Notes under the pieces: model-generated
The model's input: the letters and a program-made list of their open reading frames with translations, nothing else
The model's database searches: none
Told to the model about the DNA's origin: nothing
Part shown: positions 1 through 64,000 of the stretch, in pieces
Layout of the letters: each line of letters opens with the position of its first letter
Numbering within the stretch: position 1 is the stretch's first letter
Assembly (NCBI GenBank): GCA_029260345.1
Contig: JAJDDK010000006.1
Span: forward strand, 434,001-498,000
Length of the DNA stretch: 64,000 bases
Direction: 5' to 3'
Source: Phycisphaerales bacterium
Lineage (GTDB): Bacteria; Planctomycetota; Phycisphaerae; Phycisphaerales; UBA1924
Program-made: the position numbers and the translations under genes

Positions 1-46
1 ACAATGCAGTGACCGGGGCCGCTCGCCGAACGAATGGAGCATTCAC

Positions 47-217
47 ATGCTTGGATCGGCGCTGGGATTTTTCGTGATCGCAATCATCGCGGCGGTGCTA
101 GGCTTTGGTGGCATCGCAGGCGCAGCGACGGACATCGCGAAGATTCTGTTCTTCGTGTTCATCGTGCTGTTTGTGATCGGACTCGTGATGGGGCTTGTGC
201 GCAAACCGAAAGGCTGA
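47..217 (+). CDS. Small YtjA/DUF1328-like membrane protein (56 aa)
   Basis: This short gene encodes 56 residues and is nearly all hydrophobic: one segment at about residues 5-25 and a second at about 31-51, ending in a short basic tail (RKPKG). Glycine-rich GFGGIAG followed by A-x-D-I-A-K-I-L-F is the pattern of the UPF0391/DUF1328 family (E. coli YtjA), whose members are small inner-membrane proteins of unknown function and about this length. GGAG at 36-39 lies 7 bases before the ATG and supports the start. It is transcribed toward the convergent peptidase gene that ends at 236. Family assignment is by motif and size; the cellular role is unknown. Confidence 0.85.
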
Positions 218-235
218 CTCGCGCCAAGCGCCCGA

Positions 236-1648
236 TCACTGTGACGATGCAGCAGGGAATGACACGGGGCTGTAATAGCCGTCGTGGTCGTACGCGCGCA
301 CGCCGAAGAGGTAGTTGTCCTTGCTCATCTTCAGCGTGTGCTCGGTGACGTTTCCGACGTCGACCTTTCCGGTCCAGACGGGGCTGATGGTGTCGCGCCA
401 GACGATTTGGTAGCCGGCGACATCGCGTTCGGGACACGCTTCCCAGCGGATCGTGGTGTCGGGCGTGAGGTCGGCGGTGATGAGTCGCGCGTCGGCGGGA
501 GTTGATGGCGCGTTGGCGAGGTGAACAAGCGTCGCGCCGTTCAGGAGTGTGACGCCTTTGAGATAGTCCGCGTCGATGTATTCGAGCGTGTCGCCGTATT
601 GCACGCCGTCTTCGACGCGGATGTCCTGGTGCTGACGCTCGTAGACCTCTTCGACCACGGTGAAGCGCACGGCGGCGACACCGAGTTGATTGAAGGGGGT
701 GTGGTCGCCGCCGCGAAGGAAGCGGTCGGGGCGGTAGACGAGTTTGGCTTTGATGGGCAGGTCGTGCCAGGCGCCGACTTCGGCGATGTAACGCGCGAGC
801 TGGCGGGAATCCGAGTCGTTTTCGGCGGACAGTCCTTGAATGCGCCGGATGGTGTTGTCTTCGAGATGGCGCGGCACGCCTTCAGAGAACACGCGGATCT
901 CGGTGTCGTTGGCGCCGCCGAATGGGCTGGAAGGATCGCCGATGACGTCGTTGGACAGAACCGCGCGGATGTCCTTGCCGGATGACACGGCATTGCGCGC
1001 ATGCATCCCGGCGCCGATGAGGCCTTGCTCTTCTCCGGCGGTCGGCATGAGAACAATTGTCGCGTCGAAGCGGTGCTTGGAAAGGACGCGGGCCAACTCA
1101 ATAATGGCGGCGACGCCGGAGGCGTCATCATTGGCGCCGGGGGCGTCGATCTCGCGATCGAGCGGGTCACTGGCGCGCGAGTCGTAGTGGCCGATCATGT
1201 AGTAGAGGCGCTGGCTTGCTTCTGGCATGGCGCCGGGGATGACGCAGACGGGGTTGATGACGTCAACTTCGATATCGATGCGCCGGCCGTCAGGCTCGAC
1301 GACGTGTGTGTCCATATAAATCTGAAGCGATTCATTTCCGGTGCGCCCGGAGGATTCGTTGATGCGCTCAAACTCGGATTCGATCCAGCGTCGGGCGGCG
1401 CCGATGCCGCGCGTGTCGGATTCGGTCTCGCTGAGTGTGTGACGCGTACCGAAGGACGTGAGCGTCGCGACGTAATCCATGAGCGAATCGGCGGAGACTT
1501 CACTGAGAATGTCGTCCACCTCGGGCGGCGGCGCCTTGGCGGGAACGATCATCTGGAAGTCGTAATTGGTTCCCGAACTGTGGCAGCCCGCGGCGAAAAG
1601 CGCGAGGACGATCGGGAGCAACGCGGCGGTGCGGCGTGCGTTTTTCAT
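236..1648 (-). CDS. M28-family zinc aminopeptidase, lipoprotein, with C-terminal Fn3-like domain
   Basis: Predicted 470-residue exported metallopeptidase. The start at 1648 gives a signal peptide ending in a lipobox (LFAAGC, lipid-attached Cys22); the same frame runs open far upstream, but that part is antisense to murD and is not protein-like. Zinc ligands of the M28 fold are visible: His154 in GHYDS, Asp174 in GANDDASG, the Glu206-Glu207 pair in AGEEQG, Asp234 in SNDVIG, and probably His340 in RQHQD. The last 90 or so residues (IRWEACPERDVAGYQIVWRD onward) resemble a fibronectin type III domain. It is divergent from murD. Likely role: trimming peptides outside the cytoplasmic membrane. The substrate cannot be told. 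Confidence 0.9.
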   Translation of the reverse strand: MKNARRTAALLPIVLALFAAGCHSSGTNYDFQMIVPAKAPPPEVDDILSEVSADSLMDYVATLTSFGTRHTLSETESDTRGIGAARRWIESEFERINESSGRTGNESLQIYMDTHVVEPDGRRIDIEVDVINPVCVIPGAMPEASQRLYYMIGHYDSRASDPLDREIDAPGANDDASGVAAIIELARVLSKHRFDATIVLMPTAGEEQGLIGAGMHARNAVSSGKDIRAVLSNDVIGDPSSPFGGANDTEIRVFSEGVPRHLEDNTIRRIQGLSAENDSDSRQLARYIAEVGAWHDLPIKAKLVYRPDRFLRGGDHTPFNQLGVAAVRFTVVEEVYERQHQDIRVEDGVQYGDTLEYIDADYLKGVTLLNGATLVHLANAPSTPADARLITADLTPDTTIRWEACPERDVAGYQIVWRDTISPVWTGKVDVGNVTEHTLKMSKDNYLFGVRAYDHDGYYSPVSFPAASSQ

Positions 1649-1726
1649 GCGGCACAGCGTACCGCGCCGGGGGACGCGATTCCGCGCGGGTCGCTGGCGG
1701 CGCGGGCGAAACGTACAGTGCGACAT

Positions 1727-3196
1727 ATGAGCGGCGAATACGCAGGGAAGCGCGTCGTGGTGATGGGGCTGGGCCGCTTCGGCGGGGGCGCCGGCGCGGT
1801 GAAATGGCTCGCGGGCCAAGGGGCGAAGCTGCTGGTGACGGATCTGTCGCCGGCGGAGAAACTCGCGGCGTCGATCACTGAGATTCAACGTGAGATTGAT
1901 TCGGGCGCGGTGGAGCTGCGGCTCGGCACGCACGACATTGCGGACTTTCGCGATGCGGATGTCGTGGTGGTGAGCCCGGCCGTGCCGAAGCCGTGGGAGA
2001 ACAAGTTCCTGCTCGCGGCGAAAGAAAGCGGCGCCAAACTGACAACGGAAATTCGGTTGCTCGTTGAGCTTCTGCCGAATCGGGATCGCACGATCGGTGT
2101 GACAGGAACGGCGGGGAAGAGCACGACGACGGCGATGGTGGCGCATATTTTGAGAGAGCTGGCTTGCGCTCAGAGCCCCGAGCGCAAGCGAGGGGTTGCG
2201 GTTGCGCCCGAAGACGGGCGAGACGCCCGTCCCACCGATGAATGTGATTTTTCGCGCGTTTGGTTGGGCGGGAACATTGGTGGGTCGTTGTTGCCGCGAG
2301 TGGAGGAAATTGACGCAAATGATTGGGTGGTTTTGGAGCTTTCGAGCACGCAACTTTATTGGTTGAGTGATTGGTTCGTCGGGCGGCAGGAGGAACAAGG
2401 ATGGTCGCCGCACGTGGCGGTGGTGACGAACGTGATGCCGAATCATTTGGATTGGCATGGGGATTTTGAGCATTACGAGCGGTGCAAGAATGAAATCTTT
2501 CGACATCAATCTCCGGGCGATGAAGTGGTGCGTGGCAATAAAGTCGCGATCATGGTTGAACTTGCCGCGTCGTTGTCAGTGATCGGCGAGCACAACCGTC
2601 GCAATGCGTTACTTGCTGGGCGCGCCGTTGCAAGTGCGCTGGATCAGCACCATTCTTCGGCTTCATTCAATAAGGCGCTGCGCACGTTCACGGGCCTGCC
2701 GCATCGCTTGCAGCTTGTCGCCGAAGCGAATCGCGACGGCGGCGCTATCCGCGCGTACAACGATTCCAAATGCACAACCCCGGAAGCCGCAGCACTCGCG
2801 GTGCAAGCATTTGCAGATGACGAACGCATCGGCGCGTCGCGTGTGCATCTCATTGCTGGCGGGTACGACAAAGGCGTTGATCTGGCGCCGCTTGTTCAGG
2901 CAGGCGCGATGTGCAAGGCGGTTTACACGATCGGCGCCACCGGTCCGCACATCGCTGAGGCAGTGACGAAGCAGGGCGGGCGTTCGGTCGAGTGCGAGGT
3001 TCTGGACCGGGCGGTGGACGACGCGGTGAAGGCGGCGTCGCCGGGAGACGTCATCCTGCTCAGCCCGGGATGCGCAAGCTGGGACCAGTTCACGAATTAC
3101 GAAGAGCGCGGCGAGCGATTCACGCAACTCGTGCGAGCCAAACTCGGGCTTGAGCCGGCGCCGCCGAGTCTCTTCGAAATGCCCGCTGAGGTCTGA
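1727..3196 (+). CDS. murD: UDP-N-acetylmuramoylalanine--D-glutamate ligase (MurD)
   Basis: Cytoplasmic Mur ligase that adds D-glutamate to UDP-MurNAc-L-Ala in peptidoglycan precursor synthesis. The 489-residue product has an N-terminal Rossmann-like domain (GLGRFGGGAG), the ATP loop GTAGKSTTT at residues 127-135, GGNIGG at 181-186, HLDWHGDFEHY in the central domain, and the C-terminal signatures GGYDKGVD and SPGCASWDQFTNYEERG. Residues about 146-177 between the ATP loop helix and GGNIGG are extra relative to normal MurD and are encoded by an inserted palindromic repeat (2162-2235), which keeps the frame. The ATG at 1727 matches the expected N terminus. The gene stands alone, about 20 kb from the rsmH-ftsI group, rather than inside a dcw cluster. 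Confidence 0.95.
   Translation: MSGEYAGKRVVVMGLGRFGGGAGAVKWLAGQGAKLLVTDLSPAEKLAASITEIQREIDSGAVELRLGTHDIADFRDADVVVVSPAVPKPWENKFLLAAKESGAKLTTEIRLLVELLPNRDRTIGVTGTAGKSTTTAMVAHILRELACAQSPERKRGVAVAPEDGRDARPTDECDFSRVWLGGNIGGSLLPRVEEIDANDWVVLELSSTQLYWLSDWFVGRQEEQGWSPHVAVVTNVMPNHLDWHGDFEHYERCKNEIFRHQSPGDEVVRGNKVAIMVELAASLSVIGEHNRRNALLAGRAVASALDQHHSSASFNKALRTFTGLPHRLQLVAEANRDGGAIRAYNDSKCTTPEAAALAVQAFADDERIGASRVHLIAGGYDKGVDLAPLVQAGAMCKAVYTIGATGPHIAEAVTKQGGRSVECEVLDRAVDDAVKAASPGDVILLSPGCASWDQFTNYEERGERFTQLVRAKLGLEPAPPSLFEMPAEV
2162..2235. repeat. Palindromic repeat element inserted in frame within murD
   Basis: Two back-to-back hairpins. The first pairs GCTTGCGCT (2162-2170) with AGCGCAAGC (2181-2189), with a further CCCC/GGGG pairing at 2176-2179 and 2192-2195. 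The second pairs GACGGGCG (2213-2220) with CGCCCGTC (2224-2231) around a 3-base loop. The forward translation contains SPERKRG and GRDARPT; the reverse strand reads LACARGSE. From memory these are common translations of dispersed repeats in planctomycete genomes. The insertion adds about 32 codons to murD without a stop. Confidence 0.75.
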
Positions 3197-3242
3197 TTGG
3201 AGCCGACCCGAACGAAAACCGAAAAAATATCCGAAAAGAACC

Positions 3243-3258
3243 CGAACATCGGTTGACG
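3243..3258 (+). promoter_or_regulatory. Possible SOS-type operator overlapping a -35 element upstream of recA
   Basis: CGAACATCGGTTGACG contains GAAC-N4-GTT, one base short of the Gram-positive-type LexA core GAAC-N4-GTTC, and it overlaps TTGACG, a good -35 hexamer. No convincing -10 hexamer is seen at 17 bases. Further GAAC half-sites occur at 3291-3294 and 3303-3306 before the start codon. No lexA gene is in the window, so this is only a suggestion. Confidence 0.3.
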
Positions 3259-3334
3259 GCCGATATCGTCTCTGGTACCTAGTGAAACCCGAACACGCGG
3301 TCGAACGAGGGACGCAAACAGGAGGCTCGATATC

Positions 3335-4492
3335 ATGGCGGTCGCGACATCAAACAACGGAACTCGAGGTGGAACAGTGAGCAAGGCGAAGGCCAGGAAG
3401 GCCGCGGAACGTGATGCGGGGAGCAAGAATCGCATGGCGGTGACGAGCGACGAAAAAGGCAAGGGCGAGGCGCTGGATCGGGCGCTGTCGCAGATCGAAC
3501 GCACCTTTGGCAAGGGCTCGATCATGCGGCTGGATTCCGACCAGCAGCAGCCCATTCCTGGCATCTCAACCGGCGCCTTGTCGCTGGACATTGCCCTTGG
3601 CGGGCGCGGCATCCCGCGCGGGCGCATCGTCGAAATTTTCGGGCCGGAGTCTTCAGGTAAGACGACGCTGGCTCTGACGGTCATTGCCAACGCGCAGAAG
3701 CGCGGCGGCGTCGCGGCCTTTATTGACGCGGAACATGCGCTGGACCCATCCTGGGCACGGCGCATTGGCGTGGATATTGACGACCTGCTGGTGTCGCAGC
3801 CGGACAGCGGCGAGCAGGCGCTGGAAATCTGCGAACTGCTTGTGCGCTCCAGCGCTGTGGAAGTGATTGTGGTGGATTCCGTTGCGGCGCTTATCCCGCG
3901 AGCGGAAATTGAAGGCGATATCGGCGATTCGCACGTTGGTTTGCAGGCGCGGCTCATGAGTCAGGCGATGCGCAAACTGACTGGCGCCATTGCACGCAGC
4001 CATACGAGCGTGATCTTTATCAATCAGATTCGCGAAAAAATCGGCGTGATGTTCGGTTCGCCGGAGACGACGCCGGGCGGGCGGGCGCTGAAGTTTTATT
4101 CGTCCGTGCGTGTGGATATTCGGCGCACCGGCTCCATCAAGGAAGGCGACACGGCGGTCGGCAACCGGGTGCGGACGCGCATCGTGAAGAACAAGGTGGC
4201 GCCGCCTTTCCGCGATGCGGAATTCGACATCATGTTCGACAGCGGCATTTCGGTGTCCGGCGATCTGCTGGATCTCGCCGTGAATGAGAACGTCGTGGAC
4301 AAGAGCGGCGCGTGGTTCAGTTATGGCGATGTGCGGCTCGGACAGGGACGCGAAAATTCCAAGCGGTTCCTCGAAGAGAATCCGGAGCTTTTCAAAGAGA
4401 TTCACCAGCGCGTGCTTGAAGTGAAGGGCTTTGTGCCGGCAGCGCCGGCGGCGCTTGAAGAAAGCGAATCAGAGGCCGACCCGGACGAGTAA
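3335..4492 (+). CDS. recA: Recombinase RecA
   Basis: DNA-dependent ATPase that forms filaments on single-stranded DNA for homologous recombination and SOS signalling. The 385-residue product shows Walker A GPESSGKT at residues 103-110, the FIDAEHALD segment with catalytic Glu133, Walker B VIVVDS with Asp181, and the L2/RecA signature region around [13 protein letters not shown]. Compared with the E. coli protein it carries about 37 extra, lysine/arginine-rich N-terminal residues; GGAGG at 3321-3325 sits before the ATG at 3335 and supports this long form, although internal starts (for example GTG near 3380) cannot be excluded. The C terminus is acidic, as is usual. A strong hairpin terminator follows at 4602-4640. 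Confidence 0.98.
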
Positions 4493-4882
4493 GTCGGGAG
4501 CCCGCGAGTGAGACGAAAACGGGATGTGCGAGAGCGGTGCGCGATCGTTGCGCCGAGTCGCATTCCTGAACAATTGTGAAGGGGGTCGCCGCGTGGCGAC
4601 CGTCGGCGGCGGGCGGGGCCCCGTCGCCGACTCTTTTTTTGCACGGATCTACGAGCCCGGCGCCGATTCAGGCGGACATGACCGACCCCTGAAGGCGAGA
4701 CAATCCGCCCACAGCAATCGCATTATTGATCATATTTTTTAGAAACCGCCCCGTGTGTTTCTGCGTATTCCATGGTTGAAATGATGGGCCACCACTTCAT
4801 CATGATTCTCGGACCTGCCTGCGGCCGCGCTTTCAGTGCGGTTGCCAACGGCCCCGCCCTCGGTATCCTTCGGCTCGCGCAA
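4493..4882. other. Gene-free stretch between recA and tRNA-Leu
   Basis: About 390 bases. The recA terminator lies at 4602-4640. The only long open frame here (about 72 codons on the plus strand from 4524) runs through the terminator hairpin and has no recognisable protein character. I see no convincing tRNA promoter. Confidence 0.6.
4602..4640 (+). terminator. Rho-independent terminator downstream of recA
   Basis: A GC-rich stem formed by GTCGGCGGCGGG and CCCGTCGCCGAC (one G-T wobble) is followed directly by TCTTTTTTT. Position and strand fit termination of recA transcription. Confidence 0.85.
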
Positions 4883-4968
4883 GCGGCTGTGGCGGAATTG
4901 GCAGACGCGCTAGGTTCAGGTCCTAGTGGGGGTAAAACCCCGTGGAGGTTCGACTCCTCTCAGCCGCA
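4883..4968 (+). tRNA. tRNA-Leu (anticodon CAG)
   Basis: An 86-base class II tRNA. Acceptor stem GCGGCTG (4883-4889) pairs with CAGCCGC (4961-4967), followed by discriminator A. The anticodon stem CTAGG/CCTAG encloses the loop TTCAGGT, giving anticodon CAG, which reads CTG leucine codons. A long variable arm (GGGGGTAAAACCCC) is typical of tRNA-Leu, and the T arm GGAGG-TTCGACT-CCTCT is intact. The 3' CCA is not encoded (next bases are TTT). Confidence 0.97.
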
Positions 4969-5198
4969 TTTGGCTCCGGTCCGAATCGTCGCACCGGCAT
5001 TGACACGTCCAAACCACGTCGCCGCATCGGGTTCGAACGTGCGGCGTCATTCCATTCATCGATCGATTCGGATAGACTCCGAGGGTCCTCGGTTTCGCGG
5101 AGTCCTGTGAAAAAACCGAACAAGGGGCCATTCGCTGAATCGCGTCGCGGTTCGGCGGGTCTCGTCAGAATCACGCATTCCGGCAGGAGAATCAGACT

Positions 5199-6377
5199 AT
5201 GAAGCATCGTTCCAAGGGATTCACGCTCGTCGAGTTGCTCGTGGTGATCAGCATCATCGCGCTGCTCATCGGCATTCTGCTGCCGGCGCTGGGCGAGGCC
5301 AAGCGCAAGGCCCGTCAGTTGCAAGATGTGGCGAACCTAGGTGAGCACGGCAAGGCGATCGGCATCTACGGCGCTGAGAACCGGAACCGGATGCCCAACA
5401 TTCCCCCGTCGAGCAACGACATCAGTTCGCCGATTTACGGTCCTCCAGGAACCCCGCGCGCCACGTGGGCAAACCGTGATGGCGCCGGCGCCGGCGGAAG
5501 CTCACCCAGCGGCAACTCGGAATATGCCCACAACGGATTCGCCATCTCGCAGGGCGGCCTTTCGTACGACGACGTGTGGCGCTTCCACAACATTGCCTTT
5601 GGCGATTACATCGTGGACGGCACCGGGTACGAACTGCTGAGCGATGTCTTCGCGTCGCCCGGCTCCAATACATCCGCGAACTGGGACATTCTGAAGCAAG
5701 GCACGAATCCTGACCTGCAGTTCCCGACGAACTTTGCGGGCTTGGGCAACACCAGCTCGCAGCCGGGCTTCTTCCAGGGCGGCAGCTATGGCTTCACCGG
5801 CCAGGACAGCGCCTCGGGTGATGAAGTCTTCACGTGGGTGCTCCAGAGCGATTACAAGTACACCTTCGCCGCGTTGTATGGCCAGCTCACGCAGCCGGCG
5901 ACGACGCTGTCACCGAACTTCTGGCAGCCGCACTCATCCGGCCCGTTTGCCGGTGGCGCGATGCAGCTTCCGTGGACGCAGTCTCCGACGTACACCGCTT
6001 GGCGCAACTACATTCAGGCGTCTTCCTTCGATTTCCCGACGGAAAAGGTCGCGTTCTGGGAGCACTGGGCGTACAACTCGCGCCGCGCCGGCCTCTACTG
6101 CGCGCCGTTTGCTGAAGTCGCCGTGACCACGATCGATGGCAGCGCCAAACTTGTTCGTCCGTTCGACGTCATGCCCACCGGGCTTGAGTCCTCCAAGGCA
6201 TGGGAACGCGGCGACGGCTGGGGCACGCAGCAGGATTACCTGCCGCCGTCAGGCCACAGCACCGCAGCGATGCGAGCCGATTTGGGCCTGAACAATCAGA
6301 ATGGCAAGCCCTTCGCATGGTTCATCTACACGGACCGCGGTCAGCGCGGCCGTGACCTTGCCGGCGGCGCCTTCTGA
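5199..6377 (+). CDS. Prepilin-like (type II secretion pseudopilin-like) protein, paralogue 1
   Basis: 392-residue protein with a textbook type III signal peptide: a short basic leader MKHRSKG, cleavage before Phe8 (G-FTLVELLVVIS), Glu at position +5 of the mature protein, then a hydrophobic helix ending in LLPALGEAKRKAR. The rest is a large extracytoplasmic domain of the type planctomycetes carry in many copies; some such proteins are pseudopilins and others have no known job. AGGAG lies just upstream of the ATG. It shares long blocks with the gene at 6898-8151, for example NRMPNIPP, YAHNG, YDDVW and AFGDY, so the two arose by duplication. A tidy terminator follows at 6415-6446. Confidence 0.9.
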   Translation: MKHRSKGFTLVELLVVISIIALLIGILLPALGEAKRKARQLQDVANLGEHGKAIGIYGAENRNRMPNIPPSSNDISSPIYGPPGTPRATWANRDGAGAGGSSPSGNSEYAHNGFAISQGGLSYDDVWRFHNIAFGDYIVDGTGYELLSDVFASPGSNTSANWDILKQGTNPDLQFPTNFAGLGNTSSQPGFFQGGSYGFTGQDSASGDEVFTWVLQSDYKYTFAALYGQLTQPATTLSPNFWQPHSSGPFAGGAMQLPWTQSPTYTAWRNYIQASSFDFPTEKVAFWEHWAYNSRRAGLYCAPFAEVAVTTIDGSAKLVRPFDVMPTGLESSKAWERGDGWGTQQDYLPPSGHSTAAMRADLGLNNQNGKPFAWFIYTDRGQRGRDLAGGAF

Positions 6378-6414
6378 TTGGTGATCCCGTCCGAGATTGA
6401 ATGCTGATTCTCAA

Positions 6415-6446
6415 GCGGGCGCGCCATCAGGCGCGTCCGCTTTTTT
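6415..6446 (+). terminator. Rho-independent terminator after the first prepilin-like gene
   Basis: GCGGGCGCGCC (6415-6425), loop ATCA, GGCGCGTCCGC (6430-6440), then TTTTTT. An 11-base-pair stem with one G-T wobble and a T tract. Confidence 0.9.
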
Positions 6447-6540
6447 CGTGCCGGTGTGACGATTCGAAACGGGCGCGGTAGCATGACGATTGGCGCTGGG
6501 CAGTCGCATCCAGCGCCCTCACAGATTCAGGAGTGTAAAC

Positions 6541-6693
6541 GTGGACAAAGGCGCCAAGATCAAAGTGATTATTGCCGTCGTGCTGCTGCTGCTCGGCGTC
6601 GGGATTATCGGTTGGTACATGACCACATCCGGCGGCGGAGCTGAGACCCCCGGTCTCGATACGCTCGACGAGCGTCCGACCAACGCGCCATAA
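6541..6693 (+). CDS. Small single-span membrane protein (50 aa) between prepilin paralogues
   Basis: A GTG start at 6541 preceded by AGGAG at 6529-6533 gives a 50-residue protein: short basic cytoplasmic start (VDKGAKIK), one membrane helix at about residues 9-27 (VIIAVVLLLLGVGIIGWYM), and a short polar tail ending ERPTNAP. The same frame is open slightly upstream but that part lacks a start with a ribosome site. No family is recognised. Its place between two prepilin-like genes suggests, but does not show, a role with them at the membrane. Confidence 0.7.
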   Translation: MDKGAKIKVIIAVVLLLLGVGIIGWYMTTSGGGAETPGLDTLDERPTNAP

Positions 6694-6897
6694 TCGTCAG
6701 GCGCCGGTCCGCCCCATAGGAGATGGAGCGGTCGAAAACCGGGCCAACGTCCCGCAGAGCCGAAGCTGAGTTTGATCACCGCCGCGAGTCAGACGTGCGG
6801 CGTCCGCTGTGCCAATGCGGAAATTGTTGAACCAAACCGGCTTGCAGCAGGTATGGTGAATCGTCCGACGAGTTTTTTCATCCCCGGAGATGGCTTC

Positions 6898-8151
6898 ATG
6901 AGTTCAGCCAGACGAAGCGCTCGCACACCATTGATGGGATTCACGCTCGTCGAGCTGCTGGTGGTGATCTCGATCATCGCGGTGCTGCTGGGCCTGCTAT
7001 TGCCAGCGCTGGGCGAAGCCAAGCGTCGGGCGCGGCTGCTGAAGGACGTCGCCAATCTCGGCCAGAATGCGAAGGCGGTCGCGAATTACGGCGCCCAGAA
7101 CCGTGACCGAATGCCGAACATTCCGCCGGGCAACGGCGGTCAGGGAGAGATCGACCTCGGTGAACGAGGGCGTCCGGCGGTCGGCTTTGCCACCGTGCTC
7201 GAGAATGGCAGTGGGCTCGATCTGCAATCACCGTATGCGCACAACGGCTGGGCGATCCCTCCGGGTTTGTTCTATGACGACGTCTGGAAGATGCACCACA
7301 TTGCGTTTGGTGATTACGTCGTTGACGGCGCCGGCGCAGAACTGCTGCATGAAGTGTTCGTCTCTCCAGGCGCTGAGGACATTCTTGACAACTGGGATGA
7401 TTTCAAGTCCGGTCGATTGCACGGTCCAGATGACAGCCTGTTGGAGTGGCCGCTCGATTTCATCATGTCGAGTTCGGGCGGCGGCGTGGGCCGCGCGGCA
7501 AGCGCCTGGGTCGGCCCGCTGGACAATCCGCAAGAGATCTATGAGAAAGGCGCCGCGCCTTCAACGAATCAGCACGCCTGGATGTTGCAGGGCAGCTACC
7601 GGTACACGTGGGCTGGCTTGTACGGCAACGCCATTCATGTAAACAACTTCCAACCTGGGCAGGTGTGGCATTTCTTCCCGGAGCGCAGCTCAATTGGCGG
7701 CACGCCGGCGGCGCTCTCTTCGACCAACCCGATTACCTCGTTTGGGAATAACTACCGCGCGTACGTTCAGGCGTCGGACGCCAATTGGCCTTCACAGAAA
7801 GTCGCGTTCTGGGATTTTTGGGCTTCAAACTCGTCCAACGCGCGCTTCTACTTCGATCTCAAAGCGGAAGTCGCTGCGGGCATGGTGGACGGCAGTTCCC
7901 GATTGGTGCGACCTTTTGACGAATGCCCGAATCGCGTTGAGTCCTCGAACGCGCATGCGCGAGGCGAAAACATTGGCGTTGCGATGGTGTGGTATCACAC
8001 CAACACCGGCCACCCGTCAAAGAATCCATTTACGGCAGCGCAGGGCGGCGTGGGCGATCCGTTTGGAGCGGCCGGGCCTCACGCACAGTACGGCCCGGTG
8101 TCATGGTTCGCCTACACGAACGGCGGGCTTCGCGGTCGCGATTTCAAATAA
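6898..8151 (+). CDS. Prepilin-like (type II secretion pseudopilin-like) protein, paralogue 2
   Basis: 417 residues from the ATG at 6898, which has GGAG at 6886-6889; the frame extends upstream but without prepilin-like sequence. Leader MSSARRSARTPLMG precedes GFTLVELLVVISIIAV, so cleavage is expected before the Phe, with the conserved +5 Glu. The large C-terminal domain is homologous to the protein at 5199-6377 throughout, ending in a similar WFAYTNGGLRGRDF motif. Probably exported to the membrane or cell surface by the type IV pilus/type II secretion machinery, whose core genes are not in this window. Confidence 0.9.
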   Translation: MSSARRSARTPLMGFTLVELLVVISIIAVLLGLLLPALGEAKRRARLLKDVANLGQNAKAVANYGAQNRDRMPNIPPGNGGQGEIDLGERGRPAVGFATVLENGSGLDLQSPYAHNGWAIPPGLFYDDVWKMHHIAFGDYVVDGAGAELLHEVFVSPGAEDILDNWDDFKSGRLHGPDDSLLEWPLDFIMSSSGGGVGRAASAWVGPLDNPQEIYEKGAAPSTNQHAWMLQGSYRYTWAGLYGNAIHVNNFQPGQVWHFFPERSSIGGTPAALSSTNPITSFGNNYRAYVQASDANWPSQKVAFWDFWASNSSNARFYFDLKAEVAAGMVDGSSRLVRPFDECPNRVESSNAHARGENIGVAMVWYHTNTGHPSKNPFTAAQGGVGDPFGAAGPHAQYGPVSWFAYTNGGLRGRDFK

Positions 8152-8187
8152 ACGACGATTTGCGGCGTCATCCCGTATCTTCATGTC

Positions 8188-9240
8188 ATGACGTTGGTGG
8201 ATGCGCCACGCGCAGCACTTATTTATGCAGGCATTGACGAAGCGGGCTATGGGCCGCGCATTGGTCCGTTGTCTGTTGGCTTGAGTGTGTTTCGTATCGC
8301 GGCGGAGGCGGCGCCAAAGTGGAATCAAGACGGCGACCCGTGCATTGATGGCCTGCCCTGTCTCTGGAAACTGTTGCGCCGTGTCGTGGGCAAGTCGGAT
8401 GATCGGCGCCGCCAGCGACGGCCAGCCGTGTATGTCGATGATTCAAAGCGGCTCAAAGGCGCCAGCAGTCTGAAGACGCGGCATCCGCTGGATCGGCTTG
8501 AGCAGTCCGTGCTTGCGTTCCTGGCGCTGGGCGGCGTGCGCCCGAAGACGGACGAGGAAGTCTTCACGGCGCTTGGCGCTGATCTTGACCTGGCGCCGTG
8601 GTACGAGGGTGAACCGATCGGTGCGCCGATCACGACGACAGCGGAACATGTCGGCGTGCTGGCGATGGCGCTGGGCGCAGGGATGAAGCGGGCAAACGTC
8701 GAAGCTTTGGCGGTGCGGTGCGAACTGGTCGGTGAAGCGCAGTTCAACGAGATCGTTGCGGACACGGGGTCGAAAGCGGTGGTGAACTTTGGCGCCGCGA
8801 CAACGCAATTGCGCTATGTGTGGCGCGCGTATGGGCATGAACGGCCGATCGTCGCGGTGGACCGGCAAGGCGGGCGTGTGTGTTACGGCCGTCCGCTTTC
8901 CGCGGCATTTCCAGAAGCGAGTGTGCGCGTGCTGGACGAAGTGCGCGAGCGCAGTGTGTATGAAGTGGTGGAGCGAGCGGGGCGACAGGGAACGCCGCGG
9001 CGGATGATCGTGACGTTTGAGATTGAGAGCGACGGTCGACATCTGCCCACGGCGCTGGCGTCGATGACGGCGAAACTGGCGAGAGAAATGGCGATGGCGC
9101 GGCTCAACCGGTACTGGAGTCATCGCATTCCTGAATTGAAACCGACCGCGGGGTACGGCGCCGATGCGAACCGGTGGTTGCGCATTGTGGAGCCGCACTT
9201 GAAGTCGCGGGATCGATCGCAACTGGTGCGCCAGGCATGA
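8188..9240 (+). CDS. Divergent RNase HII-like (RNase H fold) protein
   Basis: 350 residues with the order of motifs of RNase HII, the enzyme that removes ribonucleotides from DNA: GIDEAGYGPRIGPLS near the N terminus (Asp17, Glu18), VDDSKRLKG, an internal VAVDRQGGR that sits where the third acid is expected, and SDGRHLPTALASMTAKLARE matching the fourth acid plus the family's A-A-S-I-x-A-K-x-x-R-D helix, followed by a GYGADANRWL segment like the usual HKGYPT region. It is about 1.6 times the usual length because of added loops. All four acids seem present, so activity is plausible. The stop overlaps the ribD start (ATGA), so the two genes are probably co-translated. The RNase HII link is inferred by eye. 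Confidence 0.7.
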   Translation: MTLVDAPRAALIYAGIDEAGYGPRIGPLSVGLSVFRIAAEAAPKWNQDGDPCIDGLPCLWKLLRRVVGKSDDRRRQRRPAVYVDDSKRLKGASSLKTRHPLDRLEQSVLAFLALGGVRPKTDEEVFTALGADLDLAPWYEGEPIGAPITTTAEHVGVLAMALGAGMKRANVEALAVRCELVGEAQFNEIVADTGSKAVVNFGAATTQLRYVWRAYGHERPIVAVDRQGGRVCYGRPLSAAFPEASVRVLDEVRERSVYEVVERAGRQGTPRRMIVTFEIESDGRHLPTALASMTAKLAREMAMARLNRYWSHRIPELKPTAGYGADANRWLRIVEPHLKSRDRSQLVRQA

Positions 9241-10388
9241 ACGATCGCGCGCAACGACGAATAGATGCACGGATGCTGGACATTGCGGCGCGGCTCGCTT
9301 CGCGGGCACGAGGCGATGTGGAGCCGGATCCGCTTGTCGGCTGTGTTGTGGGTCGTGTGCGCGGCGATGAAGTCGAAATTCTCGGCGCCGGGCATCACCG
9401 GCGATTCGGTGAAGCGCATGCGGAAGTTGAAGCGCTGCGCGATTGTCAGGCGAGGGGCGCTGATGCGACGGGCGCGACGGCGTGGGTGACGCTCGAGCCG
9501 TGCGCCCATTTTGGAAAGACGCCGCCCTGTGTAAATGCGCTGCTGGAGGCTCGCGTTGGTGAAGTGGTGATTGCTCGGCGCGATCCGCATGTGGAAGCGG
9601 CGGGCGGATATGAGAAGTTGACCGCCGCCGGCGTGCGTGTGCGTTTCACGGATGCATCTGCGAACGCGATTCATGTGAGTGACCCGTTTATCCACCGATT
9701 GCAGGAGAAACGGCCGTGGGTGATTGCGAAGTGGGCGCAGTCGATCGATGGGCGCATCGCAACGCGGACGGGTGAGTCCAAGTGGATTTCGAACGACCGG
9801 TCGCGGCTTGACGTCCATCGATTGCGTTCGCGCGTGGATGCGATTCTGACGGGCATCGGGACGGTGCTGAAGGATGATCCGATGCTGACGGCCCGCGATG
9901 TGCGGTGCGTGCGCCGAACGGCGCGGCGGATCGTGGTTGATCCGAGGCTTGAGACTCCGGTCGAGTGCAAGCTCGTGCAGTCGGCTCAGGCGGCGCCTGT
10001 TGAGATTTGGTGTGCGGAAGGCGTTGCGCCGGAGAAGGCTCGACCATTCGAAGAGCGCGGCGTCGATGTGATTGCATCACCGGTGATTGGCGACCGAATT
10101 GATCTGCGCCGATGTCTGGAGCGACTATCCACCGAACGGGAAGCGACGAACGTGCTGGTCGAAGCGGGCGCCGGGCTGCTGGGGGCGCTATTTCAGGCCG
10201 ATTTGATTGACGAAGTGCGCGCGTATGTCGCGCCGATGCTGGTGACGGATCGAGAAGCGATGTCGCCGGGGCAGAGCGCTGTCGTTGATTCGCTTTCGGA
10301 TGTGGCGCGATTTGAACTGGCGGAAACGCGCCGCTTCGGTGACGACGTGCGCTTGCGCTATCGCCGGTTGAGCAATGCGGGCGACTGA
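9237..10388 (+). CDS. ribD: Bifunctional riboflavin biosynthesis deaminase/reductase RibD
   Basis: Riboflavin pathway enzyme: an N-terminal zinc deaminase domain acts on the diaminopyrimidine product of GTP cyclohydrolase II, and a C-terminal NADPH reductase domain reduces the sugar. In the 383-residue product the deaminase motif HAE is at residues 61-63 and the zinc cysteines at 89 and 98 (EPCAHFGKTPPC). The reductase half starts near RPWVIAKWAQSIDGRIA and includes WISNDRSR and LVEAGAGLLGALF. The start at 9237 overlaps the previous stop (ATGA). It converges with the DUF4340 gene and overlaps it by 31 bases. No other riboflavin genes are in view. Confidence 0.95.
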   Translation: MNDRAQRRIDARMLDIAARLASRARGDVEPDPLVGCVVGRVRGDEVEILGAGHHRRFGEAHAEVEALRDCQARGADATGATAWVTLEPCAHFGKTPPCVNALLEARVGEVVIARRDPHVEAAGGYEKLTAAGVRVRFTDASANAIHVSDPFIHRLQEKRPWVIAKWAQSIDGRIATRTGESKWISNDRSRLDVHRLRSRVDAILTGIGTVLKDDPMLTARDVRCVRRTARRIVVDPRLETPVECKLVQSAQAAPVEIWCAEGVAPEKARPFEERGVDVIASPVIGDRIDLRRCLERLSTEREATNVLVEAGAGLLGALFQADLIDEVRAYVAPMLVTDREAMSPGQSAVVDSLSDVARFELAETRRFGDDVRLRYRRLSNAGD

Positions 10389-11710
10389 ACCTCGGTGTAG
10401 AGACGGACGACGCCGTCGGAGGTCATCACCAATTCGGCGCCTGAAGTCTTGAAGACATTTGCCTCTGCGATTGGTGCTCCGTCGAAGCCGAAGCAGGTGA
10501 TGACGGCGTCAGGTGACTCGGCCGGGGAGTTTCCGATTTCAACTTCGGCGGCGAGCTTTTCGGTCAGCAGCTTGATCATCGCATCGATATCTGAGGAATT
10601 GATCTCGAGATCATCCGAGGCTGACCAGCCGTCAATGGTGCGGACGATTCGAACGGATCCGCCACTGTCTCCGCTTTGAGAGAAATCAATTTGAATCGCC
10701 GCGACCTGAGACGCGGCGATGTCCATGGCGCGCCGACTGACGAGATCCGTTGGTGATGTGGCGAGTGCTGTGACGGCGCTGGAATCGACAATCCCCGGCG
10801 TTCGTGCTTCACCGACAAAGATCAATCGCTGTGATCCCGAAAGATTCGCGGCGCCACCGATGAGCACTTCGCGGCGATCCGTTTCCACGCCCGGTTCGCC
10901 ATGTTCATCCACGATGCGCCGGTCACGCTCAACGACGATGAGAATGTCGTTGCTAGTGAGCACGTCGCCGTCATGGCGGGCGGCGCCGGGGTCGTCGATC
11001 CACGATTGCACGGCGAGCGTTGCAAGTTGATTGACAAGCCGGTCGATGGCGGCGCGATCGACGGCGGCGCGGACGGGTTCGCGCAGGCGCCAGTCGCCGC
11101 GCACGCGCGCCAGCGAAACGATGGCGCCGTCCTTGAAGATTTCCAGGCGCGAGGTTTCCGCACCGACACCGGGAAAGACGCGCATTTCGCGCCAGGCGCG
11201 CGGGCCCGGCTCCGTCAGCGCTTCAACCAGAAGCTGGTCCACGAGCACGACATCGCCGTTGTTCCCTTGCGCCAGGCGGCGCCCGCCAACGGCGTCGGGG
11301 CCAAGTCGCAGCGTTTGCGTTGAACCATCAGCAAGCCGAAGCGTGAGCACCACGGCAGGTGAATCAATTTGGCTCGCCTTGGCGACGGCGACGGGTGAAA
11401 GCGCCTGCAAGACCGAAAGGAGCGGCCGCACTTGTCCGCCGGAAACGGGCCAGGTGTCGGGCGCCGCGTCCTCGGCGCGTTCAACGGCCAAGGTCCACGA
11501 TTCACCATCGCGCACGATGCGCTGGCGGCGTTTGTCTTTGATGTCGATCTGCACTTCGCGCACGTCGCTGGGTCGAAAATTCAGAATCGGCCCACTGACT
11601 TCGTGGAATTCGGTGGAGGACGGCGCCGGCGAATTGCCAAGGAGCAGCCATCCTGCCGCACCAAGGAGCAGAGCCACGAACACCGCGATGAGGACGCCGA
11701 TCTTGGACAT
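10358..11710 (-). CDS. DUF4340 domain protein of a Gld-type ABC transporter operon
   Basis: 450 residues: one N-terminal membrane helix (about residues 4-24) followed by an extracytoplasmic region with repeated beta-rich segments such as LRLADGSTQTLRLGP, the pattern of DUF4340. These proteins commonly sit after GldA/GldF/GldG-like ABC genes, as here: it is the last gene of the minus-strand run that starts at 15547. Function unknown; probably a periplasmic partner of the transporter. About 50 bases separate it from the GldG-like gene. Confidence 0.8.
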   Translation of the reverse strand: MSKIGVLIAVFVALLLGAAGWLLLGNSPAPSSTEFHEVSGPILNFRPSDVREVQIDIKDKRRQRIVRDGESWTLAVERAEDAAPDTWPVSGGQVRPLLSVLQALSPVAVAKASQIDSPAVVLTLRLADGSTQTLRLGPDAVGGRRLAQGNNGDVVLVDQLLVEALTEPGPRAWREMRVFPGVGAETSRLEIFKDGAIVSLARVRGDWRLREPVRAAVDRAAIDRLVNQLATLAVQSWIDDPGAARHDGDVLTSNDILIVVERDRRIVDEHGEPGVETDRREVLIGGAANLSGSQRLIFVGEARTPGIVDSSAVTALATSPTDLVSRRAMDIAASQVAAIQIDFSQSGDSGGSVRIVRTIDGWSASDDLEINSSDIDAMIKLLTEKLAAEVEIGNSPAESPDAVITCFGFDGAPIAEANVFKTSGAELVMTSDGVVRLYTEVQSPALLNRR

Positions 11711-11763
11711 GATGGAAGAGTGTACGTGCCGGGGCGCGCCAGGAATTGAATATTGAATGCGAT

Positions 11764-13875
11764 TCAGCGCAACATCGTGAACCGCAGAATGACGCCGAGA
11801 GACAGCACACTGAGCGGCAGGCCGAAGATCAAAGCAAATCGAATGGTGTCGAGCTGCGCATCGCTCATCGGGCCGATGCGCGGGATATCTGCGGTGTGCG
11901 CGCTGGGCGCGACCATTTCATCCTGCCCGGCGAGCCAGTAGATCGAAGCTTCGAGGAACTCGAGATTGCCGGGCGACAGCGAGATCGTTCGTCCTTCGGC
12001 AGTGGTGGTGCGATTGGCTAGGCGATCGAAGAACCATGCGGGTGAGGCGATCGCGACGAGGCGCTGACGGTTGTCGGAAGGGGGAACGATGCGCTCCGCC
12101 GCGGCGCCGACGATCCACGGGCCTTGCACAACGTCATACGACTCATTCGGTGTGGGGGGCGCCGGTGACGACCACGGACGATCGTCCGGCGCATTGGCGA
12201 AGGATCGCCATTCGGCTTCCGCCCAGATATCGGGTGAATCGTTGACCATGAGAATCGGAGTGGCGATTGAATCTTCAGCGAGCTCGATTGGTGTCAGCCA
12301 AGTCAGCGTGGTGGGCAAGCCGCTCATCATCTCGGCCAGTGCGTGTTCTGACGCGGCTTCACGCAGAATGAACGACAGATCAAAGGCGGCGCCGGTCGCG
12401 GTGCGCACCTGTTGAACCAGCAGGGCGCCGGTGTTCACGTCGATGCCGAACTCTTGCAAAGCGAGCGCCACTGGGTCAGTGCCGCCGGATGCGGGGCGCG
12501 TGGAAGGCGCGAGACTCACGAGGATTGACTCGCCGCCATCAATGAGCGATTCGAGCGCGCGGGCGTAAGCATCAAAACGTCCGGCGGCTTCGGCGCTCGT
12601 TCCTTCGGTGCCAAACGCGAGCCAGACGACGGGGCGCGCTCCATCCGGGTTAATGTTGACCAGCGAAGGGCGCGAAGCGCTGAGCGACACGGGCCATTCG
12701 GCGAGGCGCATGCCGCGCAGGCTGAGACGGTCGAGCATGGCGCCAATCGCCTGTCGCGCCTGCGGCGATGACGCTTCACCTGACTCGGTGAGCAGTCGTC
12801 CAGGCAGCATGTGTACGAGCACGACGACAGGCGTTGTTGGGCGCGTCAGAGAGGCAATGGCGGTCCCGAGGAGTTCTTCACCAATAAAGCGAAGATCCGT
12901 GACCGTGCCGCCGCTTTCGTTGAGGCGCTCCGTGGTTGGAAAGAGTGAGGCGAACGGGATGGCTGTGGATCGACCTTCCGAAAGGATCAACACCGCGTCG
13001 GCTGATTGAAGAATGCGCAGCACCACATCCGCTTCGGAGGAGCCGAGGCGATCCAACGCATCAGCTTGTCGGGCGGCAAGGTCACGACCGGTCTCCGCCG
13101 CACGCTGTGCCTGTCGCCAGCCATCGGCGACGACGGAGCCGGGTTCCGCACTTTGGGCGGCGGCGCTGAGTTCGCAGACAAAACCTGAAAGTTGTTCACG
13201 CTGCAACGAAAGCGCCGCGGCGAGCGCTGTGCGGGCGGATTCGATGCCGCCGGTGTTTGATTCAATCGCTGACTGGGTCTGTTCGGCAATTGGCGCCAGC
13301 GATCGCGCTTGCAGCCGCGCCACGGCGGCAACGTTTTCCACTTCGGCGGCGAGTGGGTCGCCGGCGTCGACAAGGGGTTGCTTGAGCGAAAGCAGCGCAT
13401 CGGAAAGCGAATCCAGTTGTGCGACGAGCCGCGTGGCCGCTTCGGCCGCTTCGCTGGTGACTCGTCGACGATTCTCAAGATCTTTCTCGTACAGCCCGCG
13501 CACGCGGCCCTGCAGCGCTTCGAATTGTTGTCGTCCCGCATCGGTGACCGGGTTGATGCGTGTCACGTCAACGAGTTCGGTTGATTGATCGAAGGCGTCC
13601 AGCACGTCGCTGACGCGCTGCCGCGCTCGGGGGTCGATCATGCGATCGTCGGCGACGAGGACAATTTCGACGGAGCGGTCGAGTTGATCAAGCAGTGACT
13701 GCGTGCGCGATGCGAGGGAATGTTCGCGCGTCGCGGTGACGTCAAACCGAGTGGAGTATTTGTCTGCAATTGCGGCGGCGAGGGCGCATGAAGCGCTCGC
13801 CGCGATGACGAGGATCAAGCTCCAGGCGCCGAATCGGAATCGTCGAGTTTGTTTGGATGAGGCGCCGCCGGACAT
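11764..13875 (-). CDS. GldG-like ABC transporter auxiliary protein
   Basis: 703 residues from ATG at 13875, which overlaps the permease stop as TAATG and has GGAGGTGGAG just upstream (a GTG nine bases earlier is also in frame). An N-terminal membrane helix is followed by DKYSTRFDVTATREHSLASRTQSLLDQLD, the typical start of the GldG/ABC-associated family, then an alanine-rich helical stretch (about residues 110-270) that looks like coiled coil, and a C-terminal membrane helix (ALIFGLPLSVLSLGVIL). Family members work with GldF/GldA ABC components in several phyla; in gliding Bacteroidetes they support motility, but elsewhere the role is unclear. Substrate unknown. Confidence 0.8.
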   Translation of the reverse strand: MSGGASSKQTRRFRFGAWSLILVIAASASCALAAAIADKYSTRFDVTATREHSLASRTQSLLDQLDRSVEIVLVADDRMIDPRARQRVSDVLDAFDQSTELVDVTRINPVTDAGRQQFEALQGRVRGLYEKDLENRRRVTSEAAEAATRLVAQLDSLSDALLSLKQPLVDAGDPLAAEVENVAAVARLQARSLAPIAEQTQSAIESNTGGIESARTALAAALSLQREQLSGFVCELSAAAQSAEPGSVVADGWRQAQRAAETGRDLAARQADALDRLGSSEADVVLRILQSADAVLILSEGRSTAIPFASLFPTTERLNESGGTVTDLRFIGEELLGTAIASLTRPTTPVVVLVHMLPGRLLTESGEASSPQARQAIGAMLDRLSLRGMRLAEWPVSLSASRPSLVNINPDGARPVVWLAFGTEGTSAEAAGRFDAYARALESLIDGGESILVSLAPSTRPASGGTDPVALALQEFGIDVNTGALLVQQVRTATGAAFDLSFILREAASEHALAEMMSGLPTTLTWLTPIELAEDSIATPILMVNDSPDIWAEAEWRSFANAPDDRPWSSPAPPTPNESYDVVQGPWIVGAAAERIVPPSDNRQRLVAIASPAWFFDRLANRTTTAEGRTISLSPGNLEFLEASIYWLAGQDEMVAPSAHTADIPRIGPMSDAQLDTIRFALIFGLPLSVLSLGVILRFTMLR

Positions 13876-14594
13876 TATCTCCACCTCCGTGATTGCAGCG
13901 CGATGACCGAAAGCACAACGAGCCAGATGCTGACGCAGGCAAAGAATGCGACGTCTCCGGTGCTGATGACGCCGCGCGCAAAGCCTGAGAGTCGCTGGTC
14001 GATGGAGATGGCAAAGAGGGCGCTGCTCAGAGGTTCGGGCGCGCGCTGGGCGATGGCTTCGGTGGTGGTGAGCCGCACGAGGAGGAGCGTGAACAGCGTG
14101 CCGAGGAAGGCGAGCGTCTGGCTTGCGGTCAGCGCTGAGAAAAGGGCGCCGATCGAAAGGTAGAGCATCCCCGCCAGTGCGAGTCCGAGGTAGCCCGCAA
14201 GGACTGGGCCGAAGTCCGGATTGGCGAGCGCTTCGAGTGTTGCGGGATACGCCAATGTCGGCAGCAACATGATCGCGAGGAACGCGACGGCGGCGCCGTA
14301 CTTGCCAATCATGATGAGCCAGTCGGAAACGGGCGCCGTCATGAGAGATTCGATGGTTCCAGTGCGAATCTCATCGGAGATGAGGCGCATGGAAACAGCC
14401 GGAGCGATGAACATGAGCAGCCAGCCGGACAATCCAAAGAACGGGCGCAGCGAAGCGGGCTCCGCCGGCGCCAGCACGAGAAATGCGAACACCACGCTGG
14501 AGAGCGCGAGGTAGAGCGCGATGACAACCCATCCGACGGGGGTGCGGAAATAGGCGGCAAGCTCACGCCGCGATATGGCGAGGAGCTGTGTCAT
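13875..14594 (-). CDS. ABC transporter permease (GldF/ABC-2 type)
   Basis: 239-residue membrane protein with about six hydrophobic helices. The N-terminal LLAISRRELAAYFRTPVGWV and the SMRLISDEIRTGTIESLMTAPVSDW segment are characteristic of ABC-2/GldF permeases. It overlaps the ATPase gene by 4 bases (ATGA) and the GldG-like gene by TAATG, so the three are almost certainly one translationally coupled unit. Confidence 0.9.
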   Translation of the reverse strand: MTQLLAISRRELAAYFRTPVGWVVIALYLALSSVVFAFLVLAPAEPASLRPFFGLSGWLLMFIAPAVSMRLISDEIRTGTIESLMTAPVSDWLIMIGKYGAAVAFLAIMLLPTLAYPATLEALANPDFGPVLAGYLGLALAGMLYLSIGALFSALTASQTLAFLGTLFTLLLVRLTTTEAIAQRAPEPLSSALFAISIDQRLSGFARGVISTGDVAFFACVSIWLVVLSVIALQSRRWR

Positions 14595-15547
14595 GCTTGG
14601 TCCTCGATGTCGGCACGGGCGATCAATTCAAGGAAGGCGCTTTCGAGGGATGGCGCTTCCTGACGGAGTTCACGCACGACGACGTCGTGTTGAAGGACAA
14701 CTTTTCCGACCCGCTCGGCAATGGGGGGCGCATCGACATCGGGTGTGAGGACAAAGCGGCGCCAGTCGGCGAGCGATTCGAGGTCGACATTGCTTACGCC
14801 GGGCAAGGCGCGAAGGGCGTCGCCGAAGGCGCTCGCGGCGGTTTGATCATCAATCTTCGCTTCGAGGATGCAGCGTGGGCAGGCGCCGCCCCCGAAGGTT
14901 TCGATGGTGGAATTCGCCCGGATCGCGCCACGCGCGATCACGATGATGCGATCGCAGGTTTTTTCGACTTCAGAAAGGATGTGCGAGCTGACGATGACGG
15001 CGCGATCCTGCGCCAGTTCGCGCATCAGTCGGCGCATCTCGGTGATCTGAGTCGGATCGAGGCCGTTGGTCGGTTCATCGAGAATGAGGGCCGGGGGATC
15101 GTGAAGGATCGCCGCGGCGAGGCCGACGCGCTGCCGGTACCCCTTGGAAAGGTGGCCGACGCGCCGGCGGCGCATTTCGGTGAGCCAGCATTGTTCAATG
15201 GCCCGGTCCACCGCGGCTCGGCGTTCACGTCGCGGGATGCGAAAAAGCCTCGCTCGGTGTTGCAAGAGGCCTTGCACCGTCATCTCGGGGTAGAGCGGGG
15301 TTGATTCCGGCAAATAGCCAATACAGGCGCGGGCGGCGAGGGAATCATTGAGGATGTCCTTGCCGTCGATCCGGACGTGCCCCGCGTCGGGCGGCAGGAA
15401 GCCGGTAATCATTCGGATCGTGGTCGTCTTGCCGGCGCCATTTGGGCCGAGCAAACCCACGGCTTCGCCCCGGTCAACCCGGAATGTGGCGCCGCGGACG
15501 GCCCAGAAGGCGCCGAATCGCTTCTCGATGTGCTCGACCTCGATCAC
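14591..15547 (-). CDS. ABC transporter ATP-binding protein (GldA-like)
   Basis: 318-residue ABC ATPase that powers the permease encoded next to it. Walker A is GPNGAGKTT, the signature is LSKGYRQRVGLA, Walker B is ALILDEPTNGLD, and the switch histidine is in VSSHILSEVE. A C-terminal extension of about 90 residues follows; it contains CPRC, a CxxC pair that is not usual for these ATPases. First gene of the minus-strand operon 15547-10358. Confidence 0.93.
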   Translation of the reverse strand: MIEVEHIEKRFGAFWAVRGATFRVDRGEAVGLLGPNGAGKTTTIRMITGFLPPDAGHVRIDGKDILNDSLAARACIGYLPESTPLYPEMTVQGLLQHRARLFRIPRRERRAAVDRAIEQCWLTEMRRRRVGHLSKGYRQRVGLAAAILHDPPALILDEPTNGLDPTQITEMRRLMRELAQDRAVIVSSHILSEVEKTCDRIIVIARGAIRANSTIETFGGGACPRCILEAKIDDQTAASAFGDALRALPGVSNVDLESLADWRRFVLTPDVDAPPIAERVGKVVLQHDVVVRELRQEAPSLESAFLELIARADIEDQA

Positions 15548-15726
15548 CGGGAACTGAGCCTGCTTTCAAAGGTGTGTGGAACGGAAGGGGGCGTTCTGCC
15601 GAAGACTTAATCGGTCGAACAATGTTTGATAGTTCATCTGGAGCCAGAGTCGGCTGCGGATTACAGTTGGGTGGACACGTCGAGGATCGTGGGGCCGGTT
15701 GCGACAGCAGAGGACCCGTTGGTCGG

Positions 15727-17472
15727 ATGAGCGCCGGGAGAAAGAAACTGTTCTTGGTTGAGGGAGGCCCGACGCCCACGCAGGATGTCGTTGATTCTCT
15801 GCGCCAACTGTACGACGTTGAAGTCGTTCCGCTTGCCCAGGCAGCGGCGGCGTTCCATCAGCCAGATGCTCAGGCCGTCCTCGCCGAGGGGATCACCTCT
15901 GAAGCCGCGGGCCGACTTTTTGCCCCTCAGGCCCAGCGCGTCATTGAGGCGATTGGCGAAGGAATCTGCATTTACAGGCCCGGAGAGGGCGTGACGTGGG
16001 CAAATCAGCGATTTGCCTCGCTGGATGAACAGACGCGCCGCCGCGCTGCTGAGGCGTGCGAGCAGGGCGCCCAGCGGCTTCAGAATTCGAAACCGGCCAA
16101 AGGGAAAGGCAAGAATTCTGGCGCTGTCACGTCGGATCATGGCGTTCGATTCATGATCGAGGATCGAGAGAGCGAGCGGTTCTTCGAAGTGCTCGTCTCC
16201 CCAATCGAGAACGTGGGCAATGAGCCTGCCCTCGTGGTCGGCGTGCTCTGGGATGTCACCGAAACGACTCGCAATGAACTGAAGCTTGACGCGATCGACC
16301 GGGCCGGCGCCGAACTGGTCCGTCTCGATGCGGATGTGGTGCGGCGGCTCAATTCCGCCGAGCGCCTCGGCCTTCTCGAAGAAAAGATCGTCCGATATGC
16401 GCACGAGCGGCTCGAATTCGATCATTTCACGATCCATCTGCTGAACAAAGAATCGCGCCGGCTCGAGCTGGTGATGTCCGAAGGCTTGCCGCCCGAGGTG
16501 CAGGAAGTTGACCTCTACGCCAAGCGCGAGGGCAATGGCATCGTCGGCTTTGTCGCGGCGACCGGGCGGAGCTACCTCTGCCAGCGCACGGCGACGGACG
16601 AGAAATACATCCAGGGTCTGGTCGCGGCTCGGTCATCGTTGAGCGTGCCGCTCCTCATGCATGACGAAGTGATCGGTGTGTTCAACGTCGAGAGCGACCG
16701 GGTCAACGCTTTTACCGAAGCGGACCGGCAGTTTGCGGAAATGTTCGCGCGCTATGTGGCGCTGGCGTTCCACATTCTCGATCTGCTGGTCGTGGAGCGC
16801 TACACCACGGGCGAGTCGGTCAGTTCCACTATGGAAGGCGAGATCTCCGAACCGCTGGAAGATCTTCAGCACGAAGCCGAATGGCTGCAAGAACTCGCCG
16901 CCCGCGATCCCGGTGCGGCGGAGCACGCCGAACGAATTCTTCGCGACATTGAGTCCATTCGCAGCCGTGTCTCAGACGTGCGCCGCGGGCCGCGCTCAAT
17001 TCTTGGTGTTGAAGCAGCGCTCAAGGAGCCGTCGATTGATCCGCTGCTCCATAACCGGCGCATCCTCGTGGTTGATGATGAGCCGGGCATCCGCGAAACG
17101 ATCGGCGACATTCTCCATCGGCGCGGCGCGACCGTGCAGATCTTCGAGAATGGCGATGATGCGATTCGCGGCATTGAAGAAGCGTTTGCCAAGGGCGGCG
17201 CGAGCTTTGACCTGATCATTTCCGACATCAAAATGCCGGACCGAACCGGGTACGAGATTTTCTCCGCCGCCAAACGGGTGAAACCCGACCTCAGCGTGAT
17301 CCTGATGACCGGCTTCGGCTATGACCCGCATCACTCGATTGTGCGCGCCAGCCAGGACGGACTGCAAAGTGTCTTGTTCAAGCCGTTCCGGGCGCAGCGA
17401 CTCCTTGACGAGGTGCGGCGAGCATTTCAGAAAGATGACCCTGCTGAGCCCAAAGTCGATGGCGCTTCGTAG
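15727..17472 (+). CDS. PAS-GAF-receiver signalling protein
   Basis: 581 residues from ATG 15727; an in-frame ATG at 15621 would add 35 residues of low protein character. Domains in order: an N-terminal stretch resembling a degenerate receiver (KLFLVEGGPTPTQDVVDSL), a PAS-like domain (VIEAIGEGICIYRPGEG... VGVLWDVTETTRNE), a GAF domain (about residues 210-360, EFDHFTIHLLN to FARYVALAFHIL), a helical linker, and from residue 443 a complete CheY-like receiver (RRILVVDDEPG, phospho-acceptor Asp in IISDIKMPD, Lys in VLFKPF). No kinase or DNA-binding output is present, so it probably works through partner proteins. It is divergent from the ABC operon. Confidence 0.85.
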   Translation: MSAGRKKLFLVEGGPTPTQDVVDSLRQLYDVEVVPLAQAAAAFHQPDAQAVLAEGITSEAAGRLFAPQAQRVIEAIGEGICIYRPGEGVTWANQRFASLDEQTRRRAAEACEQGAQRLQNSKPAKGKGKNSGAVTSDHGVRFMIEDRESERFFEVLVSPIENVGNEPALVVGVLWDVTETTRNELKLDAIDRAGAELVRLDADVVRRLNSAERLGLLEEKIVRYAHERLEFDHFTIHLLNKESRRLELVMSEGLPPEVQEVDLYAKREGNGIVGFVAATGRSYLCQRTATDEKYIQGLVAARSSLSVPLLMHDEVIGVFNVESDRVNAFTEADRQFAEMFARYVALAFHILDLLVVERYTTGESVSSTMEGEISEPLEDLQHEAEWLQELAARDPGAAEHAERILRDIESIRSRVSDVRRGPRSILGVEAALKEPSIDPLLHNRRILVVDDEPGIRETIGDILHRRGATVQIFENGDDAIRGIEEAFAKGGASFDLIISDIKMPDRTGYEIFSAAKRVKPDLSVILMTGFGYDPHHSIVRASQDGLQSVLFKPFRAQRLLDEVRRAFQKDDPAEPKVDGAS

Positions 17473-17490
17473 CTTCGTCAAAATGACAAC

Positions 17491-18399
17491 CTAAGCGCGA
17501 CGATGTGCAATCAACACGCGCGGCTTCCCCTGAAAATCTCGTTCGATTCTCTGGTCGCACAAATCGGACTGCGCCTTGGCGATTGCAAGCACGGCGTCAG
17601 CGGTTGACTCGGCGAACTCGACCGCCAGCATTCCGCCGGCCACGAGGTGCCGCGCGGCGCCTTCGATGATTGGACGCACACAGGTCAAACCATCAGCGCC
17701 GGCGCGCAGGGCGGTCTCCGGTTCGTGCCGCACGTTGGCGGGGACATCGGCCCACTCTGGGTCAGGGATGTAGGGCGGATTGGAAACGAGCGCGTGCAAT
17801 GACTGGCCGCCGGGATGCCCATCGAGCGCAGTAAGCAAGTCGCCTTGAACAAAATCAATGCGATCGATAACGCCGTGGCGATTGGCGTTTTCCTTCGCAA
17901 CGGCCAGCGCCTCGGCTGACTGGTCAATGGCGACGCCATGCGCTTCACGGAGGTTCTTGAGCAGAGCGACGATGATGCAGCCGGAGCCGGTCCCGATGTC
18001 GGCGATCACGCCGCGACCGAGTTCCGGCGTCGCGCGCGCATGCTGGAGGACCGTTTCAACAATGGTCTCGGTCTCGGGGCGCGGGATGAGCACGCGCTGA
18101 TCCACGTGGAACGGCAACGAAAAGAACCACGCCTCGCCGACGAGGTATTGCACGGGTTCGTGCTTCAGCGCGCGACCGACCAGTTCACGAAGTTGTGAGC
18201 GCTCCATCGGTGAAGCGGGGCGATCCGCTTCCGCGTAAAGCCGCAGCCGTTCGCATCCGATGACGTGCGCGACAAGAAGCTCGGCGCACAGCCTGGCTGA
18301 CTCCACGCCAGCGCCGCTCAGCGCTTCGCTGATCCACTTCAGCAGGCGGCGCGTGGTCCAGGTTTCACCGGAGGTCGAGGTGGTTTGCGGCGCGTTCAC
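17491..18399 (-). CDS. prmC: Release factor glutamine methyltransferase PrmC
   Basis: Methylates the glutamine of the GGQ motif in peptide chain release factors, using S-adenosylmethionine. The 302-residue product has the N-terminal helical substrate-binding domain, the SAM loop DIGTGSG at 134-140, and the diagnostic NPPY at residues 207-210. PVQYLVGEAWFF and VLIPRPETE are further PrmC signatures. In many bacteria prmC follows prfA; no prfA is seen here. Confidence 0.95.
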   Translation of the reverse strand: MNAPQTTSTSGETWTTRRLLKWISEALSGAGVESARLCAELLVAHVIGCERLRLYAEADRPASPMERSQLRELVGRALKHEPVQYLVGEAWFFSLPFHVDQRVLIPRPETETIVETVLQHARATPELGRGVIADIGTGSGCIIVALLKNLREAHGVAIDQSAEALAVAKENANRHGVIDRIDFVQGDLLTALDGHPGGQSLHALVSNPPYIPDPEWADVPANVRHEPETALRAGADGLTCVRPIIEGAARHLVAGGMLAVEFAESTADAVLAIAKAQSDLCDQRIERDFQGKPRVLIAHRRA

Positions 18400-18452
18400 G
18401 CGTACAGCGTAGGGATTGCGGGCCCTCGCTGGCGAATGAAGGCGGCGGGGGT

Positions 18453-20033
18453 ATGATCCAATTGGAATGCGCGAACCTGCGTCTTTGGCGTCGTGCGCCG
18501 AATGGCCCAGTGGGCGACTCGCTTCTCAACACACGGAACGGTGGGGCACCGTTGGACGGTCAGGCTGACAGACTGCGCATTTTGATGCTTGGTTGGGAGT
18601 TCCCGCCCTTCATCAGCGGCGGGCTGGGGACGGCCTGCTACGGCTTGACGCGCGCCCTGGACGCGGCGGGGCATGAGGTCCTCTTCGTCCTGCCCAAGCC
18701 GATCACAGGCGACACCGCAAGCCATGTGCAGCTCCTAAGTCCGGACGCGCCGGCGGCGGCGACCGAACCTGAGCGGGCGCAAGAAGCCCAGTCGACGACG
18801 CGCACAACGACGCATATCGAGCGTGAAAAAGTCGCGCGCCGACTGGAAGAATTCAAGAACGTGCGATTCATGGATGTCCCCGCCGGGACGAGTTACCTCT
18901 CGCCGTATGGTGAAGGTTCGCCGGGCGAGGCGGCGCGGGTGGAAGTGATTGAGGAGCGATGGCTTCGCGAGCTTGCCGCATTACGCGCCGGTGGCGTGGA
19001 GATCACCGAGGACATTCTCGCCAGCGTCGGCGTGGACCCGCGCCTGGCGGCGGACTGGCTCCGGCGGCCAAACGACGATTACGGCGGCGACATGGTTCGC
19101 GATGCGCAGCGCTACGCCGCGATGGCCCTTTCGATGTGCCGACGCAAGAAATTTGATGTGATCCATGCCCACGACTGGATGACCTATCCCGCCGGCATGG
19201 CGCTGGCCCGTGCCACCGGGCGCCCGCTCGTGGTGCATATCCACTCGACGGAATTCGACCGTTCCGGTGAGCACGTGAATCAGCGCATTTACGACATCGA
19301 GCGGCGCGGCATGCACGCCGCCGTTCGCGTGATCGCCGTGAGCTACCTGACTCGAAAGATTTGCACCAGCCGGTACGGCATCAGCGGTGACAAGATCGAA
19401 GTCGTCTACAACGGTGTGGAATGGGCGGGCTATGAGCCGCGGCCAAATCTTTCGATCAGCCCAAAGGAGCGCATTGTTTTGTTCCTCGGGCGCATTACGA
19501 TGCAGAAGGGACCGGAATACTTCGTCGCCGCCGCAAAGCGTGTGCTTGAGAAGATTCCAAATGTGAAGTTCGTCGTGGCCGGTTCAGGCGACATGGCGCG
19601 GCGGATGATCGAACAAGCCGCAGCCTTGGGCATCGGTCACAAAGTGCTCTTCACCGGATTCCTGCGCGGCGCCGACGTCAAGCGCGTCTTCCGTATGGCG
19701 GATTGCTACGTGATGCCGAGTGTGTCCGAACCGTTTGGCATCGCGCCGCTTGAAGCGATCTGCAACGATGTGCCGGTGATCATCAGCAAGCAGTCGGGCG
19801 TCGCCGAAGTGCTGACGCATGCGCTCAAGGTTGATTTCTGGGACATCGATGAAATGGCGAACATGATCGTCGCCGTGCTTCGCTATCCGCCGTTGTCGCA
19901 GACGCTGCGCCGGCACGGAGCGCTTGAGGTGCGCGGGTTGACATGGGATGGCGCCGCACAGCGCTGTGCGCAGGTGTACGGCGACGCGATTGAAGAATTT
20001 CGCGCCCCTGTGCAGGCGCGAATAGCCCGTTGA
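18453..20033 (+). CDS. Glycosyltransferase, GT4/glycogen-synthase-like
   Basis: 526 residues with the two Rossmann-like domains of GT-B enzymes. The N-terminal half opens with LRILMLGWEFPPFISGGLG, the pattern of starch/glycogen synthase-like and GT4 enzymes; HAHDWMTYPAG follows in the middle. The C-terminal half carries LFLGRITMQKGPEYFV and EPFGIAPLEAI with the E-x7-E sugar-nucleotide motif. No signal peptide. The 36 or so residues before LRILML may be non-native, so a later start is possible. Likely role is synthesis of a storage or surface glucan; donor and acceptor cannot be told. Confidence 0.85.
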   Translation: MIQLECANLRLWRRAPNGPVGDSLLNTRNGGAPLDGQADRLRILMLGWEFPPFISGGLGTACYGLTRALDAAGHEVLFVLPKPITGDTASHVQLLSPDAPAAATEPERAQEAQSTTRTTTHIEREKVARRLEEFKNVRFMDVPAGTSYLSPYGEGSPGEAARVEVIEERWLRELAALRAGGVEITEDILASVGVDPRLAADWLRRPNDDYGGDMVRDAQRYAAMALSMCRRKKFDVIHAHDWMTYPAGMALARATGRPLVVHIHSTEFDRSGEHVNQRIYDIERRGMHAAVRVIAVSYLTRKICTSRYGISGDKIEVVYNGVEWAGYEPRPNLSISPKERIVLFLGRITMQKGPEYFVAAAKRVLEKIPNVKFVVAGSGDMARRMIEQAAALGIGHKVLFTGFLRGADVKRVFRMADCYVMPSVSEPFGIAPLEAICNDVPVIISKQSGVAEVLTHALKVDFWDIDEMANMIVAVLRYPPLSQTLRRHGALEVRGLTWDGAAQRCAQVYGDAIEEFRAPVQARIAR

Positions 20034-20213
20034 TCGGTCCGGGAATGAGCGGCGCAGGTCACTTCGGCCTGCGACGCTCTGCAAAGGGCCAATGCTGACG
20101 CCTCTGCAATCTCCATCTCTTCCGCGACTAAGTTCGTATGCCGTTCGGGGACGGTTCCAATTCTGTTCGTGTTTTGCACGCGCATTTGGGGTTGGGCCTA
20201 CCATCACCCGCCA

Positions 20214-20999
20214 ATGTCAGTGAAACCTCAGACCAAAGCTGGACTTGCGACAAGTGGCTCGCCGGGCGATGTCCTGCGCGTCATCGACGCGGGAGAGTTG
20301 AGCTACGCCGACGGCCTGGCTCTGCAGGAAATGCACTGGGAAGAAGTGCTTGCCGAACGCGAGAGCGGCGGGCCGGTCGGGCGGCTGATACTGCTTGAGC
20401 ATGTGCCGCCGGTGATTACGGTGAGTCGGCGCAAGACGTCGCGCGAGCATTTGATCGCGACGCCGCAAATGTTGGCGCGCGAGGGCGTGGAAGTTCACGA
20501 AACCGATCGCGGCGGGGACATCACCTATCACGGTCCGGGCCAGCTCGTCGCGTATCCAATTCTTGATTTGAATCGGCTTGGGCTGAATCTGCACGCGTAC
20601 TTGCGATTTCTGGAACAGATTGTGATTGACACGTGCGCCGACTTCGGCGTCACAGCACATCGCGATGTGTGCGCCACCGGAGTGTGGGTGGGTGGTGACC
20701 CGGCGACACAGACGGAGTCATGCCCAGGCCCGGCAGGAGGAGCGAAGATTTGTGCGATGGGCGTGCGTGTACGCCGCTGGGTGACGACGCATGGATTGGC
20801 GCTGAATGTCTCCACCAATCTCGATCACTTCAAATTGATTGTGCCGTGCGGACTGATTGGGCGGCCGGTGACGAGTTTGCGCCAAGAGCTTGGCGACGCG
20901 TGTCCGTCGATGTCAGAGGCAAAGGGCACGTTGGCTCGGTGCTTTGTTTCAGCAGCAAATTCAACACTGGCGGCGTCGAATCAAGGCCGCCAGAGGTAA
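20214..20999 (+). CDS. lipB: Octanoyltransferase LipB
   Basis: Transfers octanoate from acyl carrier protein to the lipoyl domains of 2-oxoacid dehydrogenases, the first step of lipoate synthesis. The 261-residue product shows RGGDITYHGPGQLVAYPI, catalytic Lys178 in AKICAMGV and Cys212 in VPCGL, and THGLALNV. ATG 20214 gives the expected N terminus; the frame is open 45 bases further up but with no family sequence. It converges on and overlaps sppA by 19 bases. No lipA is seen nearby. Confidence 0.95.
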   Translation: MSVKPQTKAGLATSGSPGDVLRVIDAGELSYADGLALQEMHWEEVLAERESGGPVGRLILLEHVPPVITVSRRKTSREHLIATPQMLAREGVEVHETDRGGDITYHGPGQLVAYPILDLNRLGLNLHAYLRFLEQIVIDTCADFGVTAHRDVCATGVWVGGDPATQTESCPGPAGGAKICAMGVRVRRWVTTHGLALNVSTNLDHFKLIVPCGLIGRPVTSLRQELGDACPSMSEAKGTLARCFVSAANSTLAASNQGRQR

Positions 21000-22009
21000 T
21001 AAAACGAAGCGCTGCCGTTGAGCGCCGCAAAATCACGCGGCACATTCACCTGCATGAGATTGATTTGCGTCTGATTCGCCGCGCTTGCCTCAGCGCCGCT
21101 GACGCCATCGGTTTGTACGCCATACGGGGACGCCGGATCGACATCCTGGCCGACATAGGCGACAAGCTGCGCCGTCGTCAGTGCGGCTAGCGATTTCGCT
21201 TTCTGGAACGCGTCGCGCACGCCGCCGGTTTGATCGATCAGTCCGATCTCAACCGCCTGCGTTCCGGTGAAAACACGTCCATCGGTTGCCTTGGTGACAT
21301 TGTCCGCCGGGAGATTCGGACGGCGCTCCAACACGAGGCCTTTGAACCGCGCGTAGTAGTCGTCGATCATTCCTTGAAGAATGGCGTACTGCGAATCGAC
21401 CATCGGCTCAAACGGGTTGGCCATGTCTTTGTTCGGGCCGCTCTTCACCGCCCGCGCTTCAATGCCGAGCTTCGCCAGCCCGGCGCTGAAATTCATTGTT
21501 TGCATGATGACGCCGATGGAGCCTGTCACCGACGTTGGCTCCGCGATGAGATAGTCCGCCGCGATGGCGAGGTAGTACCCGCCGCTCGTCGCGATCTCGC
21601 CCATGGAAGTCACGACCGGTTTGCCGGTGCGGTCCATGAAGGCGCGGGCTTCGCGATACATGATGTCGCTGCCCGTGACGGTGCCGCCGGGGGAATTGAT
21701 GCGCAGGACGACGGCGCGCACGTTTGGGTCGTTTTCAATGAGTTGAAGACGGCGCACGAATTCGTCCACCGGGTTCGGGCCTGACCCGAGCAGCCCCGGC
21801 GTGCGCACATCGGCAATGAAGCCCGTCACCGGGATCATCGCAACCTTCGGCGCGTTGCGGCCGGCCCCCGGATCTTTCATCACCACTCGCTCATTCAATC
21901 CCGGCGCCGGGGCAAAGCCGACATCAAAACTCACCCGCAGCGGCGAGCAGGCGCTCGAAAGCAGTCCAAGAAAACAAAATCCAATCGCGGCAAAGAATGG
22001 CGTCTTCAT
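20981..22009 (-). CDS. sppA: Signal peptide peptidase SppA-like (S49) lipoprotein, short form
   Basis: 342 residues; a signal peptide with lipobox LLSSAC (Cys21) suggests an envelope-anchored serine protease of the S49 family that degrades cleaved signal peptides. Motifs: INSPGGTVTGSD, the nucleophile region ATSGGYYLA, VTGSIGVIM, and the catalytic lysine region around KSGPNKDM. One S49 domain, so this is the 36K-type form, unlike the double-domain protein at 35796-37607. A lipobox is unusual for SppA, which normally has a membrane helix. Confidence 0.9.
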   Translation of the reverse strand: MKTPFFAAIGFCFLGLLSSACSPLRVSFDVGFAPAPGLNERVVMKDPGAGRNAPKVAMIPVTGFIADVRTPGLLGSGPNPVDEFVRRLQLIENDPNVRAVVLRINSPGGTVTGSDIMYREARAFMDRTGKPVVTSMGEIATSGGYYLAIAADYLIAEPTSVTGSIGVIMQTMNFSAGLAKLGIEARAVKSGPNKDMANPFEPMVDSQYAILQGMIDDYYARFKGLVLERRPNLPADNVTKATDGRVFTGTQAVEIGLIDQTGGVRDAFQKAKSLAALTTAQLVAYVGQDVDPASPYGVQTDGVSGAEASAANQTQINLMQVNVPRDFAALNGSASFYYLWRP

Positions 22010-22066
22010 GGCGCGACTCTACACATTTGGCGATGCCGGCGAAGTGATGAACGCCCCGTTGGGAAG

Positions 22067-23029
22067 ATGTCGCCGTACACTCGACCCCGCGTGACCACTT
22101 CGGCCCACATTCCGGTGCTGCTTGATCAGACGCTCGACCTGCTGGCGCCTCAGCCGGGCGAGACCGTTCTCGACTGCACCGTCGGTCTTGGCGGGCATGC
22201 CGTGGCCCTTGCGAGTCGGCTGGGGCCAACCGGCGTTCTCGTCATCAATGATCTGGATCAGGGCAATCTCACTTCTGCGGCTGAGCGGCTCTCGCAGATT
22301 GAAGACCCGCCGCGGGTTGTTTCATTGCAAGGCAACTTTGCCGAGGCCCCTCGGAAGCTGGCCGAACTCGGACTCCATGCTTCTGTCGTGCTGGCAGATC
22401 TTGGATTCGCCTCTCCTCAGGTGGACGACCCATCACGAGGTTTCAGCTTCATGCGCGAGGGCCCGCTGGACATGCGGCTCGACCCTTCGGCGGCCGTCTC
22501 AGCCGCGGAACTGGTCAACCAGGCAGGCGAGCAGGAGCTGGTTTCCATCCTCCGAGAATTCGGCGAAGAGCGGCAAGCTTTGCGCATCGCCCGAAAACTT
22601 GTCGCCGCACGCACTGAGACGCCGATATCGACGACGACGCAATTGGCGTCGCTGATTCATGAAGCGGTCGGGCCTCGACGCCCGCAGGATCGCATCGACC
22701 CCGCAACAAGGACCTTTCAAGCCTTGCGCATCGCTGTGAATGACGAGATCGGGAGCCTTGAGCGATTGCTGGACGCCGTCCGCCGCGCCGCCGCCGCGCC
22801 CGCGGGATCGTGGCTGACGCCGGACGCCCGGATCGGCGTCATTTCATTCCATTCACTCGAGGACCGACCCGTCAAGAATTGCTTCCGCGATCTGACCGCC
22901 TCCGGGCTTGCCCGGGCGCTCACTCGCAAGCCAGTCACTGCGAGCAATGCCGAGAGCGCCGCGAACCCGCGATCGCGCTCCGCAAAGCTCCGCGCCATTC
23001 AACTGAACACGCGCTCAAACGCGCGTTAA
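22067..23029 (+). CDS. rsmH: 16S rRNA (cytosine-N4) methyltransferase RsmH
   Basis: Methylates C1402 of 16S rRNA; classically the start of the dcw cluster. The 320-residue protein has HIPVLLDQTLDLL, the SAM-binding LDCTVGLGGHA, DLGFASPQVDDPSRGFSF, GPLDMRLD, TFQALRIAVNDEIGSLE and ISFHSLEDRPVKN, all hallmarks. No mraZ precedes it; the upstream gene is sppA on the other strand. The gene opens a plus-strand run with a LysM protein, an FtsL-like protein and ftsI. Confidence 0.96.
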   Translation: MSPYTRPRVTTSAHIPVLLDQTLDLLAPQPGETVLDCTVGLGGHAVALASRLGPTGVLVINDLDQGNLTSAAERLSQIEDPPRVVSLQGNFAEAPRKLAELGLHASVVLADLGFASPQVDDPSRGFSFMREGPLDMRLDPSAAVSAAELVNQAGEQELVSILREFGEERQALRIARKLVAARTETPISTTTQLASLIHEAVGPRRPQDRIDPATRTFQALRIAVNDEIGSLERLLDAVRRAAAAPAGSWLTPDARIGVISFHSLEDRPVKNCFRDLTASGLARALTRKPVTASNAESAANPRSRSAKLRAIQLNTRSNAR

Positions 23030-23127
23030 CATGACCCAATCGCCGGGCCGCCGGCGGCGCATGGATCGCGCCCGCACGCGGCAAGACAAGTCGCCTCTCC
23101 CCGAACGTCCGCACGGAAGTGGATTCA

Positions 23128-23955
23128 ATGACGCGGGAACAGAAAATTTCTCTCATCGTCGGCTTCACCCTCGTCTTGCTCGTGGGCGTCGCTGTCTCTG
23201 ACCATCTCTCGGCCGCGCGCAGCGCGCAACTCGAATCCGGCCTGACGCCGCGCGGCGACATGGACGCATTCGACGAGGTTCAGAATCCAATTCCTGAGTC
23301 GAAACCGATGGAGACGTTCGCTGCGGCGCCCGAGTATTCGCCCACCGTCAATACGCCGACGGGACCGATTGCGAAGAGCCTCGAAGACGCTGCGAATCCG
23401 CCTGCGGATTTCCTGACGAAATTACGCAATCGAATTCAGGACTTCCCGCTCGCAGCAGACACCATCACGCGATCAGACGAGCCAATTCAGACGCAATCGA
23501 TTTTTCCGCCGCCAAAGCGCAGTCTGGAACTCTCAACTGATGAGATCGCGTGGCATCCTGTCGTCGAAGGCGACACGCTCTGGTCGATCGCTGAGCAGTA
23601 TTACAACGACGGCGCGCTGGCGGTGAAACTCGCCACGTTCAACGGCGCCAACCCGGAACTCATTCGTCCTGGCGTCCGATTGCGCATCCCCGCTCGTGAA
23701 GCGCTGACCGGTGAAGCGGCGCCAAAGTCGACTCCTTCAGCGCCCAAGGCCGCTTCCAATCCGACGCCCAAGACTGAAACCAAGCCCGTCGCCACGCGCA
23801 ACTACACGGTGAAGAAAGGCGACACGCTTGGCGCCATTGCCCAGCGCGAGCTCGGCACGGTGAAGCGCATCAACGAGATTCTGAAGCTCAACCCGAAGAT
23901 GAGTGATGCGGACGACATCCGAGTCGACGACGTCATCAAACTCCCGAGCAAATAA
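23128..23955 (+). CDS. Membrane-anchored protein with two LysM domains
   Basis: 275 residues from ATG 23128 (a GTG three codons earlier is in frame). One N-terminal membrane helix (ISLIVGFTLVLLVGVAV) is followed by a proline-rich linker and two LysM domains: HPVVEGDTLWSIAEQYYND to LRIPA, and NYTVKKGDTLGAIAQRELG to VIKLPS. LysM binds N-acetylglucosamine-containing glycans such as peptidoglycan. It sits between rsmH and the ftsL-like gene, which is not the standard order, so a role in septal or general wall synthesis is a fair guess. Confidence 0.85.
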   Translation: MTREQKISLIVGFTLVLLVGVAVSDHLSAARSAQLESGLTPRGDMDAFDEVQNPIPESKPMETFAAAPEYSPTVNTPTGPIAKSLEDAANPPADFLTKLRNRIQDFPLAADTITRSDEPIQTQSIFPPPKRSLELSTDEIAWHPVVEGDTLWSIAEQYYNDGALAVKLATFNGANPELIRPGVRLRIPAREALTGEAAPKSTPSAPKAASNPTPKTETKPVATRNYTVKKGDTLGAIAQRELGTVKRINEILKLNPKMSDADDIRVDDVIKLPSK

Positions 23956-24305
23956 TGGGCGCCCGTCGTGAGGTTGCGCAGAGCCGCTCGCTCGCTGCGA
24001 AGCTGGCGCTGCTCATATTGCTGGCGGCGTTCATGGGTGTGTCCTTGTTGTCCGCTCGACAGCGACGACTGGTCGCCGCTCATGATCTTGCAGTCCTGCA
24101 TGCACAGGCGGAAGAGGATGGCCGCACTGCGCTTCGGCTGCGCCAGGAGATCGCCGACCGGTTGGCGCTGCCTCGAATTCGCATGACCGCTGCGGAAGCG
24201 GGCCTGAAAGAACCGATTCTTCGATTCGAAAGCGCCACCGAGGAACCACTGGCGCAGGGTTCGCAACACCCGGATGATTTCGATCTGGACAGGCTCTCTA
24301 ACTGA
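23955..24305 (+). CDS. FtsL-like small membrane protein
   Basis: 116 residues with one membrane helix (about 14-32, LAAKLALLILLAAFMGVSLL) followed by a helical, charged segment (VLHAQAEEDGRTALRLRQEIADRLA) of the sort that forms a coiled coil in FtsL/FtsB. Size, topology and its place directly before ftsI match FtsL, which is poorly conserved in sequence. Start overlaps the LysM gene stop (TAATG) and its stop overlaps the ftsI start. Called by position and topology only. Confidence 0.6.
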   Translation: MGARREVAQSRSLAAKLALLILLAAFMGVSLLSARQRRLVAAHDLAVLHAQAEEDGRTALRLRQEIADRLALPRIRMTAAEAGLKEPILRFESATEEPLAQGSQHPDDFDLDRLSN

Positions 24306-26179
24306 TGGATACGCCAAACCAAATCGAATCTGAACCGGCCGATCCGAGGCAAGCGCGTCTTCGCGGCGTTGGCCGCCTCACGATGATCGCTCTCAGTGTC
24401 ATGATGTTCGTTGTGCTCGCACGCGTCGCGCAGCTTCAGGTGGCGCCCGGTGAAACGTTGCGAAGTCACTTGTCAGATCGCACAAGTCGACGTGCGGAAT
24501 TGGCGCCGCGCGGCGACCTGCGCGATCGGCGCGGCCGATTGCTCGCCACGTCATCATTCGGCTGGCGACTCTTTGTTGACCCGACACGTTTCCCAGCCGT
24601 TGCGGACAACGCAGTCGTGCAACTCGCCAGCGCGCTGGACATGCCGGTCAATGAAGTTGGCACGCGCATCTACGAGCGCATCGCCCGAAATGAACGCCGT
24701 CAGGCCGAAGGCCAATCATTGATTCGCTATGTGTCCATTGGCGGTGCGCTCGAGCAGTCGCAGGTGGACGCCGTGCGCCGCCTTGGCTTTTCCGGTGTGC
24801 ATCTTGAGCGAATTCCCATTCGCCGGCTCGCCGAAGCGCCCGCCGTCGCGTCCCTCGTCGGTCTTGTGGGCGTGGACGACCACGGCCTGCTCGGCGCTGA
24901 GCGCGCCTTCGAAAGTCGACTGAAGCCGGTGCAAGGCTCACTGGCATACACGCGCGATGCGCGCGGACGCACCATGTGGGTGGAGGTCGGCAGCTACGAG
25001 CCATCCATGAAAGGCGAGGACATTCGCCTGAGCATCGACCTTGCCGTGCAGGACATTGCGCTCGAAGAACTCAATCGTGGCGTGAAAGACGCCGACGCCT
25101 CCGGCGGTCGTGTGATCGTGATGGACTCACTCACCGGCGAGCTTCTCGCGATGGCGGACATCGTGCACGATCGCAAAGACGTCGTGCCGTTCAACGCCAA
25201 ACTGATCAATCGTGACACCGGGCGCGGGCCGCGCTTTCGCGTGCTGCGACAGAATGAGAACAGCGCGGAAATCCCGGCGCTGACGCGCAATCGATGCGTT
25301 GAGGATGTGTACGAACCCGGTTCCACATTCAAACCATTCATGTGGGCGGCCGTCACCGAACGCGGCAAGTTCGCGCCGGATGATGTTCTCGAAACACATG
25401 ACGGGCTTTGGCGCACGCCGTATGGTCGTCCGCTGGAGGACGTGACGCCGCGCGACAAGCAGTCATGGCATGACGTGCTTGTTAATTCGTCAAACATCGG
25501 GATGGCGCAAGGCGTGGCGCTTCTGACCGGCTACGAAATGCGCGAAGCCGTGGTGAAGCTCGGTTTCGGCCGGCCCGTCGGGATTGGCCTGCCGGGCGAA
25601 GCCGCAGGCATTGTGACGTCGGCTCGCGACTGGTCGAAGTACACGCAAACCAGTGTGGCGATGGGGTATGAAATTGCGGTCACGCCGGTGCAAATGGTGC
25701 GGGCGTTCAGCGCATTTGCGCGTCGAGGTCAATTGGCAGGAACGATCCCAACGATGCGTTTGACAGCGGCTAATGCCGAGCCGCAGGAAGAGGTTGTCTA
25801 TCGCGTCTTTCCGCCGGATGTCGCGCTCCTGGCGCGCGACGCCATGACGGGTGTGGTGGCGAAGATGGACGAGCGCATGATGCGCACGCATCGCTACGAC
25901 CACGAGCCGCGCTATTCGATGTTCGGGAAGTCAGGCACGGCGAACATTCCACGGCCGGATGGTCGCGGCTACATCGAAGGGCAATACATCTCGAGCTTTA
26001 TCGCGGGGGCGCCGCTCAATGAATCACGCATTGTGGTGCTGGTGGTGATCGATGATCCGGGGCCGGAGCTTGCGAAGAAAAAGCTGCATTACGGATCGTC
26101 CGTCGCCGGGCCGGTGGTGCGGCGTATCGTCGAGCGTGTGCTGCCGTATCTTGGCGTTTCGCCCGCGTCGGTCCATTAG
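24305..26179 (+). CDS. ftsI: Penicillin-binding protein 2/3 (FtsI-type transpeptidase)
   Basis: 624-residue class B penicillin-binding protein that cross-links peptidoglycan. N-terminal membrane helix at about residues 24-45, then the pedestal region (RGDLRDRRGRLLA) and the transpeptidase with the three active-site motifs: STFK at 340-343, SSN at 395-397, and KSGT at 542-545. Position after rsmH and an FtsL-like gene favours the division enzyme FtsI over the elongation enzyme. The usual downstream murE/murF/mraY genes are missing: a repeat region and an opposite-strand regulator follow. Confidence 0.93.
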   Translation: MDTPNQIESEPADPRQARLRGVGRLTMIALSVMMFVVLARVAQLQVAPGETLRSHLSDRTSRRAELAPRGDLRDRRGRLLATSSFGWRLFVDPTRFPAVADNAVVQLASALDMPVNEVGTRIYERIARNERRQAEGQSLIRYVSIGGALEQSQVDAVRRLGFSGVHLERIPIRRLAEAPAVASLVGLVGVDDHGLLGAERAFESRLKPVQGSLAYTRDARGRTMWVEVGSYEPSMKGEDIRLSIDLAVQDIALEELNRGVKDADASGGRVIVMDSLTGELLAMADIVHDRKDVVPFNAKLINRDTGRGPRFRVLRQNENSAEIPALTRNRCVEDVYEPGSTFKPFMWAAVTERGKFAPDDVLETHDGLWRTPYGRPLEDVTPRDKQSWHDVLVNSSNIGMAQGVALLTGYEMREAVVKLGFGRPVGIGLPGEAAGIVTSARDWSKYTQTSVAMGYEIAVTPVQMVRAFSAFARRGQLAGTIPTMRLTAANAEPQEEVVYRVFPPDVALLARDAMTGVVAKMDERMMRTHRYDHEPRYSMFGKSGTANIPRPDGRGYIEGQYISSFIAGAPLNESRIVVLVVIDDPGPELAKKKLHYGSSVAGPVVRRIVERVLPYLGVSPASVH

Positions 26180-26212
26180 GCAATAAGTGTTTGTGCGCAT
26201 CGGATCGACTCA

Positions 26213-26374
26213 CTCTCCCTCTGGGAGAGTCGGCAACGCGCAGCGTTGACGGTGAGGGCTCTGTTCTTACTCACTTCTCTATGCCTCAATGGTGAATTAC
26301 GCACGTATTCGTTTGAGGTTTGAAGAAGGGAGTAGTTGGGGAGCCCTCACCTGACCTCTCCCAAGGGGAGAGGG
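26213..26374. repeat. Intergenic inverted-repeat element with terminal hairpins
   Basis: Left arm: hairpin CTCTCCC-TCT-GGGAGAG (26213-26229), then CAACGC-GCA-GCGTTG (26234-26248) and GGTGAGGGCTC. Right arm: GAGCCCTCACCTGACC then hairpin CTCTCCC-AAG-GGGAGAG (26356-26372). The arms are inverted copies of each other around about 80 bases, giving a foldback element. It fills the space between convergent ftsI and the sigma-54 regulator and could act as a two-way terminator. Similar ccctctccc-ggggagaggg elements are widespread in bacterial genomes. Confidence 0.75.
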
Positions 26375-26383
26375 ATGGGAAAA

Positions 26384-27826
26384 TCAACTCGCAAGTCGAT
26401 CAAGCCCGTACTGCTTCATCTTCTTGTAAAGCGTCGTGCGATTGATGCTGAGCTGCCGCGCTGTTTCCTGGCGGTTCCAGTCATTGGCGCGCAACGCCTT
26501 CAAGATGATTCGCTTCTCAGGCTCTTGGAGCGCATCGACGAGCGGGATCGGCGTCCAGGGGGACGTCGCATCATCGATCAAAGCATCGGTCGCGGCCGAC
26601 AGCCCTTCCGGGGGCGCATTGCTAACGACGTGCGCCGGCAAATCTTCGATGGAAAGCGTCTGGCGGCGTGAAAGCACCACAGCGCGTTCCACGATGTTTG
26701 ACAGTTCACGCACGTTGCCGGGGAAGCTGTAACGGCGCAACGCGTCGATGGCCTCTTCCGTGAATCCTGTGATTTGCTTGCCCATCTCCTTGGCGTGCGT
26801 CTCAAGAAAATGATCCGCAAGTAGAGGGATGTCGGACGTGCGCTCTCGGAGTGAAGGCACATCGATTCGCACGACATTCACGCGGTAGTACAAGTCCTGC
26901 CTGAAGCGTCCCTCGGCGACGAGCGTTTCCAGCGATTCGTTGCTCGCGAGCACGATGCGCACATCAACTTCGATTGTTTCGTTGGAGCCGACCGGCTCGA
27001 AGCGGCGTTCCTGAAGCACGCGCAAAAGCTTGAGCTGCATTGCAGGTGACGCAGAATTGATTTCATCGAGGAAGAGTGTGCCGTTGTTGGCCGCGAGGAA
27101 CTTGCCCTTCTTGTCCGTGTGAGCGCCAGTGAAGGCGCCTTTGGCGTGCCCGAACAATTCGCTTTCGAGAATGGTTTCGGGAATGGACCCGCAAGCGATT
27201 TCCACGAACGGCTCATCCCGGCGCGGGCTGCGCCGGTGAATCGCGTGCGCGATGAGCGACTTGCCGACACCGCTTTCGCCCATCATCAAGACCGTCGTCT
27301 TCGACGGCGCCACCGCTTCGATCAGATCGTAAATGCGCAGCATCCGATGATCAGCGCCGACGATGCTGTCAAGGCCGAATCGCTCATCGAGCTGTTCGCG
27401 CAGCACGCGATTCTCTGCACGCAGCGCCTGCTGACGCAGCGCCTTTTCCAAACTCATGCGCAGTTCATCATCAACCACCGGCTTCGTCAGGTAGTCCACA
27501 GCGCCGAGTTTGATCGTCTCCACGGCGGACTCAATCGTCCCATACCCCGTGAGCATGATGACGACCGTTTCCGGGCTGGCTTCGCTCATAGCGCGCAGCG
27601 TTTCAATTCCGGACATGCCGGGAAGCGACAGATCGCAAATCACCACCTGAAACGTATTGGGGTCCGCTTCCTCAATGGTCGCGATCGCTTCGTCGCCCGT
27701 GGCGCACGTCGCCACATCATGTCCTTCACGAGACAGAAATTCCGCGAGGGAGTCTGCGACGATCGGGTCGTCATCCACGATCAGCACGCGCGCGGGCGCA
27801 TCAGATTGGTTTTTCTTTGCGTTCAT
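26384..27826 (-). CDS. Sigma-54-dependent response regulator (NtrC family)
   Basis: 480-residue transcription activator. Receiver domain with phospho-acceptor Asp65 (VVICDLSLPG) and Lys in YLTKPV; AAA+ domain with Walker A GESGVGKS at 183-190 and the sigma-54 contact loop GAFTGA at 230-235; C-terminal Fis-type helix-turn-helix (RQETARQLSINRTTLYKKM). The ATG at 27826 overlaps the stop of the upstream histidine kinase (ATGA); a GTG two codons earlier is also possible. With the kinase it forms a two-component pair controlling sigma-54 promoters, which I could not locate in this window. Confidence 0.95.
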   Translation of the reverse strand: MNAKKNQSDAPARVLIVDDDPIVADSLAEFLSREGHDVATCATGDEAIATIEEADPNTFQVVICDLSLPGMSGIETLRAMSEASPETVVIMLTGYGTIESAVETIKLGAVDYLTKPVVDDELRMSLEKALRQQALRAENRVLREQLDERFGLDSIVGADHRMLRIYDLIEAVAPSKTTVLMMGESGVGKSLIAHAIHRRSPRRDEPFVEIACGSIPETILESELFGHAKGAFTGAHTDKKGKFLAANNGTLFLDEINSASPAMQLKLLRVLQERRFEPVGSNETIEVDVRIVLASNESLETLVAEGRFRQDLYYRVNVVRIDVPSLRERTSDIPLLADHFLETHAKEMGKQITGFTEEAIDALRRYSFPGNVRELSNIVERAVVLSRRQTLSIEDLPAHVVSNAPPEGLSAATDALIDDATSPWTPIPLVDALQEPEKRIILKALRANDWNRQETARQLSINRTTLYKKMKQYGLDRLAS

Positions 27827-28698
27827 GCGCACTTCAGCGGGTAACGCATCGTCAGGTGCCCGCCGCGACCGCTCGGGCGGAGCGCATCATTCGGCGTGCG
27901 ACTCGAAAGCGTAATGGCGCCGCCGAGCGAGCGAATGATCTGGCGCGACAGCGACAAACCAACTCCGAATCCCTCGCGCTTGGTGGTGAATCCGGGGTCA
28001 AACGCATGTTCGCGCGTCTGCTCATCCGGACCGGGGCCGTCATCAACGATGTCAATGACAATCTCCGCCGGTTGGCCGTCCACCGTTTCAAGCTCTGCGA
28101 TCAGTTCAACGCGGCTGCCCAGCCCCGATCGGGCAATCGCTTCGATCGCATTGCGCACGCCATTGGCGATCGCGGGATAAATCGGTCCTGCTTCAGTCAG
28201 CACCAGTCGCGGTGACACCTCGGCCAGCAGTTCAACACGGCATTCCGCCGCCAGTGGGCGGTGCGCCTCCAGCGCATGAGTGATTGCTTCCACCAAGGGC
28301 GCTGTCCGGACGGACATCGTCGAGAGCGAATCGCTGCCGGGACGCATCGCGGCTTGCAACAGATCCGCCATGTGTTCGAGCGCTGTCGTCGCCGTGGCGA
28401 GTTGCGTCGAGATTGACGGGTCAAGCCCCGGCGCAATCGCGAGCTCCCCGAGACTTCGCCGCGCCAGCGACAACGTCCGGGTCGCCCCATCCAGAAGATT
28501 GTTGAGTTCATGCATCACCGCGACCATGCGCGCCGTCGCGGCGTCGGCCGCCGCCGCAGAACTGGATGCGGTGGGTGAAAACGGATGTCGACCGGCGGCC
28601 GGAGTCACATGGATCGGGTCACGCGGCGCGTCGGAATCGTGGTCGTGTGGCGTCATCGCCACATCCGATCGTCCGTGTGGCGGTCCAACTGAAGCCAC
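27823..28698 (-). CDS. Soluble sensor histidine kinase
   Basis: 291 residues from a GTG at 28698 (ATG 28656 would shorten it by 14). A poorly conserved N-terminal 50 residues precede the dimerisation helix with phospho-accepting His63 in VMHELNNLLDG, then the HATPase domain with N box NGVRNAIEA, G1 box DDGPGPDE, and GFGVGLSLSRQIIRSLGG. No membrane helix or recognisable sensor domain, so it is cytoplasmic and probably takes its signal from a partner. Translationally coupled to the NtrC-type regulator. Confidence 0.9.
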   Translation of the reverse strand: MASVGPPHGRSDVAMTPHDHDSDAPRDPIHVTPAAGRHPFSPTASSSAAAADAATARMVAVMHELNNLLDGATRTLSLARRSLGELAIAPGLDPSISTQLATATTALEHMADLLQAAMRPGSDSLSTMSVRTAPLVEAITHALEAHRPLAAECRVELLAEVSPRLVLTEAGPIYPAIANGVRNAIEAIARSGLGSRVELIAELETVDGQPAEIVIDIVDDGPGPDEQTREHAFDPGFTTKREGFGVGLSLSRQIIRSLGGAITLSSRTPNDALRPSGRGGHLTMRYPLKCA

Positions 28699-28787
28699 AT
28701 GTTGCGTCCACGCGACACTTTGGAACGATTGGGACGTTCCGGGCGATGCGCGTGATCAACATTTGGCGGCGCAAACTCTTTTCGGAC

Positions 28788-29582
28788 CTACAGCCCGCTC
28801 ATGCGCCACGCGGCGAGCAAAAGCAGAATGGCGAGGGCGCCGCGGATCCAAAGCATGGGCAAGCGGTGCGTCAGCGACGCGCCGAGCCAGCCGCCGATCA
28901 TCGCCGTGGGCGTGAGCGCCGCCGCCAGAAGCAGGGCGTCGGCGGGCGTCTGGTGGTGCTCCGGCAGTGTGCTGATCTTCATGGTGGCGCCAATTGCGGC
29001 GGTGATGCACATCGTCGCACTGCTCGCCGCGATGGCCTGCTTCAGCGGAATGCGGCACAACCATTGCGCCAGCGGAACCGCCAGAATTCCGCCACCGATC
29101 CCAAGGAGCCCAGCCGCCATGCCGAGCACGCCGCCAACAGTCCCGGCTCGCGCCGGCGTCACGGTTGAAGTCTCCGGTGTGAAATCCGGCTTCTTCAAGT
29201 AGACCTTGAGGATCTGCTGTGCTGCGAGGAACAGGAGAAACCCCGCGAAGATGCGCCGCAGCGTCATTCCATCGAGCCGATTGGAAAACCACACGCCCAG
29301 CAGAATTGCCGCGAGGCCGGTGGGGAGCAGCCACTTCAAGAGATCAACGCGCAGCGCTCCGGCTTTCGCATGACGAATCGCCGCTGGCAGTGAGACCGCG
29401 ACATTCACGGCCATCGCAGCCGCTTGGAACAAATGCTGCGCATCGGCGCCTCGACCGGGGAACAAAATCACCATCCCCGGAATCATGATGATGCTGCCGC
29501 CGATGCCGAGCAGGCCGCCAAGCGTCCCTGCCGCCAGGCCGATTCCTGCGACGACAGCGATCTCACCGGGCGTCAGAGTCAT
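28788..29582 (-). CDS. TauE/SafE-family membrane exporter
   Basis: 264-residue protein with about eight membrane helices and the duplicated family motif: GGLLGIGGSIIMIPGMV in the first half and AGLLGIGGGILAVPLAQWL in the second. Members export sulfite, sulfonates or other small anions. It is plausible, but unproven, that it handles sulfur compounds for the sulfation genes elsewhere in the window. Separate from the kinase-regulator pair by about 90 bases. Confidence 0.9.
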   Translation of the reverse strand: MTLTPGEIAVVAGIGLAAGTLGGLLGIGGSIIMIPGMVILFPGRGADAQHLFQAAAMAVNVAVSLPAAIRHAKAGALRVDLLKWLLPTGLAAILLGVWFSNRLDGMTLRRIFAGFLLFLAAQQILKVYLKKPDFTPETSTVTPARAGTVGGVLGMAAGLLGIGGGILAVPLAQWLCRIPLKQAIAASSATMCITAAIGATMKISTLPEHHQTPADALLLAAALTPTAMIGGWLGASLTHRLPMLWIRGALAILLLLAAWRMSGL

Positions 29583-29694
29583 GCGAATCCTTCACGAGCA
29601 AATCCATTGATGTGACGGCGCCTCCATCTTGCGGCTCGTCTGGGAGCGCCGATCCTAGTGAGCAAGGTCGAGCCGTGCGGTATCGTGCTGACAC

Positions 29695-30666
29695 ATGGCA
29701 GATCGGCGCATCGTCACCATCACGTTGAACCCCGCAGTCGACCGCGTTCTCGAAGCGCCGGGCTTCGCCGTCGGCAAACACGTGCGCGGCCGGCGCGTGG
29801 CGCTCTACCCGGCGGGCAAGGGGATCAACGTGTCGCGCGTGCTGGCGCTTCTGGGCGTGCGCTCAATCGCGACCGGTTTCGTCGGGCAGGGCGAATTGGC
29901 CATGTTCGAGGAGCATCTCGAAGAAATTGGCGGCAATCAGGTCATCTGCCAATTGCTGATTGTGCGCGCCCGCACGCGGGACAACGTCACGATCGTTGAT
30001 CCGATCGATGACACCGAAACGCACATTCGCGATGAAGGTTTCGAAGTCCAGCCTGAAGACGTCGCTCGCATCGCCAGCAAGCTCGCGCTTCTCGCCAATG
30101 AAGACACTCTCATGATTTTCGGCGGCTCGCTTCCGCCCGGAGTGTCGCCCGGCGCCTTTGCGCACATGGTCGATCGTTGCGGCGAACGCGGCGCCCAGAT
30201 TGTCGTGGACACCAGCGTGCCGGCGCTGGTTGATCTGCGCGAAGCGGGCGCGTGGATGCTCAAACTCAACCGCGAAGAACTCGCCGCGATGTCGGAATTG
30301 CCGACGGAAACCGAAGACCAAGTGCTGAAAGCGTCCCGCTCGCTCCTGCAGCGCGGCAAGGGTCGATTCGGTCACGTGCTGGCGACGATGGGCGCTGACG
30401 GAGCGATGCTGATTGGTTCAAACATCGGATTTCGCGGTCGCGTCGGAGTGCATCCCGGGCGCATCGTCTCAACCGTCGGGTGCGGCGACTGCATGGTCGC
30501 CGGGGTCGTCGCGGGGCACATGCGATCCGGCGATTGGAAAACCGCCATGCGCGAAGGCCTCGCCGTCGCAACGGCCGGCGCCGTCGAACGCAAGGCCGGA
30601 TTTGTCAGCCTCGATGATGTGGAAGAGTTCCGCGAAGCAGCGATCGTCGAACCGATCGGCGCCTGA
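29695..30666 (+). CDS. PfkB-family sugar kinase (1-phosphofructokinase-like)
   Basis: 323 residues. The start TITLNPAVDR and YPAGKGINVSRVL are typical of the 1-phosphofructokinase/tagatose-6-phosphate kinase branch of the PfkB family; the C-terminal TVGCGDCMVAGVVAGH holds the catalytic Asp and anion hole. Phosphorylates a phosphosugar using ATP in central carbon metabolism. No PTS or sugar transport gene lies next to it, so the exact substrate is open. Confidence 0.88.
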   Translation: MADRRIVTITLNPAVDRVLEAPGFAVGKHVRGRRVALYPAGKGINVSRVLALLGVRSIATGFVGQGELAMFEEHLEEIGGNQVICQLLIVRARTRDNVTIVDPIDDTETHIRDEGFEVQPEDVARIASKLALLANEDTLMIFGGSLPPGVSPGAFAHMVDRCGERGAQIVVDTSVPALVDLREAGAWMLKLNREELAAMSELPTETEDQVLKASRSLLQRGKGRFGHVLATMGADGAMLIGSNIGFRGRVGVHPGRIVSTVGCGDCMVAGVVAGHMRSGDWKTAMREGLAVATAGAVERKAGFVSLDDVEEFREAAIVEPIGA

Positions 30667-30905
30667 GCCCCCTCGAAGCTGATCCGTCCGAAAAACCGGC
30701 CCTCCGAGGCTGGCCGCGGTCGCGCCGGTTGCTATTTGTGCCCTCGCATCCCGCACAACCCCTCCAGACCCACCCATTTCGAGCCGAAATCGACTCGGAG
30801 CCGGTTCCGCGGCTCAACGGCCGCTCAGATGGGGTACCTTTCGATCAACCCAGAGGCCGCGTGGTGGCGGCTTCCGGGGGCACAACTCAAGACCTGGTGG
30901 ACCAA

Positions 30906-31502
30906 ATGAAGATTCGATTCCGAAACGGTGGTGGACCGTCCAAGAAGATCGCGATCGAGACCGGCATGTTTCTCGTTGCCGCCGTTCTCGTCGCCGGCTC
31001 CGCCATCGCGGCGAAGAATCATGGCGGCGCCACGCCGCTCGTCGCCATCGAAGCGACCCAGCCGGTGGTGAATGAATTCGCGGCGACGAATCAGGTCGCT
31101 GTCACCCTCGCATCTGAAATTCAAATTGATGAGCCGCAAGTTGTTGAAGGCGTGCGCTGGTTCAATGGAAAGAAGGTCCGTCCGGTGCGCACGGTGTGGA
31201 TCACTGTCACTGCCTACAGCCCCGATCACCGCTCCTGCGGCGAGTTCGCTGACGGCGTCACCGCGAGTAACAAGTCCATCTGGACCAACAGCATGAAGCT
31301 CGTCGCCGCGGACACCAGCATCCTGCCCTTGGGCACGATGTTGAGCATCCCCGGCTACGACAACGACGCGGTTGTGCCTGTTCTCGATCGCGGCGGCGCC
31401 ATCAAAGGCGCGCGTCTTGACGTCCTCTTTCCCTCGCACGCCGAAGCGCTGCAGTGGGGCGTTCAGAAGCTGCCGGTCACGATCTGGGAATACGCTGACT
31501 GA
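30906..31502 (+). CDS. 3D-domain (lytic transglycosylase-like) exported protein
   Basis: 198 residues from ATG 30906; the frame is open about 60 codons upstream without protein character. An N-terminal membrane/signal helix (TGMFLVAAVLVAGSAIAA) is followed by a C-terminal 3D domain: VTAYSPD, CGEFADGVTASNK, LVAADTSILPLGTML, VLDRGGAIKGARLDVLF. This double-psi beta barrel is shared by MltA-type transglycosylases and Rpf/YabE-like proteins; the three conserved Asp are present. Likely acts on peptidoglycan. Confidence 0.85.
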   Translation: MKIRFRNGGGPSKKIAIETGMFLVAAVLVAGSAIAAKNHGGATPLVAIEATQPVVNEFAATNQVAVTLASEIQIDEPQVVEGVRWFNGKKVRPVRTVWITVTAYSPDHRSCGEFADGVTASNKSIWTNSMKLVAADTSILPLGTMLSIPGYDNDAVVPVLDRGGAIKGARLDVLFPSHAEALQWGVQKLPVTIWEYAD

Positions 31503-31521
31503 AACCGGGACGCTCGACGGA

Positions 31522-32376
31522 TTACTTTGACGCAACCTCTTCCGGCGCCGGTCGTATCGACCGCACAGTCAATTCATAATCAAACTCAACAAACGGGCCA
31601 ACAAATCGCGGCGTGTTGAATACGCCACGATCCAGGCGCGATTCGTTCAACACCGGCGCCGCCGAAAACGTCGCAGAAATCACCCAGCGCGATGGCGCCG
31701 TGTCTTCCAGCACACGCAGCGCATCGCGGCCGGCCAGTTCCAGCATAAACGGCTCCCCGATGGGCTCGCCCGTTTTCGGCCACAGCGCTTGAAACTCGCA
31801 ATCCACCAGTTGCGCATCGAGCGGATTCATTGACTTGAGTTCGACGAGCCATTCCACAGCGGATCGCCGATGCAATTTGATCTGATTGATCCAGCGGCGC
31901 ACTTCGCGCAAATACGCCTCGCGCTCTTCTGGGGTCTCGTACGGAAGCGCGCCCATGGTCGCGACATATTCTCGTTGAAGCGCTTCGAAGAGCGCGTCCG
32001 GCGCGGCGAACGGATGCTGCGAAAGATCAATCTCCGGCGCCGGCGTTGATTCTGGCTCTAAATGCTGCGGCGGAGGTTGCTCCATCACCGGGGCAGAGCC
32101 GCCGTTTCTTTCAGCCGCCATGCGCCGGGATCGTTCGCTTTCCAGCTCGGCCCGCGTCGCGATCAGCAGCTCATTCTGTGTTTCGACCAGTTTGGTCAGA
32201 CGCGCGATTTCGACCTGCATCTGTGTGATCGCCGCCTCCAGCGCATGCAGACGTTCACGCAGCAGGTCGTTCTCGCGCCGGAGCTCGCTCGGACTGGCGC
32301 CAGGCGACGTTTGCGCGATCGCGTCGGGGGCGCCAATCAGCCCGGCCAGACAAATCAAGAGAATCGCGCGAATCAT
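31522..32376 (-). CDS. Exported coiled-coil protein of unknown function
   Basis: 284 residues from ATG 32376, which gives a clean signal peptide (MIRAILLICLAGLIGAPDAIAQ); the frame continues upstream across the DUF58 gene on the other strand and is not used. Residues about 30-85 form a heptad-rich coiled coil (RRENDLLRERLHALEAAITQ), followed by a proline/glutamate linker and a C-terminal domain of about 150 residues with no family I recognise. Divergent from the DUF58 gene. Confidence 0.75.
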   Translation of the reverse strand: MIRAILLICLAGLIGAPDAIAQTSPGASPSELRRENDLLRERLHALEAAITQMQVEIARLTKLVETQNELLIATRAELESERSRRMAAERNGGSAPVMEQPPPQHLEPESTPAPEIDLSQHPFAAPDALFEALQREYVATMGALPYETPEEREAYLREVRRWINQIKLHRRSAVEWLVELKSMNPLDAQLVDCEFQALWPKTGEPIGEPFMLELAGRDALRVLEDTAPSRWVISATFSAAPVLNESRLDRGVFNTPRFVGPFVEFDYELTVRSIRPAPEEVASK

Positions 32377-32461
32377 GAACGGCTCCGAACTCGTGACCAA
32401 TGCTTCATCGGCATAGCATACGCCGCACGCACGCAGATTCACGGGACACGAACGAGGCCGA

Positions 32462-33427
32462 ATGCTCGCCAGCAACAGCACATCGCGACCGCGAAGCATC
32501 GAGGAATTGCTCGGCCCACAGACGATGCACCGGCTGGATCGTCTCGATCTGCTCAGCCGCAAGGTGTTCGCGGGGAAACTGCCCGGCGAGCGTCGCTCGA
32601 AGCGCCGCGGCCAGTCCATCGAGTTTGATGACTACCGGCAATATGTCTCCGGCGATGATCTGCGCCACATCGACTGGAACGTCTACGCGCGCCTCGATCG
32701 CATGTTCATCAAACTCTTTCTGGAGGAAGAAGACCTGGGGCTTCATCTCGTGGTGGACTGCTCCGCCAGCATGGATGCGGGCGATCCGAACAAACTGATC
32801 TTCTGTCAGAAACTTGCAATGGCGCTCGGGTACATCGGACTGGTCAACAACAATCGCGTGGCGGTGACATCCTTCGGTGGTCCGCGCATGGAACGGCTCG
32901 GCGAATGCCGCGGCCGGCGCAACGTGCAGCGCCTCGGGCAATTTCTTCTCGAGGCGCCGGGCGAAGATTCGCCCAATCGATCCACCGCGCCGGGGCCGGG
33001 CGCTGACTTCACAAGCGCATTGCGATTCATCGGGCACACCGCCAAAGGCAAAGGTGTGCTCGTGATCATGAGCGACTTTCTCTTGCGTGAAGGCTACGAA
33101 GACGGCTTGCGGCTGCTCGCCGGGCGCAAAGGGTGGGACGTCTATTGCCTCCAGGTGCTCGCGCCGGACGAGATTGATCCGAGCCGCGCCGGCGCCGAGG
33201 CGATTTCCGGTGATGTGCGATTGACGGACGTCGAAACCGGCGCCGATGCAGAAGTCACCGTGACGGCGGCTTTGCTTGAGCAATACAAGAAATCGCTCGA
33301 GCGTTATTGCAATGAAATCGCGACATTCGGCGCCGCGCGGGAGATGACGCATGCGCTCGTGCGCACGGATACTGAAATTGAAACACTCTTAATCGACTAT
33401 TTGCGCAAACGCGGCATGCTGCGTTAG
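32462..33427 (+). CDS. DUF58 domain protein (vWA-like)
   Basis: 321 residues. RRGQSIEFDDYRQYVSGDDLRHIDWNVYAR is the DUF58 signature; LHLVVDCSASMDAG is the metal-binding DxSxS site of the von Willebrand A-like fold that follows. Such genes usually sit in an operon with a MoxR AAA+ ATPase, batA/batB and a transglutaminase; none of those partners is in the window. Probably a cytoplasmic scaffold for envelope stress or secretion functions. Confidence 0.9.
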   Translation: MLASNSTSRPRSIEELLGPQTMHRLDRLDLLSRKVFAGKLPGERRSKRRGQSIEFDDYRQYVSGDDLRHIDWNVYARLDRMFIKLFLEEEDLGLHLVVDCSASMDAGDPNKLIFCQKLAMALGYIGLVNNNRVAVTSFGGPRMERLGECRGRRNVQRLGQFLLEAPGEDSPNRSTAPGPGADFTSALRFIGHTAKGKGVLVIMSDFLLREGYEDGLRLLAGRKGWDVYCLQVLAPDEIDPSRAGAEAISGDVRLTDVETGADAEVTVTAALLEQYKKSLERYCNEIATFGAAREMTHALVRTDTEIETLLIDYLRKRGMLR

Positions 33428-33439
33428 AGCATCAACAAA

Positions 33440-33540
33440 CCGGGGCGCCGTGGTACGGCCGCCAAAGGCGGCAGTGCCACGAAATTTCGATCGCTTACTC
33501 CACCATGGCACTGCCCTTTGGGCCGTACCACGCCGCCCGG
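33440..33540. repeat. MITE-like inverted repeat with nested hairpins
   Basis: Left arm GTGGTACGG...GCAGTGCCA (33450-33479) encloses the hairpin GCCGCC-AAA-GGCGGC; right arm TGGCACTGC...CCGTACCAC (33506-33531) encloses GCCC-TTT-GGGC. The arms are inverted copies of each other with differing cores and about 26 bases between them; similarity reaches the CCGGG/CCCGG ends. It fills most of the gap between the convergent DUF58 and TPR-YggX genes. Confidence 0.75.
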
Positions 33541-33553
33541 CGGAAACAATGGA

Positions 33554-34174
33554 TCACACCTTTGAGAGTTCTGCCCGCACCGCATCATCAATCCCAAGAA
33601 ACTCCTGCATGTGCCGGTCGTATGTGTCGCTGTCTTCATCGCGCGACAGATCAAGGCGCAATTCATTGATGACCTTGGTTCCCTGGCCGATCCACTCCCG
33701 CCACGTCTGGACGGAAATGTTCTCGTAGATCCACTGGCCAATCGGTCCCTTAAACGGCGGCGCCGGAAGCTGCGTCCCTGCGCGGCCCGTCCGCTGGCAC
33801 ACAAACGCGCCCGCCGGGAGTTCTTCTTCCTTGGCGGATTTCACCTGCGGCACCGGGCGGTCCATCTCCTTGAGCATTTCCGCCATCGCATTGCGCGGCA
33901 GCATGTCGCCGCGCTCCGCCGCGACGGTGTAGCCCTTCGTGAGCAGGTCGGCCGCGCGGTCCAGATCGCCGGTCTTGATGAATGACGCCGCAGCGAGTTG
34001 GTACGCCTTGCTCATCCCCGGATTGACTTCAACGCAGCGCAGATACGCGCGGGCGGCGTCGGCGTGGCGATCTGCCTGGGCATACGCACCGCCAAGGCTG
34101 AAATGGGCCATGTCGTTGTCGGGGTCGGCCTGGGCCATGTTCTCGAACTGTGCAATGCGCGTCGTGGTGTCCAT
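33554..34174 (-). CDS. TPR protein fused to a YggX-like Fe(II)-trafficking domain
   Basis: 206 residues from ATG 34174, chosen because GGAG lies 5 bases upstream; an ATG at 34207 has no ribosome site. The N-terminal part has tetratricopeptide-like helices (DNDMAHFSLGGAYAQADR, SKAYQLAAASFIKTGDLDRA). The C-terminal 75 residues match the YggX layout: VCQRTG with a single Cys, PGP-like GPIGQWIYENIS, WREWIGQGTKVINELRLDL and MQEFLG. YggX proteins are small (about 90 aa) stand-alone factors linked to iron and oxidative damage of Fe-S clusters; the TPR fusion is not the usual form. Confidence 0.8.
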   Translation of the reverse strand: MDTTTRIAQFENMAQADPDNDMAHFSLGGAYAQADRHADAARAYLRCVEVNPGMSKAYQLAAASFIKTGDLDRAADLLTKGYTVAAERGDMLPRNAMAEMLKEMDRPVPQVKSAKEEELPAGAFVCQRTGRAGTQLPAPPFKGPIGQWIYENISVQTWREWIGQGTKVINELRLDLSRDEDSDTYDRHMQEFLGIDDAVRAELSKV

Positions 34175-34317
34175 CGGGGCTCCGAAGCCGGGGTTTTTCG
34201 AATTCATTGATCGTCGGCACGATCATAGGAAGCAGGCGCCGAGGGGCCAGCCGCGCGGCAAAGAAGGGGGGCGTTGCCGCTGTGCGATCAACGCGCGCCT
34301 CGCATACGCTGTGTCCT

Positions 34318-35286
34318 GTGACCACCCCCTCGAGTGTGCTTTCAATCGAACTTGCCGGAGTGCCGCTGCGGAATCCGGTCCTGCTCGCCGCCGGCACGGC
34401 CGGGTACGTCGATGAGATGGCTGATGCGATGCCGCTCCGGTCGGTGGGCGCCGTGGTCACCAAATCAATCACTGCGGAGCCGCGCGAAGGCAACCAGACA
34501 TGGCGCGTCATGGACGTGCCGGGGGGGATGCTCAACGCGATTGGGCTGGCGAACGTCGGTCGAGACAAGTTTCGAGCAACGTTCGCGCCGCGGATTGCTG
34601 AAGCGCCGACGAGGGTCATTGGCTCCATCGCGGGCCATTCCATCGAGGACTATGTCTCCGTCGCGCACATGTTCAACGAAATTTCCCATGTGCCCGCAGT
34701 CGAGATCAATGTCTCCTGCCCGAACGTGGCGCACGGTTCAACGTTTGGCGAATCACCAGAAGCCCTGCGTGAACTCCTCCAGGCCGTGCGGCCGGCGCTC
34801 GCGGACGCCAAACTCTTCGTCAAAATGCCGCCCATCACTTCCGGTGACGGCAGCGACCACAGCATGGTGGCGCTGGCGACCGTCGCCATCGAATGCGGCG
34901 CCGACGCCATCACCATCGCCAACACCGTCCCCGCCATGGCGATTGATGTGGAAACACGCACGCCGCGACTGGCGAATGTCACCGGCGGCTTAAGCGGCCC
35001 CGCCGTCCACCCGATCGCGGTGCGCCTTGTGCATCTCGTCTATCGCGGCGTGGCCCGTGACGCCGGTGTGCCCATCATCGGCGCCGGCGGTGTGGTGTGC
35101 TGGCAGGACGCGGCAGAGTTCATCCTTGCGGGCGCGACGGCGGTTGAAATCGGCACGGCGCTCTTTGCGGACCCGCGCATTTCGGGGCGCGTGGTGTCCG
35201 GGCTGGAGCGATGGGTCAAACGGCAGGGCGCTTCATCGGTGACGGAACTCATCGGCGCCGTGCGGCTTCCGGAGACGAAGCCATGA
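34318..35286 (+). CDS. pyrD: Dihydroorotate dehydrogenase-like flavoprotein (class 1)
   Basis: 322 residues from GTG 34318. Oxidises dihydroorotate to orotate in pyrimidine synthesis. Motifs: LRNPVLLAAGTAGY, KSITAEPREGN, the active-site segment EINVSCPNV with the class 1 catalytic cysteine, ANTVPAMAIDVETRTP, GGLSGPAVHPIAVRLV and IGAGGVVCWQDA. The substrate loop PGGMLNAIGLAN is the usual NxxGxxN type. Class 1B enzymes use a PyrK electron-transfer partner, not seen here. Stop overlaps the start of the next gene (ATGA). Confidence 0.9.
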   Translation: MTTPSSVLSIELAGVPLRNPVLLAAGTAGYVDEMADAMPLRSVGAVVTKSITAEPREGNQTWRVMDVPGGMLNAIGLANVGRDKFRATFAPRIAEAPTRVIGSIAGHSIEDYVSVAHMFNEISHVPAVEINVSCPNVAHGSTFGESPEALRELLQAVRPALADAKLFVKMPPITSGDGSDHSMVALATVAIECGADAITIANTVPAMAIDVETRTPRLANVTGGLSGPAVHPIAVRLVHLVYRGVARDAGVPIIGAGGVVCWQDAAEFILAGATAVEIGTALFADPRISGRVVSGLERWVKRQGASSVTELIGAVRLPETKP

Positions 35287-35678
35287 CCGACGCCGAGCGC
35301 GAACGATTCGACGCGGTCTTCGAAGCCGCGCTGGGTGAACTGCCAGATGAGCTGCTGGCGTACCTCGATGAAGCGCCAGTCGTCCTGGATGACCGTCCGT
35401 CTCCCGAAATGCTTGCCTCACTCAATATGGAAGCGGATGACATCCTGTGCGGCTTGCACACAGGAATCGCCGTCACTGAAGACTCCGTCGAATTCTCCGG
35501 GGTTCCGACGGACGTCATCAACCTGTTTCGCGAAGGAATCGTGAGCACCGCCGGCGGCTGGGACGGCCCTGACGCCGAAGAAGCCGTGTACAACGAGATC
35601 ATGGTTACGCTGCTTCATGAGATCGGGCACCACTTTGGACTCGATGAAGATGACCTCGACGCTCTTGGATACGGATGA
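35283..35678 (+). CDS. Minimal zinc metallopeptidase (zincin-like)
   Basis: 131 residues. C-terminal EIMVTLLHEIGHHFGLDEDDLDALGY contains HExxH plus a downstream acid, the pattern of the small metallopeptidase family (Pfam 06262 type) often annotated only as a zincin-like protein. The N-terminal half is acidic. Start overlaps the pyrD stop, so the two are translated together; a functional link to pyrimidine synthesis is unknown. Confidence 0.85.
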   Translation: MTDAERERFDAVFEAALGELPDELLAYLDEAPVVLDDRPSPEMLASLNMEADDILCGLHTGIAVTEDSVEFSGVPTDVINLFREGIVSTAGGWDGPDAEEAVYNEIMVTLLHEIGHHFGLDEDDLDALGYG

Positions 35679-35795
35679 GCGTCATAAAATCCAGTTGGAT
35701 TGACGTCCTAGAATGCAACCTCGAAATCGCCGAAGTCAACAAGTGTGCGGCGCCGGGACCGGCCGCCAGTGACCCCTCAACGGAGTGAAGACGCC

Positions 35796-37607
35796 ATGCC
35801 CCGATTCGTACGCCAGTTCGCCGCACTGCTCGCTCTCGCTTTCTCACTCGCGACCACCAGCGTCGCGACGGCGGAGGCCACCGTCGGCTGGATTGAGATC
35901 AAAGGGGGGTTGGCTGAAAAGCCGGACCAATTCGCATGGCTCACCGGCTCATCAAAGCCGACGTTGTCGGATGTGGTCACAGCGATCAACACCGCCGCGG
36001 AGCGTGATGATCTCGATGGTCTGGTGCTGCGTCTGCGCGAACCGGCGTTTACGACGACTCACATTGAAGAGCTAGGTCAGGCCATGCTCGAGTTTCGTGA
36101 GGCTGGGAAGCAGATTCATGTTTTCACTGAGATCTATGGCCCCGGCGAACTGATCCTCGGTTCCTACGCGGATGAAGTCATCATCCAAACCGGCGGCGCC
36201 GTGTCCTTTCCCGGCATTCACGTTGAAGAAATGTTCCTTGCGGACACGCTCGCCTGGCTTGGCGTCAAGATGGATTTCGTCCAGATCGGCGCGTACAAGG
36301 GCGCCAGCGAGCAGCTTGGCAACAACGCCCCGAGCAAGGCGTGGGACGAAAACATCTCACAACTGCTGGACAGTCTCTACGGCGCGATGTGCGACCACAT
36401 CACCGAAGGGCGAGACATCTCTCAGCAAGAACTCACTGATGCGATGAAGACGCTGTGGTACGCATCCGGCGCGGACGCCATCGAAGCCGGACTCATCGAT
36501 CTGGAAATTGATCGCCTTGATCTCACCGCGCACCTCGAAGACGTTTACCGCGGCGATGTTTCCTACGACACAGATTTGGTGACTGAAGGCGACGGCCTTG
36601 GCATCGACGCGATGTCAAACCCGTTCGCCATGCTTCAAATTCTCACGCAACAGCCGGACCACAAGCCAAAGCGCAGCACGATCGCCGTGCTCGATATCGA
36701 CGGCGCCATCATCGATGGTGATTCGAAACCGGGCGGCCTGTTTGGCGGCGACGGTTCCGTCGGCAGCCTCACGATTCGCGAAGCACTGAAGAAAATCGAA
36801 GACGAGTCGCTCATCAAAGGCGTGGTCGTTCGCATCGATTCACCCGGCGGCAGCGCCATTGCGTCCGACTCCATCTGGATGGGCCTTCGCCGTGTCGCTG
36901 AAAAGAAGCCAGTGTGGATCAGCGTGGGTTCAATGGCCGCGAGCGGCGGCTATTACATCGCGGTCGCGGGCGAGCGCATTTATGTCAATCCGTCGAGCAT
37001 TGTCGGCAGCATCGGCGTGGTCGGTGGCAAGCCTGTGCTGGGCGGCGCCTACGACAAACTGAAGATCAACGTTGTGCCGCGCGATCGTGGCCCAGCGGCG
37101 AGCCTCATGAGCACGCTCGAACCATGGACCGCACAGCAGCACGATCTGGTTCGCGAGCGCATGACGGAAACGTATGACGTGTTCGTCGATCGCGTGCGCG
37201 CCGGGCGCAGCGGCATTGACATCGACAAGACCGCCGAAGGCCGTTTGTTCGCCGGTGACAAAGCGATCGACTTGGATATGGCCGACGAAATTGGTGGTCT
37301 TGACGTCGCCATCCGCGACTTGGCTGCAGAGATCAACCTCAGCGAAGGCCGCTACGACGTCATGCACTATCCCGGTCCCAAGAGCATCGACGAACTGCTC
37401 AGCGATTTGCTGGGTGGTTTCAGCGCATCGGCGCCCGGTGTTGAATCACAGGGCGGTGGCCTGCTCATGGGCGCAGCGCTCGACACGTTACGCCAGCTCG
37501 TGGGCGAGCGTTCGTGGTCATCGCTCTCCACGTCGCTCGAAGCCATGTGGCAGTTACGCCGCGAGCCGGTGCTGCTGACGTCGCCGCGTGTCCTGCTGTT
37601 CAAGTGA
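35796..37607 (+). CDS. sppA: Signal peptide peptidase SppA, long (67K) form
   Basis: 603 residues from ATG 35796 with GGAG upstream and a signal peptide ending around VATAEA. Two S49 domains in tandem, as in E. coli SppA: the N-terminal repeat supplies the catalytic lysine (Lys168, GAYKGASE) and the C-terminal repeat the nucleophile (Ser383, SMAASGGYYIA), with RIDSPGGSAIASD between. Degrades signal peptides after cleavage at the membrane. Second SppA of the window. Confidence 0.93.
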   Translation: MPRFVRQFAALLALAFSLATTSVATAEATVGWIEIKGGLAEKPDQFAWLTGSSKPTLSDVVTAINTAAERDDLDGLVLRLREPAFTTTHIEELGQAMLEFREAGKQIHVFTEIYGPGELILGSYADEVIIQTGGAVSFPGIHVEEMFLADTLAWLGVKMDFVQIGAYKGASEQLGNNAPSKAWDENISQLLDSLYGAMCDHITEGRDISQQELTDAMKTLWYASGADAIEAGLIDLEIDRLDLTAHLEDVYRGDVSYDTDLVTEGDGLGIDAMSNPFAMLQILTQQPDHKPKRSTIAVLDIDGAIIDGDSKPGGLFGGDGSVGSLTIREALKKIEDESLIKGVVVRIDSPGGSAIASDSIWMGLRRVAEKKPVWISVGSMAASGGYYIAVAGERIYVNPSSIVGSIGVVGGKPVLGGAYDKLKINVVPRDRGPAASLMSTLEPWTAQQHDLVRERMTETYDVFVDRVRAGRSGIDIDKTAEGRLFAGDKAIDLDMADEIGGLDVAIRDLAAEINLSEGRYDVMHYPGPKSIDELLSDLLGGFSASAPGVESQGGGLLMGAALDTLRQLVGERSWSSLSTSLEAMWQLRREPVLLTSPRVLLFK

Positions 37608-37613
37608 TCCTGT

Positions 37614-38519
37614 TTACGAAGCGGTCTGCACCCGAATCTGCGGCCGAATCGCACCGGCAGTCTCTGAGCGCACACGCCCGCGATCCGTCGCGGGGCGATT
37701 CGTGATCGGCGTCGGCCGATTGATCCAACCGTTGTCCGCTTCGTAACCGAGCGCCATCAGTGTGTCACCCGCGAGATCAGCGAAGACTTCACGCGCTTCG
37801 CGCGAAAAGTGGTTGACCCAGTCACCGGCGACGCCCTTGCGAATAAAGCTTGAGCGGTTTTCCTGTCCCGGAGCGCGTCCGGTCTGGCGGCGCATCGAGT
37901 ATTTCTCGACGGCGAGATCAAGCCGCCAGTCCGCAGGTATCTTGTCCGTCAGAGAAGCGCACGTGCGCGCAAGTTCCTCGCGTGTGTCCGTCAGTAGATC
38001 TTCGTATCGCGTTTGCGTCACGCCGGGACGACCCCACCATGATTCCACGTGGGTGGTCCAGTTCACACGAGCGCCGACCGGGTGCGCAAAGACGTATGGG
38101 ATAAAGCGAGGAAGGTTCTCAAGCGTGTTGTTCAGGTCTGCGTCAGCGCCGAACAGCCGTCGCAAGCGACGCGCGAGGGCGACGTCCCTGGTGCGTGACT
38201 GGAACTGCACGTGTCGCACGAAGTGAAAGTACAGCGAAACAACGACGTCGCGCCCGTCGCGCACCATGTACACAGTTCGCTTCAGTGCCGGGTCATATTT
38301 CCAGTGGGCATGCACCATCGCAGGCATGGCGATCGGCGCCGCAGGGCGCTTCGGGAAAGGCACCTGTAGGCAATCCGCCAGCATCTGCCCAAGCCAGGTG
38401 CCGCCGGACTTCGGGTACTCGCACAGGAAATACATGGGGAAGGCATCGCCCCAGTGACGACCGATCTGACGCGTCATTCGGTTGGAGGCGGACTCGCACA
38501 ATTCTCGAATGCTTGGCAT
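37614..38519 (-). CDS. Sulfotransferase
   Basis: 301 residues with the PAPS-binding sites of the sulfotransferase family: 5'-phosphosulfate loop YPKSGGTWLGQ near residue 35 and 3'-phosphate site VRDGRDVVVSLY; FIRKGVAGDWVNHF near the C terminus matches the third conserved block RKGxxGDWK. Transfers sulfate from PAPS to a hydroxyl, probably on a surface glycan given the flippase and polymerase candidates that follow on the same strand. Confidence 0.9.
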   Translation of the reverse strand: MPSIRELCESASNRMTRQIGRHWGDAFPMYFLCEYPKSGGTWLGQMLADCLQVPFPKRPAAPIAMPAMVHAHWKYDPALKRTVYMVRDGRDVVVSLYFHFVRHVQFQSRTRDVALARRLRRLFGADADLNNTLENLPRFIPYVFAHPVGARVNWTTHVESWWGRPGVTQTRYEDLLTDTREELARTCASLTDKIPADWRLDLAVEKYSMRRQTGRAPGQENRSSFIRKGVAGDWVNHFSREAREVFADLAGDTLMALGYEADNGWINRPTPITNRPATDRGRVRSETAGAIRPQIRVQTAS

Positions 38520-38689
38520 GACTCAGACTCCTTGCACTGGTCACATCCTTGCACAGGATGACGGCAGCACAACCCGGAATCCGCATGCCAAAGCGAACTT
38601 CACGCAACCTGCGCATCGCCATGACGCGTTCCTGCGCGTTCGTTTGCGCGGTCTTTACGTTGAAGTATTTCGGACGTGGAATGTGCGCT

Positions 38690-40261
38690 TTACGCCTCGC
38701 GCGGACGCGCCACACCAAAGGCTCGCAGCATGCGCTGTCGCTCCGCCGGCGTCATCACAAAGGCCCCCGTCAGCGCCGCCACAAGGGCGCTGTACACCGC
38801 CGCCGTCAGGAGCAGCCACCACAAGGTCCAGCCCTGGCCGGCGGCGTACCGGGACAGGAAGACCAGCGCCGGCGCCGCAACGCCCGCCGCAACCATGGGG
38901 CGGCTGACGGGCAGCAGGAAATCGCGCACTTTGAGTTTGGTGCATCGCGCCCCGATGATCGGCAGCACAATGGCATGAATCGTCAGGAAGACCACCGTGT
39001 ACCCCCAGCCGACCGCCGTATAGCTCACCGAATTCGGCAGCACCGCCAGCAGGATGATCGCAAGGATGGGGTTGCTGACGCCGCCAAGCAGCACCAGCGG
39101 CGCATACTGTTTGACATAACCCGCGCCGTACAGGATTCGCATCCACCCGTCCGAGATCGCCCGCGCCGTCAAGCCCAGCATCATGATCTGCACGAGCGTC
39201 ACCGCGAACGGGATGTATTTCGCCGGGTCATCCAGATAGCGACCGACCCACAGCGTCAGCGCGGGCTCCGCAAGCACGAAGACACCCACCGCCGACGGAA
39301 TCGCCACCAGAGCATGTAGCCGCGTCGAATGATGTACCAATCGGCGCATGCGGCTCACATCATCCTCCGACGCAATCCGTGCACTCACGGCGTCCACGCC
39401 AAACGTCATGCCCATCGTCGCCATACGCACATAGCTGGTGAGCCGCAGGCTCAGCCCAAAGACGGTGTTTCCCCAGAGCCCGAACGCGAGATTCATGATG
39501 AGCGCCGCAACGCGCTCGTGAAGGTTCACCGCGAGGATGACCGCGCTGTTCCACCCAAATGTTCCTGCGACTTCGCGCAACACTGTTCTTGCAAAGAATC
39601 GCGGCCGCGGAAACAACCGGTGGTCTTTCAGGATGTAAGCGCCAACAAAGAGGAGCACCAGCGCCGTATTCATCGCGCCGGGCACGATGCCGTACAGCGT
39701 GACGCCGCGAACCGGGTCGCGGATTCCAAGCAGATAGAAGAGAACGACCGCCGCAATCAGGTAATTGGCGCGCCGAATGGTCGTGAAGAGGTTGTGAGCC
39801 ATGAAGCGCTCGGCGACGACATACATGTTCAGCGCCGGCGCCAGGAGAATCATGGTCAACAGCGCTACGCCTTCACCGGCGACCAGCCAGCGCGCCGGGG
39901 TCACGAGCTCCGGCGTGATTTGCAACAGTGGCACGGCTGCAATGATGCCCGCAAACGCCAACGCGGCGACAAATCCTGACGCTGCGCAAATGATGTACGA
40001 CGAGTTGTACGTGCGTAGGAACGATTCGCCGCCCTCGCGGTATGACGCGGCGAGTTCGCGAATGAGGCTTTGTCGAGTGAGATCCTGAAAGATCGAGCCA
40101 AGGCCAAGCGTGGCGCCCAAGAGGGCGACCAGGCCGAAACCGTCGCTGCCCAGCCACGCCATTTGCAGGCGCGTCAGAACAATGCCGATGATCAACGTCG
40201 CGCCGAGACGCACGTAGTTGGGAATAATTCGGAGGAACTGTCGGCGTGCTTCAGTGGCCAC
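38690..40261 (-). CDS. Polysaccharide flippase (Wzx/MATE-like)
   Basis: 523 residues with about 12-14 hydrophobic helices and the oligosaccharide flippase pattern: NYVRLGATLIIGIVLTRLQMAW at the start and GLSLRLTSYVRMATMGMTFGVDAVSARIA in the middle. Moves lipid-linked oligosaccharide units across the cytoplasmic membrane. Same strand as the polymerase-like gene upstream and the sulfotransferase downstream. Confidence 0.88.
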   Translation of the reverse strand: MATEARRQFLRIIPNYVRLGATLIIGIVLTRLQMAWLGSDGFGLVALLGATLGLGSIFQDLTRQSLIRELAASYREGGESFLRTYNSSYIICAASGFVAALAFAGIIAAVPLLQITPELVTPARWLVAGEGVALLTMILLAPALNMYVVAERFMAHNLFTTIRRANYLIAAVVLFYLLGIRDPVRGVTLYGIVPGAMNTALVLLFVGAYILKDHRLFPRPRFFARTVLREVAGTFGWNSAVILAVNLHERVAALIMNLAFGLWGNTVFGLSLRLTSYVRMATMGMTFGVDAVSARIASEDDVSRMRRLVHHSTRLHALVAIPSAVGVFVLAEPALTLWVGRYLDDPAKYIPFAVTLVQIMMLGLTARAISDGWMRILYGAGYVKQYAPLVLLGGVSNPILAIILLAVLPNSVSYTAVGWGYTVVFLTIHAIVLPIIGARCTKLKVRDFLLPVSRPMVAAGVAAPALVFLSRYAAGQGWTLWWLLLTAAVYSALVAALTGAFVMTPAERQRMLRAFGVARPREA

Positions 40262-40360
40262 GGTGAACCCGGCTGAAAGTGTTGGAGTGGTTCCTGTCCC
40301 TCATCGGTTCAGCCACGCCAGTCGGATGAAGTTGATCAGGCGATGGTGCAAGCCGAGATT

Positions 40361-41806
40361 TCACCAAGCGGACGATCCGTAGTTCGTCGCGACAGCCTGG
40401 TCTTCATACAACAAATCATCGCCATACTGATCATCGTCGTATGGACCGACCTCCGAGCCGTGCTCAGCGTGGTGATCCCAACCGCCGCCCTCTTCGTCTG
40501 CGGTTTGCATCCGCCATCCGAGCATGCTCATGACCTTGGCGCACAGGTACATCAGCACCCACACCGCCGAGATTCCGAGTACGGCCTGAAAGAGGAACAG
40601 CCCCGTTTCTCCTCGTGCAAGACCGACGAATTGTCCGAGTGTGGTGCCCACCGGAAGAACGACAAACGGATTCGTTGGATACAGCACAATCAATCGATCG
40701 AGGAAACCGATTAACAAACCGCCAAAGATCGCATAGATCGGCAGCGCCAACAGGGGATTGTCAGACGCGATGTGTCCAATGATGCCGGGGCCGATGCTGT
40801 AGTTCGAGGCTCGCTTCCGGTCCGCGTTTGCTTGCGCCACCGCCGTGCGCCCAAGCGCCTCCGGTTTGTTCTCATAGAACTCGCGTGGCACACCCAGCGT
40901 GAGGAAGTACCGCCCGGTGTGCAATGTGTCGTAGGGATATCTCGATGGGTAGTTCTCTATCAGCCACATGCTGTTTCGCCCGGCGTCCTGCCCTGACAGC
41001 AAGAGATAAATGCCTTCCTTGACGTTGGCGCCGCGGACGGCCGACACCGACTGCCCAAGCGAGCGATCACGATTGGAACTGTCTCGAGCAGCCGTGAATG
41101 CGGCAATAAGCACAAGGGCCGCAAACCCGGCCCCGCCCAGTCGCACAAGGACCGCTCTCGGCCCGAGGTGCTTCCAGTAGCCGTGATATGCGCCCCAGCC
41201 AAAGCATCCCACCACACCCAGAATGGCGCGCCGGCCAAAGTCCGTGTGAAGCACGCCGGCAAGCGCCAGTGCCGTGACGCCAAACGTCATGATGGCAATG
41301 ACGGGATTAAACATGCGCCCGGCCCACACCCACGCGGCCGTTCCTGCCGCGACGGCCAGCAGCCCCGATCCCATCATGAAGAAAGCAGGCGCCACCACCG
41401 GCAACTGAATCAAGACCACTCGAAAAAACAATCCAACACCAAGAAACACGAACGCAAGCGTCAGCATGCTGGCGGCTGCGGGCTCTGCATTGCCTACGGG
41501 GACGCGGTACGCGAGCCAGTGCACGAACCAGCCACGCGAGTACGCAAGAAAAAAGAGCCCCAGGAATATCGTGACCATGAAGAAGTACAGGATCGCCGTT
41601 CCCGGCATGCCGACGAGTCCGAAATCACGCGTCTGCGGTCCGGTGATGCCCAAGGCGCCACTGATTAATTGAAAAACAATGAAGCCGAGCAAAAAGAAGT
41701 TTCGAACACTGAGCAGCTCAACCTTGCCGGAAAGCCCTTGAAAGAGCATGACCGCGACAAGCGCCATCGCCATGAAAACAAGGATGACTGCGATAAGTGA
41801 AGCCAT
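40361..41806 (-). CDS. Multi-span membrane protein, Wzy-like polymerase candidate
   Basis: 481 residues with about 10-11 membrane helices and a large loop (roughly residues 245-340: SLGQSVSAVRGANVKEGIYL to RKRASNYSIGPGIIG) as in O-antigen polymerases and ligases, followed by a last pair of helices and an unusual acidic tail (DEEGGGWDHHAEHGSEVGPY and onward). No diagnostic motif for Wzy exists, so the call rests on topology and neighbours. Confidence 0.55.
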   Translation of the reverse strand: MASLIAVILVFMAMALVAVMLFQGLSGKVELLSVRNFFLLGFIVFQLISGALGITGPQTRDFGLVGMPGTAILYFFMVTIFLGLFFLAYSRGWFVHWLAYRVPVGNAEPAAASMLTLAFVFLGVGLFFRVVLIQLPVVAPAFFMMGSGLLAVAAGTAAWVWAGRMFNPVIAIMTFGVTALALAGVLHTDFGRRAILGVVGCFGWGAYHGYWKHLGPRAVLVRLGGAGFAALVLIAAFTAARDSSNRDRSLGQSVSAVRGANVKEGIYLLLSGQDAGRNSMWLIENYPSRYPYDTLHTGRYFLTLGVPREFYENKPEALGRTAVAQANADRKRASNYSIGPGIIGHIASDNPLLALPIYAIFGGLLIGFLDRLIVLYPTNPFVVLPVGTTLGQFVGLARGETGLFLFQAVLGISAVWVLMYLCAKVMSMLGWRMQTADEEGGGWDHHAEHGSEVGPYDDDQYGDDLLYEDQAVATNYGSSAW

Positions 41807-42158
41807 GCGCGGTTCGTGACAAGTGGGGACGGTTTACCCGATTCAAGGGCGAATCGAAAATGCGGCGGGAATCTCTGGGACACGCCTTTGGATGGGGTGT
41901 TCGGCTCGGCCCCTGGCGTGGTGAATAGTACGTCCGATGAAACGTTTGGTTCGGCGAAATGGCGTCGAGAATCGAGCCGGATGGGCGGTCAGCCGCGATC
42001 CGTTTGCGCCAGCCGGGCCGAACGATCGGATTGTACGGACGGAATGCGGCTCCACTGCGATTCATCCGCGCAATGCCGCGGGCCCCACGGGCGCTATGAA
42101 GTAGCTTTCATGGTCGGCCATAGGCGATCTGCCGTCCGGAAACCCAACAGAATTCCGT

Positions 42159-42186
42159 TTGGATCGCGCAAAGTGATGGATAAACT
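42159..42186 (+). promoter_or_regulatory. Weak candidate promoter for the dockerin gene cluster
   Basis: TTGGAT (42159-42164), 16 bases, TAAACT (42181-42186). Three and four matches to the -35 and -10 consensus. Position is reasonable for a leader of about 40 bases before the GTG at 42234. Confidence 0.25.
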
Positions 42187-42199
42187 CCTCCTACGGAGG
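42187..42199 (+). promoter_or_regulatory. Leader hairpin CCTCC-TAC-GGAGG upstream of the first FG-GAP gene
   Basis: Perfect 5-base-pair stem of an anti-Shine-Dalgarno-like CCTCC and a GGAGG, about 20 bases before the true ribosome site GGAGAGAGAG. CCTCC could instead pair with that site and dampen translation of the whole coupled cluster. Visible structure; regulatory role is inference. Confidence 0.35.
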
Positions 42200-42233
42200 T
42201 TGAGGCCTCTGTACGGAGAAGGAGAGAGAGACC

Positions 42234-43847
42234 GTGCGCCCAATGTTTATATCGATAATCGCGCTTTGCCTGGCAATGGCCGCACAGGCGCAGACGCCTG
42301 CATTTACCAACGTCACTTCAACCACATTGGCGGACGCCACCGGGCATAGCCGCGGCGTCGCATGGGGTGACTACGACGGCGATGGCGATCTCGACATCTA
42401 CGTGACGAACTGGACCGGCGGCCCCAATCGGCTTCATCAAAACAATGGCGACGGAACGTTCACCTGGATTAATGGAACAATTCTGGATGATTCCAGTTTC
42501 GGCGGCATCGCGACCTGGGTGGACATGGACAACGATGGTGATCTCGATCTCTTCGTCACCAACAGCGGCGCCAATCGAATGTACCGCAACGAGGGTGGCG
42601 GCAGCTTCTCGGAGATTCTCATCGCCGCTATTCAAGATGGCGGTCTGACCCGGTCTGCGGCGTGGGCCGACGTCGACCTGAACGGGTTTGTCGATTTGTA
42701 CTTTTCCGTCGCCGGCATCGCAGGACCGGCGCCGACCGGCAAAGTGAACAAGCTCTTTCTGACGCTTGGTCCAACCGTCTTTTTTCCTTACGCGCCGGAT
42801 ACGCTTGAACTTCCACTTCAAATCGGACGAGGCGTCGCTTGGGCGGATTACGACCTGGATGGCGACATGGACCTGTACGTCGCCAATGGCGGTCCTCCTG
42901 CCTCATACAACGAGGGCGACATCGATCATTCCAATGCGCTGTTCCGGAACAATGGCGACGGCACCTTCAGCAACATTACTCCGCCTGAACTTGAACACGA
43001 CAACGACAGCCGATCCGCGACGTGGGTGGACTACGACAATGATGGAGATTTCGATCTCTTCGTGACAACCGTGTCCACCAGCAACAACATGTTGTTTCGC
43101 AACACGGGCGATGGTTTCGTCGCGACGAACCATCCGGAATTGGGCGCCGGTGGCCGCACGCGCGACGCGAGCTGGGGCGACCATAACAACGACGGATACA
43201 TCGACGTGTACCTGTCACGAGTGGATGACAATCGCCTGCTGCAGAATGTCAATGGCGGGTTCGCGTTTATCAATGTGACGAGTGGTCAGCTTGGAAACGC
43301 GGCGAACGGACGAGGCGTCGCGTGGGCTGATTTTGATGATGACGGAGATCTCGATCTTTTTAATGCGACGACGTCCGCCAACACGTTGTTTCGCAACGAC
43401 ACCGAGACCACGAACCACTGGCTCAAAGTTCGGCTCGAAGGCGTTTCGTCCAATCGGTCAGCGGTGGGCGCACGAATCAAGGTCACAACCGGCGACATGA
43501 CGCAAATGCGACAGGTCACCGCCGGCGAAGGCTACATGTCGTGCCCGCCCCTTGAACAACATTTCGGCCTCGGGCAGGCGGAAATTGTGGATCGCATCGA
43601 GATCATCTGGCCTTCCAGTTCAATTGTTCAAATCTTCGAAGATGTGCCGGCGGACCAAGTATTGATTGTCGTTGAAGCCGCACAAGGAACAGCGGACATC
43701 AATGGAGACGGCTTGGTGAACGGCGCGGACCTCGCGACGCTGCTGTCGTTGTGGGGATCTTCGAGCCCCGAGGGCGACCTCACCAATGACGGTGTGGTCA
43801 ACGGCGCTGACCTCGCGGTCTTGCTTGCCAATTGGGGGGGCGCATGA
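42234..43847 (+). CDS. Secreted FG-GAP/VCBS protein with ASPIC/UnbV and dockerin-like domains (type A, copy 1)
   Basis: 537 residues from GTG 42234 with GGAGAGAGAG upstream. Signal peptide MRPMFISIIALCLAMAAQAQ, then about seven FG-GAP-type calcium-binding repeats (DYDGDGDLDIYVTNW, DMDNDGDLDLFVTNSG, DFDDDGDLDLFNATT), predicted to fold as an integrin-like beta propeller. Residues about 390-480 (NHWLKVRLEGVSSNRSAVGARI to IIWPSSSIVQ) are an ASPIC/UnbV module. The C terminus has two dockerin-like calcium loops (DINGDGLVNGADLATLLSLWG and DLTNDGVVNGADLAVLLANWG). Secreted; ligand unknown. First of six coupled genes. Confidence 0.92.
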   Translation: MRPMFISIIALCLAMAAQAQTPAFTNVTSTTLADATGHSRGVAWGDYDGDGDLDIYVTNWTGGPNRLHQNNGDGTFTWINGTILDDSSFGGIATWVDMDNDGDLDLFVTNSGANRMYRNEGGGSFSEILIAAIQDGGLTRSAAWADVDLNGFVDLYFSVAGIAGPAPTGKVNKLFLTLGPTVFFPYAPDTLELPLQIGRGVAWADYDLDGDMDLYVANGGPPASYNEGDIDHSNALFRNNGDGTFSNITPPELEHDNDSRSATWVDYDNDGDFDLFVTTVSTSNNMLFRNTGDGFVATNHPELGAGGRTRDASWGDHNNDGYIDVYLSRVDDNRLLQNVNGGFAFINVTSGQLGNAANGRGVAWADFDDDGDLDLFNATTSANTLFRNDTETTNHWLKVRLEGVSSNRSAVGARIKVTTGDMTQMRQVTAGEGYMSCPPLEQHFGLGQAEIVDRIEIIWPSSSIVQIFEDVPADQVLIVVEAAQGTADINGDGLVNGADLATLLSLWGSSSPEGDLTNDGVVNGADLAVLLANWGGA

Positions 43848-45163
43848 ACCGATTGATGGAACGAAACACCAAGATGAATGGAGTGAGAATGCGTATTGGA
43901 ATGACGTGCGCCGTGGCCGCGACCCTCAACGGATTGCTCACCGGCGGCGCCGCGGGAACCATTGAATTCGCGCCGCCCGGGTTGCATCAGAGCGGACATA
44001 ACTCAAGCGCAGTGAGATTCGTTGATCTCAATGGCGATGGGCGATTGGACATCGCGACCGCCAATCGGCAATCGAATGATGTCACGCTCATGTTCTTTGT
44101 TCCACCATTTGGATTTTCGCAACCAGTTTCGCATCCCACAGGAGAATTTCCGCGTTCCCTCGATGTGGCGGACATCAATGGCGATGGCAATCCGGATCTG
44201 TTGACTTCGAATTGGAATTCGGGCACCGTGTCCATTCTTTTGGGCGATGGCATGGGCGGGTTGGCGCCGGCGCTTCATATCGCCACCGGGCCGCGACCAT
44301 CGTTCGCCACGTTTTTTGACATGAACGGCGATGGCGCACCGGATTTCGCAGTCGCGGATTCCAGTTTGAATCAGGTGATGGCGTATCGCAACGACGGGTC
44401 TGGCGCATTCAGTTTGCACGCCACGTTCGCCGTCAGCAGCGAGCCCCGCTGGATCGAACCTTGTGATGTTGATGGTGACAACGATCTCGATTTAATAGTC
44501 GCGAACCGAATCGCTGACAAAGTGACGGTCCATCGCAACACCAACGGCGCTGGATTCTTCTTGCCGGGACAGGTCATTGACACCGTGGGATCAAGGCCGC
44601 GCTCACTGGCGGTGGATGACTTGGATGGCGATGGCGATGATGATCTTGCCGTTGCGAATTTCGGCAGCGGCGACATTGTGGTGTATGAGAATGTTGCAGG
44701 ACTCTTCGAAGAACGATTCCGCGCGATCAGCGGGCAATCACCGCATGAAATTGACATCGCCGATCTGAATAATGATGGCGAGCTGGATGTCATCGTGACC
44801 AATGTTTCAGCAGGCGACACGCGCGCTTTCGCTGGAATTGGAAACTTCAATTTTCTTCTGCCGGCGCCGATTGTCACGCTTTCGAATCCTTCCGGATTTG
44901 ATCTTGGCGACATCGATCTTGATGGGGATCTCGACATTGTCACCGGACATTCCGCGCTTGTGCTCGCCGTGGCACGCAATGTCAGCGAGCCGACGTCTCG
45001 CCCCGGCGACTTCAACCAGAACGGACTGGTCGACGGCGCCGATTTGGCCGTCCTGCTGGGCGCCTGGGGGGAGTCAGAATCCATTGCTGACATCAACGGC
45101 GATGGCATTGTGAACGGAGGCGACCTCGCCATGCTCCTGGCGAATTGGGGCGACGGAGACTGA
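43844..45163 (+). CDS. Secreted FG-GAP/VCBS protein with dockerin-like tail (type B, copy 1)
   Basis: 439 residues from ATG 43844, which overlaps the previous stop (ATGA); ATG 43889 with GGAG 5 bases upstream would give a tidier signal peptide (MRIGMTCAVAATLNGLLTGGAAG) and 424 residues. Repeats such as DLNGDGRLDIATANRQSNDV, DINGDGNPDLLTSNW and DLDGDGDDDLAVANFG form a beta propeller; unlike type A there is no UnbV module. The end is a two-loop dockerin-like domain (DFNQNGLVDGADLAVLLGAWG, DINGDGIVNGGDLAMLLANWG). Similar along its length to the gene at 46946-48241. Confidence 0.9.
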   Translation: MNRLMERNTKMNGVRMRIGMTCAVAATLNGLLTGGAAGTIEFAPPGLHQSGHNSSAVRFVDLNGDGRLDIATANRQSNDVTLMFFVPPFGFSQPVSHPTGEFPRSLDVADINGDGNPDLLTSNWNSGTVSILLGDGMGGLAPALHIATGPRPSFATFFDMNGDGAPDFAVADSSLNQVMAYRNDGSGAFSLHATFAVSSEPRWIEPCDVDGDNDLDLIVANRIADKVTVHRNTNGAGFFLPGQVIDTVGSRPRSLAVDDLDGDGDDDLAVANFGSGDIVVYENVAGLFEERFRAISGQSPHEIDIADLNNDGELDVIVTNVSAGDTRAFAGIGNFNFLLPAPIVTLSNPSGFDLGDIDLDGDLDIVTGHSALVLAVARNVSEPTSRPGDFNQNGLVDGADLAVLLGAWGESESIADINGDGIVNGGDLAMLLANWGDGD

Positions 45164-45165
45164 GT

Positions 45166-46860
45166 ATGTGGCGGGAACGGGGCAATGTGTTGTTCGGCCA
45201 GCGAATGCGTCTCATGGCGCGATGGGTCTGCGCGCCGATCTTCGCCTCGATGACGCCCTTGGCCTTGGGCCAGGATGTCGGTGACCTTGTCATTATCAAG
45301 AATTTTGACGAAGGACCCGCGACACCGACCTTCACCGATGTCACCAACCCCGACATGGCGGATGAGACCGGCCATAGTCGCGGCGTCGCATGGGGCGATT
45401 TTGATCAGGACGGCGACATCGATCTCTACGTGACGAACTGGACGCACGGCGCCAATCGGCTGCACGTCAACAACGGCGATGGAACGTTCACATGGGCGAC
45501 GGGAACGCCGCTCGACGATGTGGGCTTTGGGGGTCGAGCCATTTGGGCCGACTATGACAACGATGGCGATCTCGATCTTTATCTCGTCAACAGCGGCGCC
45601 AACCGGTTGTATCGCAATGACGGAGGGATTCAATTCACGGACATAACCAACAATGCGCTGGCCGACGGCGGTTTAAGTCGATGCGCCGCGTGGGGTGATT
45701 TCAATAACGATGGCTTCGTTGACATGTATTTGACCGTCAGTGGGGTCAATGTCAACAACGACGTCAATGTCCTCTTTCTGAATCTGCAAGGGAACGCCCT
45801 CTCGCTCTTTGTGAATCCGGTGCTAGAGCTTCCCGAGCGCGTGGGTCGAGGCATTTCGTGGGCCGACTATGACAACGATGGCGACCTGGACATGTACGTC
45901 GCCAACGGCGGGCCGCCGGACGAGGGTCCAAAGGATCCGCCAGTGAATGACAGCAACGCGCTTTTTCGGAACGATGGCGGCGCGTTTGTTGAGGTGACCC
46001 CGCCCCAGCTCTTGTTGCAGGACAACAGTCGGTCCGTCACTTGGGCGGACTACGACAATGACGGCGATCTCGATCTACTGGTGACCACCGGTTCAAGTGG
46101 CGCCAACATTCTGTTCAAGAACGTTGAAAGCGGATTTGCGCCAGTAAGCAGCGACACCATCGGCGCCGGCGGACGAACGCGCGATGCCGCATGGGGAGAC
46201 TTCGACAATGATGGCGATCTGGATCTGTATTTATCGAGACTGAGCGACAATCGGCTTTTGCGAAATGATGGCGATGACGTCTTTACGAATGTCACGACGG
46301 GTGAGCTCGGGAACGCCGCAAACGGTCGTGGCGTCGCATGGGCCGATTACGACGACGATGGCGATCTGGATCTCTTCAACGCCACCACCATGGCCAACAC
46401 GCTCTTCCGAAATGACACGCACGTTCAGAACGATTGGCTCAAAGTCAAGTTGCAGGGAACCATCAGCAATCGTGACGGCATCGGGGCTCGCATTTATGTG
46501 CGGACGGGCGAACGCACGCAAATGCGCGAAATCGCCGCAGGCGAAGGGTATTTGTCGCAGCGACCAATGGTGCAACATTTCGGACTTGGGCAACTGGGCC
46601 ATATTGACGAAGTTGAAGTGGTCTGGCCTGCCAGCGGCCGTACACAGCAGTTCTTGAATGTCATTCCGAATCAGACAATGGTGATCACGGAGCCGATGTC
46701 CTCGACGGATCTCAATGGCGATGGTGAAGTGGACGGCGCCGATCTGGCGATTTTGCTCAGCGCGGTCGGAACCGAGTCTCCACTGATGGATGTGTCATCA
46801 GATGGCGTCGTGGATGGAATTGATGTCGCCATGCTCTTGAGCGCATGGGGAAATCGGTGA
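45166..46860 (+). CDS. Secreted FG-GAP/VCBS protein with ASPIC/UnbV and dockerin-like domains (type A, copy 2)
   Basis: 564 residues from ATG 45166 with GGAG at 45155-45158, two bases after the previous stop. Long basic leader then hydrophobic segment ending near PLALGQ. Architecture and many stretches match the type A protein at 42234-43847: ETGHSRGVAWGDFDQDGDID, NGDGTFTWATGTPLDD, GNAANGRGVAWADYDDDGDL, NDWLKVKLQGTISNRDGIGARI (UnbV), and a C-terminal dockerin-like pair (DLNGDGEVDGADLAILLSAVG, DVSSDGVVDGIDVAMLLSAWG). The second loop has I-D-V in place of A-D-L, a small deviation. Confidence 0.92.
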   Translation: MWRERGNVLFGQRMRLMARWVCAPIFASMTPLALGQDVGDLVIIKNFDEGPATPTFTDVTNPDMADETGHSRGVAWGDFDQDGDIDLYVTNWTHGANRLHVNNGDGTFTWATGTPLDDVGFGGRAIWADYDNDGDLDLYLVNSGANRLYRNDGGIQFTDITNNALADGGLSRCAAWGDFNNDGFVDMYLTVSGVNVNNDVNVLFLNLQGNALSLFVNPVLELPERVGRGISWADYDNDGDLDMYVANGGPPDEGPKDPPVNDSNALFRNDGGAFVEVTPPQLLLQDNSRSVTWADYDNDGDLDLLVTTGSSGANILFKNVESGFAPVSSDTIGAGGRTRDAAWGDFDNDGDLDLYLSRLSDNRLLRNDGDDVFTNVTTGELGNAANGRGVAWADYDDDGDLDLFNATTMANTLFRNDTHVQNDWLKVKLQGTISNRDGIGARIYVRTGERTQMREIAAGEGYLSQRPMVQHFGLGQLGHIDEVEVVWPASGRTQQFLNVIPNQTMVITEPMSSTDLNGDGEVDGADLAILLSAVGTESPLMDVSSDGVVDGIDVAMLLSAWGNR

Positions 46861-46945
46861 ATCATTTCACCTTTCTTTTTGATTGGCATGGACTTCTGAC
46901 CTTGCGTCTTGAAGGATGTCGTGGTGCGGGAGGTGAGTTTTGATC

Positions 46946-48241
46946 GTGAATCCAGCGACCACATTGCAACCGCGCGGTCGATTGGGCCTTGCGCTGGTGG
47001 CAATCGCTCTTCCTTTTGCAGCAGCGGACGCATTCTCGGCGATCGTGTTCCAGCCGTTTGTGACGTATCACGCTGGGCAAAATTCAAGCGCGGTCCGTTT
47101 TCACGATCTCAACAATGATGGCTTTCCTGACATTCTGACGGCGAATCGCGAGTCTAACGACGTGACCATCCTCTTGAGTGATGGCGCCGGCGGATTCGAA
47201 GAAGCCGCGGCTTTCGCGGTCGGAATGGTGCCGCGGTCAATCGATATCGGCGATCTCAACGGCGATGGCTTGGACGACATCGTGACGGCCAATTGGGACT
47301 CGGGCGATCTTTCGGTGCTGTTTGGCGATGGCGCTGGCTCGATCTTGAACACCATCAATATTCCAATCGGGATTCGACCGGTGTTCGCCACCATCGCGAA
47401 GATCGACGGCGATGATTTTCCAGATCTGGTGGTCGCAGATTCGTCCACCCACCTAGTCCATATTTTGACGAATGACGGCCTCGGCGTCTTTGCGTTACAC
47501 ACCACGGTGACGGCGCAGGCCGAGCCGCGGTGGGTGGAAGTTTTTGATGTGGATGGCGACGGTGATCTCGATTGTGTGGTCGCCAATCGCGTGGCGGATT
47601 CTCTCACCGTTCACTTGAACAATGGGGTTGGCGCCTTTTCGCCCGGTCAAGTCATTGATGATGTGGGCGCCCGTCCTCGGTCGATTGATGCCGCTGACAT
47701 GGATGGTGATGGCGATCTCGATATCGGGGTGGCCCTGTTCGGGGACGATGGTGTGGTCGTATATGAGAACGCCGCCGGCCTCTTCGTCGAACGCTTTCGA
47801 GCGTTCAGCGGCGATGCGCCGCACGAAATTCGCATTCTCGACCTTGATAAAGACAATGTGCTTGATCTCGCAATAGCGCATGTCAGCTTCGCCCGCGTTC
47901 GTGTTTTCGCAGGGACCGGTGCGTTCACATTCGCTCCCCCGGCCCTTTTGAACACACTCTTGAATCCCGCGTCGCTCGATTTCGCCGATATTGACCTGGA
48001 TAACGATTTTGATGTGGTGACGGGTCACTCAGCGGGGACCATTGCTTTTGCCAAGAATATTTCGCAACCGGGCGCGGCGCTCGGAGACTTCAATATGAAT
48101 GGAGTGGTGGACGGGGCGGATCTTGCGACCATGCTTGGTCAATGGGGCTCAACCAATTCCATTGCGGATTTGACTCAAGATGGAATCGTCAATGGGGCTG
48201 ATCTGGCGACACTGCTCGCCAACTGGAGTATTACAAAATGA
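46946..48241 (+). CDS. Secreted FG-GAP/VCBS protein with dockerin-like tail (type B, copy 2)
   Basis: 431 residues from GTG 46946, with GGAGGTGAG upstream; a TTG six bases earlier is in frame. Signal segment LGLALVAIALPFAAADAFSA. Propeller repeats (DLNNDGFPDILTANRESNDV, DLNGDGLDDIVTANW, DMDGDGDLDIGVALFG) track the type B protein at 43844-45163, including HAGQNSSAVRF near the start. Ends in DFNMNGVVDGADLATMLGQWG and DLTQDGIVNGADLATLLANW. An 85-base gap before it is the only real break in the coupled cluster. Confidence 0.9.
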   Translation: MNPATTLQPRGRLGLALVAIALPFAAADAFSAIVFQPFVTYHAGQNSSAVRFHDLNNDGFPDILTANRESNDVTILLSDGAGGFEEAAAFAVGMVPRSIDIGDLNGDGLDDIVTANWDSGDLSVLFGDGAGSILNTINIPIGIRPVFATIAKIDGDDFPDLVVADSSTHLVHILTNDGLGVFALHTTVTAQAEPRWVEVFDVDGDGDLDCVVANRVADSLTVHLNNGVGAFSPGQVIDDVGARPRSIDAADMDGDGDLDIGVALFGDDGVVVYENAAGLFVERFRAFSGDAPHEIRILDLDKDNVLDLAIAHVSFARVRVFAGTGAFTFAPPALLNTLLNPASLDFADIDLDNDFDVVTGHSAGTIAFAKNISQPGAALGDFNMNGVVDGADLATMLGQWGSTNSIADLTQDGIVNGADLATLLANWSITK

Positions 48242-49536
48242 TCATGGCCCCCCGATTTATCACGCTCGTGTTCATCACGTGCGCCGCATCATGCGCGCTG
48301 TCGAGCGCTGTCGTCGCGACGCCGATCCCGGAATTTGAATCTGCCATTGAATACGTCCAGAATGATCGTCCGACGTTCGTCATTAGCAGAGATTTTGACG
48401 GTGACGGCGATTTTGATGTGGCCCTCACGCGGCGCGACGGCAATGTTGCGGTGATCTTTCTGAACAATGGTCAGGGCGCGCTTTCATTGCATCAGACGGT
48501 CAACGTGCAGGTGGCGCCGCGCGGCCTCGAGGCCGGTGATTTTGACGACGACGGCGATCTTGACATCGCCGTAGCCAACTGGTCCACGGGATCGAGCAGC
48601 ATTTCTATTCTGAAGAATGATGGCAATGCGAATTTTACGAATGTTCAGAATTTGATGTTGACACAAGCGGCGCGGCCGCGAGCCGTGGCGCCGCTCGACA
48701 TTGACAACGATGGTGATCTTGATCTGGTCAGCGCAAACAACTTTGGAAACTCTGTCGGTGTGATGATCAACAACGGGAGTGGCGTCTTTGCGCACGTCGC
48801 CGACCTTCCCAACAGCGGGCAGCCCGGTTCGGTGCATGCGGGCGATCTGAATGGTGACGGCTGGTCCGACATCGTCGTCACAAACCGCGCCGAAGATAGT
48901 TTGTCCGTGTATCTGAATGACGGCGCTGGAAATTTAGTGCATCTCGACAATCACTACGCGGGCAATGCCCCGCGCGACGAAGCGCTCGGCGACATCGATG
49001 GCGATGGCGATCTTGATGTGGTGGTTGCGGCTGGCGGCGCCGGGGCGGTCCAGGTCTTCATGAACAACGGCGCTGGAGAAATGACCTTTTTTCGTTCCTA
49101 TCAAGCAGGATCAATTCCGCATTCAGTCAAACTTCATGATCTGAATGATGACGGAATGCTCGATCTGATCGTGGCGGACGCGGATGGAGTGAACGCGACC
49201 ATTCGTCTCAATACGGGCGGCAGCTTTGGCGGTCGCATCGTTGAACCGGCCGGTGGCGTGCAGGTTTTCATTGAAGTGGCGGATCTGAATGGCGACGGAT
49301 ACCTCGATCTCATTCATGTGGATGGCGTGCTGCAGCTTCGTGTCCAGTTTGGCGCTCCGGTCGAAGTCGAGTGCATCCCCGCTGACATTGACGTCAATGG
49401 CGTCGTGAATGCAAGTGACCTGGCGTATGTGCTTGCGACCTGGGGCGCCGGCTCGGGCCCGGCGGATATCAACATGGATGGCGTGGTGAATGGAACCGAC
49501 CTCGCCATCGTGCTGTCGAATTGGTCTTCGCCCTGA
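48238..49536 (+). CDS. Secreted FG-GAP/VCBS protein with dockerin-like tail (type B-like, copy 3)
   Basis: 432 residues; ATG 48238 overlaps the previous stop (ATGA). Signal peptide around ITLVFITCAASCALSSAVVA. Calcium-loop repeats: DFDGDGDFDVALTRRDGNVA, DFDDDGDLDIAVANWSTG, DIDNDGDLDLVSANNFGNS, DLNGDGWSDIVVTNRAEDS. Related to the type B proteins but more diverged. C-terminal loops DIDVNGVVNASDLAYVLATWG and DINMDGVVNGTDLAIVLSNW have N/T in place of the first A/G, so the dockerin-like tails differ slightly within the cluster. Confidence 0.9.
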   Translation: MIMAPRFITLVFITCAASCALSSAVVATPIPEFESAIEYVQNDRPTFVISRDFDGDGDFDVALTRRDGNVAVIFLNNGQGALSLHQTVNVQVAPRGLEAGDFDDDGDLDIAVANWSTGSSSISILKNDGNANFTNVQNLMLTQAARPRAVAPLDIDNDGDLDLVSANNFGNSVGVMINNGSGVFAHVADLPNSGQPGSVHAGDLNGDGWSDIVVTNRAEDSLSVYLNDGAGNLVHLDNHYAGNAPRDEALGDIDGDGDLDVVVAAGGAGAVQVFMNNGAGEMTFFRSYQAGSIPHSVKLHDLNDDGMLDLIVADADGVNATIRLNTGGSFGGRIVEPAGGVQVFIEVADLNGDGYLDLIHVDGVLQLRVQFGAPVEVECIPADIDVNGVVNASDLAYVLATWGAGSGPADINMDGVVNGTDLAIVLSNWSSP

Positions 49537-51596
49537 TGAGGAAAGAGTCGGTTGTGGACGAACGAAAATGGCGATTTGTGATGACGATATCCCTGCTCTG
49601 GGGATCATGTTTCATTGGACATTTTGCAGCAGCCCAAATGGATCCTATTGATCCGCCAGCGCCACCACTCGTGACGACTATTGAATGGCTCGAGTGGTAT
49701 GACGAACTGCTCGAGTCTCGCATTGACGCCGTTTCGTTTCCCCGCGATGAAACGCGATTTGTCAGCAGCTCCCTGGGCGATGACCAGAATGATGGACTCA
49801 CGCCAGAGTCCGCGTGGGCCAGTGTCGAAGCGGCTCGTGAGTGGATTGAATCGGCGAACCCCGAGAATCAAACGCGCGAGGTCTTGTTTCGTCGCGGCGA
49901 TGTCTGGCGCACGCGCTCGATCATCGATACAGAACAGCCCGGTGTGCGATTCGCGGATTTTGGAGACTCTGCAGAGCCAGCGCCCTATTTCACCGGCTTT
50001 ACGGGAGTGGCTGAAATCAATGACATGAGTTGGACGCAACTTGGTGACGAGCCGGTGTTCTGGCGTCACGTGCCGGGACACGTGTCCTGGGTGCGCGAAG
50101 ACGGCGATGCGGATCTGGACGCCCCGCTCGCGAAGCAGTACTCAGCGCATGCGTTGTCCAAGGTCGCTGGTTCCTGGTGGTGGGATAGCGCGACGTCGCG
50201 GCTCCTCATTCATCCGCGCGAGGAGGACGATCCGCGGCAGAATGGGAAGACATATGAATGGGCATTCTCAAACGAAGCGGGGTTTTCTGTGGGCGGCGAT
50301 TTATCGCTCGTTGAAAATCTCCGCGCCGACGGGTTTGGACTTGATCCGGTCGTGACGGCGCCGCAGCGTGAAGCATTTCAGTCCACCGCAAAGGACGATG
50401 AACAGGTCGTTTTTCGTAATTGCACGGCTTATTACGGCGGCAGTCATGTGATTGCGCACAATGCAAGCGGCAACACCGGTGGAATCGCGACGTTTTTCCA
50501 GTGCGTCGCCGGATTCACCAAACGCAACGGCTCTGGCGAAACGGTGTTCAATACATTCGCTGGAAACGGCGGAAATCAAACGATTTTTCATGAATGCACC
50601 GTGGCGCGGGGGACGCTGCCGGAAGGCTTCGACACCGGTCGCCGGTCAGATCCTGTGTTTGGGCATACCCTCGGTGGCGCAAAATTGGGACTGACCATCG
50701 TGTATGGTTTGCGTGTTATTGGTCATCCGCACGGCGCAATGCGCACTGGCCGTTTCAACAACACACAACCCGCCGCGTCGCTTGAAGAGGTTCGTTGTTT
50801 CATCGTCGGTTCGAAGGTTGAAGGCGGCGACGGAACTGGCGATCGGTTGACGCCCCTGTTTCAGGAAGGGACCGCGTACGTGAATTGCTCGTATTCGCTG
50901 AAGCCGCACAACCTAGGCTCCAATGCACGGCTTCAATCGAATTCAGTTGATGGCTGGTGGATCAATTCGACGCTCGATCTCGATCTCTCGAATCAGACGT
51001 ATTCGAATTTTGATTTGTATCGAACATCCGAGAATGATAATAAAGCGCGATGCTGGAACAGCGCGATCACCCTTCGAAACGTACCGCCTGGAGTCACCGT
51101 GCGACTTGATGGGGGCGGCGCTCAGGATTCGCCAAACGCGACATTCTTCAATACAGCGTTTTCAAAACTCGGAAGCGAGGGCGAATTCAGTGTCAATTTG
51201 CCGAACGCTATTTCGAACATTTGTGGGAACGCCTATTGGCAAGTTGAGAAACCAACATCCGATTCAAGCGGCGTTGAATTGTCGGCGCCTCCGGATTTCT
51301 CGGCGCGACTTGCGTCCGATTCTCCGCTTGGGGCGGCGGGTAAAGCCTTGCCGGGGGGACTCGTTCTCGAGTTTGATCAGACGCAATCGCTGCGATTCCA
51401 CGACCCGCCAACGATCGGGCCGCTCGAAGTGGCGACCGTCGGGGCCGACTTGAATCAGGACGGCGTCGTGAACGGCTCCGACCTTGCAGTCGTGCTTGCG
51501 TCCTGGGGCAGTGACCAGTCCGCCGCGGATCTGAATGCGGACGGCATCGTGAATGGAGCCGATCTCGCTTTGCTGCTAGCGGCGTGGTCACCCTGA
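49536..51596 (+). CDS. Secreted parallel beta-helix-like protein with dockerin-like tail
   Basis: 686 residues from ATG 49536, which overlaps the previous stop (TGATG). Signal segment MTISLLWGSCFIGHFAAAQ. FVSSSLGDDQNDGLTPESAWASVEAAREW is the start pattern of right-handed beta-helix proteins such as pectate-lyase-like enzymes and polysaccharide-binding proteins; the middle is rich in asparagine/glycine turns (AHNASGNTGGIATFFQC, NTFAGNGGNQTIFHEC). No catalytic motif recognised. Ends with two dockerin-like loops (DLNQDGVVNGSDLAVVLASWG, DLNADGIVNGADLALLLAAW). Last gene of the six-gene run; may act on or bind the neighbouring polysaccharide. Confidence 0.8.
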   Translation: MRKESVVDERKWRFVMTISLLWGSCFIGHFAAAQMDPIDPPAPPLVTTIEWLEWYDELLESRIDAVSFPRDETRFVSSSLGDDQNDGLTPESAWASVEAAREWIESANPENQTREVLFRRGDVWRTRSIIDTEQPGVRFADFGDSAEPAPYFTGFTGVAEINDMSWTQLGDEPVFWRHVPGHVSWVREDGDADLDAPLAKQYSAHALSKVAGSWWWDSATSRLLIHPREEDDPRQNGKTYEWAFSNEAGFSVGGDLSLVENLRADGFGLDPVVTAPQREAFQSTAKDDEQVVFRNCTAYYGGSHVIAHNASGNTGGIATFFQCVAGFTKRNGSGETVFNTFAGNGGNQTIFHECTVARGTLPEGFDTGRRSDPVFGHTLGGAKLGLTIVYGLRVIGHPHGAMRTGRFNNTQPAASLEEVRCFIVGSKVEGGDGTGDRLTPLFQEGTAYVNCSYSLKPHNLGSNARLQSNSVDGWWINSTLDLDLSNQTYSNFDLYRTSENDNKARCWNSAITLRNVPPGVTVRLDGGGAQDSPNATFFNTAFSKLGSEGEFSVNLPNAISNICGNAYWQVEKPTSDSSGVELSAPPDFSARLASDSPLGAAGKALPGGLVLEFDQTQSLRFHDPPTIGPLEVATVGADLNQDGVVNGSDLAVVLASWGSDQSAADLNADGIVNGADLALLLAAWSP

Positions 51597-51665
51597 ACTG
51601 AGCCTTGTTTGCAGTTGAGCCGCACGAGTGAAGTTCACGCGATCTTCGCTATCTTCTCACGGTTC

Positions 51666-52484
51666 ATGGCCGCACCGTCTCCAGATCGTGTCACGTTTCT
51701 CGTCGTCGGCTGCCAGCGGTGCGGCACCACCTGGCTTGATTCCGCACTGCGCGAGCATCCGCAGGTCTTTCTTCCGGCGACGAAGCAGAGCTACTACTTC
51801 GACCGCAATCTCGATCGTGGTGACGACTGGTGGCTGGAGCGATTCACAGACGCGAAGCCCCAGCACACTGCGGTTGGTGAGGTGGCGACGGGATACACGC
51901 TCCCGCAGGCGGTGGATCCGATGGCGGCGCTGGCGCCGCACGCAAAGCTTGTGATGACAATGCGGCATCCGATTGAGCGGGCGTACAGCTTTTTTCAGAG
52001 TCGCCGTGCTGAACAGGGCTGGTCGTCATTCGAGGAAGCGCTTGCAGCTGACCCAGAACTCATCAGTCGCGGCAAATACATTGATCAGATCGAGCACTTA
52101 CTGAAGCACTATCCGCGCGAGCAGTTGCTGCTCTTGTTCTACGATGACTTCGCGAAAGACAACGCGGCGTATTTGCGAAAGGTGCTGGATTTCATCGGCG
52201 TCGATACAGAGTTTGACTCGACGCAGGTGGGTCGGCGGCGGAATGCGGCGATGTTTCCGCGGCTTCGGCGGACCTTGCATCGTGTGGGTCTCAAGCCCGT
52301 ATTGGCGGCGCTGAGCCGCAGCAAGGTGGGGGACGCCGTTCGGAAGGCGAATAACCAGCGCCGGACCGATCCGAGTGAGGCGATGTCGGCGGAGACGCGG
52401 CGCCGGTTGGTCGATGAATTCAGGCCCTCCAACGATCGTCTGGCGCAGTTCGCCGGGCGCGATCTCTCGCACTGGAACCAATAA
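51666..52484 (+). CDS. Sulfotransferase (heparan/NodH-type)
   Basis: 272 residues from ATG 51666; an alternative TTG at 51609 adds 19. FLVVGCQRCGTTWLDSALREHP is the 5'-PAPS loop and MTMRHPIERAYSFFQ the 3'-phosphate site. QSYYFDRN and GKYIDQIEHLLKHYP are typical of carbohydrate sulfotransferases of the deacetylase/sulfotransferase group. Probably sulfates a surface sugar. Starts the second glycan block and is followed by two glycosyltransferase genes. Confidence 0.9.
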   Translation: MAAPSPDRVTFLVVGCQRCGTTWLDSALREHPQVFLPATKQSYYFDRNLDRGDDWWLERFTDAKPQHTAVGEVATGYTLPQAVDPMAALAPHAKLVMTMRHPIERAYSFFQSRRAEQGWSSFEEALAADPELISRGKYIDQIEHLLKHYPREQLLLLFYDDFAKDNAAYLRKVLDFIGVDTEFDSTQVGRRRNAAMFPRLRRTLHRVGLKPVLAALSRSKVGDAVRKANNQRRTDPSEAMSAETRRRLVDEFRPSNDRLAQFAGRDLSHWNQ

Positions 52485-52505
52485 CGGAAGCAGGCCGCGA
52501 CCAGG

Positions 52506-53678
52506 ATGAAGATTGGCGTTTATGTCTCAGCGGCGGCCGTGCAGCGCGGGTACGAGCGCAATGTCTCCGGGCATATTCAGATCCCGATGCGCTCGCTGGA
52601 GCTCCTGCGCGCTGCGGGTCACGATGCGCGCCTGCTGACGAACTGGTACGACGAAGAGACGCATACGTTGCCCGCGTGCGCCCCAAGTGATGTGCCAATC
52701 CACCTGATTGAAGACGCCCGCGTGCGCGGCAGCGTGCATGAATCAAAGGGGGCCCACCGGAAAGGCGTGCGCGTCGGTTCACTCCGCCGCCAGATCGGGC
52801 AGTTGCTTTCGATCAGCCGCGATGAGTCATTCGACGTGCTGCATTTGTACGGCGTGAATCGCACAGCCCATCTTGGTGGGTTGCTCAAGGTGCTTGGCTT
52901 GAGAGCGCCGGTCGTCTGCACCATGTTTCGGGCGGATTTTCCTGAGCGATTCGGTGTACTGACTAAGCAGCTTTGGAAACGCGTTGATGCGCTGGTGACA
53001 GCGACGGAATTCGTGCGGAAGAATATTCAGGGCGCCGGGCTGGATGCCACCATCATTCGGCACGGGATTGTGCGCGACCTTCGCGCTGAGGTCGAAGATG
53101 AATCGATTGGCGCCAAGAATCGCGTGTTGTTCTGGCGCGATCCATCCGAGAACAACGGCGCCGATATCTGCGCCAAGGTGTACGATGCGCTGGCGCCGAA
53201 GTATCCCGACATCAGTTTTAATTTGGCGATCCGGCCGCACTGGGCTGAGGTTGAAGGCCTGGATGAGCTTGCGGCGCGGCATCCGAATGTAAACGTGTAC
53301 CGATTCCCGTATGAGCCCGGCATCACGCTGCCGAAGCTCGTGCTTGAGTCGCTGTGTGTATTGCTTCCGTTCCGACGCATGACGATCTGCCCTCAGCTTG
53401 CGATTGCGGAGTCGCTCGCGGTGGGCGTGCCGGTGGTCGCGACGGATCTGTGGTCGAACAATGAACTCATCACGCCGGGGCGAAATGGTGATCTCGTCCC
53501 CGTCGGCGACGTCAACGCGACTATTGCAGCGGTGGAGGGGGTCATCAAGGACCGCGATCATGCCTTGCAGATGGGGCGCGACGCCGCAGTTGATCTTCGC
53601 GCTCAATGGAACTGGGATGATTACGTCGATGAAACGGTTGCGGTGTATGAAGCCGCGATGCAAGGTGGCAATCGATGA
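52506..53678 (+). CDS. GT4-like glycosyltransferase
   Basis: 390 residues with a GT-B fold layout: N-terminal MKIGVYVSAAAVQRGYERNV with NVSGHIQIP and VLHLYGVNRTAHLGGLLKVL, C-terminal ICPQLAIAESLAVGVPVVATDLWSNNELI with the Glu of the E-x7-E motif partly replaced. Lacks a textbook donor loop, so the donor is uncertain. Stop overlaps the start of the next gene (ATGA). Confidence 0.8.
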   Translation: MKIGVYVSAAAVQRGYERNVSGHIQIPMRSLELLRAAGHDARLLTNWYDEETHTLPACAPSDVPIHLIEDARVRGSVHESKGAHRKGVRVGSLRRQIGQLLSISRDESFDVLHLYGVNRTAHLGGLLKVLGLRAPVVCTMFRADFPERFGVLTKQLWKRVDALVTATEFVRKNIQGAGLDATIIRHGIVRDLRAEVEDESIGAKNRVLFWRDPSENNGADICAKVYDALAPKYPDISFNLAIRPHWAEVEGLDELAARHPNVNVYRFPYEPGITLPKLVLESLCVLLPFRRMTICPQLAIAESLAVGVPVVATDLWSNNELITPGRNGDLVPVGDVNATIAAVEGVIKDRDHALQMGRDAAVDLRAQWNWDDYVDETVAVYEAAMQGGNR

Positions 53679-55672
53679 GTGATCGGCCGGTTCATGCGGT
53701 GCACTATGTGCCTCGACTTCGACTCGAAGAGGGAGGCGTTGTTCGATCGGTCATCGATTTGTGCGCGGCGCTGGCGCTCGCTGGTCAGCGCGTGACGCTG
53801 CTGACGCATGACGCGACGGATGCGCCGGTGGAATGGTCAAACGATGCCGCCTCACCGCGCGTGATCACAATCAAGCCGACCGGAATGATGGCGCGCCGCC
53901 CGGACGGCGCCGCATGCAAAGCGATTGCGGAAGCGGATGTCGTGCATCTGCACACTCCGTGGGAACCCGGCAATATTGCGTTGGCGCGCGAAGCACGCGA
54001 TCAAGGCAAGCCGTATCTCGTCAGTGTGCATGGGATGCTGGACGATTGGTCAATGGCCCAGCGCCGGGCGAAGAAGGAAGCGTTTCTCGCGGCGGTTGGA
54101 ACGCGATTTCTCGAGGACGCCGCGTTTGTGCACTGCACGGCTGCGGCGGAGCTCAGGCAAGCACAGAGAACATTTCCGCAAGGCCGGGGCGTGGTGGCGC
54201 CGCTGGTTTTTGATCTTTCGGAATACGAAACGCAGCCCGGTCCGGAAGCGGCGCGCCAGCGGTGGCCGGCATTGGCGAATGGTCGGCCAACACTGCTGTT
54301 CTTGAGCCGCGTGCATTACAAGAAGGGCGCCGATCTTCTTATCGACATTGCGGCGGCGCTGCGGGATCGATCCATCGATGTGAACGTCCTGATCGCCGGC
54401 CCTGGCGATGACGATTACCTCGCAACGCTCAAGAATCGTGTGCGTGAACTGCAATTAGAAGATCGCGTCGAGTTCATTGGGCTGGTTTCGGGTGTTGAGA
54501 AGATCTCGCTGTACGAAGCGGCGGATGTGTTTGTCCTGCCGACCAGTCAGGAAAACTTCGGTTTCGTGTTTTTCGAGTCCCTCGCGGCGGGAACCCCCGT
54601 GGTGACGACGACGGGTGTAGACACGTGGCCGGAGCTTGAAGAGTCGGGCGGGGCGATGATTACGCCGCGCACCGTTGAAACGATGACTGAAGTGATTGCA
54701 GAATTGCTGCAGGATGGTGATCGCCTCCGCGTCATGGGCGAGCGCGGCAGGGCGTGGACGCTCGATCGCTTCCGCGGCCAGCGCGTTGTCGAGGAATACG
54801 TGGATCTGTATCGGCAGGCGATTACTGAACAACCGGCCGTTCAACCGGTGACCATGGAATTGCTTCGGCGTGTGGCGCGCAAGGGAGGCGCCGCCAGCAA
54901 GGATGACCCGTTCTGGGTCTCCAAGTACTTCTACCGACACATCACGATTTACTTTACTTGGGTTTGCGCCAAACTCGGGCTGTCCGCCAATGGCGTGACG
55001 CTGGCCAGCGCCATCGCAGTCTTCGCCGGCGCCATTTGCTTCGGTTTGCCGTCACGATGGACATGGCTCGCGGGCGCTCTGCTGGTGCAGCTCTATTTCA
55101 TTCTCGATCATGTCGACGGCGAGATGGCCCGCTTTGAGCGCGCCGTGAAGCGGCGCAGCTCCGGCATGGCTGGTGTGTTTTACGACACGGTGTGTCATGC
55201 GGGTGAAACCGCGGTGATGGCGGCGATCGCCCTGCGGCTGTTTGCTGATCTTGGAGGGCCGTGGTGGGTGATGGTCACGCTGATTGTGGCGCTCTTTCCC
55301 GGCGGCATCGACCCATGGCAGCGCTATTCTGAATCAGTGCTGGCGCATGGTGAGCGCACGGCAAAAGATGGAAAGATCACCTTGGATGCTCGCTTTGTTG
55401 AGAAGTCATCGATCGGGATGTCGTCGGGGACGGGGACGCCGAGTTGGCGCCGCGCGATTGGGTTAATCTCGCAGACAATCGGTTTTCCGGGGTATTTCGT
55501 GACGCTGCTGGCCGCGGCGGTGCTTGACTTGTTCCCCGCGCTTCAGATCGAGATCGGCGGCCAGCCTTTGCCGTACCTGTTCCTGTGGCTGCTCATTCGC
55601 GCCTTGCACAAGTCAGCGGCGGCGCTGAAATCGACGTTTGTTTACGGGCGGCGTTTGCGCGGGCTTGGTTAA
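53675..55672 (+). CDS. Fusion: GT4 glycosyltransferase plus CDP-alcohol phosphotransferase
   Basis: 665 residues. Residues 1 to about 375 are a GT4 glycosyltransferase (RLRLEEGGVVRSVIDL, FLSRVHYKKGADLLIDIAAAL, EAADVFVLPTSQENFGFVFFESLAAG). From about 420 a membrane domain of the CDP-alcohol phosphotransferase family begins: DHVDGEMARFERAVKRRSSG then GVFYDTVCH. The canonical D-G-x2-A-R-x8-G-x3-D-x3-D motif is altered: 13 residues between AR and G, and His instead of the last Asp. About six membrane helices follow. It would transfer a phospho-alcohol from a CDP-activated donor to a membrane acceptor. Overlaps the previous gene (ATGA) and the opposing dehydrogenase by 4 bases. Confidence 0.88.
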   Translation: MSDRPVHAVHYVPRLRLEEGGVVRSVIDLCAALALAGQRVTLLTHDATDAPVEWSNDAASPRVITIKPTGMMARRPDGAACKAIAEADVVHLHTPWEPGNIALAREARDQGKPYLVSVHGMLDDWSMAQRRAKKEAFLAAVGTRFLEDAAFVHCTAAAELRQAQRTFPQGRGVVAPLVFDLSEYETQPGPEAARQRWPALANGRPTLLFLSRVHYKKGADLLIDIAAALRDRSIDVNVLIAGPGDDDYLATLKNRVRELQLEDRVEFIGLVSGVEKISLYEAADVFVLPTSQENFGFVFFESLAAGTPVVTTTGVDTWPELEESGGAMITPRTVETMTEVIAELLQDGDRLRVMGERGRAWTLDRFRGQRVVEEYVDLYRQAITEQPAVQPVTMELLRRVARKGGAASKDDPFWVSKYFYRHITIYFTWVCAKLGLSANGVTLASAIAVFAGAICFGLPSRWTWLAGALLVQLYFILDHVDGEMARFERAVKRRSSGMAGVFYDTVCHAGETAVMAAIALRLFADLGGPWWVMVTLIVALFPGGIDPWQRYSESVLAHGERTAKDGKITLDARFVEKSSIGMSSGTGTPSWRRAIGLISQTIGFPGYFVTLLAAAVLDLFPALQIEIGGQPLPYLFLWLLIRALHKSAAALKSTFVYGRRLRGLG

Positions 55673-56703
55673 CAGGCTTCGTCATCCTGCATGAGCGCTT
55701 CGATGATGCGCGATGCAGGGGCGCCATCGAGCACGATTTCCTTGGCGATCGTCATGAGCGGCAGTTCCGATTCGTGCTGCTTCACCAGCCATTGCACCGC
55801 GCGCAGCGTCTGCACGCCTTCGACCGTCTTGTGCTGTGATGCCATTGACTCATTCGCTTGATCAAGCGTCATGCCCTGACCGAGGAGTTGTCCGAGGGCC
55901 TGATTGCGTGTTTCACCGGTGCAGCTCATCCAAAGATCGCTGCCCCAACACTGGCTGCCGGTGCTGAAGGTTTCACGCCGCGCGCCGAGGCGGAGCACGC
56001 AGAACTCTTCGATCTCGCGGGCGAGGCGGCTGATGAGGTGTGTCACGGAGCCATAAGAATGGCCGAGGCCGCGCACGAGACCGGCACAGATTGAAACAAC
56101 ATTCTTGAAGGCGCCGGCGTATTCAACACCGATCAGATCGGTGGTTGGCTCAACCCACAAGTTGGATGAACTCAAGAGCCGCTTCAGGCCCGGCAGCGCA
56201 TCTTCATCCTCACAGGCGATGGTCATGCCGAGTGGTTCGTGCGATAGAAGATCACTGGCGATCGTGCCGCCGGCGAGGGCGGCGTAGGTGTACTTTTTGT
56301 CTTCACGTTCAAACGCTTCCTTCACCAAATCACTGAGCCTGCCGCCGGTTTTATAGTCCAGCGCTTTGGCGGTGTTAATGAGGACAAGCGGGCGCGCCCA
56401 CGCGGCTGATGCGATGTTCGCCGCGACCTCGCGTGTGGAGTTTGAGGTGACGGCGAGCAGCAGAACATCAAGGTCGGCCAGCAGATCCGGAACCGAGTCC
56501 GCGATGACGACTTCGGGCTTCAGAGGCGTCGATGCCTCATGAAAAGGATGGCGGCGATTGTCGCGGAGAAAATCGCGCAGTTCCGCATTCCGGTCATAAG
56601 CGACGAGGGCTATGCGATCCGGCGTCTTCTGCTGCAAATGGCGCAGCATGGCGAAGCCAAAATGCCCGACGCCGTAGACGCCGATGCGGCGGAGGTCATT
56701 CAC
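55669..56703 (-). CDS. NAD(P)-dependent glycerol-3-phosphate dehydrogenase-like protein (GpsA family)
   Basis: 344 residues with nucleotide loop GVYGVGHFGFAML, NTAKALDYKTGGRLSD, GGTIASDLL and the catalytic block VEYAGAFKNVVSICAGLVRGLGHSYGSVTHLISRLAREIEEF, all GpsA-like, with the active-site Lys in AFKNVV. Normal GpsA is a housekeeping enzyme supplying sn-glycerol-3-phosphate; this divergent copy beside a cytidylyltransferase-like gene and a CDP-alcohol transferase may make a dedicated polyol phosphate. Its start overlaps the stop of the nucleotidyltransferase gene (ATGA), so the pair is coupled. Confidence 0.85.
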   Translation of the reverse strand: MNDLRRIGVYGVGHFGFAMLRHLQQKTPDRIALVAYDRNAELRDFLRDNRRHPFHEASTPLKPEVVIADSVPDLLADLDVLLLAVTSNSTREVAANIASAAWARPLVLINTAKALDYKTGGRLSDLVKEAFEREDKKYTYAALAGGTIASDLLSHEPLGMTIACEDEDALPGLKRLLSSSNLWVEPTTDLIGVEYAGAFKNVVSICAGLVRGLGHSYGSVTHLISRLAREIEEFCVLRLGARRETFSTGSQCWGSDLWMSCTGETRNQALGQLLGQGMTLDQANESMASQHKTVEGVQTLRAVQWLVKQHESELPLMTIAKEIVLDGAPASRIIEALMQDDEAC

Positions 56704-57389
56704 GACGATGGCCCTTTGCTCAGGTGTGCTCGCACCGCTTCAAGATCTGCCGGGAAATCCACTTCGCGGCAATACTCGTGTTCGATGGCGATCGGTGTGG
56801 CGCTGATGCTTCGATTAATGGTGAGGTTTTCAAGCGCCTTTTCAAAGTAATCCTGCGCAGCGACGGCATGGAGCTGCTCAACAAACTTCGGCAGATCATG
56901 CTTCGCGATGACATTCATGCCGAGCGCTTCTCCGAGCGGTTCGCGCACTTGTTTGGAGAGTTCAGCGATCGAGCCATCTTCGTGTGTGGTGTACTTGATC
57001 TCTTCTTCGCCGACGTGGGATCGATCCACGAGCAGGCGAGTGCCGCGTCCCGCGAGCAATCGGCGCGCCGCCGGTTCTTCGAAATACAAATCTGCGTTTG
57101 TCCAGAGGACGTCATCGTCAAGCTTGCGAAGCGCACAAAGGAGGCTTTTGGCCGTGTTGGTTTCCGCAAACTTGGGATTGAACACATATTGGAGATTTGG
57201 AAACGATTCCATGATGTTTGCCGCGGCGTAGCCCAACACAAGCGTGATGCGATCCTCATGAACCAGTTCACTCAGCACGCGCACTTGCGCGCCGAGGAGC
57301 GTCAGTCCTGGAGCAATCTCGGTCAGCGGTTTGGGTCGATCGCCGCCAAGGCGTGTGCCCATTCCAGCGGCAAGGATGACAACGTGCAT
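56700..57389 (-). CDS. LicC-like nucleotidyltransferase (CTP:phospho-alcohol type)
   Basis: 229 residues. MHVVILAAGMGTRLGGDRPKPL is the nucleotidyltransferase loop; VFNPKFAETNTAKSLLCAL, NADLYFEE and the C-terminal YCREVDFPADLEAVRAHL match the LicC/phosphocholine cytidylyltransferase branch, where an acidic E/V-D-x-x-x-D-L segment binds metal. Would form an NDP-activated phospho-alcohol. With the GpsA-like and CDP-alcohol transferase genes it suggests a complete activate-and-transfer pathway. Confidence 0.85.
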   Translation of the reverse strand: MHVVILAAGMGTRLGGDRPKPLTEIAPGLTLLGAQVRVLSELVHEDRITLVLGYAAANIMESFPNLQYVFNPKFAETNTAKSLLCALRKLDDDVLWTNADLYFEEPAARRLLAGRGTRLLVDRSHVGEEEIKYTTHEDGSIAELSKQVREPLGEALGMNVIAKHDLPKFVEQLHAVAAQDYFEKALENLTINRSISATPIAIEHEYCREVDFPADLEAVRAHLSKGPSS

Positions 57390-57577
57390 GCGTACTCCTG
57401 AGCGGCAAAAACTGCCGGATTCATCATTGGACGTCCGCTGGTCGCGGCGAATCAGGAGTATATCGGTCAGAAGAGACAGGCTAAGTCTCGTATTGCAGGG
57501 AGGTTTGGGATAGAGTCACTTTGTCGCCGAGCGCACGGTCGCAAGGCGAAGGGCGCATTGGGAGAAAGTCGACGCAC

Positions 57578-58309
57578 ATGGTCAGTCTTCGGGGAATTGT
57601 TCGACGCACGCGGAAGCTGTGGGAACCGGCGCCGATGCGCGATTTCTCCGACTACGACGACTATTGGAATCAGCGCGGTGAGATTCGAATCATCTTCGGA
57701 CGGTGGCGGTTGACGGCGGACACGCTGCCGGATTCGGGATCGCTGATCGACGTCGGGTGTGGCACCGGCGAATTTCTGACGTATCTCCGCGATCATCGAA
57801 ATTCGGGCCTCACCATGAAAGGCGTCGATGGCTCGGAGAACTCCGTGCGCATGACGCGGCAGCGCGGCTTCGACGCCGAAGTGGTCAATCTCATGTCCGG
57901 CGCGCTTCCGGAAAAGGCGGACTTCCTGACCTGCTTTGAAGTGCTCGAGCACATCCCGGACGCTGAGGTCGCGCTGCGAGCCATGCGGGACGCCTGTCGA
58001 AAGCGAATCTTTATCTCTGTGCCCAATGTGGGATACATCGGATGCCGCGTGCGGCTCGCCTTGTTTGGCCGATTTCCATTGACGACGTGCGTGATGCACA
58101 TCAAAGAGCATGTGCGATTCTGGACCGTGCGGGATTTCAGGCAATGGGCGGAGGCGAATGGCTTGCGTCTCGTTCGGGCGCGAGGCACGCGCGGTCTTGG
58201 CCCGCTGTACCGGTTGTCGGCGTCGCTGCTTTCGGCCACGGTCTTGTACGAACTCGAACCAATTCCTCAATCCACACACACTGCTTCGCACGCCGGCGAA
58301 GCCTCGTGA
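57578..58309 (+). CDS. SAM-dependent methyltransferase, tandem copy 1
   Basis: 243 residues from ATG 57578 (GGGAGAAAG upstream). Class I fold: LIDVGCGTGEFLTYLRD for SAM binding, MKGVDGSENSVRMTRQRGF, FLTCFEVLEHIPDAEVAL. The C-terminal block PNVGYIGCRVRL, FGRFPLT, HIKEHVRFWTVRDF is strikingly conserved in the next gene, so the two are a tandem duplication. Resembles MetW/UbiG-like methyltransferases of glycan clusters; acceptor unknown. Confidence 0.88.
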   Translation: MVSLRGIVRRTRKLWEPAPMRDFSDYDDYWNQRGEIRIIFGRWRLTADTLPDSGSLIDVGCGTGEFLTYLRDHRNSGLTMKGVDGSENSVRMTRQRGFDAEVVNLMSGALPEKADFLTCFEVLEHIPDAEVALRAMRDACRKRIFISVPNVGYIGCRVRLALFGRFPLTTCVMHIKEHVRFWTVRDFRQWAEANGLRLVRARGTRGLGPLYRLSASLLSATVLYELEPIPQSTHTASHAGEAS

Positions 58310-58328
58310 TCTCAGCGGAACGACGGCC

Positions 58329-59045
58329 ATGCCCAGCTTTCGACGCATCCTGCACCGGCTGCACAACCTCTGGCGGCCAACGCCGCTGAGCGAGTTCAGC
58401 GATTACGACGACTACTGGACGGAGCGCGGCGCCACAAATCACATTTACAAGCGATGGGTGCTCGCGGCGGATTTGTTGCCGGAGGAAGGCGCCGTCGTCG
58501 ATGTCGGTTGCGGCAGCGGAGAGTTCCTGACGTACTTGCGCCAGCGGCGTCCGAAATTGCAATTGCGAGGCGTGGACATTTCCGAGACCAGCGCTGAGAT
58601 GACGCGAGCCGCAGGTTTTGATGCGATGGCGATTGATTTGCTGAAGGACGACCTGCCCGAGCCGGTTGATTGCATCACCTGTCTTGAAGTGATTGAGCAC
58701 ATCCCCGACGCCGAAGTGGTGGTCGGGAAGCTGCGCGATGCGTGCCGCCAACGATTGTTGATATCGATTCCGAATGTCGGCTACATCGGGTGTCGCTTGC
58801 GGCTTTTGTTTTTTGGTCGCTTTCCGCTGACAAACTGCGTGTTCCACATCAAGGAACACGTGCGATTATGGACGGTGCGCGATTTTCGCGAATGGGCGGA
58901 TCGGCTGGGGCTTCGCGTCGTGTCTTATCGCGGCGCGCGCGGCCTCGGTCCGATGCAGCGCTTCTGGCCGTCCATGTTTGCGTCAACGGTGTTGTATGAA
59001 CTCGAAGCGAAAGAGCGCCCGGCGGGCCATCACATCGATAAGTAA
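58329..59045 (+). CDS. SAM-dependent methyltransferase, tandem copy 2
   Basis: 238 residues from ATG 58329, 19 bases after the preceding methyltransferase. VVDVGCGSGEFLTYLRQ, LRGVDISETSAEMTRAAGF, ITCLEVIEHIPDAEVVV, PNVGYIGCRLRL, FGRFPLTNC, HIKEHVRLWTVRDFREWA. Near-identical block order to the gene before it; the differences lie mostly at the N terminus and the C-terminal end. Its 3' end overlaps the convergent methyltransferase by 16 bases. Confidence 0.88.
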   Translation: MPSFRRILHRLHNLWRPTPLSEFSDYDDYWTERGATNHIYKRWVLAADLLPEEGAVVDVGCGSGEFLTYLRQRRPKLQLRGVDISETSAEMTRAAGFDAMAIDLLKDDLPEPVDCITCLEVIEHIPDAEVVVGKLRDACRQRLLISIPNVGYIGCRLRLLFFGRFPLTNCVFHIKEHVRLWTVRDFREWADRLGLRVVSYRGARGLGPMQRFWPSMFASTVLYELEAKERPAGHHIDK

Positions 59046-59974
59046 ATGCTCGATGGGAAGTGTCCGACGCCACCAGAGGTGTACGGCTTGACGAAGTCGT
59101 CAATCAGGCCGTCGCGGTCCTGGGCGCGTTCGTATTCGGGGAAGGCGTCTTTGATCGCCTCGGGGCGGTCGTAGTGAAGCATGCTCATCGAAAACAGAAT
59201 CGACGTTCGGCTGTTGAAGATGAGGAACGCCCGCAAGAGTGATGACTCCGACCAGTGCGTGAATTCCTGGAGTGTGTTGCGGTCGTAGTCATAGGGAAAC
59301 GTAATGTCGTGAATGTGCACGACGACACCGGGCTTTACGCGCGGCAGGGCTTCGAGATAGAGGTAATTGACGTCGCTGCCGGGCTTGACTGTGTGCGATG
59401 AGTCAATGAAGAGGAAGTCGCCGGCTTCGAGCGATTCGAAGACGGAGTAATCGACGACCTGCACCGGCTTATCGATCAGTTTGATGCGCTTTTCCTGGCG
59501 GAGCTTTTCCGACGGATACGGCTCGATGCACGTGTACTCGCACTTCGGCGCGCCATCCTTTTCATTCAGCTCAAGCGCTTGCAGCATGCACAACGTGGAG
59601 ACGCCGGCGCCAACTTCGACGATGCGCTTCGGCTTCAGGTCGCGAATCACGCCATGCAGCGCTTGCGCTTCGATGTAGCCGTATCCCGGGCCCCAGCCTT
59701 CGGTGAAGCCCTGCTCGCGCACCTTGTTGCCGGCGTACTCGCTTTGGTACGGCTTGCACATGGCGAGCATGCGGCTGGACTGCTCTTCGACGTTCGTGTC
59801 AATGCCGGGCATGGCGGATTTCTTGGCCCAAACATCTTTGGTCTTCTTGAGTTCAAGGATGTTCGGCACGCTCACGTAGTAGTGCACCGGCATGATGAAC
59901 CAGCCGCAGCGGATGCCGAGCTTGTGCAAGGAGAGCATGCAGCGCTTGATGAAAGTTCGCATTCCACGGTTCAT
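59030..59974 (-). CDS. SAM-dependent methyltransferase (unrelated third copy)
   Basis: 314 residues from ATG 59974, eight bases after the sulfotransferase stop; an ATG at 59962 would trim four residues. RIVEVGAGVSTLCMLQAL is the SAM loop, CTCIEPYPSEKLRQ and DFLFIDSSHTVKPGSDVNYLYLEALPRVKPGVVVHIHDITFPYDY follow the pattern of the FkbM/class I glycan-associated methyltransferases with an acidic metal site. Distinct from the tandem pair at 57578-59045. Confidence 0.85.
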   Translation of the reverse strand: MNRGMRTFIKRCMLSLHKLGIRCGWFIMPVHYYVSVPNILELKKTKDVWAKKSAMPGIDTNVEEQSSRMLAMCKPYQSEYAGNKVREQGFTEGWGPGYGYIEAQALHGVIRDLKPKRIVEVGAGVSTLCMLQALELNEKDGAPKCEYTCIEPYPSEKLRQEKRIKLIDKPVQVVDYSVFESLEAGDFLFIDSSHTVKPGSDVNYLYLEALPRVKPGVVVHIHDITFPYDYDRNTLQEFTHWSESSLLRAFLIFNSRTSILFSMSMLHYDRPEAIKDAFPEYERAQDRDGLIDDFVKPYTSGGVGHFPSSIYLSM

Positions 59975-59981
59975 GAGCGGT

Positions 59982-60833
59982 TCACCATTGGTATCCGAGT
60001 TGAGTGAGTGTCGGCTCCATGATCGGCCGAATCTGTTCCAGGACTTGCCCGTCGAGGGCGTCGTGCCATTTCCTCTGGCGAGTGGGGTCGGCGGTGGACT
60101 CGACGTGGGCGACGAGGTCTTCGGCGTTTTCGAGCTCGCAGAAGTCCACCATGTCCTGCATGACGCGGCGTGGCTCGCGCATGAGGTCCTCGTAGTGGAA
60201 AATGAATCGAGCGTGCTCTGGGAGGGCGTCAGCGTCCGCCACGGCCCTCTGGATCGTCGCGACCCATTGTTTGGCGAGCATGACCTCACGCGATTCTGAG
60301 CCGATCCAGGCCCGCCAGCCGGGAGGACGAACACCCCAGTATGCCAAGGGACGCCGGGTGATCTTGCGCATGATCGTGCTGGCGGCCCGGGGCAGGTAGG
60401 CGGGCCATTCCCAGAATGGCGTTTCGAATGCCCGCTGCAGCATGCGGTTCGTCGGGACGCTGCCCTGCATGATCTCGGAGGTCGATCGCAGCACGCTGCG
60501 GCCGTCGCGGATCACGAGGATGATCTTCGCTTCGGGAAAAATGGCGTGAATGAACGGGATGCGGAGGCAGTTGCTTGGCGTCTTTTCGGCGAGGCGATCT
60601 TTCCCGGCGCGCTGTACGAACCGTTCGACTTCGCGGCGGATGTGTTTGGTGACTCCGGGCCGCGCGTCGTTGGCGGTGAGCACATCGTCTGGCTTGTACG
60701 CATTGCCCCACGTCCAGAGATGGCGCGGTTCAGGCCAATAGGCGATGCGCGGATGGCGTTCGAAGACGGTTCCCATCCACGTCGTGCCGGAGCGCTGCGT
60801 TCCGATGAAAATGATCGGCGCCGTCGAGGTCAT
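59982..60833 (-). CDS. Sulfotransferase (third of the window)
   Basis: 283 residues. 5'-PAPS loop IFIGTQRSGTTWMGTVFERHP at the N terminus and 3'-phosphate site LVIRDGRSVLRSTSE; FIFHYEDLMREPRRVMQDMVDF is a further family block. It lies in the same minus-strand run as the methyltransferase, acetyltransferase, glycosyltransferase and epimerase, which points to glycan sulfation. Start overlaps the stop of the acetyltransferase by 4 bases (ATGA). Confidence 0.9.
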   Translation of the reverse strand: MTSTAPIIFIGTQRSGTTWMGTVFERHPRIAYWPEPRHLWTWGNAYKPDDVLTANDARPGVTKHIRREVERFVQRAGKDRLAEKTPSNCLRIPFIHAIFPEAKIILVIRDGRSVLRSTSEIMQGSVPTNRMLQRAFETPFWEWPAYLPRAASTIMRKITRRPLAYWGVRPPGWRAWIGSESREVMLAKQWVATIQRAVADADALPEHARFIFHYEDLMREPRRVMQDMVDFCELENAEDLVAHVESTADPTRQRKWHDALDGQVLEQIRPIMEPTLTQLGYQW

Positions 60834-61450
60834 GCGTCAGCGTCTCGCGGACGAATCGCTTTGGCCGGGTTGCCGGCGTAGATCATGTCCGGATCGAGGT
60901 CTTTGAATGCCGAAGCGCGGGCGCCGAGTATGGCGCGGGGGCCGACCGTGACGCCAGGGCCGACGAACGCGTCCGCCGCGATCCATGCGTCGTGGCCGAT
61001 CGTGACGGGCGGGCGAATCAGCGGAAAGCTCGGCTGGGTGTAATCGTGCGTGCCGGCGCAAAGGTGCGCGTACTGGCTGATGATGGCGCGCTCGCCGATG
61101 GTGATCATGCCGAGGGAATACAGAATGGCGTGATCGCCGACGACGCATGACTCGCGCAGATCAAGATGCCAGGGGATTTCAATGTTGGCGGTGGGGCGGA
61201 CGCGCACGCCTTTTGCGACTTTGGCGCCGAAAGCGCGGAGTATGGCGCGACGGACTCCGTACCAGTTGTGAAACGTGATGCGGAAAAGCGGTCGCCCGAG
61301 AAGCATCCAGACGACGCGCTTGATTTTTTCAGCGGTGGTCCACGGGCTGGATTCCGGGCGAAGCTGAAAGTCCGTGGGTTTCGGCGGCGCCCCGGTGGCG
61401 TCCGATGCGGGAACAGATTCGCTCGTGGCGTCACTGGGCGCCGCGTTCAC
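60830..61450 (-). CDS. WcaF-like acetyltransferase (left-handed beta-helix)
   Basis: 206 residues. Hexapeptide repeats (GVRVRPTANIEIP, CVVGDHAILYSLGMITIGERAIIS, VTIGHDAWIAADAFVGPGVTVG, AILGARASAFKDL) form the left-handed beta-helix of O-acetyltransferases; the layout and CAGTHDY segment match the WcaF colanic-acid group. About 35 disordered N-terminal residues. Likely acetylates a sugar of the surface glycan. Confidence 0.9.
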   Translation of the reverse strand: MNAAPSDATSESVPASDATGAPPKPTDFQLRPESSPWTTAEKIKRVVWMLLGRPLFRITFHNWYGVRRAILRAFGAKVAKGVRVRPTANIEIPWHLDLRESCVVGDHAILYSLGMITIGERAIISQYAHLCAGTHDYTQPSFPLIRPPVTIGHDAWIAADAFVGPGVTVGPRAILGARASAFKDLDPDMIYAGNPAKAIRPRDADA

Positions 61451-62727
61451 GACGCGTTCTCCGCGCGGCTGGTCGCGGGCGCCGCGAGCGGGCGGCCTTT
61501 CATGGCGTCTTCAATGACGTCGCAGAAGCGCCCGCACAGGCTTTGTTTGCCGAGGCGTCCTTCAATGAGGTCTTTGGCGCGGCTTCCCATTGCGGATTGT
61601 TCATCGCGCGACGTCTCGACGATCTGATTGATCAGTTGAACTGCGCCGTCCACGTCGCCGTGATTGAGGTGCCAACCGATGGAGTTGTTCTCAAGAATGT
61701 CCGCGACGTGCGACGGCTTGGGCCCGACGAATAGCACCGGGCGCGACACGGCCATCGCGCCGTATACCTTGCACGGGTGCACTACACCGACGACTTCGTT
61801 GCCGAGCGTCACGAGATGCACATCCGCCGCGGAGAGTGAGAATCGCAATTCAGAGAATGGCTGATAGGGGAGCGAGATGATGTTCTTGGCGCCGCGCTCG
61901 ATGGCGGCTTCGACGGACTTCTTCGCCAGCCCGCCCCCGACGAACAGGAACTTGATGTCGTCGCGATGGCTGAGTCGTTCGGCGGCGTAGACGATGGTGT
62001 CGATCGGGTTCGCGGGACTGTGATTGCCGCTGTACATGAAGACAAACGTATCGCCGAGTTCGTGCTTGGCGCGGAATGGATTGGTCGCGCGATCGACAGG
62101 ATCAAGCTGATCTTCGTGCGGCCACGGCGGCAGAATGACGGCTTTGTCCGAAACATCGCGTTTGCGATTGACGCGCTCCAGCATGAAACGGTCCAGCACA
62201 ACGACGCGCTTGGAGCGTTTCAGGATCATCCGATTGAGCGCGTTGAAGACGCGAGCGGGGATTGATCGCTCGGTGATGTTGCCCATCTCGATCATCTGAT
62301 CGGGGTTGAGGTCCATCACCCAGTACGTGATCGGGGCGCCGCGCAGGAAGCTGATTAGCACTGCCGCGATCGAGCACATCGGGGGCGACGTACTGACGAG
62401 GATGCCGTCAACTCGGCGCATGAACAAGCCGCGCACGAGCGCCTGAATCATGAAAAGGCAGCCGCCGAGCAGTCGAATGGCGATGGACTTCTTTCCGAAG
62501 CTCGACAGCGGCAGCCGTCGAATCTCAACGCCTTCAATCGTTTCGTGCTTTGGATATTGAACTGAGGGGTCATCGTATCCGCGCGAGGCGGTCAGCACGC
62601 GCACGCGGTATCCCCGCGCCGCCATGGACTGCGCAGCGTCCGCCATGTGCTGACCGACGCTGGCCGGGTCTGGCACATAGACCTGGGACAGCACCAGCAA
62701 AGTTGGTTTGGATTGACCCGCAGCCAT
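61447..62727 (-). CDS. GT4 glycosyltransferase
   Basis: 426 residues. LLVLSQVYVPDPASVGQHMADAA and the N-terminal Rossmann half, then FMYSGNHSPANPIDTIVYAAERL and VHLVTLGNEVVGVVHPCKVYGAMAVSRPVLFVGPK in the donor-binding half; the group is the WbuB-like set of GT4 enzymes in which the final E-x7-E is replaced by P-x-K-x-Y. ATGA overlap with the acetyltransferase. Confidence 0.9.
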   Translation of the reverse strand: MAAGQSKPTLLVLSQVYVPDPASVGQHMADAAQSMAARGYRVRVLTASRGYDDPSVQYPKHETIEGVEIRRLPLSSFGKKSIAIRLLGGCLFMIQALVRGLFMRRVDGILVSTSPPMCSIAAVLISFLRGAPITYWVMDLNPDQMIEMGNITERSIPARVFNALNRMILKRSKRVVVLDRFMLERVNRKRDVSDKAVILPPWPHEDQLDPVDRATNPFRAKHELGDTFVFMYSGNHSPANPIDTIVYAAERLSHRDDIKFLFVGGGLAKKSVEAAIERGAKNIISLPYQPFSELRFSLSAADVHLVTLGNEVVGVVHPCKVYGAMAVSRPVLFVGPKPSHVADILENNSIGWHLNHGDVDGAVQLINQIVETSRDEQSAMGSRAKDLIEGRLGKQSLCGRFCDVIEDAMKGRPLAAPATSRAENAS

Positions 62728-62754
62728 GCGTCTTGGAAGTGTTGGAGTGTTGGT

Positions 62755-63816
62755 TCAGCCGCCGGCTTCGACGGAGAGTTCCTTCTTGTGCACATGGGCG
62801 CCCTTGGGCGCTACGGCGCGCGGTCCGAGCTTGCCCTTGTACTTGGCCATGTACTCGTCGTAAATCCACTTGTAGGTTTTTTCCATACCGTCGCGGAGAC
62901 GAATGGAAGGGGCCCAGCCGAGGCGCTCCTGAATCATCGTGTTGTCGCTGTTACGCCCATTGACGCCTTTCGGGGCGTCGAGGTTGTAGTTGCGCTTCAG
63001 CTTGATGCCGGCGATTTCCTCGACGATGTCCACAAGCTGGTTGATCGTGACAAGTTCATCGGAACCGAGATTCAGCGGCTCAAGACAGTCGCTGTGCAGG
63101 ATCATCTGCGAGCCTTTGAGGCAGTCGTCGATGTACATGAAGGAACGGGTTTGCTTTCCGTCGCCCCAGATTTCGATCGTGTGATCGCCGGAGAGCTTGG
63201 CTTCGATGAGCTTGCGGCACATCGCGGCAGGAGCCTTTTCGCGGCCGCCTTCCCACGTTCCAAGCGGGCCGTACACGTTGTGGAAACGAGCCACGCGCGT
63301 GTGCAGGTTGAAGTCTTCACGGAAGTGGCGGCACATGCGCTCGGAGAAAAGCTTCTCCCAGCCGTAGCCGTCCTCGGGCTGCGCGGGGTACGCGTCAGCT
63401 TCCTTCAGTGCGACGACGTCTTCACTCGTCTGCTTGTCGGCGTTGTAAACGCACGCGGACGAGGAATAGAAGTACTTGCCCACGCCGGCGTCTCGGGCCG
63501 CCATCAGCATATGCGTGTTGATCAGCACCGAGAGCATGCACTCGGCCTTGTGCGTTTCGATGAAGCCCATGCCGCCCATGTCGGCGGCGAGCTGATAGAT
63601 CTCACCGGCGCCTTTGCATGCCTTGTGGCAATTGCCGAGGTCCATGAGGTCCATCTGCAGGTTTTCGACACCATCGAGACATTGGTACCACTCATTGAAT
63701 GGTTTGATGTCCACGGAACGGATGCGGGTGTATCCCTGATCGCGCAGGTTTGCGACGAGGTGTCCACCGATAAAACCGCCGCCACCAGCGACGACGACGA
63801 GTTGGTCCTTGCTCAT
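62755..63816 (-). CDS. NAD-dependent epimerase, GDP-mannose 3,5-epimerase-like
   Basis: 353 residues from ATG 63816, with GAGAGGAAGC just upstream. Extended SDR: VAGGGGFIGGHLVANL for NAD, catalytic pair in SSSACVY and YGWEK. AADMGGMGFIETHKAECMLSVL and HNVYGPLGTWEGGREKAPAA are strongly reminiscent of plant GDP-mannose 3,5-epimerase, which makes GDP-L-galactose. The gene starts the minus-strand glycan run, so it probably supplies an unusual sugar nucleotide for the surface polymer. Exact substrate is inferred. Confidence 0.88.
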   Translation of the reverse strand: MSKDQLVVVAGGGGFIGGHLVANLRDQGYTRIRSVDIKPFNEWYQCLDGVENLQMDLMDLGNCHKACKGAGEIYQLAADMGGMGFIETHKAECMLSVLINTHMLMAARDAGVGKYFYSSSACVYNADKQTSEDVVALKEADAYPAQPEDGYGWEKLFSERMCRHFREDFNLHTRVARFHNVYGPLGTWEGGREKAPAAMCRKLIEAKLSGDHTIEIWGDGKQTRSFMYIDDCLKGSQMILHSDCLEPLNLGSDELVTINQLVDIVEEIAGIKLKRNYNLDAPKGVNGRNSDNTMIQERLGWAPSIRLRDGMEKTYKWIYDEYMAKYKGKLGPRAVAPKGAHVHKKELSVEAGG

Positions 63817-64000
63817 GCTTCCTCTCTCCATCAACAAGCGAGATCAGCGCTTCGATACGCGATTCTGCGGCCTTCATCGACCGCTCGCGGGCGAGTCTAC
63901 ACCCCTGTGGGCCGAAGCGGCGTCGAGTCGCCGTCGCGCCGGCGCCTTCAGGCGAATGCTCCGCAGCCGCCCTGAGACGTCCGAAAATGTGAGTTCCCAT

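Follow-up and report, generated by a model that had tools for sequence, protein, structure and literature searches.

The locus described here raises the question of what a large set of secreted proteins with dockerin-like tails could dock to, in a genome in which no cohesin is found. It is located in a stretch of 64,000 nucleotides, called the window below (C6:434001-498000), of the 3.4 Mb genome of a Phycisphaerales bacterium.

The initial annotation of the window had pointed out six secreted proteins in a row with a shared two-loop tail, and all six open reading frames and their tails were confirmed, consecutively at 42243-51596 on the + strand (Table 1). A hydrophobic, signal-peptide-like N-terminus can be recognized by eye on each of them. 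The run consists of five FG-GAP beta-propellers (p1-p5), duplicated in the order A-B-A-B-B', followed by a sixth protein, p6. In the AlphaFold model of p2 (mean pLDDT 86.6), the propeller, which resembles integrin-like and BBS-type propellers, precedes a two-helix tail domain. For p6, no Pfam domain was matched apart from the tail, and the AlphaFold model calculated without an alignment was left aside (pLDDT 33). Its body is probably a right-handed beta-helix, judging from the look of the sequence and from weak local matches of a homolog to the N-terminal part of pectate lyase and to that of lacto-N-biosidase.

The six genes had been proposed to form a coupled operon, and the junctions are as tight as had been stated (ATGA, TGATG or a few bases, plus one gap of 85 bases when counted to the GTG start of p4). 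However, transcription may be split into two units, p1-p3 and p4-p6, because a terminator-like hairpin with a T-run is present in the p3-p4 gap, a pattern that occurs 19 times in the region compared to 14.9 in shuffles. Since genes for a sulfotransferase and two glycosyltransferases follow on the + strand at short gaps, the unit may also extend to 55672.

Table 1. Features of the six-gene run and of the neighbouring polysaccharide genes, in window positions.
Feature	Position	Strand	Remarks
p1, secreted FG-GAP propeller with UnbV/ASPIC and dockerin tail, type A	42243..43847	+	best start ATG 42243; GTG 42234 also possible
p2, secreted FG-GAP propeller with dockerin tail, type B	43844..45163	+	best start ATG 43844; ATGA overlap with p1
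p3, type A, duplicate of p1 (59% identity)	45166..46860	+	best start ATG 45166; 2-base gap after p2
p4, type B, duplicate of p2 (54% identity)	46946..48241	+	best start GTG 46946; 85-base gap after p3
p5, FG-GAP propeller, diverged type B, with tail	48238..49536	+	best start ATG 48238; ATGA junction with p4
p6, secreted protein, probable right-handed beta-helix body, with tail	49536..51596	+	best start ATG 49536; TGATG junction with p5
Tail of p1	43692..43841	+	C6:477692-477841; NF041540 30.3 bits
Tail of p2	45002..45151	+	Dockerin_1 28.0 bits; NF041540 27.3 bits
Tail of p3	46705..46854	+	own-genome tail profile, E 2.5e-21
Tail of p4	48083..48229	+	own-genome tail profile; NF041540 26.5 bits
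Tail of p5	49378..49530	+	NF041540 31.0 bits
Tail of p6	51444..51590	+	Dockerin_1 29.4 bits; NF041540 29.3 bits
Terminator-like hairpin with T-run, p3-p4 gap	46856..46871	+	sequence pattern only
Sulfotransferase, downstream, same direction	51666..52484	+	
GT4-type glycosyltransferase	52506..53678	+	
Glycosyltransferase fused to CDP-alcohol phosphatidyltransferase-like domain	53675..55672	+	
Multi-spanning Wzy-like membrane protein	40361..41806	-	named by position and topology; no Pfam match
MatE/flippase-like protein of the polysaccharide locus	38690..40261	-	
Second sulfotransferase	37614..38519	-	

The run lies beside a polysaccharide locus, as had been claimed, and this placement recurs in a relative from another genus of the same family (G128, locus L352). 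Searches with p1 in 40 relatives and with p2 in GTDB r220 returned scattered propellers, mostly of 27-40% identity, and suggested that the run is private to its lineage, an idea that was rejected once p6 led to the G128 locus; the relatives compared for conservation of the run all come from outside its genus. In G128, a type A propeller, a fusion of a type A propeller with a p6 body, and two type B propellers are grouped. Close by are genes homologous to those for the downstream sulfotransferase (56%), the GT4-type glycosyltransferase (51%) and the Wzy-like protein (46%). The genes are arranged in another order and orientation, with an endonuclease/phosphatase-like gene in between; we regard the locus as a related, rearranged version and not as strict synteny. 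The fusion carries a single tail at its end: at the place where the tail follows the propeller in p1, it has the p6 body. The number of tails is normally one per polypeptide. The fusion also hints at a joint function of type A propellers and p6.

Relatives of p6 occur in 7 of the 163 genomes of the family, and those traced to their end have a two-repeat tail of varied spelling, which in G020 and G416 is without most of the calcium ligands. Two further p6-like matches (24-29%, in G331 and G356) were rejected as representing this locus, as no homologs of other window genes are present within 1.5 kb flanks. The gene neighbourhood in two genera suggests a link between the run and sulfated-polysaccharide genes, and the propellers or p6 might touch the glycan.

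We now turn to the tail itself. Each of the six C-termini contains two loops of the form D-x-N-x-D-G-x-V-N-G-x-D-L-A-x-L-L-x-x-W, and a tail profile built from the same genome finds all six, with E-values from 1.9e-24 to 2.5e-21. The cut-off of Pfam Dockerin_1 (PF00404, 22.9 bits) is passed by p2 and p6, while p1, p3, p4 and p5 fall under it when this model is used alone and reach E<=2.5e-21 with the tail profile. The cut-off of NF041540, the GC-type dockerin family (29 bits), is passed by p1, p5 and p6, with p2 and p4 just under it and p3, whose tail is the most degenerate of the six, absent among the matches. The first matches of the tail profile are the solved dockerins 6kg9 and 2y3n (E 7e-9). 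These results bear out the description of secreted proteins that share a dockerin-like tag, and a dockerin-like mode of action is probable for the tail. NF041540 describes the same two-loop C-terminal domain, and the run adds new members to this known family, which has hardly been studied. As far as is visible, the entry names the domain only and does not include the genome-specific dialects discussed below; in the literature searched, no paper using the term 'GC-type dockerin' was found.

The genome search for other carriers that the initial annotation had called for gave at least 149 tail matches, on about 145-150 proteins. PF00404 has 104 matches in the genome, nearly all of them above the cut-off, and NF041540 is matched at E<=0.001 in 34 of 77 other carriers. 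Between about a quarter and a third of the carrier bodies are FG-GAP proteins, and the others include M36, S8, M1, M10 and M12 peptidases, trypsin, haem peroxidases, GSDH and choice-of-anchor families. With so many diverse carriers, and with a curated family name in existence, the suggestion that the tail marks an undescribed system special to the run could not be upheld. Same-strand runs hold 69 of the 149 tails, compared to 21 expected for uniform placement, and among 5,000 simulations of such placement one produced a run of six. The clustering exceeds chance, yet the run of six is not unique, since there is a second one at C4:280613-287413. Tail runs are common and often consist of tandem duplicates, and tails within one locus are more alike (0.61 vs 0.54).

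It is necessary to consider whether the tail could be a C-terminal signal for secretion or sorting, recognized by a dedicated machinery of the kind found in type 9 secretion, PEP-CTERM/exosortase or myxosortase systems. The position would be suitable, as the protein ends within 14 residues of the tail in about 132 of 142 carriers examined (~93%). The carrier body families come with differing anchors in their NCBIfam names, which refer to T9SS, myxosortase, rhombosortase and other anchor variants. The window genome has exosortases, and a p1 homolog elsewhere (L034) carries a dockerin followed by PEP-CTERM. That protein, on the other hand, is a case of two tags that co-exist rather than replace each other. 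The tails, which end in LLANWG, LLAAWTG and similar, were inspected by eye and show no combination of sorting-signal signature, transmembrane helix and basic end, and their two-loop calcium fold is that of a binding module. Furthermore, some complete open reading frames have the tail internally or directly behind the signal peptide, and another type A protein of G128 has it inside the propeller. A strictly C-terminal sorting signal was rejected on the internal and N-terminal tails, and because of these and of the intra-propeller tail we consider the tail to be a module and not a cleaved signal. Sorting by a dedicated machine is in our view distinctly unlikely.

A docking module calls for a partner. 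The statement that the window contains no cohesin was found to be correct, also for the whole genome and by three profiles: the Pfam cohesin model (PF00963) has no match at E<=1, a profile from 17 diverse planctomycete cohesins has none at E<=0.1, and a profile of the cohesin-HYR-dockerin proteins of a sister family matches through its dockerin part only. Since no cohesin was found, neither as scaffold nor as anchor, we do not claim membership in a cohesin-dockerin system. The initial annotation had named two observations that would speak against its view. One of them, a tail that is widespread on unrelated proteins and lacks a partner, is largely what we see, with ~150 carriers and no cohesin. 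The other, absence of the run from all relatives, is not, given the rearranged version in G128.

The receptor could of course be a true cohesin, or a cohesin scaffold, that has diverged beyond these profiles, related to the cohesin/dockerin complex proposed for planctomycetes (PMC6461901). Cohesins are not foreign to the class, where 53 of 298 genomes have a Pfam match, but such matches are rare within this family. In the sister family, some tail-rich genomes have an expanded set of cohesin-HYR-dockerin proteins, and an M10-dockerin-cohesin-dockerin protein is present in two genomes of the same family. Against this stand the negative searches given above, and also the fact that 24 of 32 tail-rich genomes have no cohesin match, the other eight having some match at E<=0.1, marginal in two cases. 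We find a diverged cohesin doubtful, and rather unlikely overall.

The tails of different genomes are spelled differently. When those of the window genome (G000) are compared with the best PF00404 matches from six other genomes, which is not a random sample, the spelling is VNG[AS]DLAxLLAxW in G000, VN[AS]QDL[AG]ILLGxW in G009, x[AS]xDLAxLLG[SA]W in G128, VDGxDL[ST]xxLGxW in G275 and VNGFDIDPFVxxL in G127. A leave-one-out profile assigned 73 of 102 tails to their own genome (chance 0.15), the weak cases being G260 (3 of 13), G241, which is mixed, and G275, which is imperfectly separated from the others. Loop positions 10-11 and helix positions 14, 17, 18 and 20 share the most information with the genome, and the Ca positions 1, 5, 6 and 12 share none. 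The published cohesin-recognition positions are 10, 11, 17 and 18 (PMC3413522, PMC8063739).

Proteins with homologous bodies allow a closer comparison. At these four positions, the tails of 28 one-to-one pairs have an identity of 0.38 to the homolog and of 0.56 to their own genome, with a between-genome background of 0.35. The own-genome dialect is found in 24 of the 28 pairs (Wilcoxon p=1.7e-4; the p-values for the pairs assume independence, which is only partly true, as many pairs share the G000 set). In the same pairs, the Ca positions show no difference (p=0.67) and other exposed positions a smaller one (18 of 28, p=0.025). The recognition residues are uniform within genomes and divergent between species, with G260, G275 and G241 only partly separated.

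Uniformity of this kind might also arise with no common partner at all, if the tail were a calcium-stabilised cap that spread in each lineage by duplication and domain shuffling, the dialects being founder effects and drift. The tandem duplicates among the tail runs, the greater likeness of tails from one locus and the negative cohesin searches would all be in line with this, as would a mild-to-moderate skew of synonymous codons at some Leu, Ala and Val positions of the tail. At most of the invariant residues, however, the synonymous codons are about as diverse as the background of the bodies, and recent copying, which for this reason does not readily explain the uniformity, was largely rejected. 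In addition, the dialect differences are concentrated at the recognition positions rather than at other exposed ones, and homologous tailed bodies have diverged toward the dialect of their own genome. We consider a cap without a partner to be unlikely, but founder amplification long ago within each lineage, followed by drift, is a serious competitor that might account for part of the dialect pattern.

The dialect pattern fits a situation in which every tail of a genome has the same binding partner, and the binding face of this partner changes between lineages. The reading that we favour, with a probability of roughly 0.58, is that the tail is a folded calcium-binding docking module of ~150 secreted proteins for one common receptor at the surface or in the extracellular space, that the dialects follow this receptor, and that the run is a local cargo set. 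The tailed proteins would be exported by Sec, and the tail would fold with Ca2+ and then dock to the common receptor, which is not recognisable as a cohesin. When the binding face of the receptor shifts between lineages, all tails of a genome would follow, which would give rise to the dialect at the recognition positions. The propellers and the beta-helix protein would be displayed at a sulfated-polysaccharide surface, as cargo made together with the sulfotransferase and the glycosyltransferases. The receptor, the location, the calcium binding and the contact with the glycan are what we infer here.

It is instructive to compare this proposed docking to one common receptor with known systems. 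Cellulosomal dockerins (type I, PF00404) share with the tails the fold, the calcium loops and the duplicated, symmetric repeats, and they also have genome-uniform recognition residues that differ between species (PMC3413522). The differences are that no cohesin is detectable in the window genome, that the cargo here consists of propellers, peptidases and oxidases instead of mainly glycoside hydrolases, and that the recognition residues here are G-[A/S] at 10-11 and L-A at 17-18. The planctosome, a hypothetical cohesin/dockerin complex of Nemodlikiaceae (PMC6461901), resembles the present case in being planctomycete and non-cellulolytic and in having dockerin-tailed secreted proteins, including peptidases, but its model contains cohesin anchors with Lamin-tail/P-domains and cohesin-dockerin adaptors, and the three profiles gave no cohesin in the window genome. 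Archaeal (ANME) genomes with non-cellulosomal dockerins and cohesins (PMC9012536) likewise encode many dockerin-bearing proteins that are not cellulases, but in contrast to the window genome they also encode proteins that contain as many as five cohesins. As far as the literature searched goes, cohesin-less, genome-wide dialect behaviour is not known to have been described.

A more far-reaching proposal, which we put forward tentatively and at well below even odds, is that Planctomycetota of this order use cohesin-less docking, in which ~150 secreted proteins per genome share one dialect that tracks a rapidly evolving receptor whose fold differs from that of cohesins. The dialects would then be a species-specific surface address code. 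Planctomycete genomes are rich in dockerin-tailed proteins, and the dialects turn the question of their partner into a testable prediction: there would be one receptor per species, which would bind tails of its own dialect and not foreign ones. The run is a natural test case for this, because the cargo and the surface-polysaccharide genes are found together in two genera.

The terminator-like hairpin in the window may divide the six-gene run into p1-p3 and p4-p6. Another run of six tails is found within the source genome, G000, and its bodies are for the most part unrelated. In two relatives of p6 (L365 in G020 and L368 in G416), the tails keep the two-repeat shape, while most calcium ligands are lost and cysteines are gained.

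The DKYDAALVLRV-type dockerin is of a distinct kind, departing from the dialect of its genome (L002, L264, L295). Its similarity is kept on homologous bodies between G009 and G241, and it may thus bind a separate partner.

Cohesin-HYR-dockerin proteins form an expanded family in a sister family (L052-L057; G234, G266, G286), and they are similar to the 'adaptor' in the planctosome model that has been proposed. Similar proteins combining an M10 metalloprotease with dockerin, cohesin and dockerin occur in G128:C6 (L051) and G241:C11 (L364); here, cohesin/dockerin docking may take place inside a single chain.

G000 has two exosortase genes and so, alongside its dockerin tails, probably also a system of the PEP-CTERM type.

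Coordinates of features in the window and in G000
Feature	Location	Remark
Terminator-like hairpin	window 46856-46871	directly 3' of p3
Glycosyltransferase fused with CDP-alcohol phosphatidyltransferase-like domain	window 53675-55672	
Second six-tail run	C4:280613-287413	L172
DKYDAALVLRV-type dockerin	C4:410716-410862	L002
Exosortase gene	C3:16817-17575	L231
Exosortase gene	C7:172831-173604	L232
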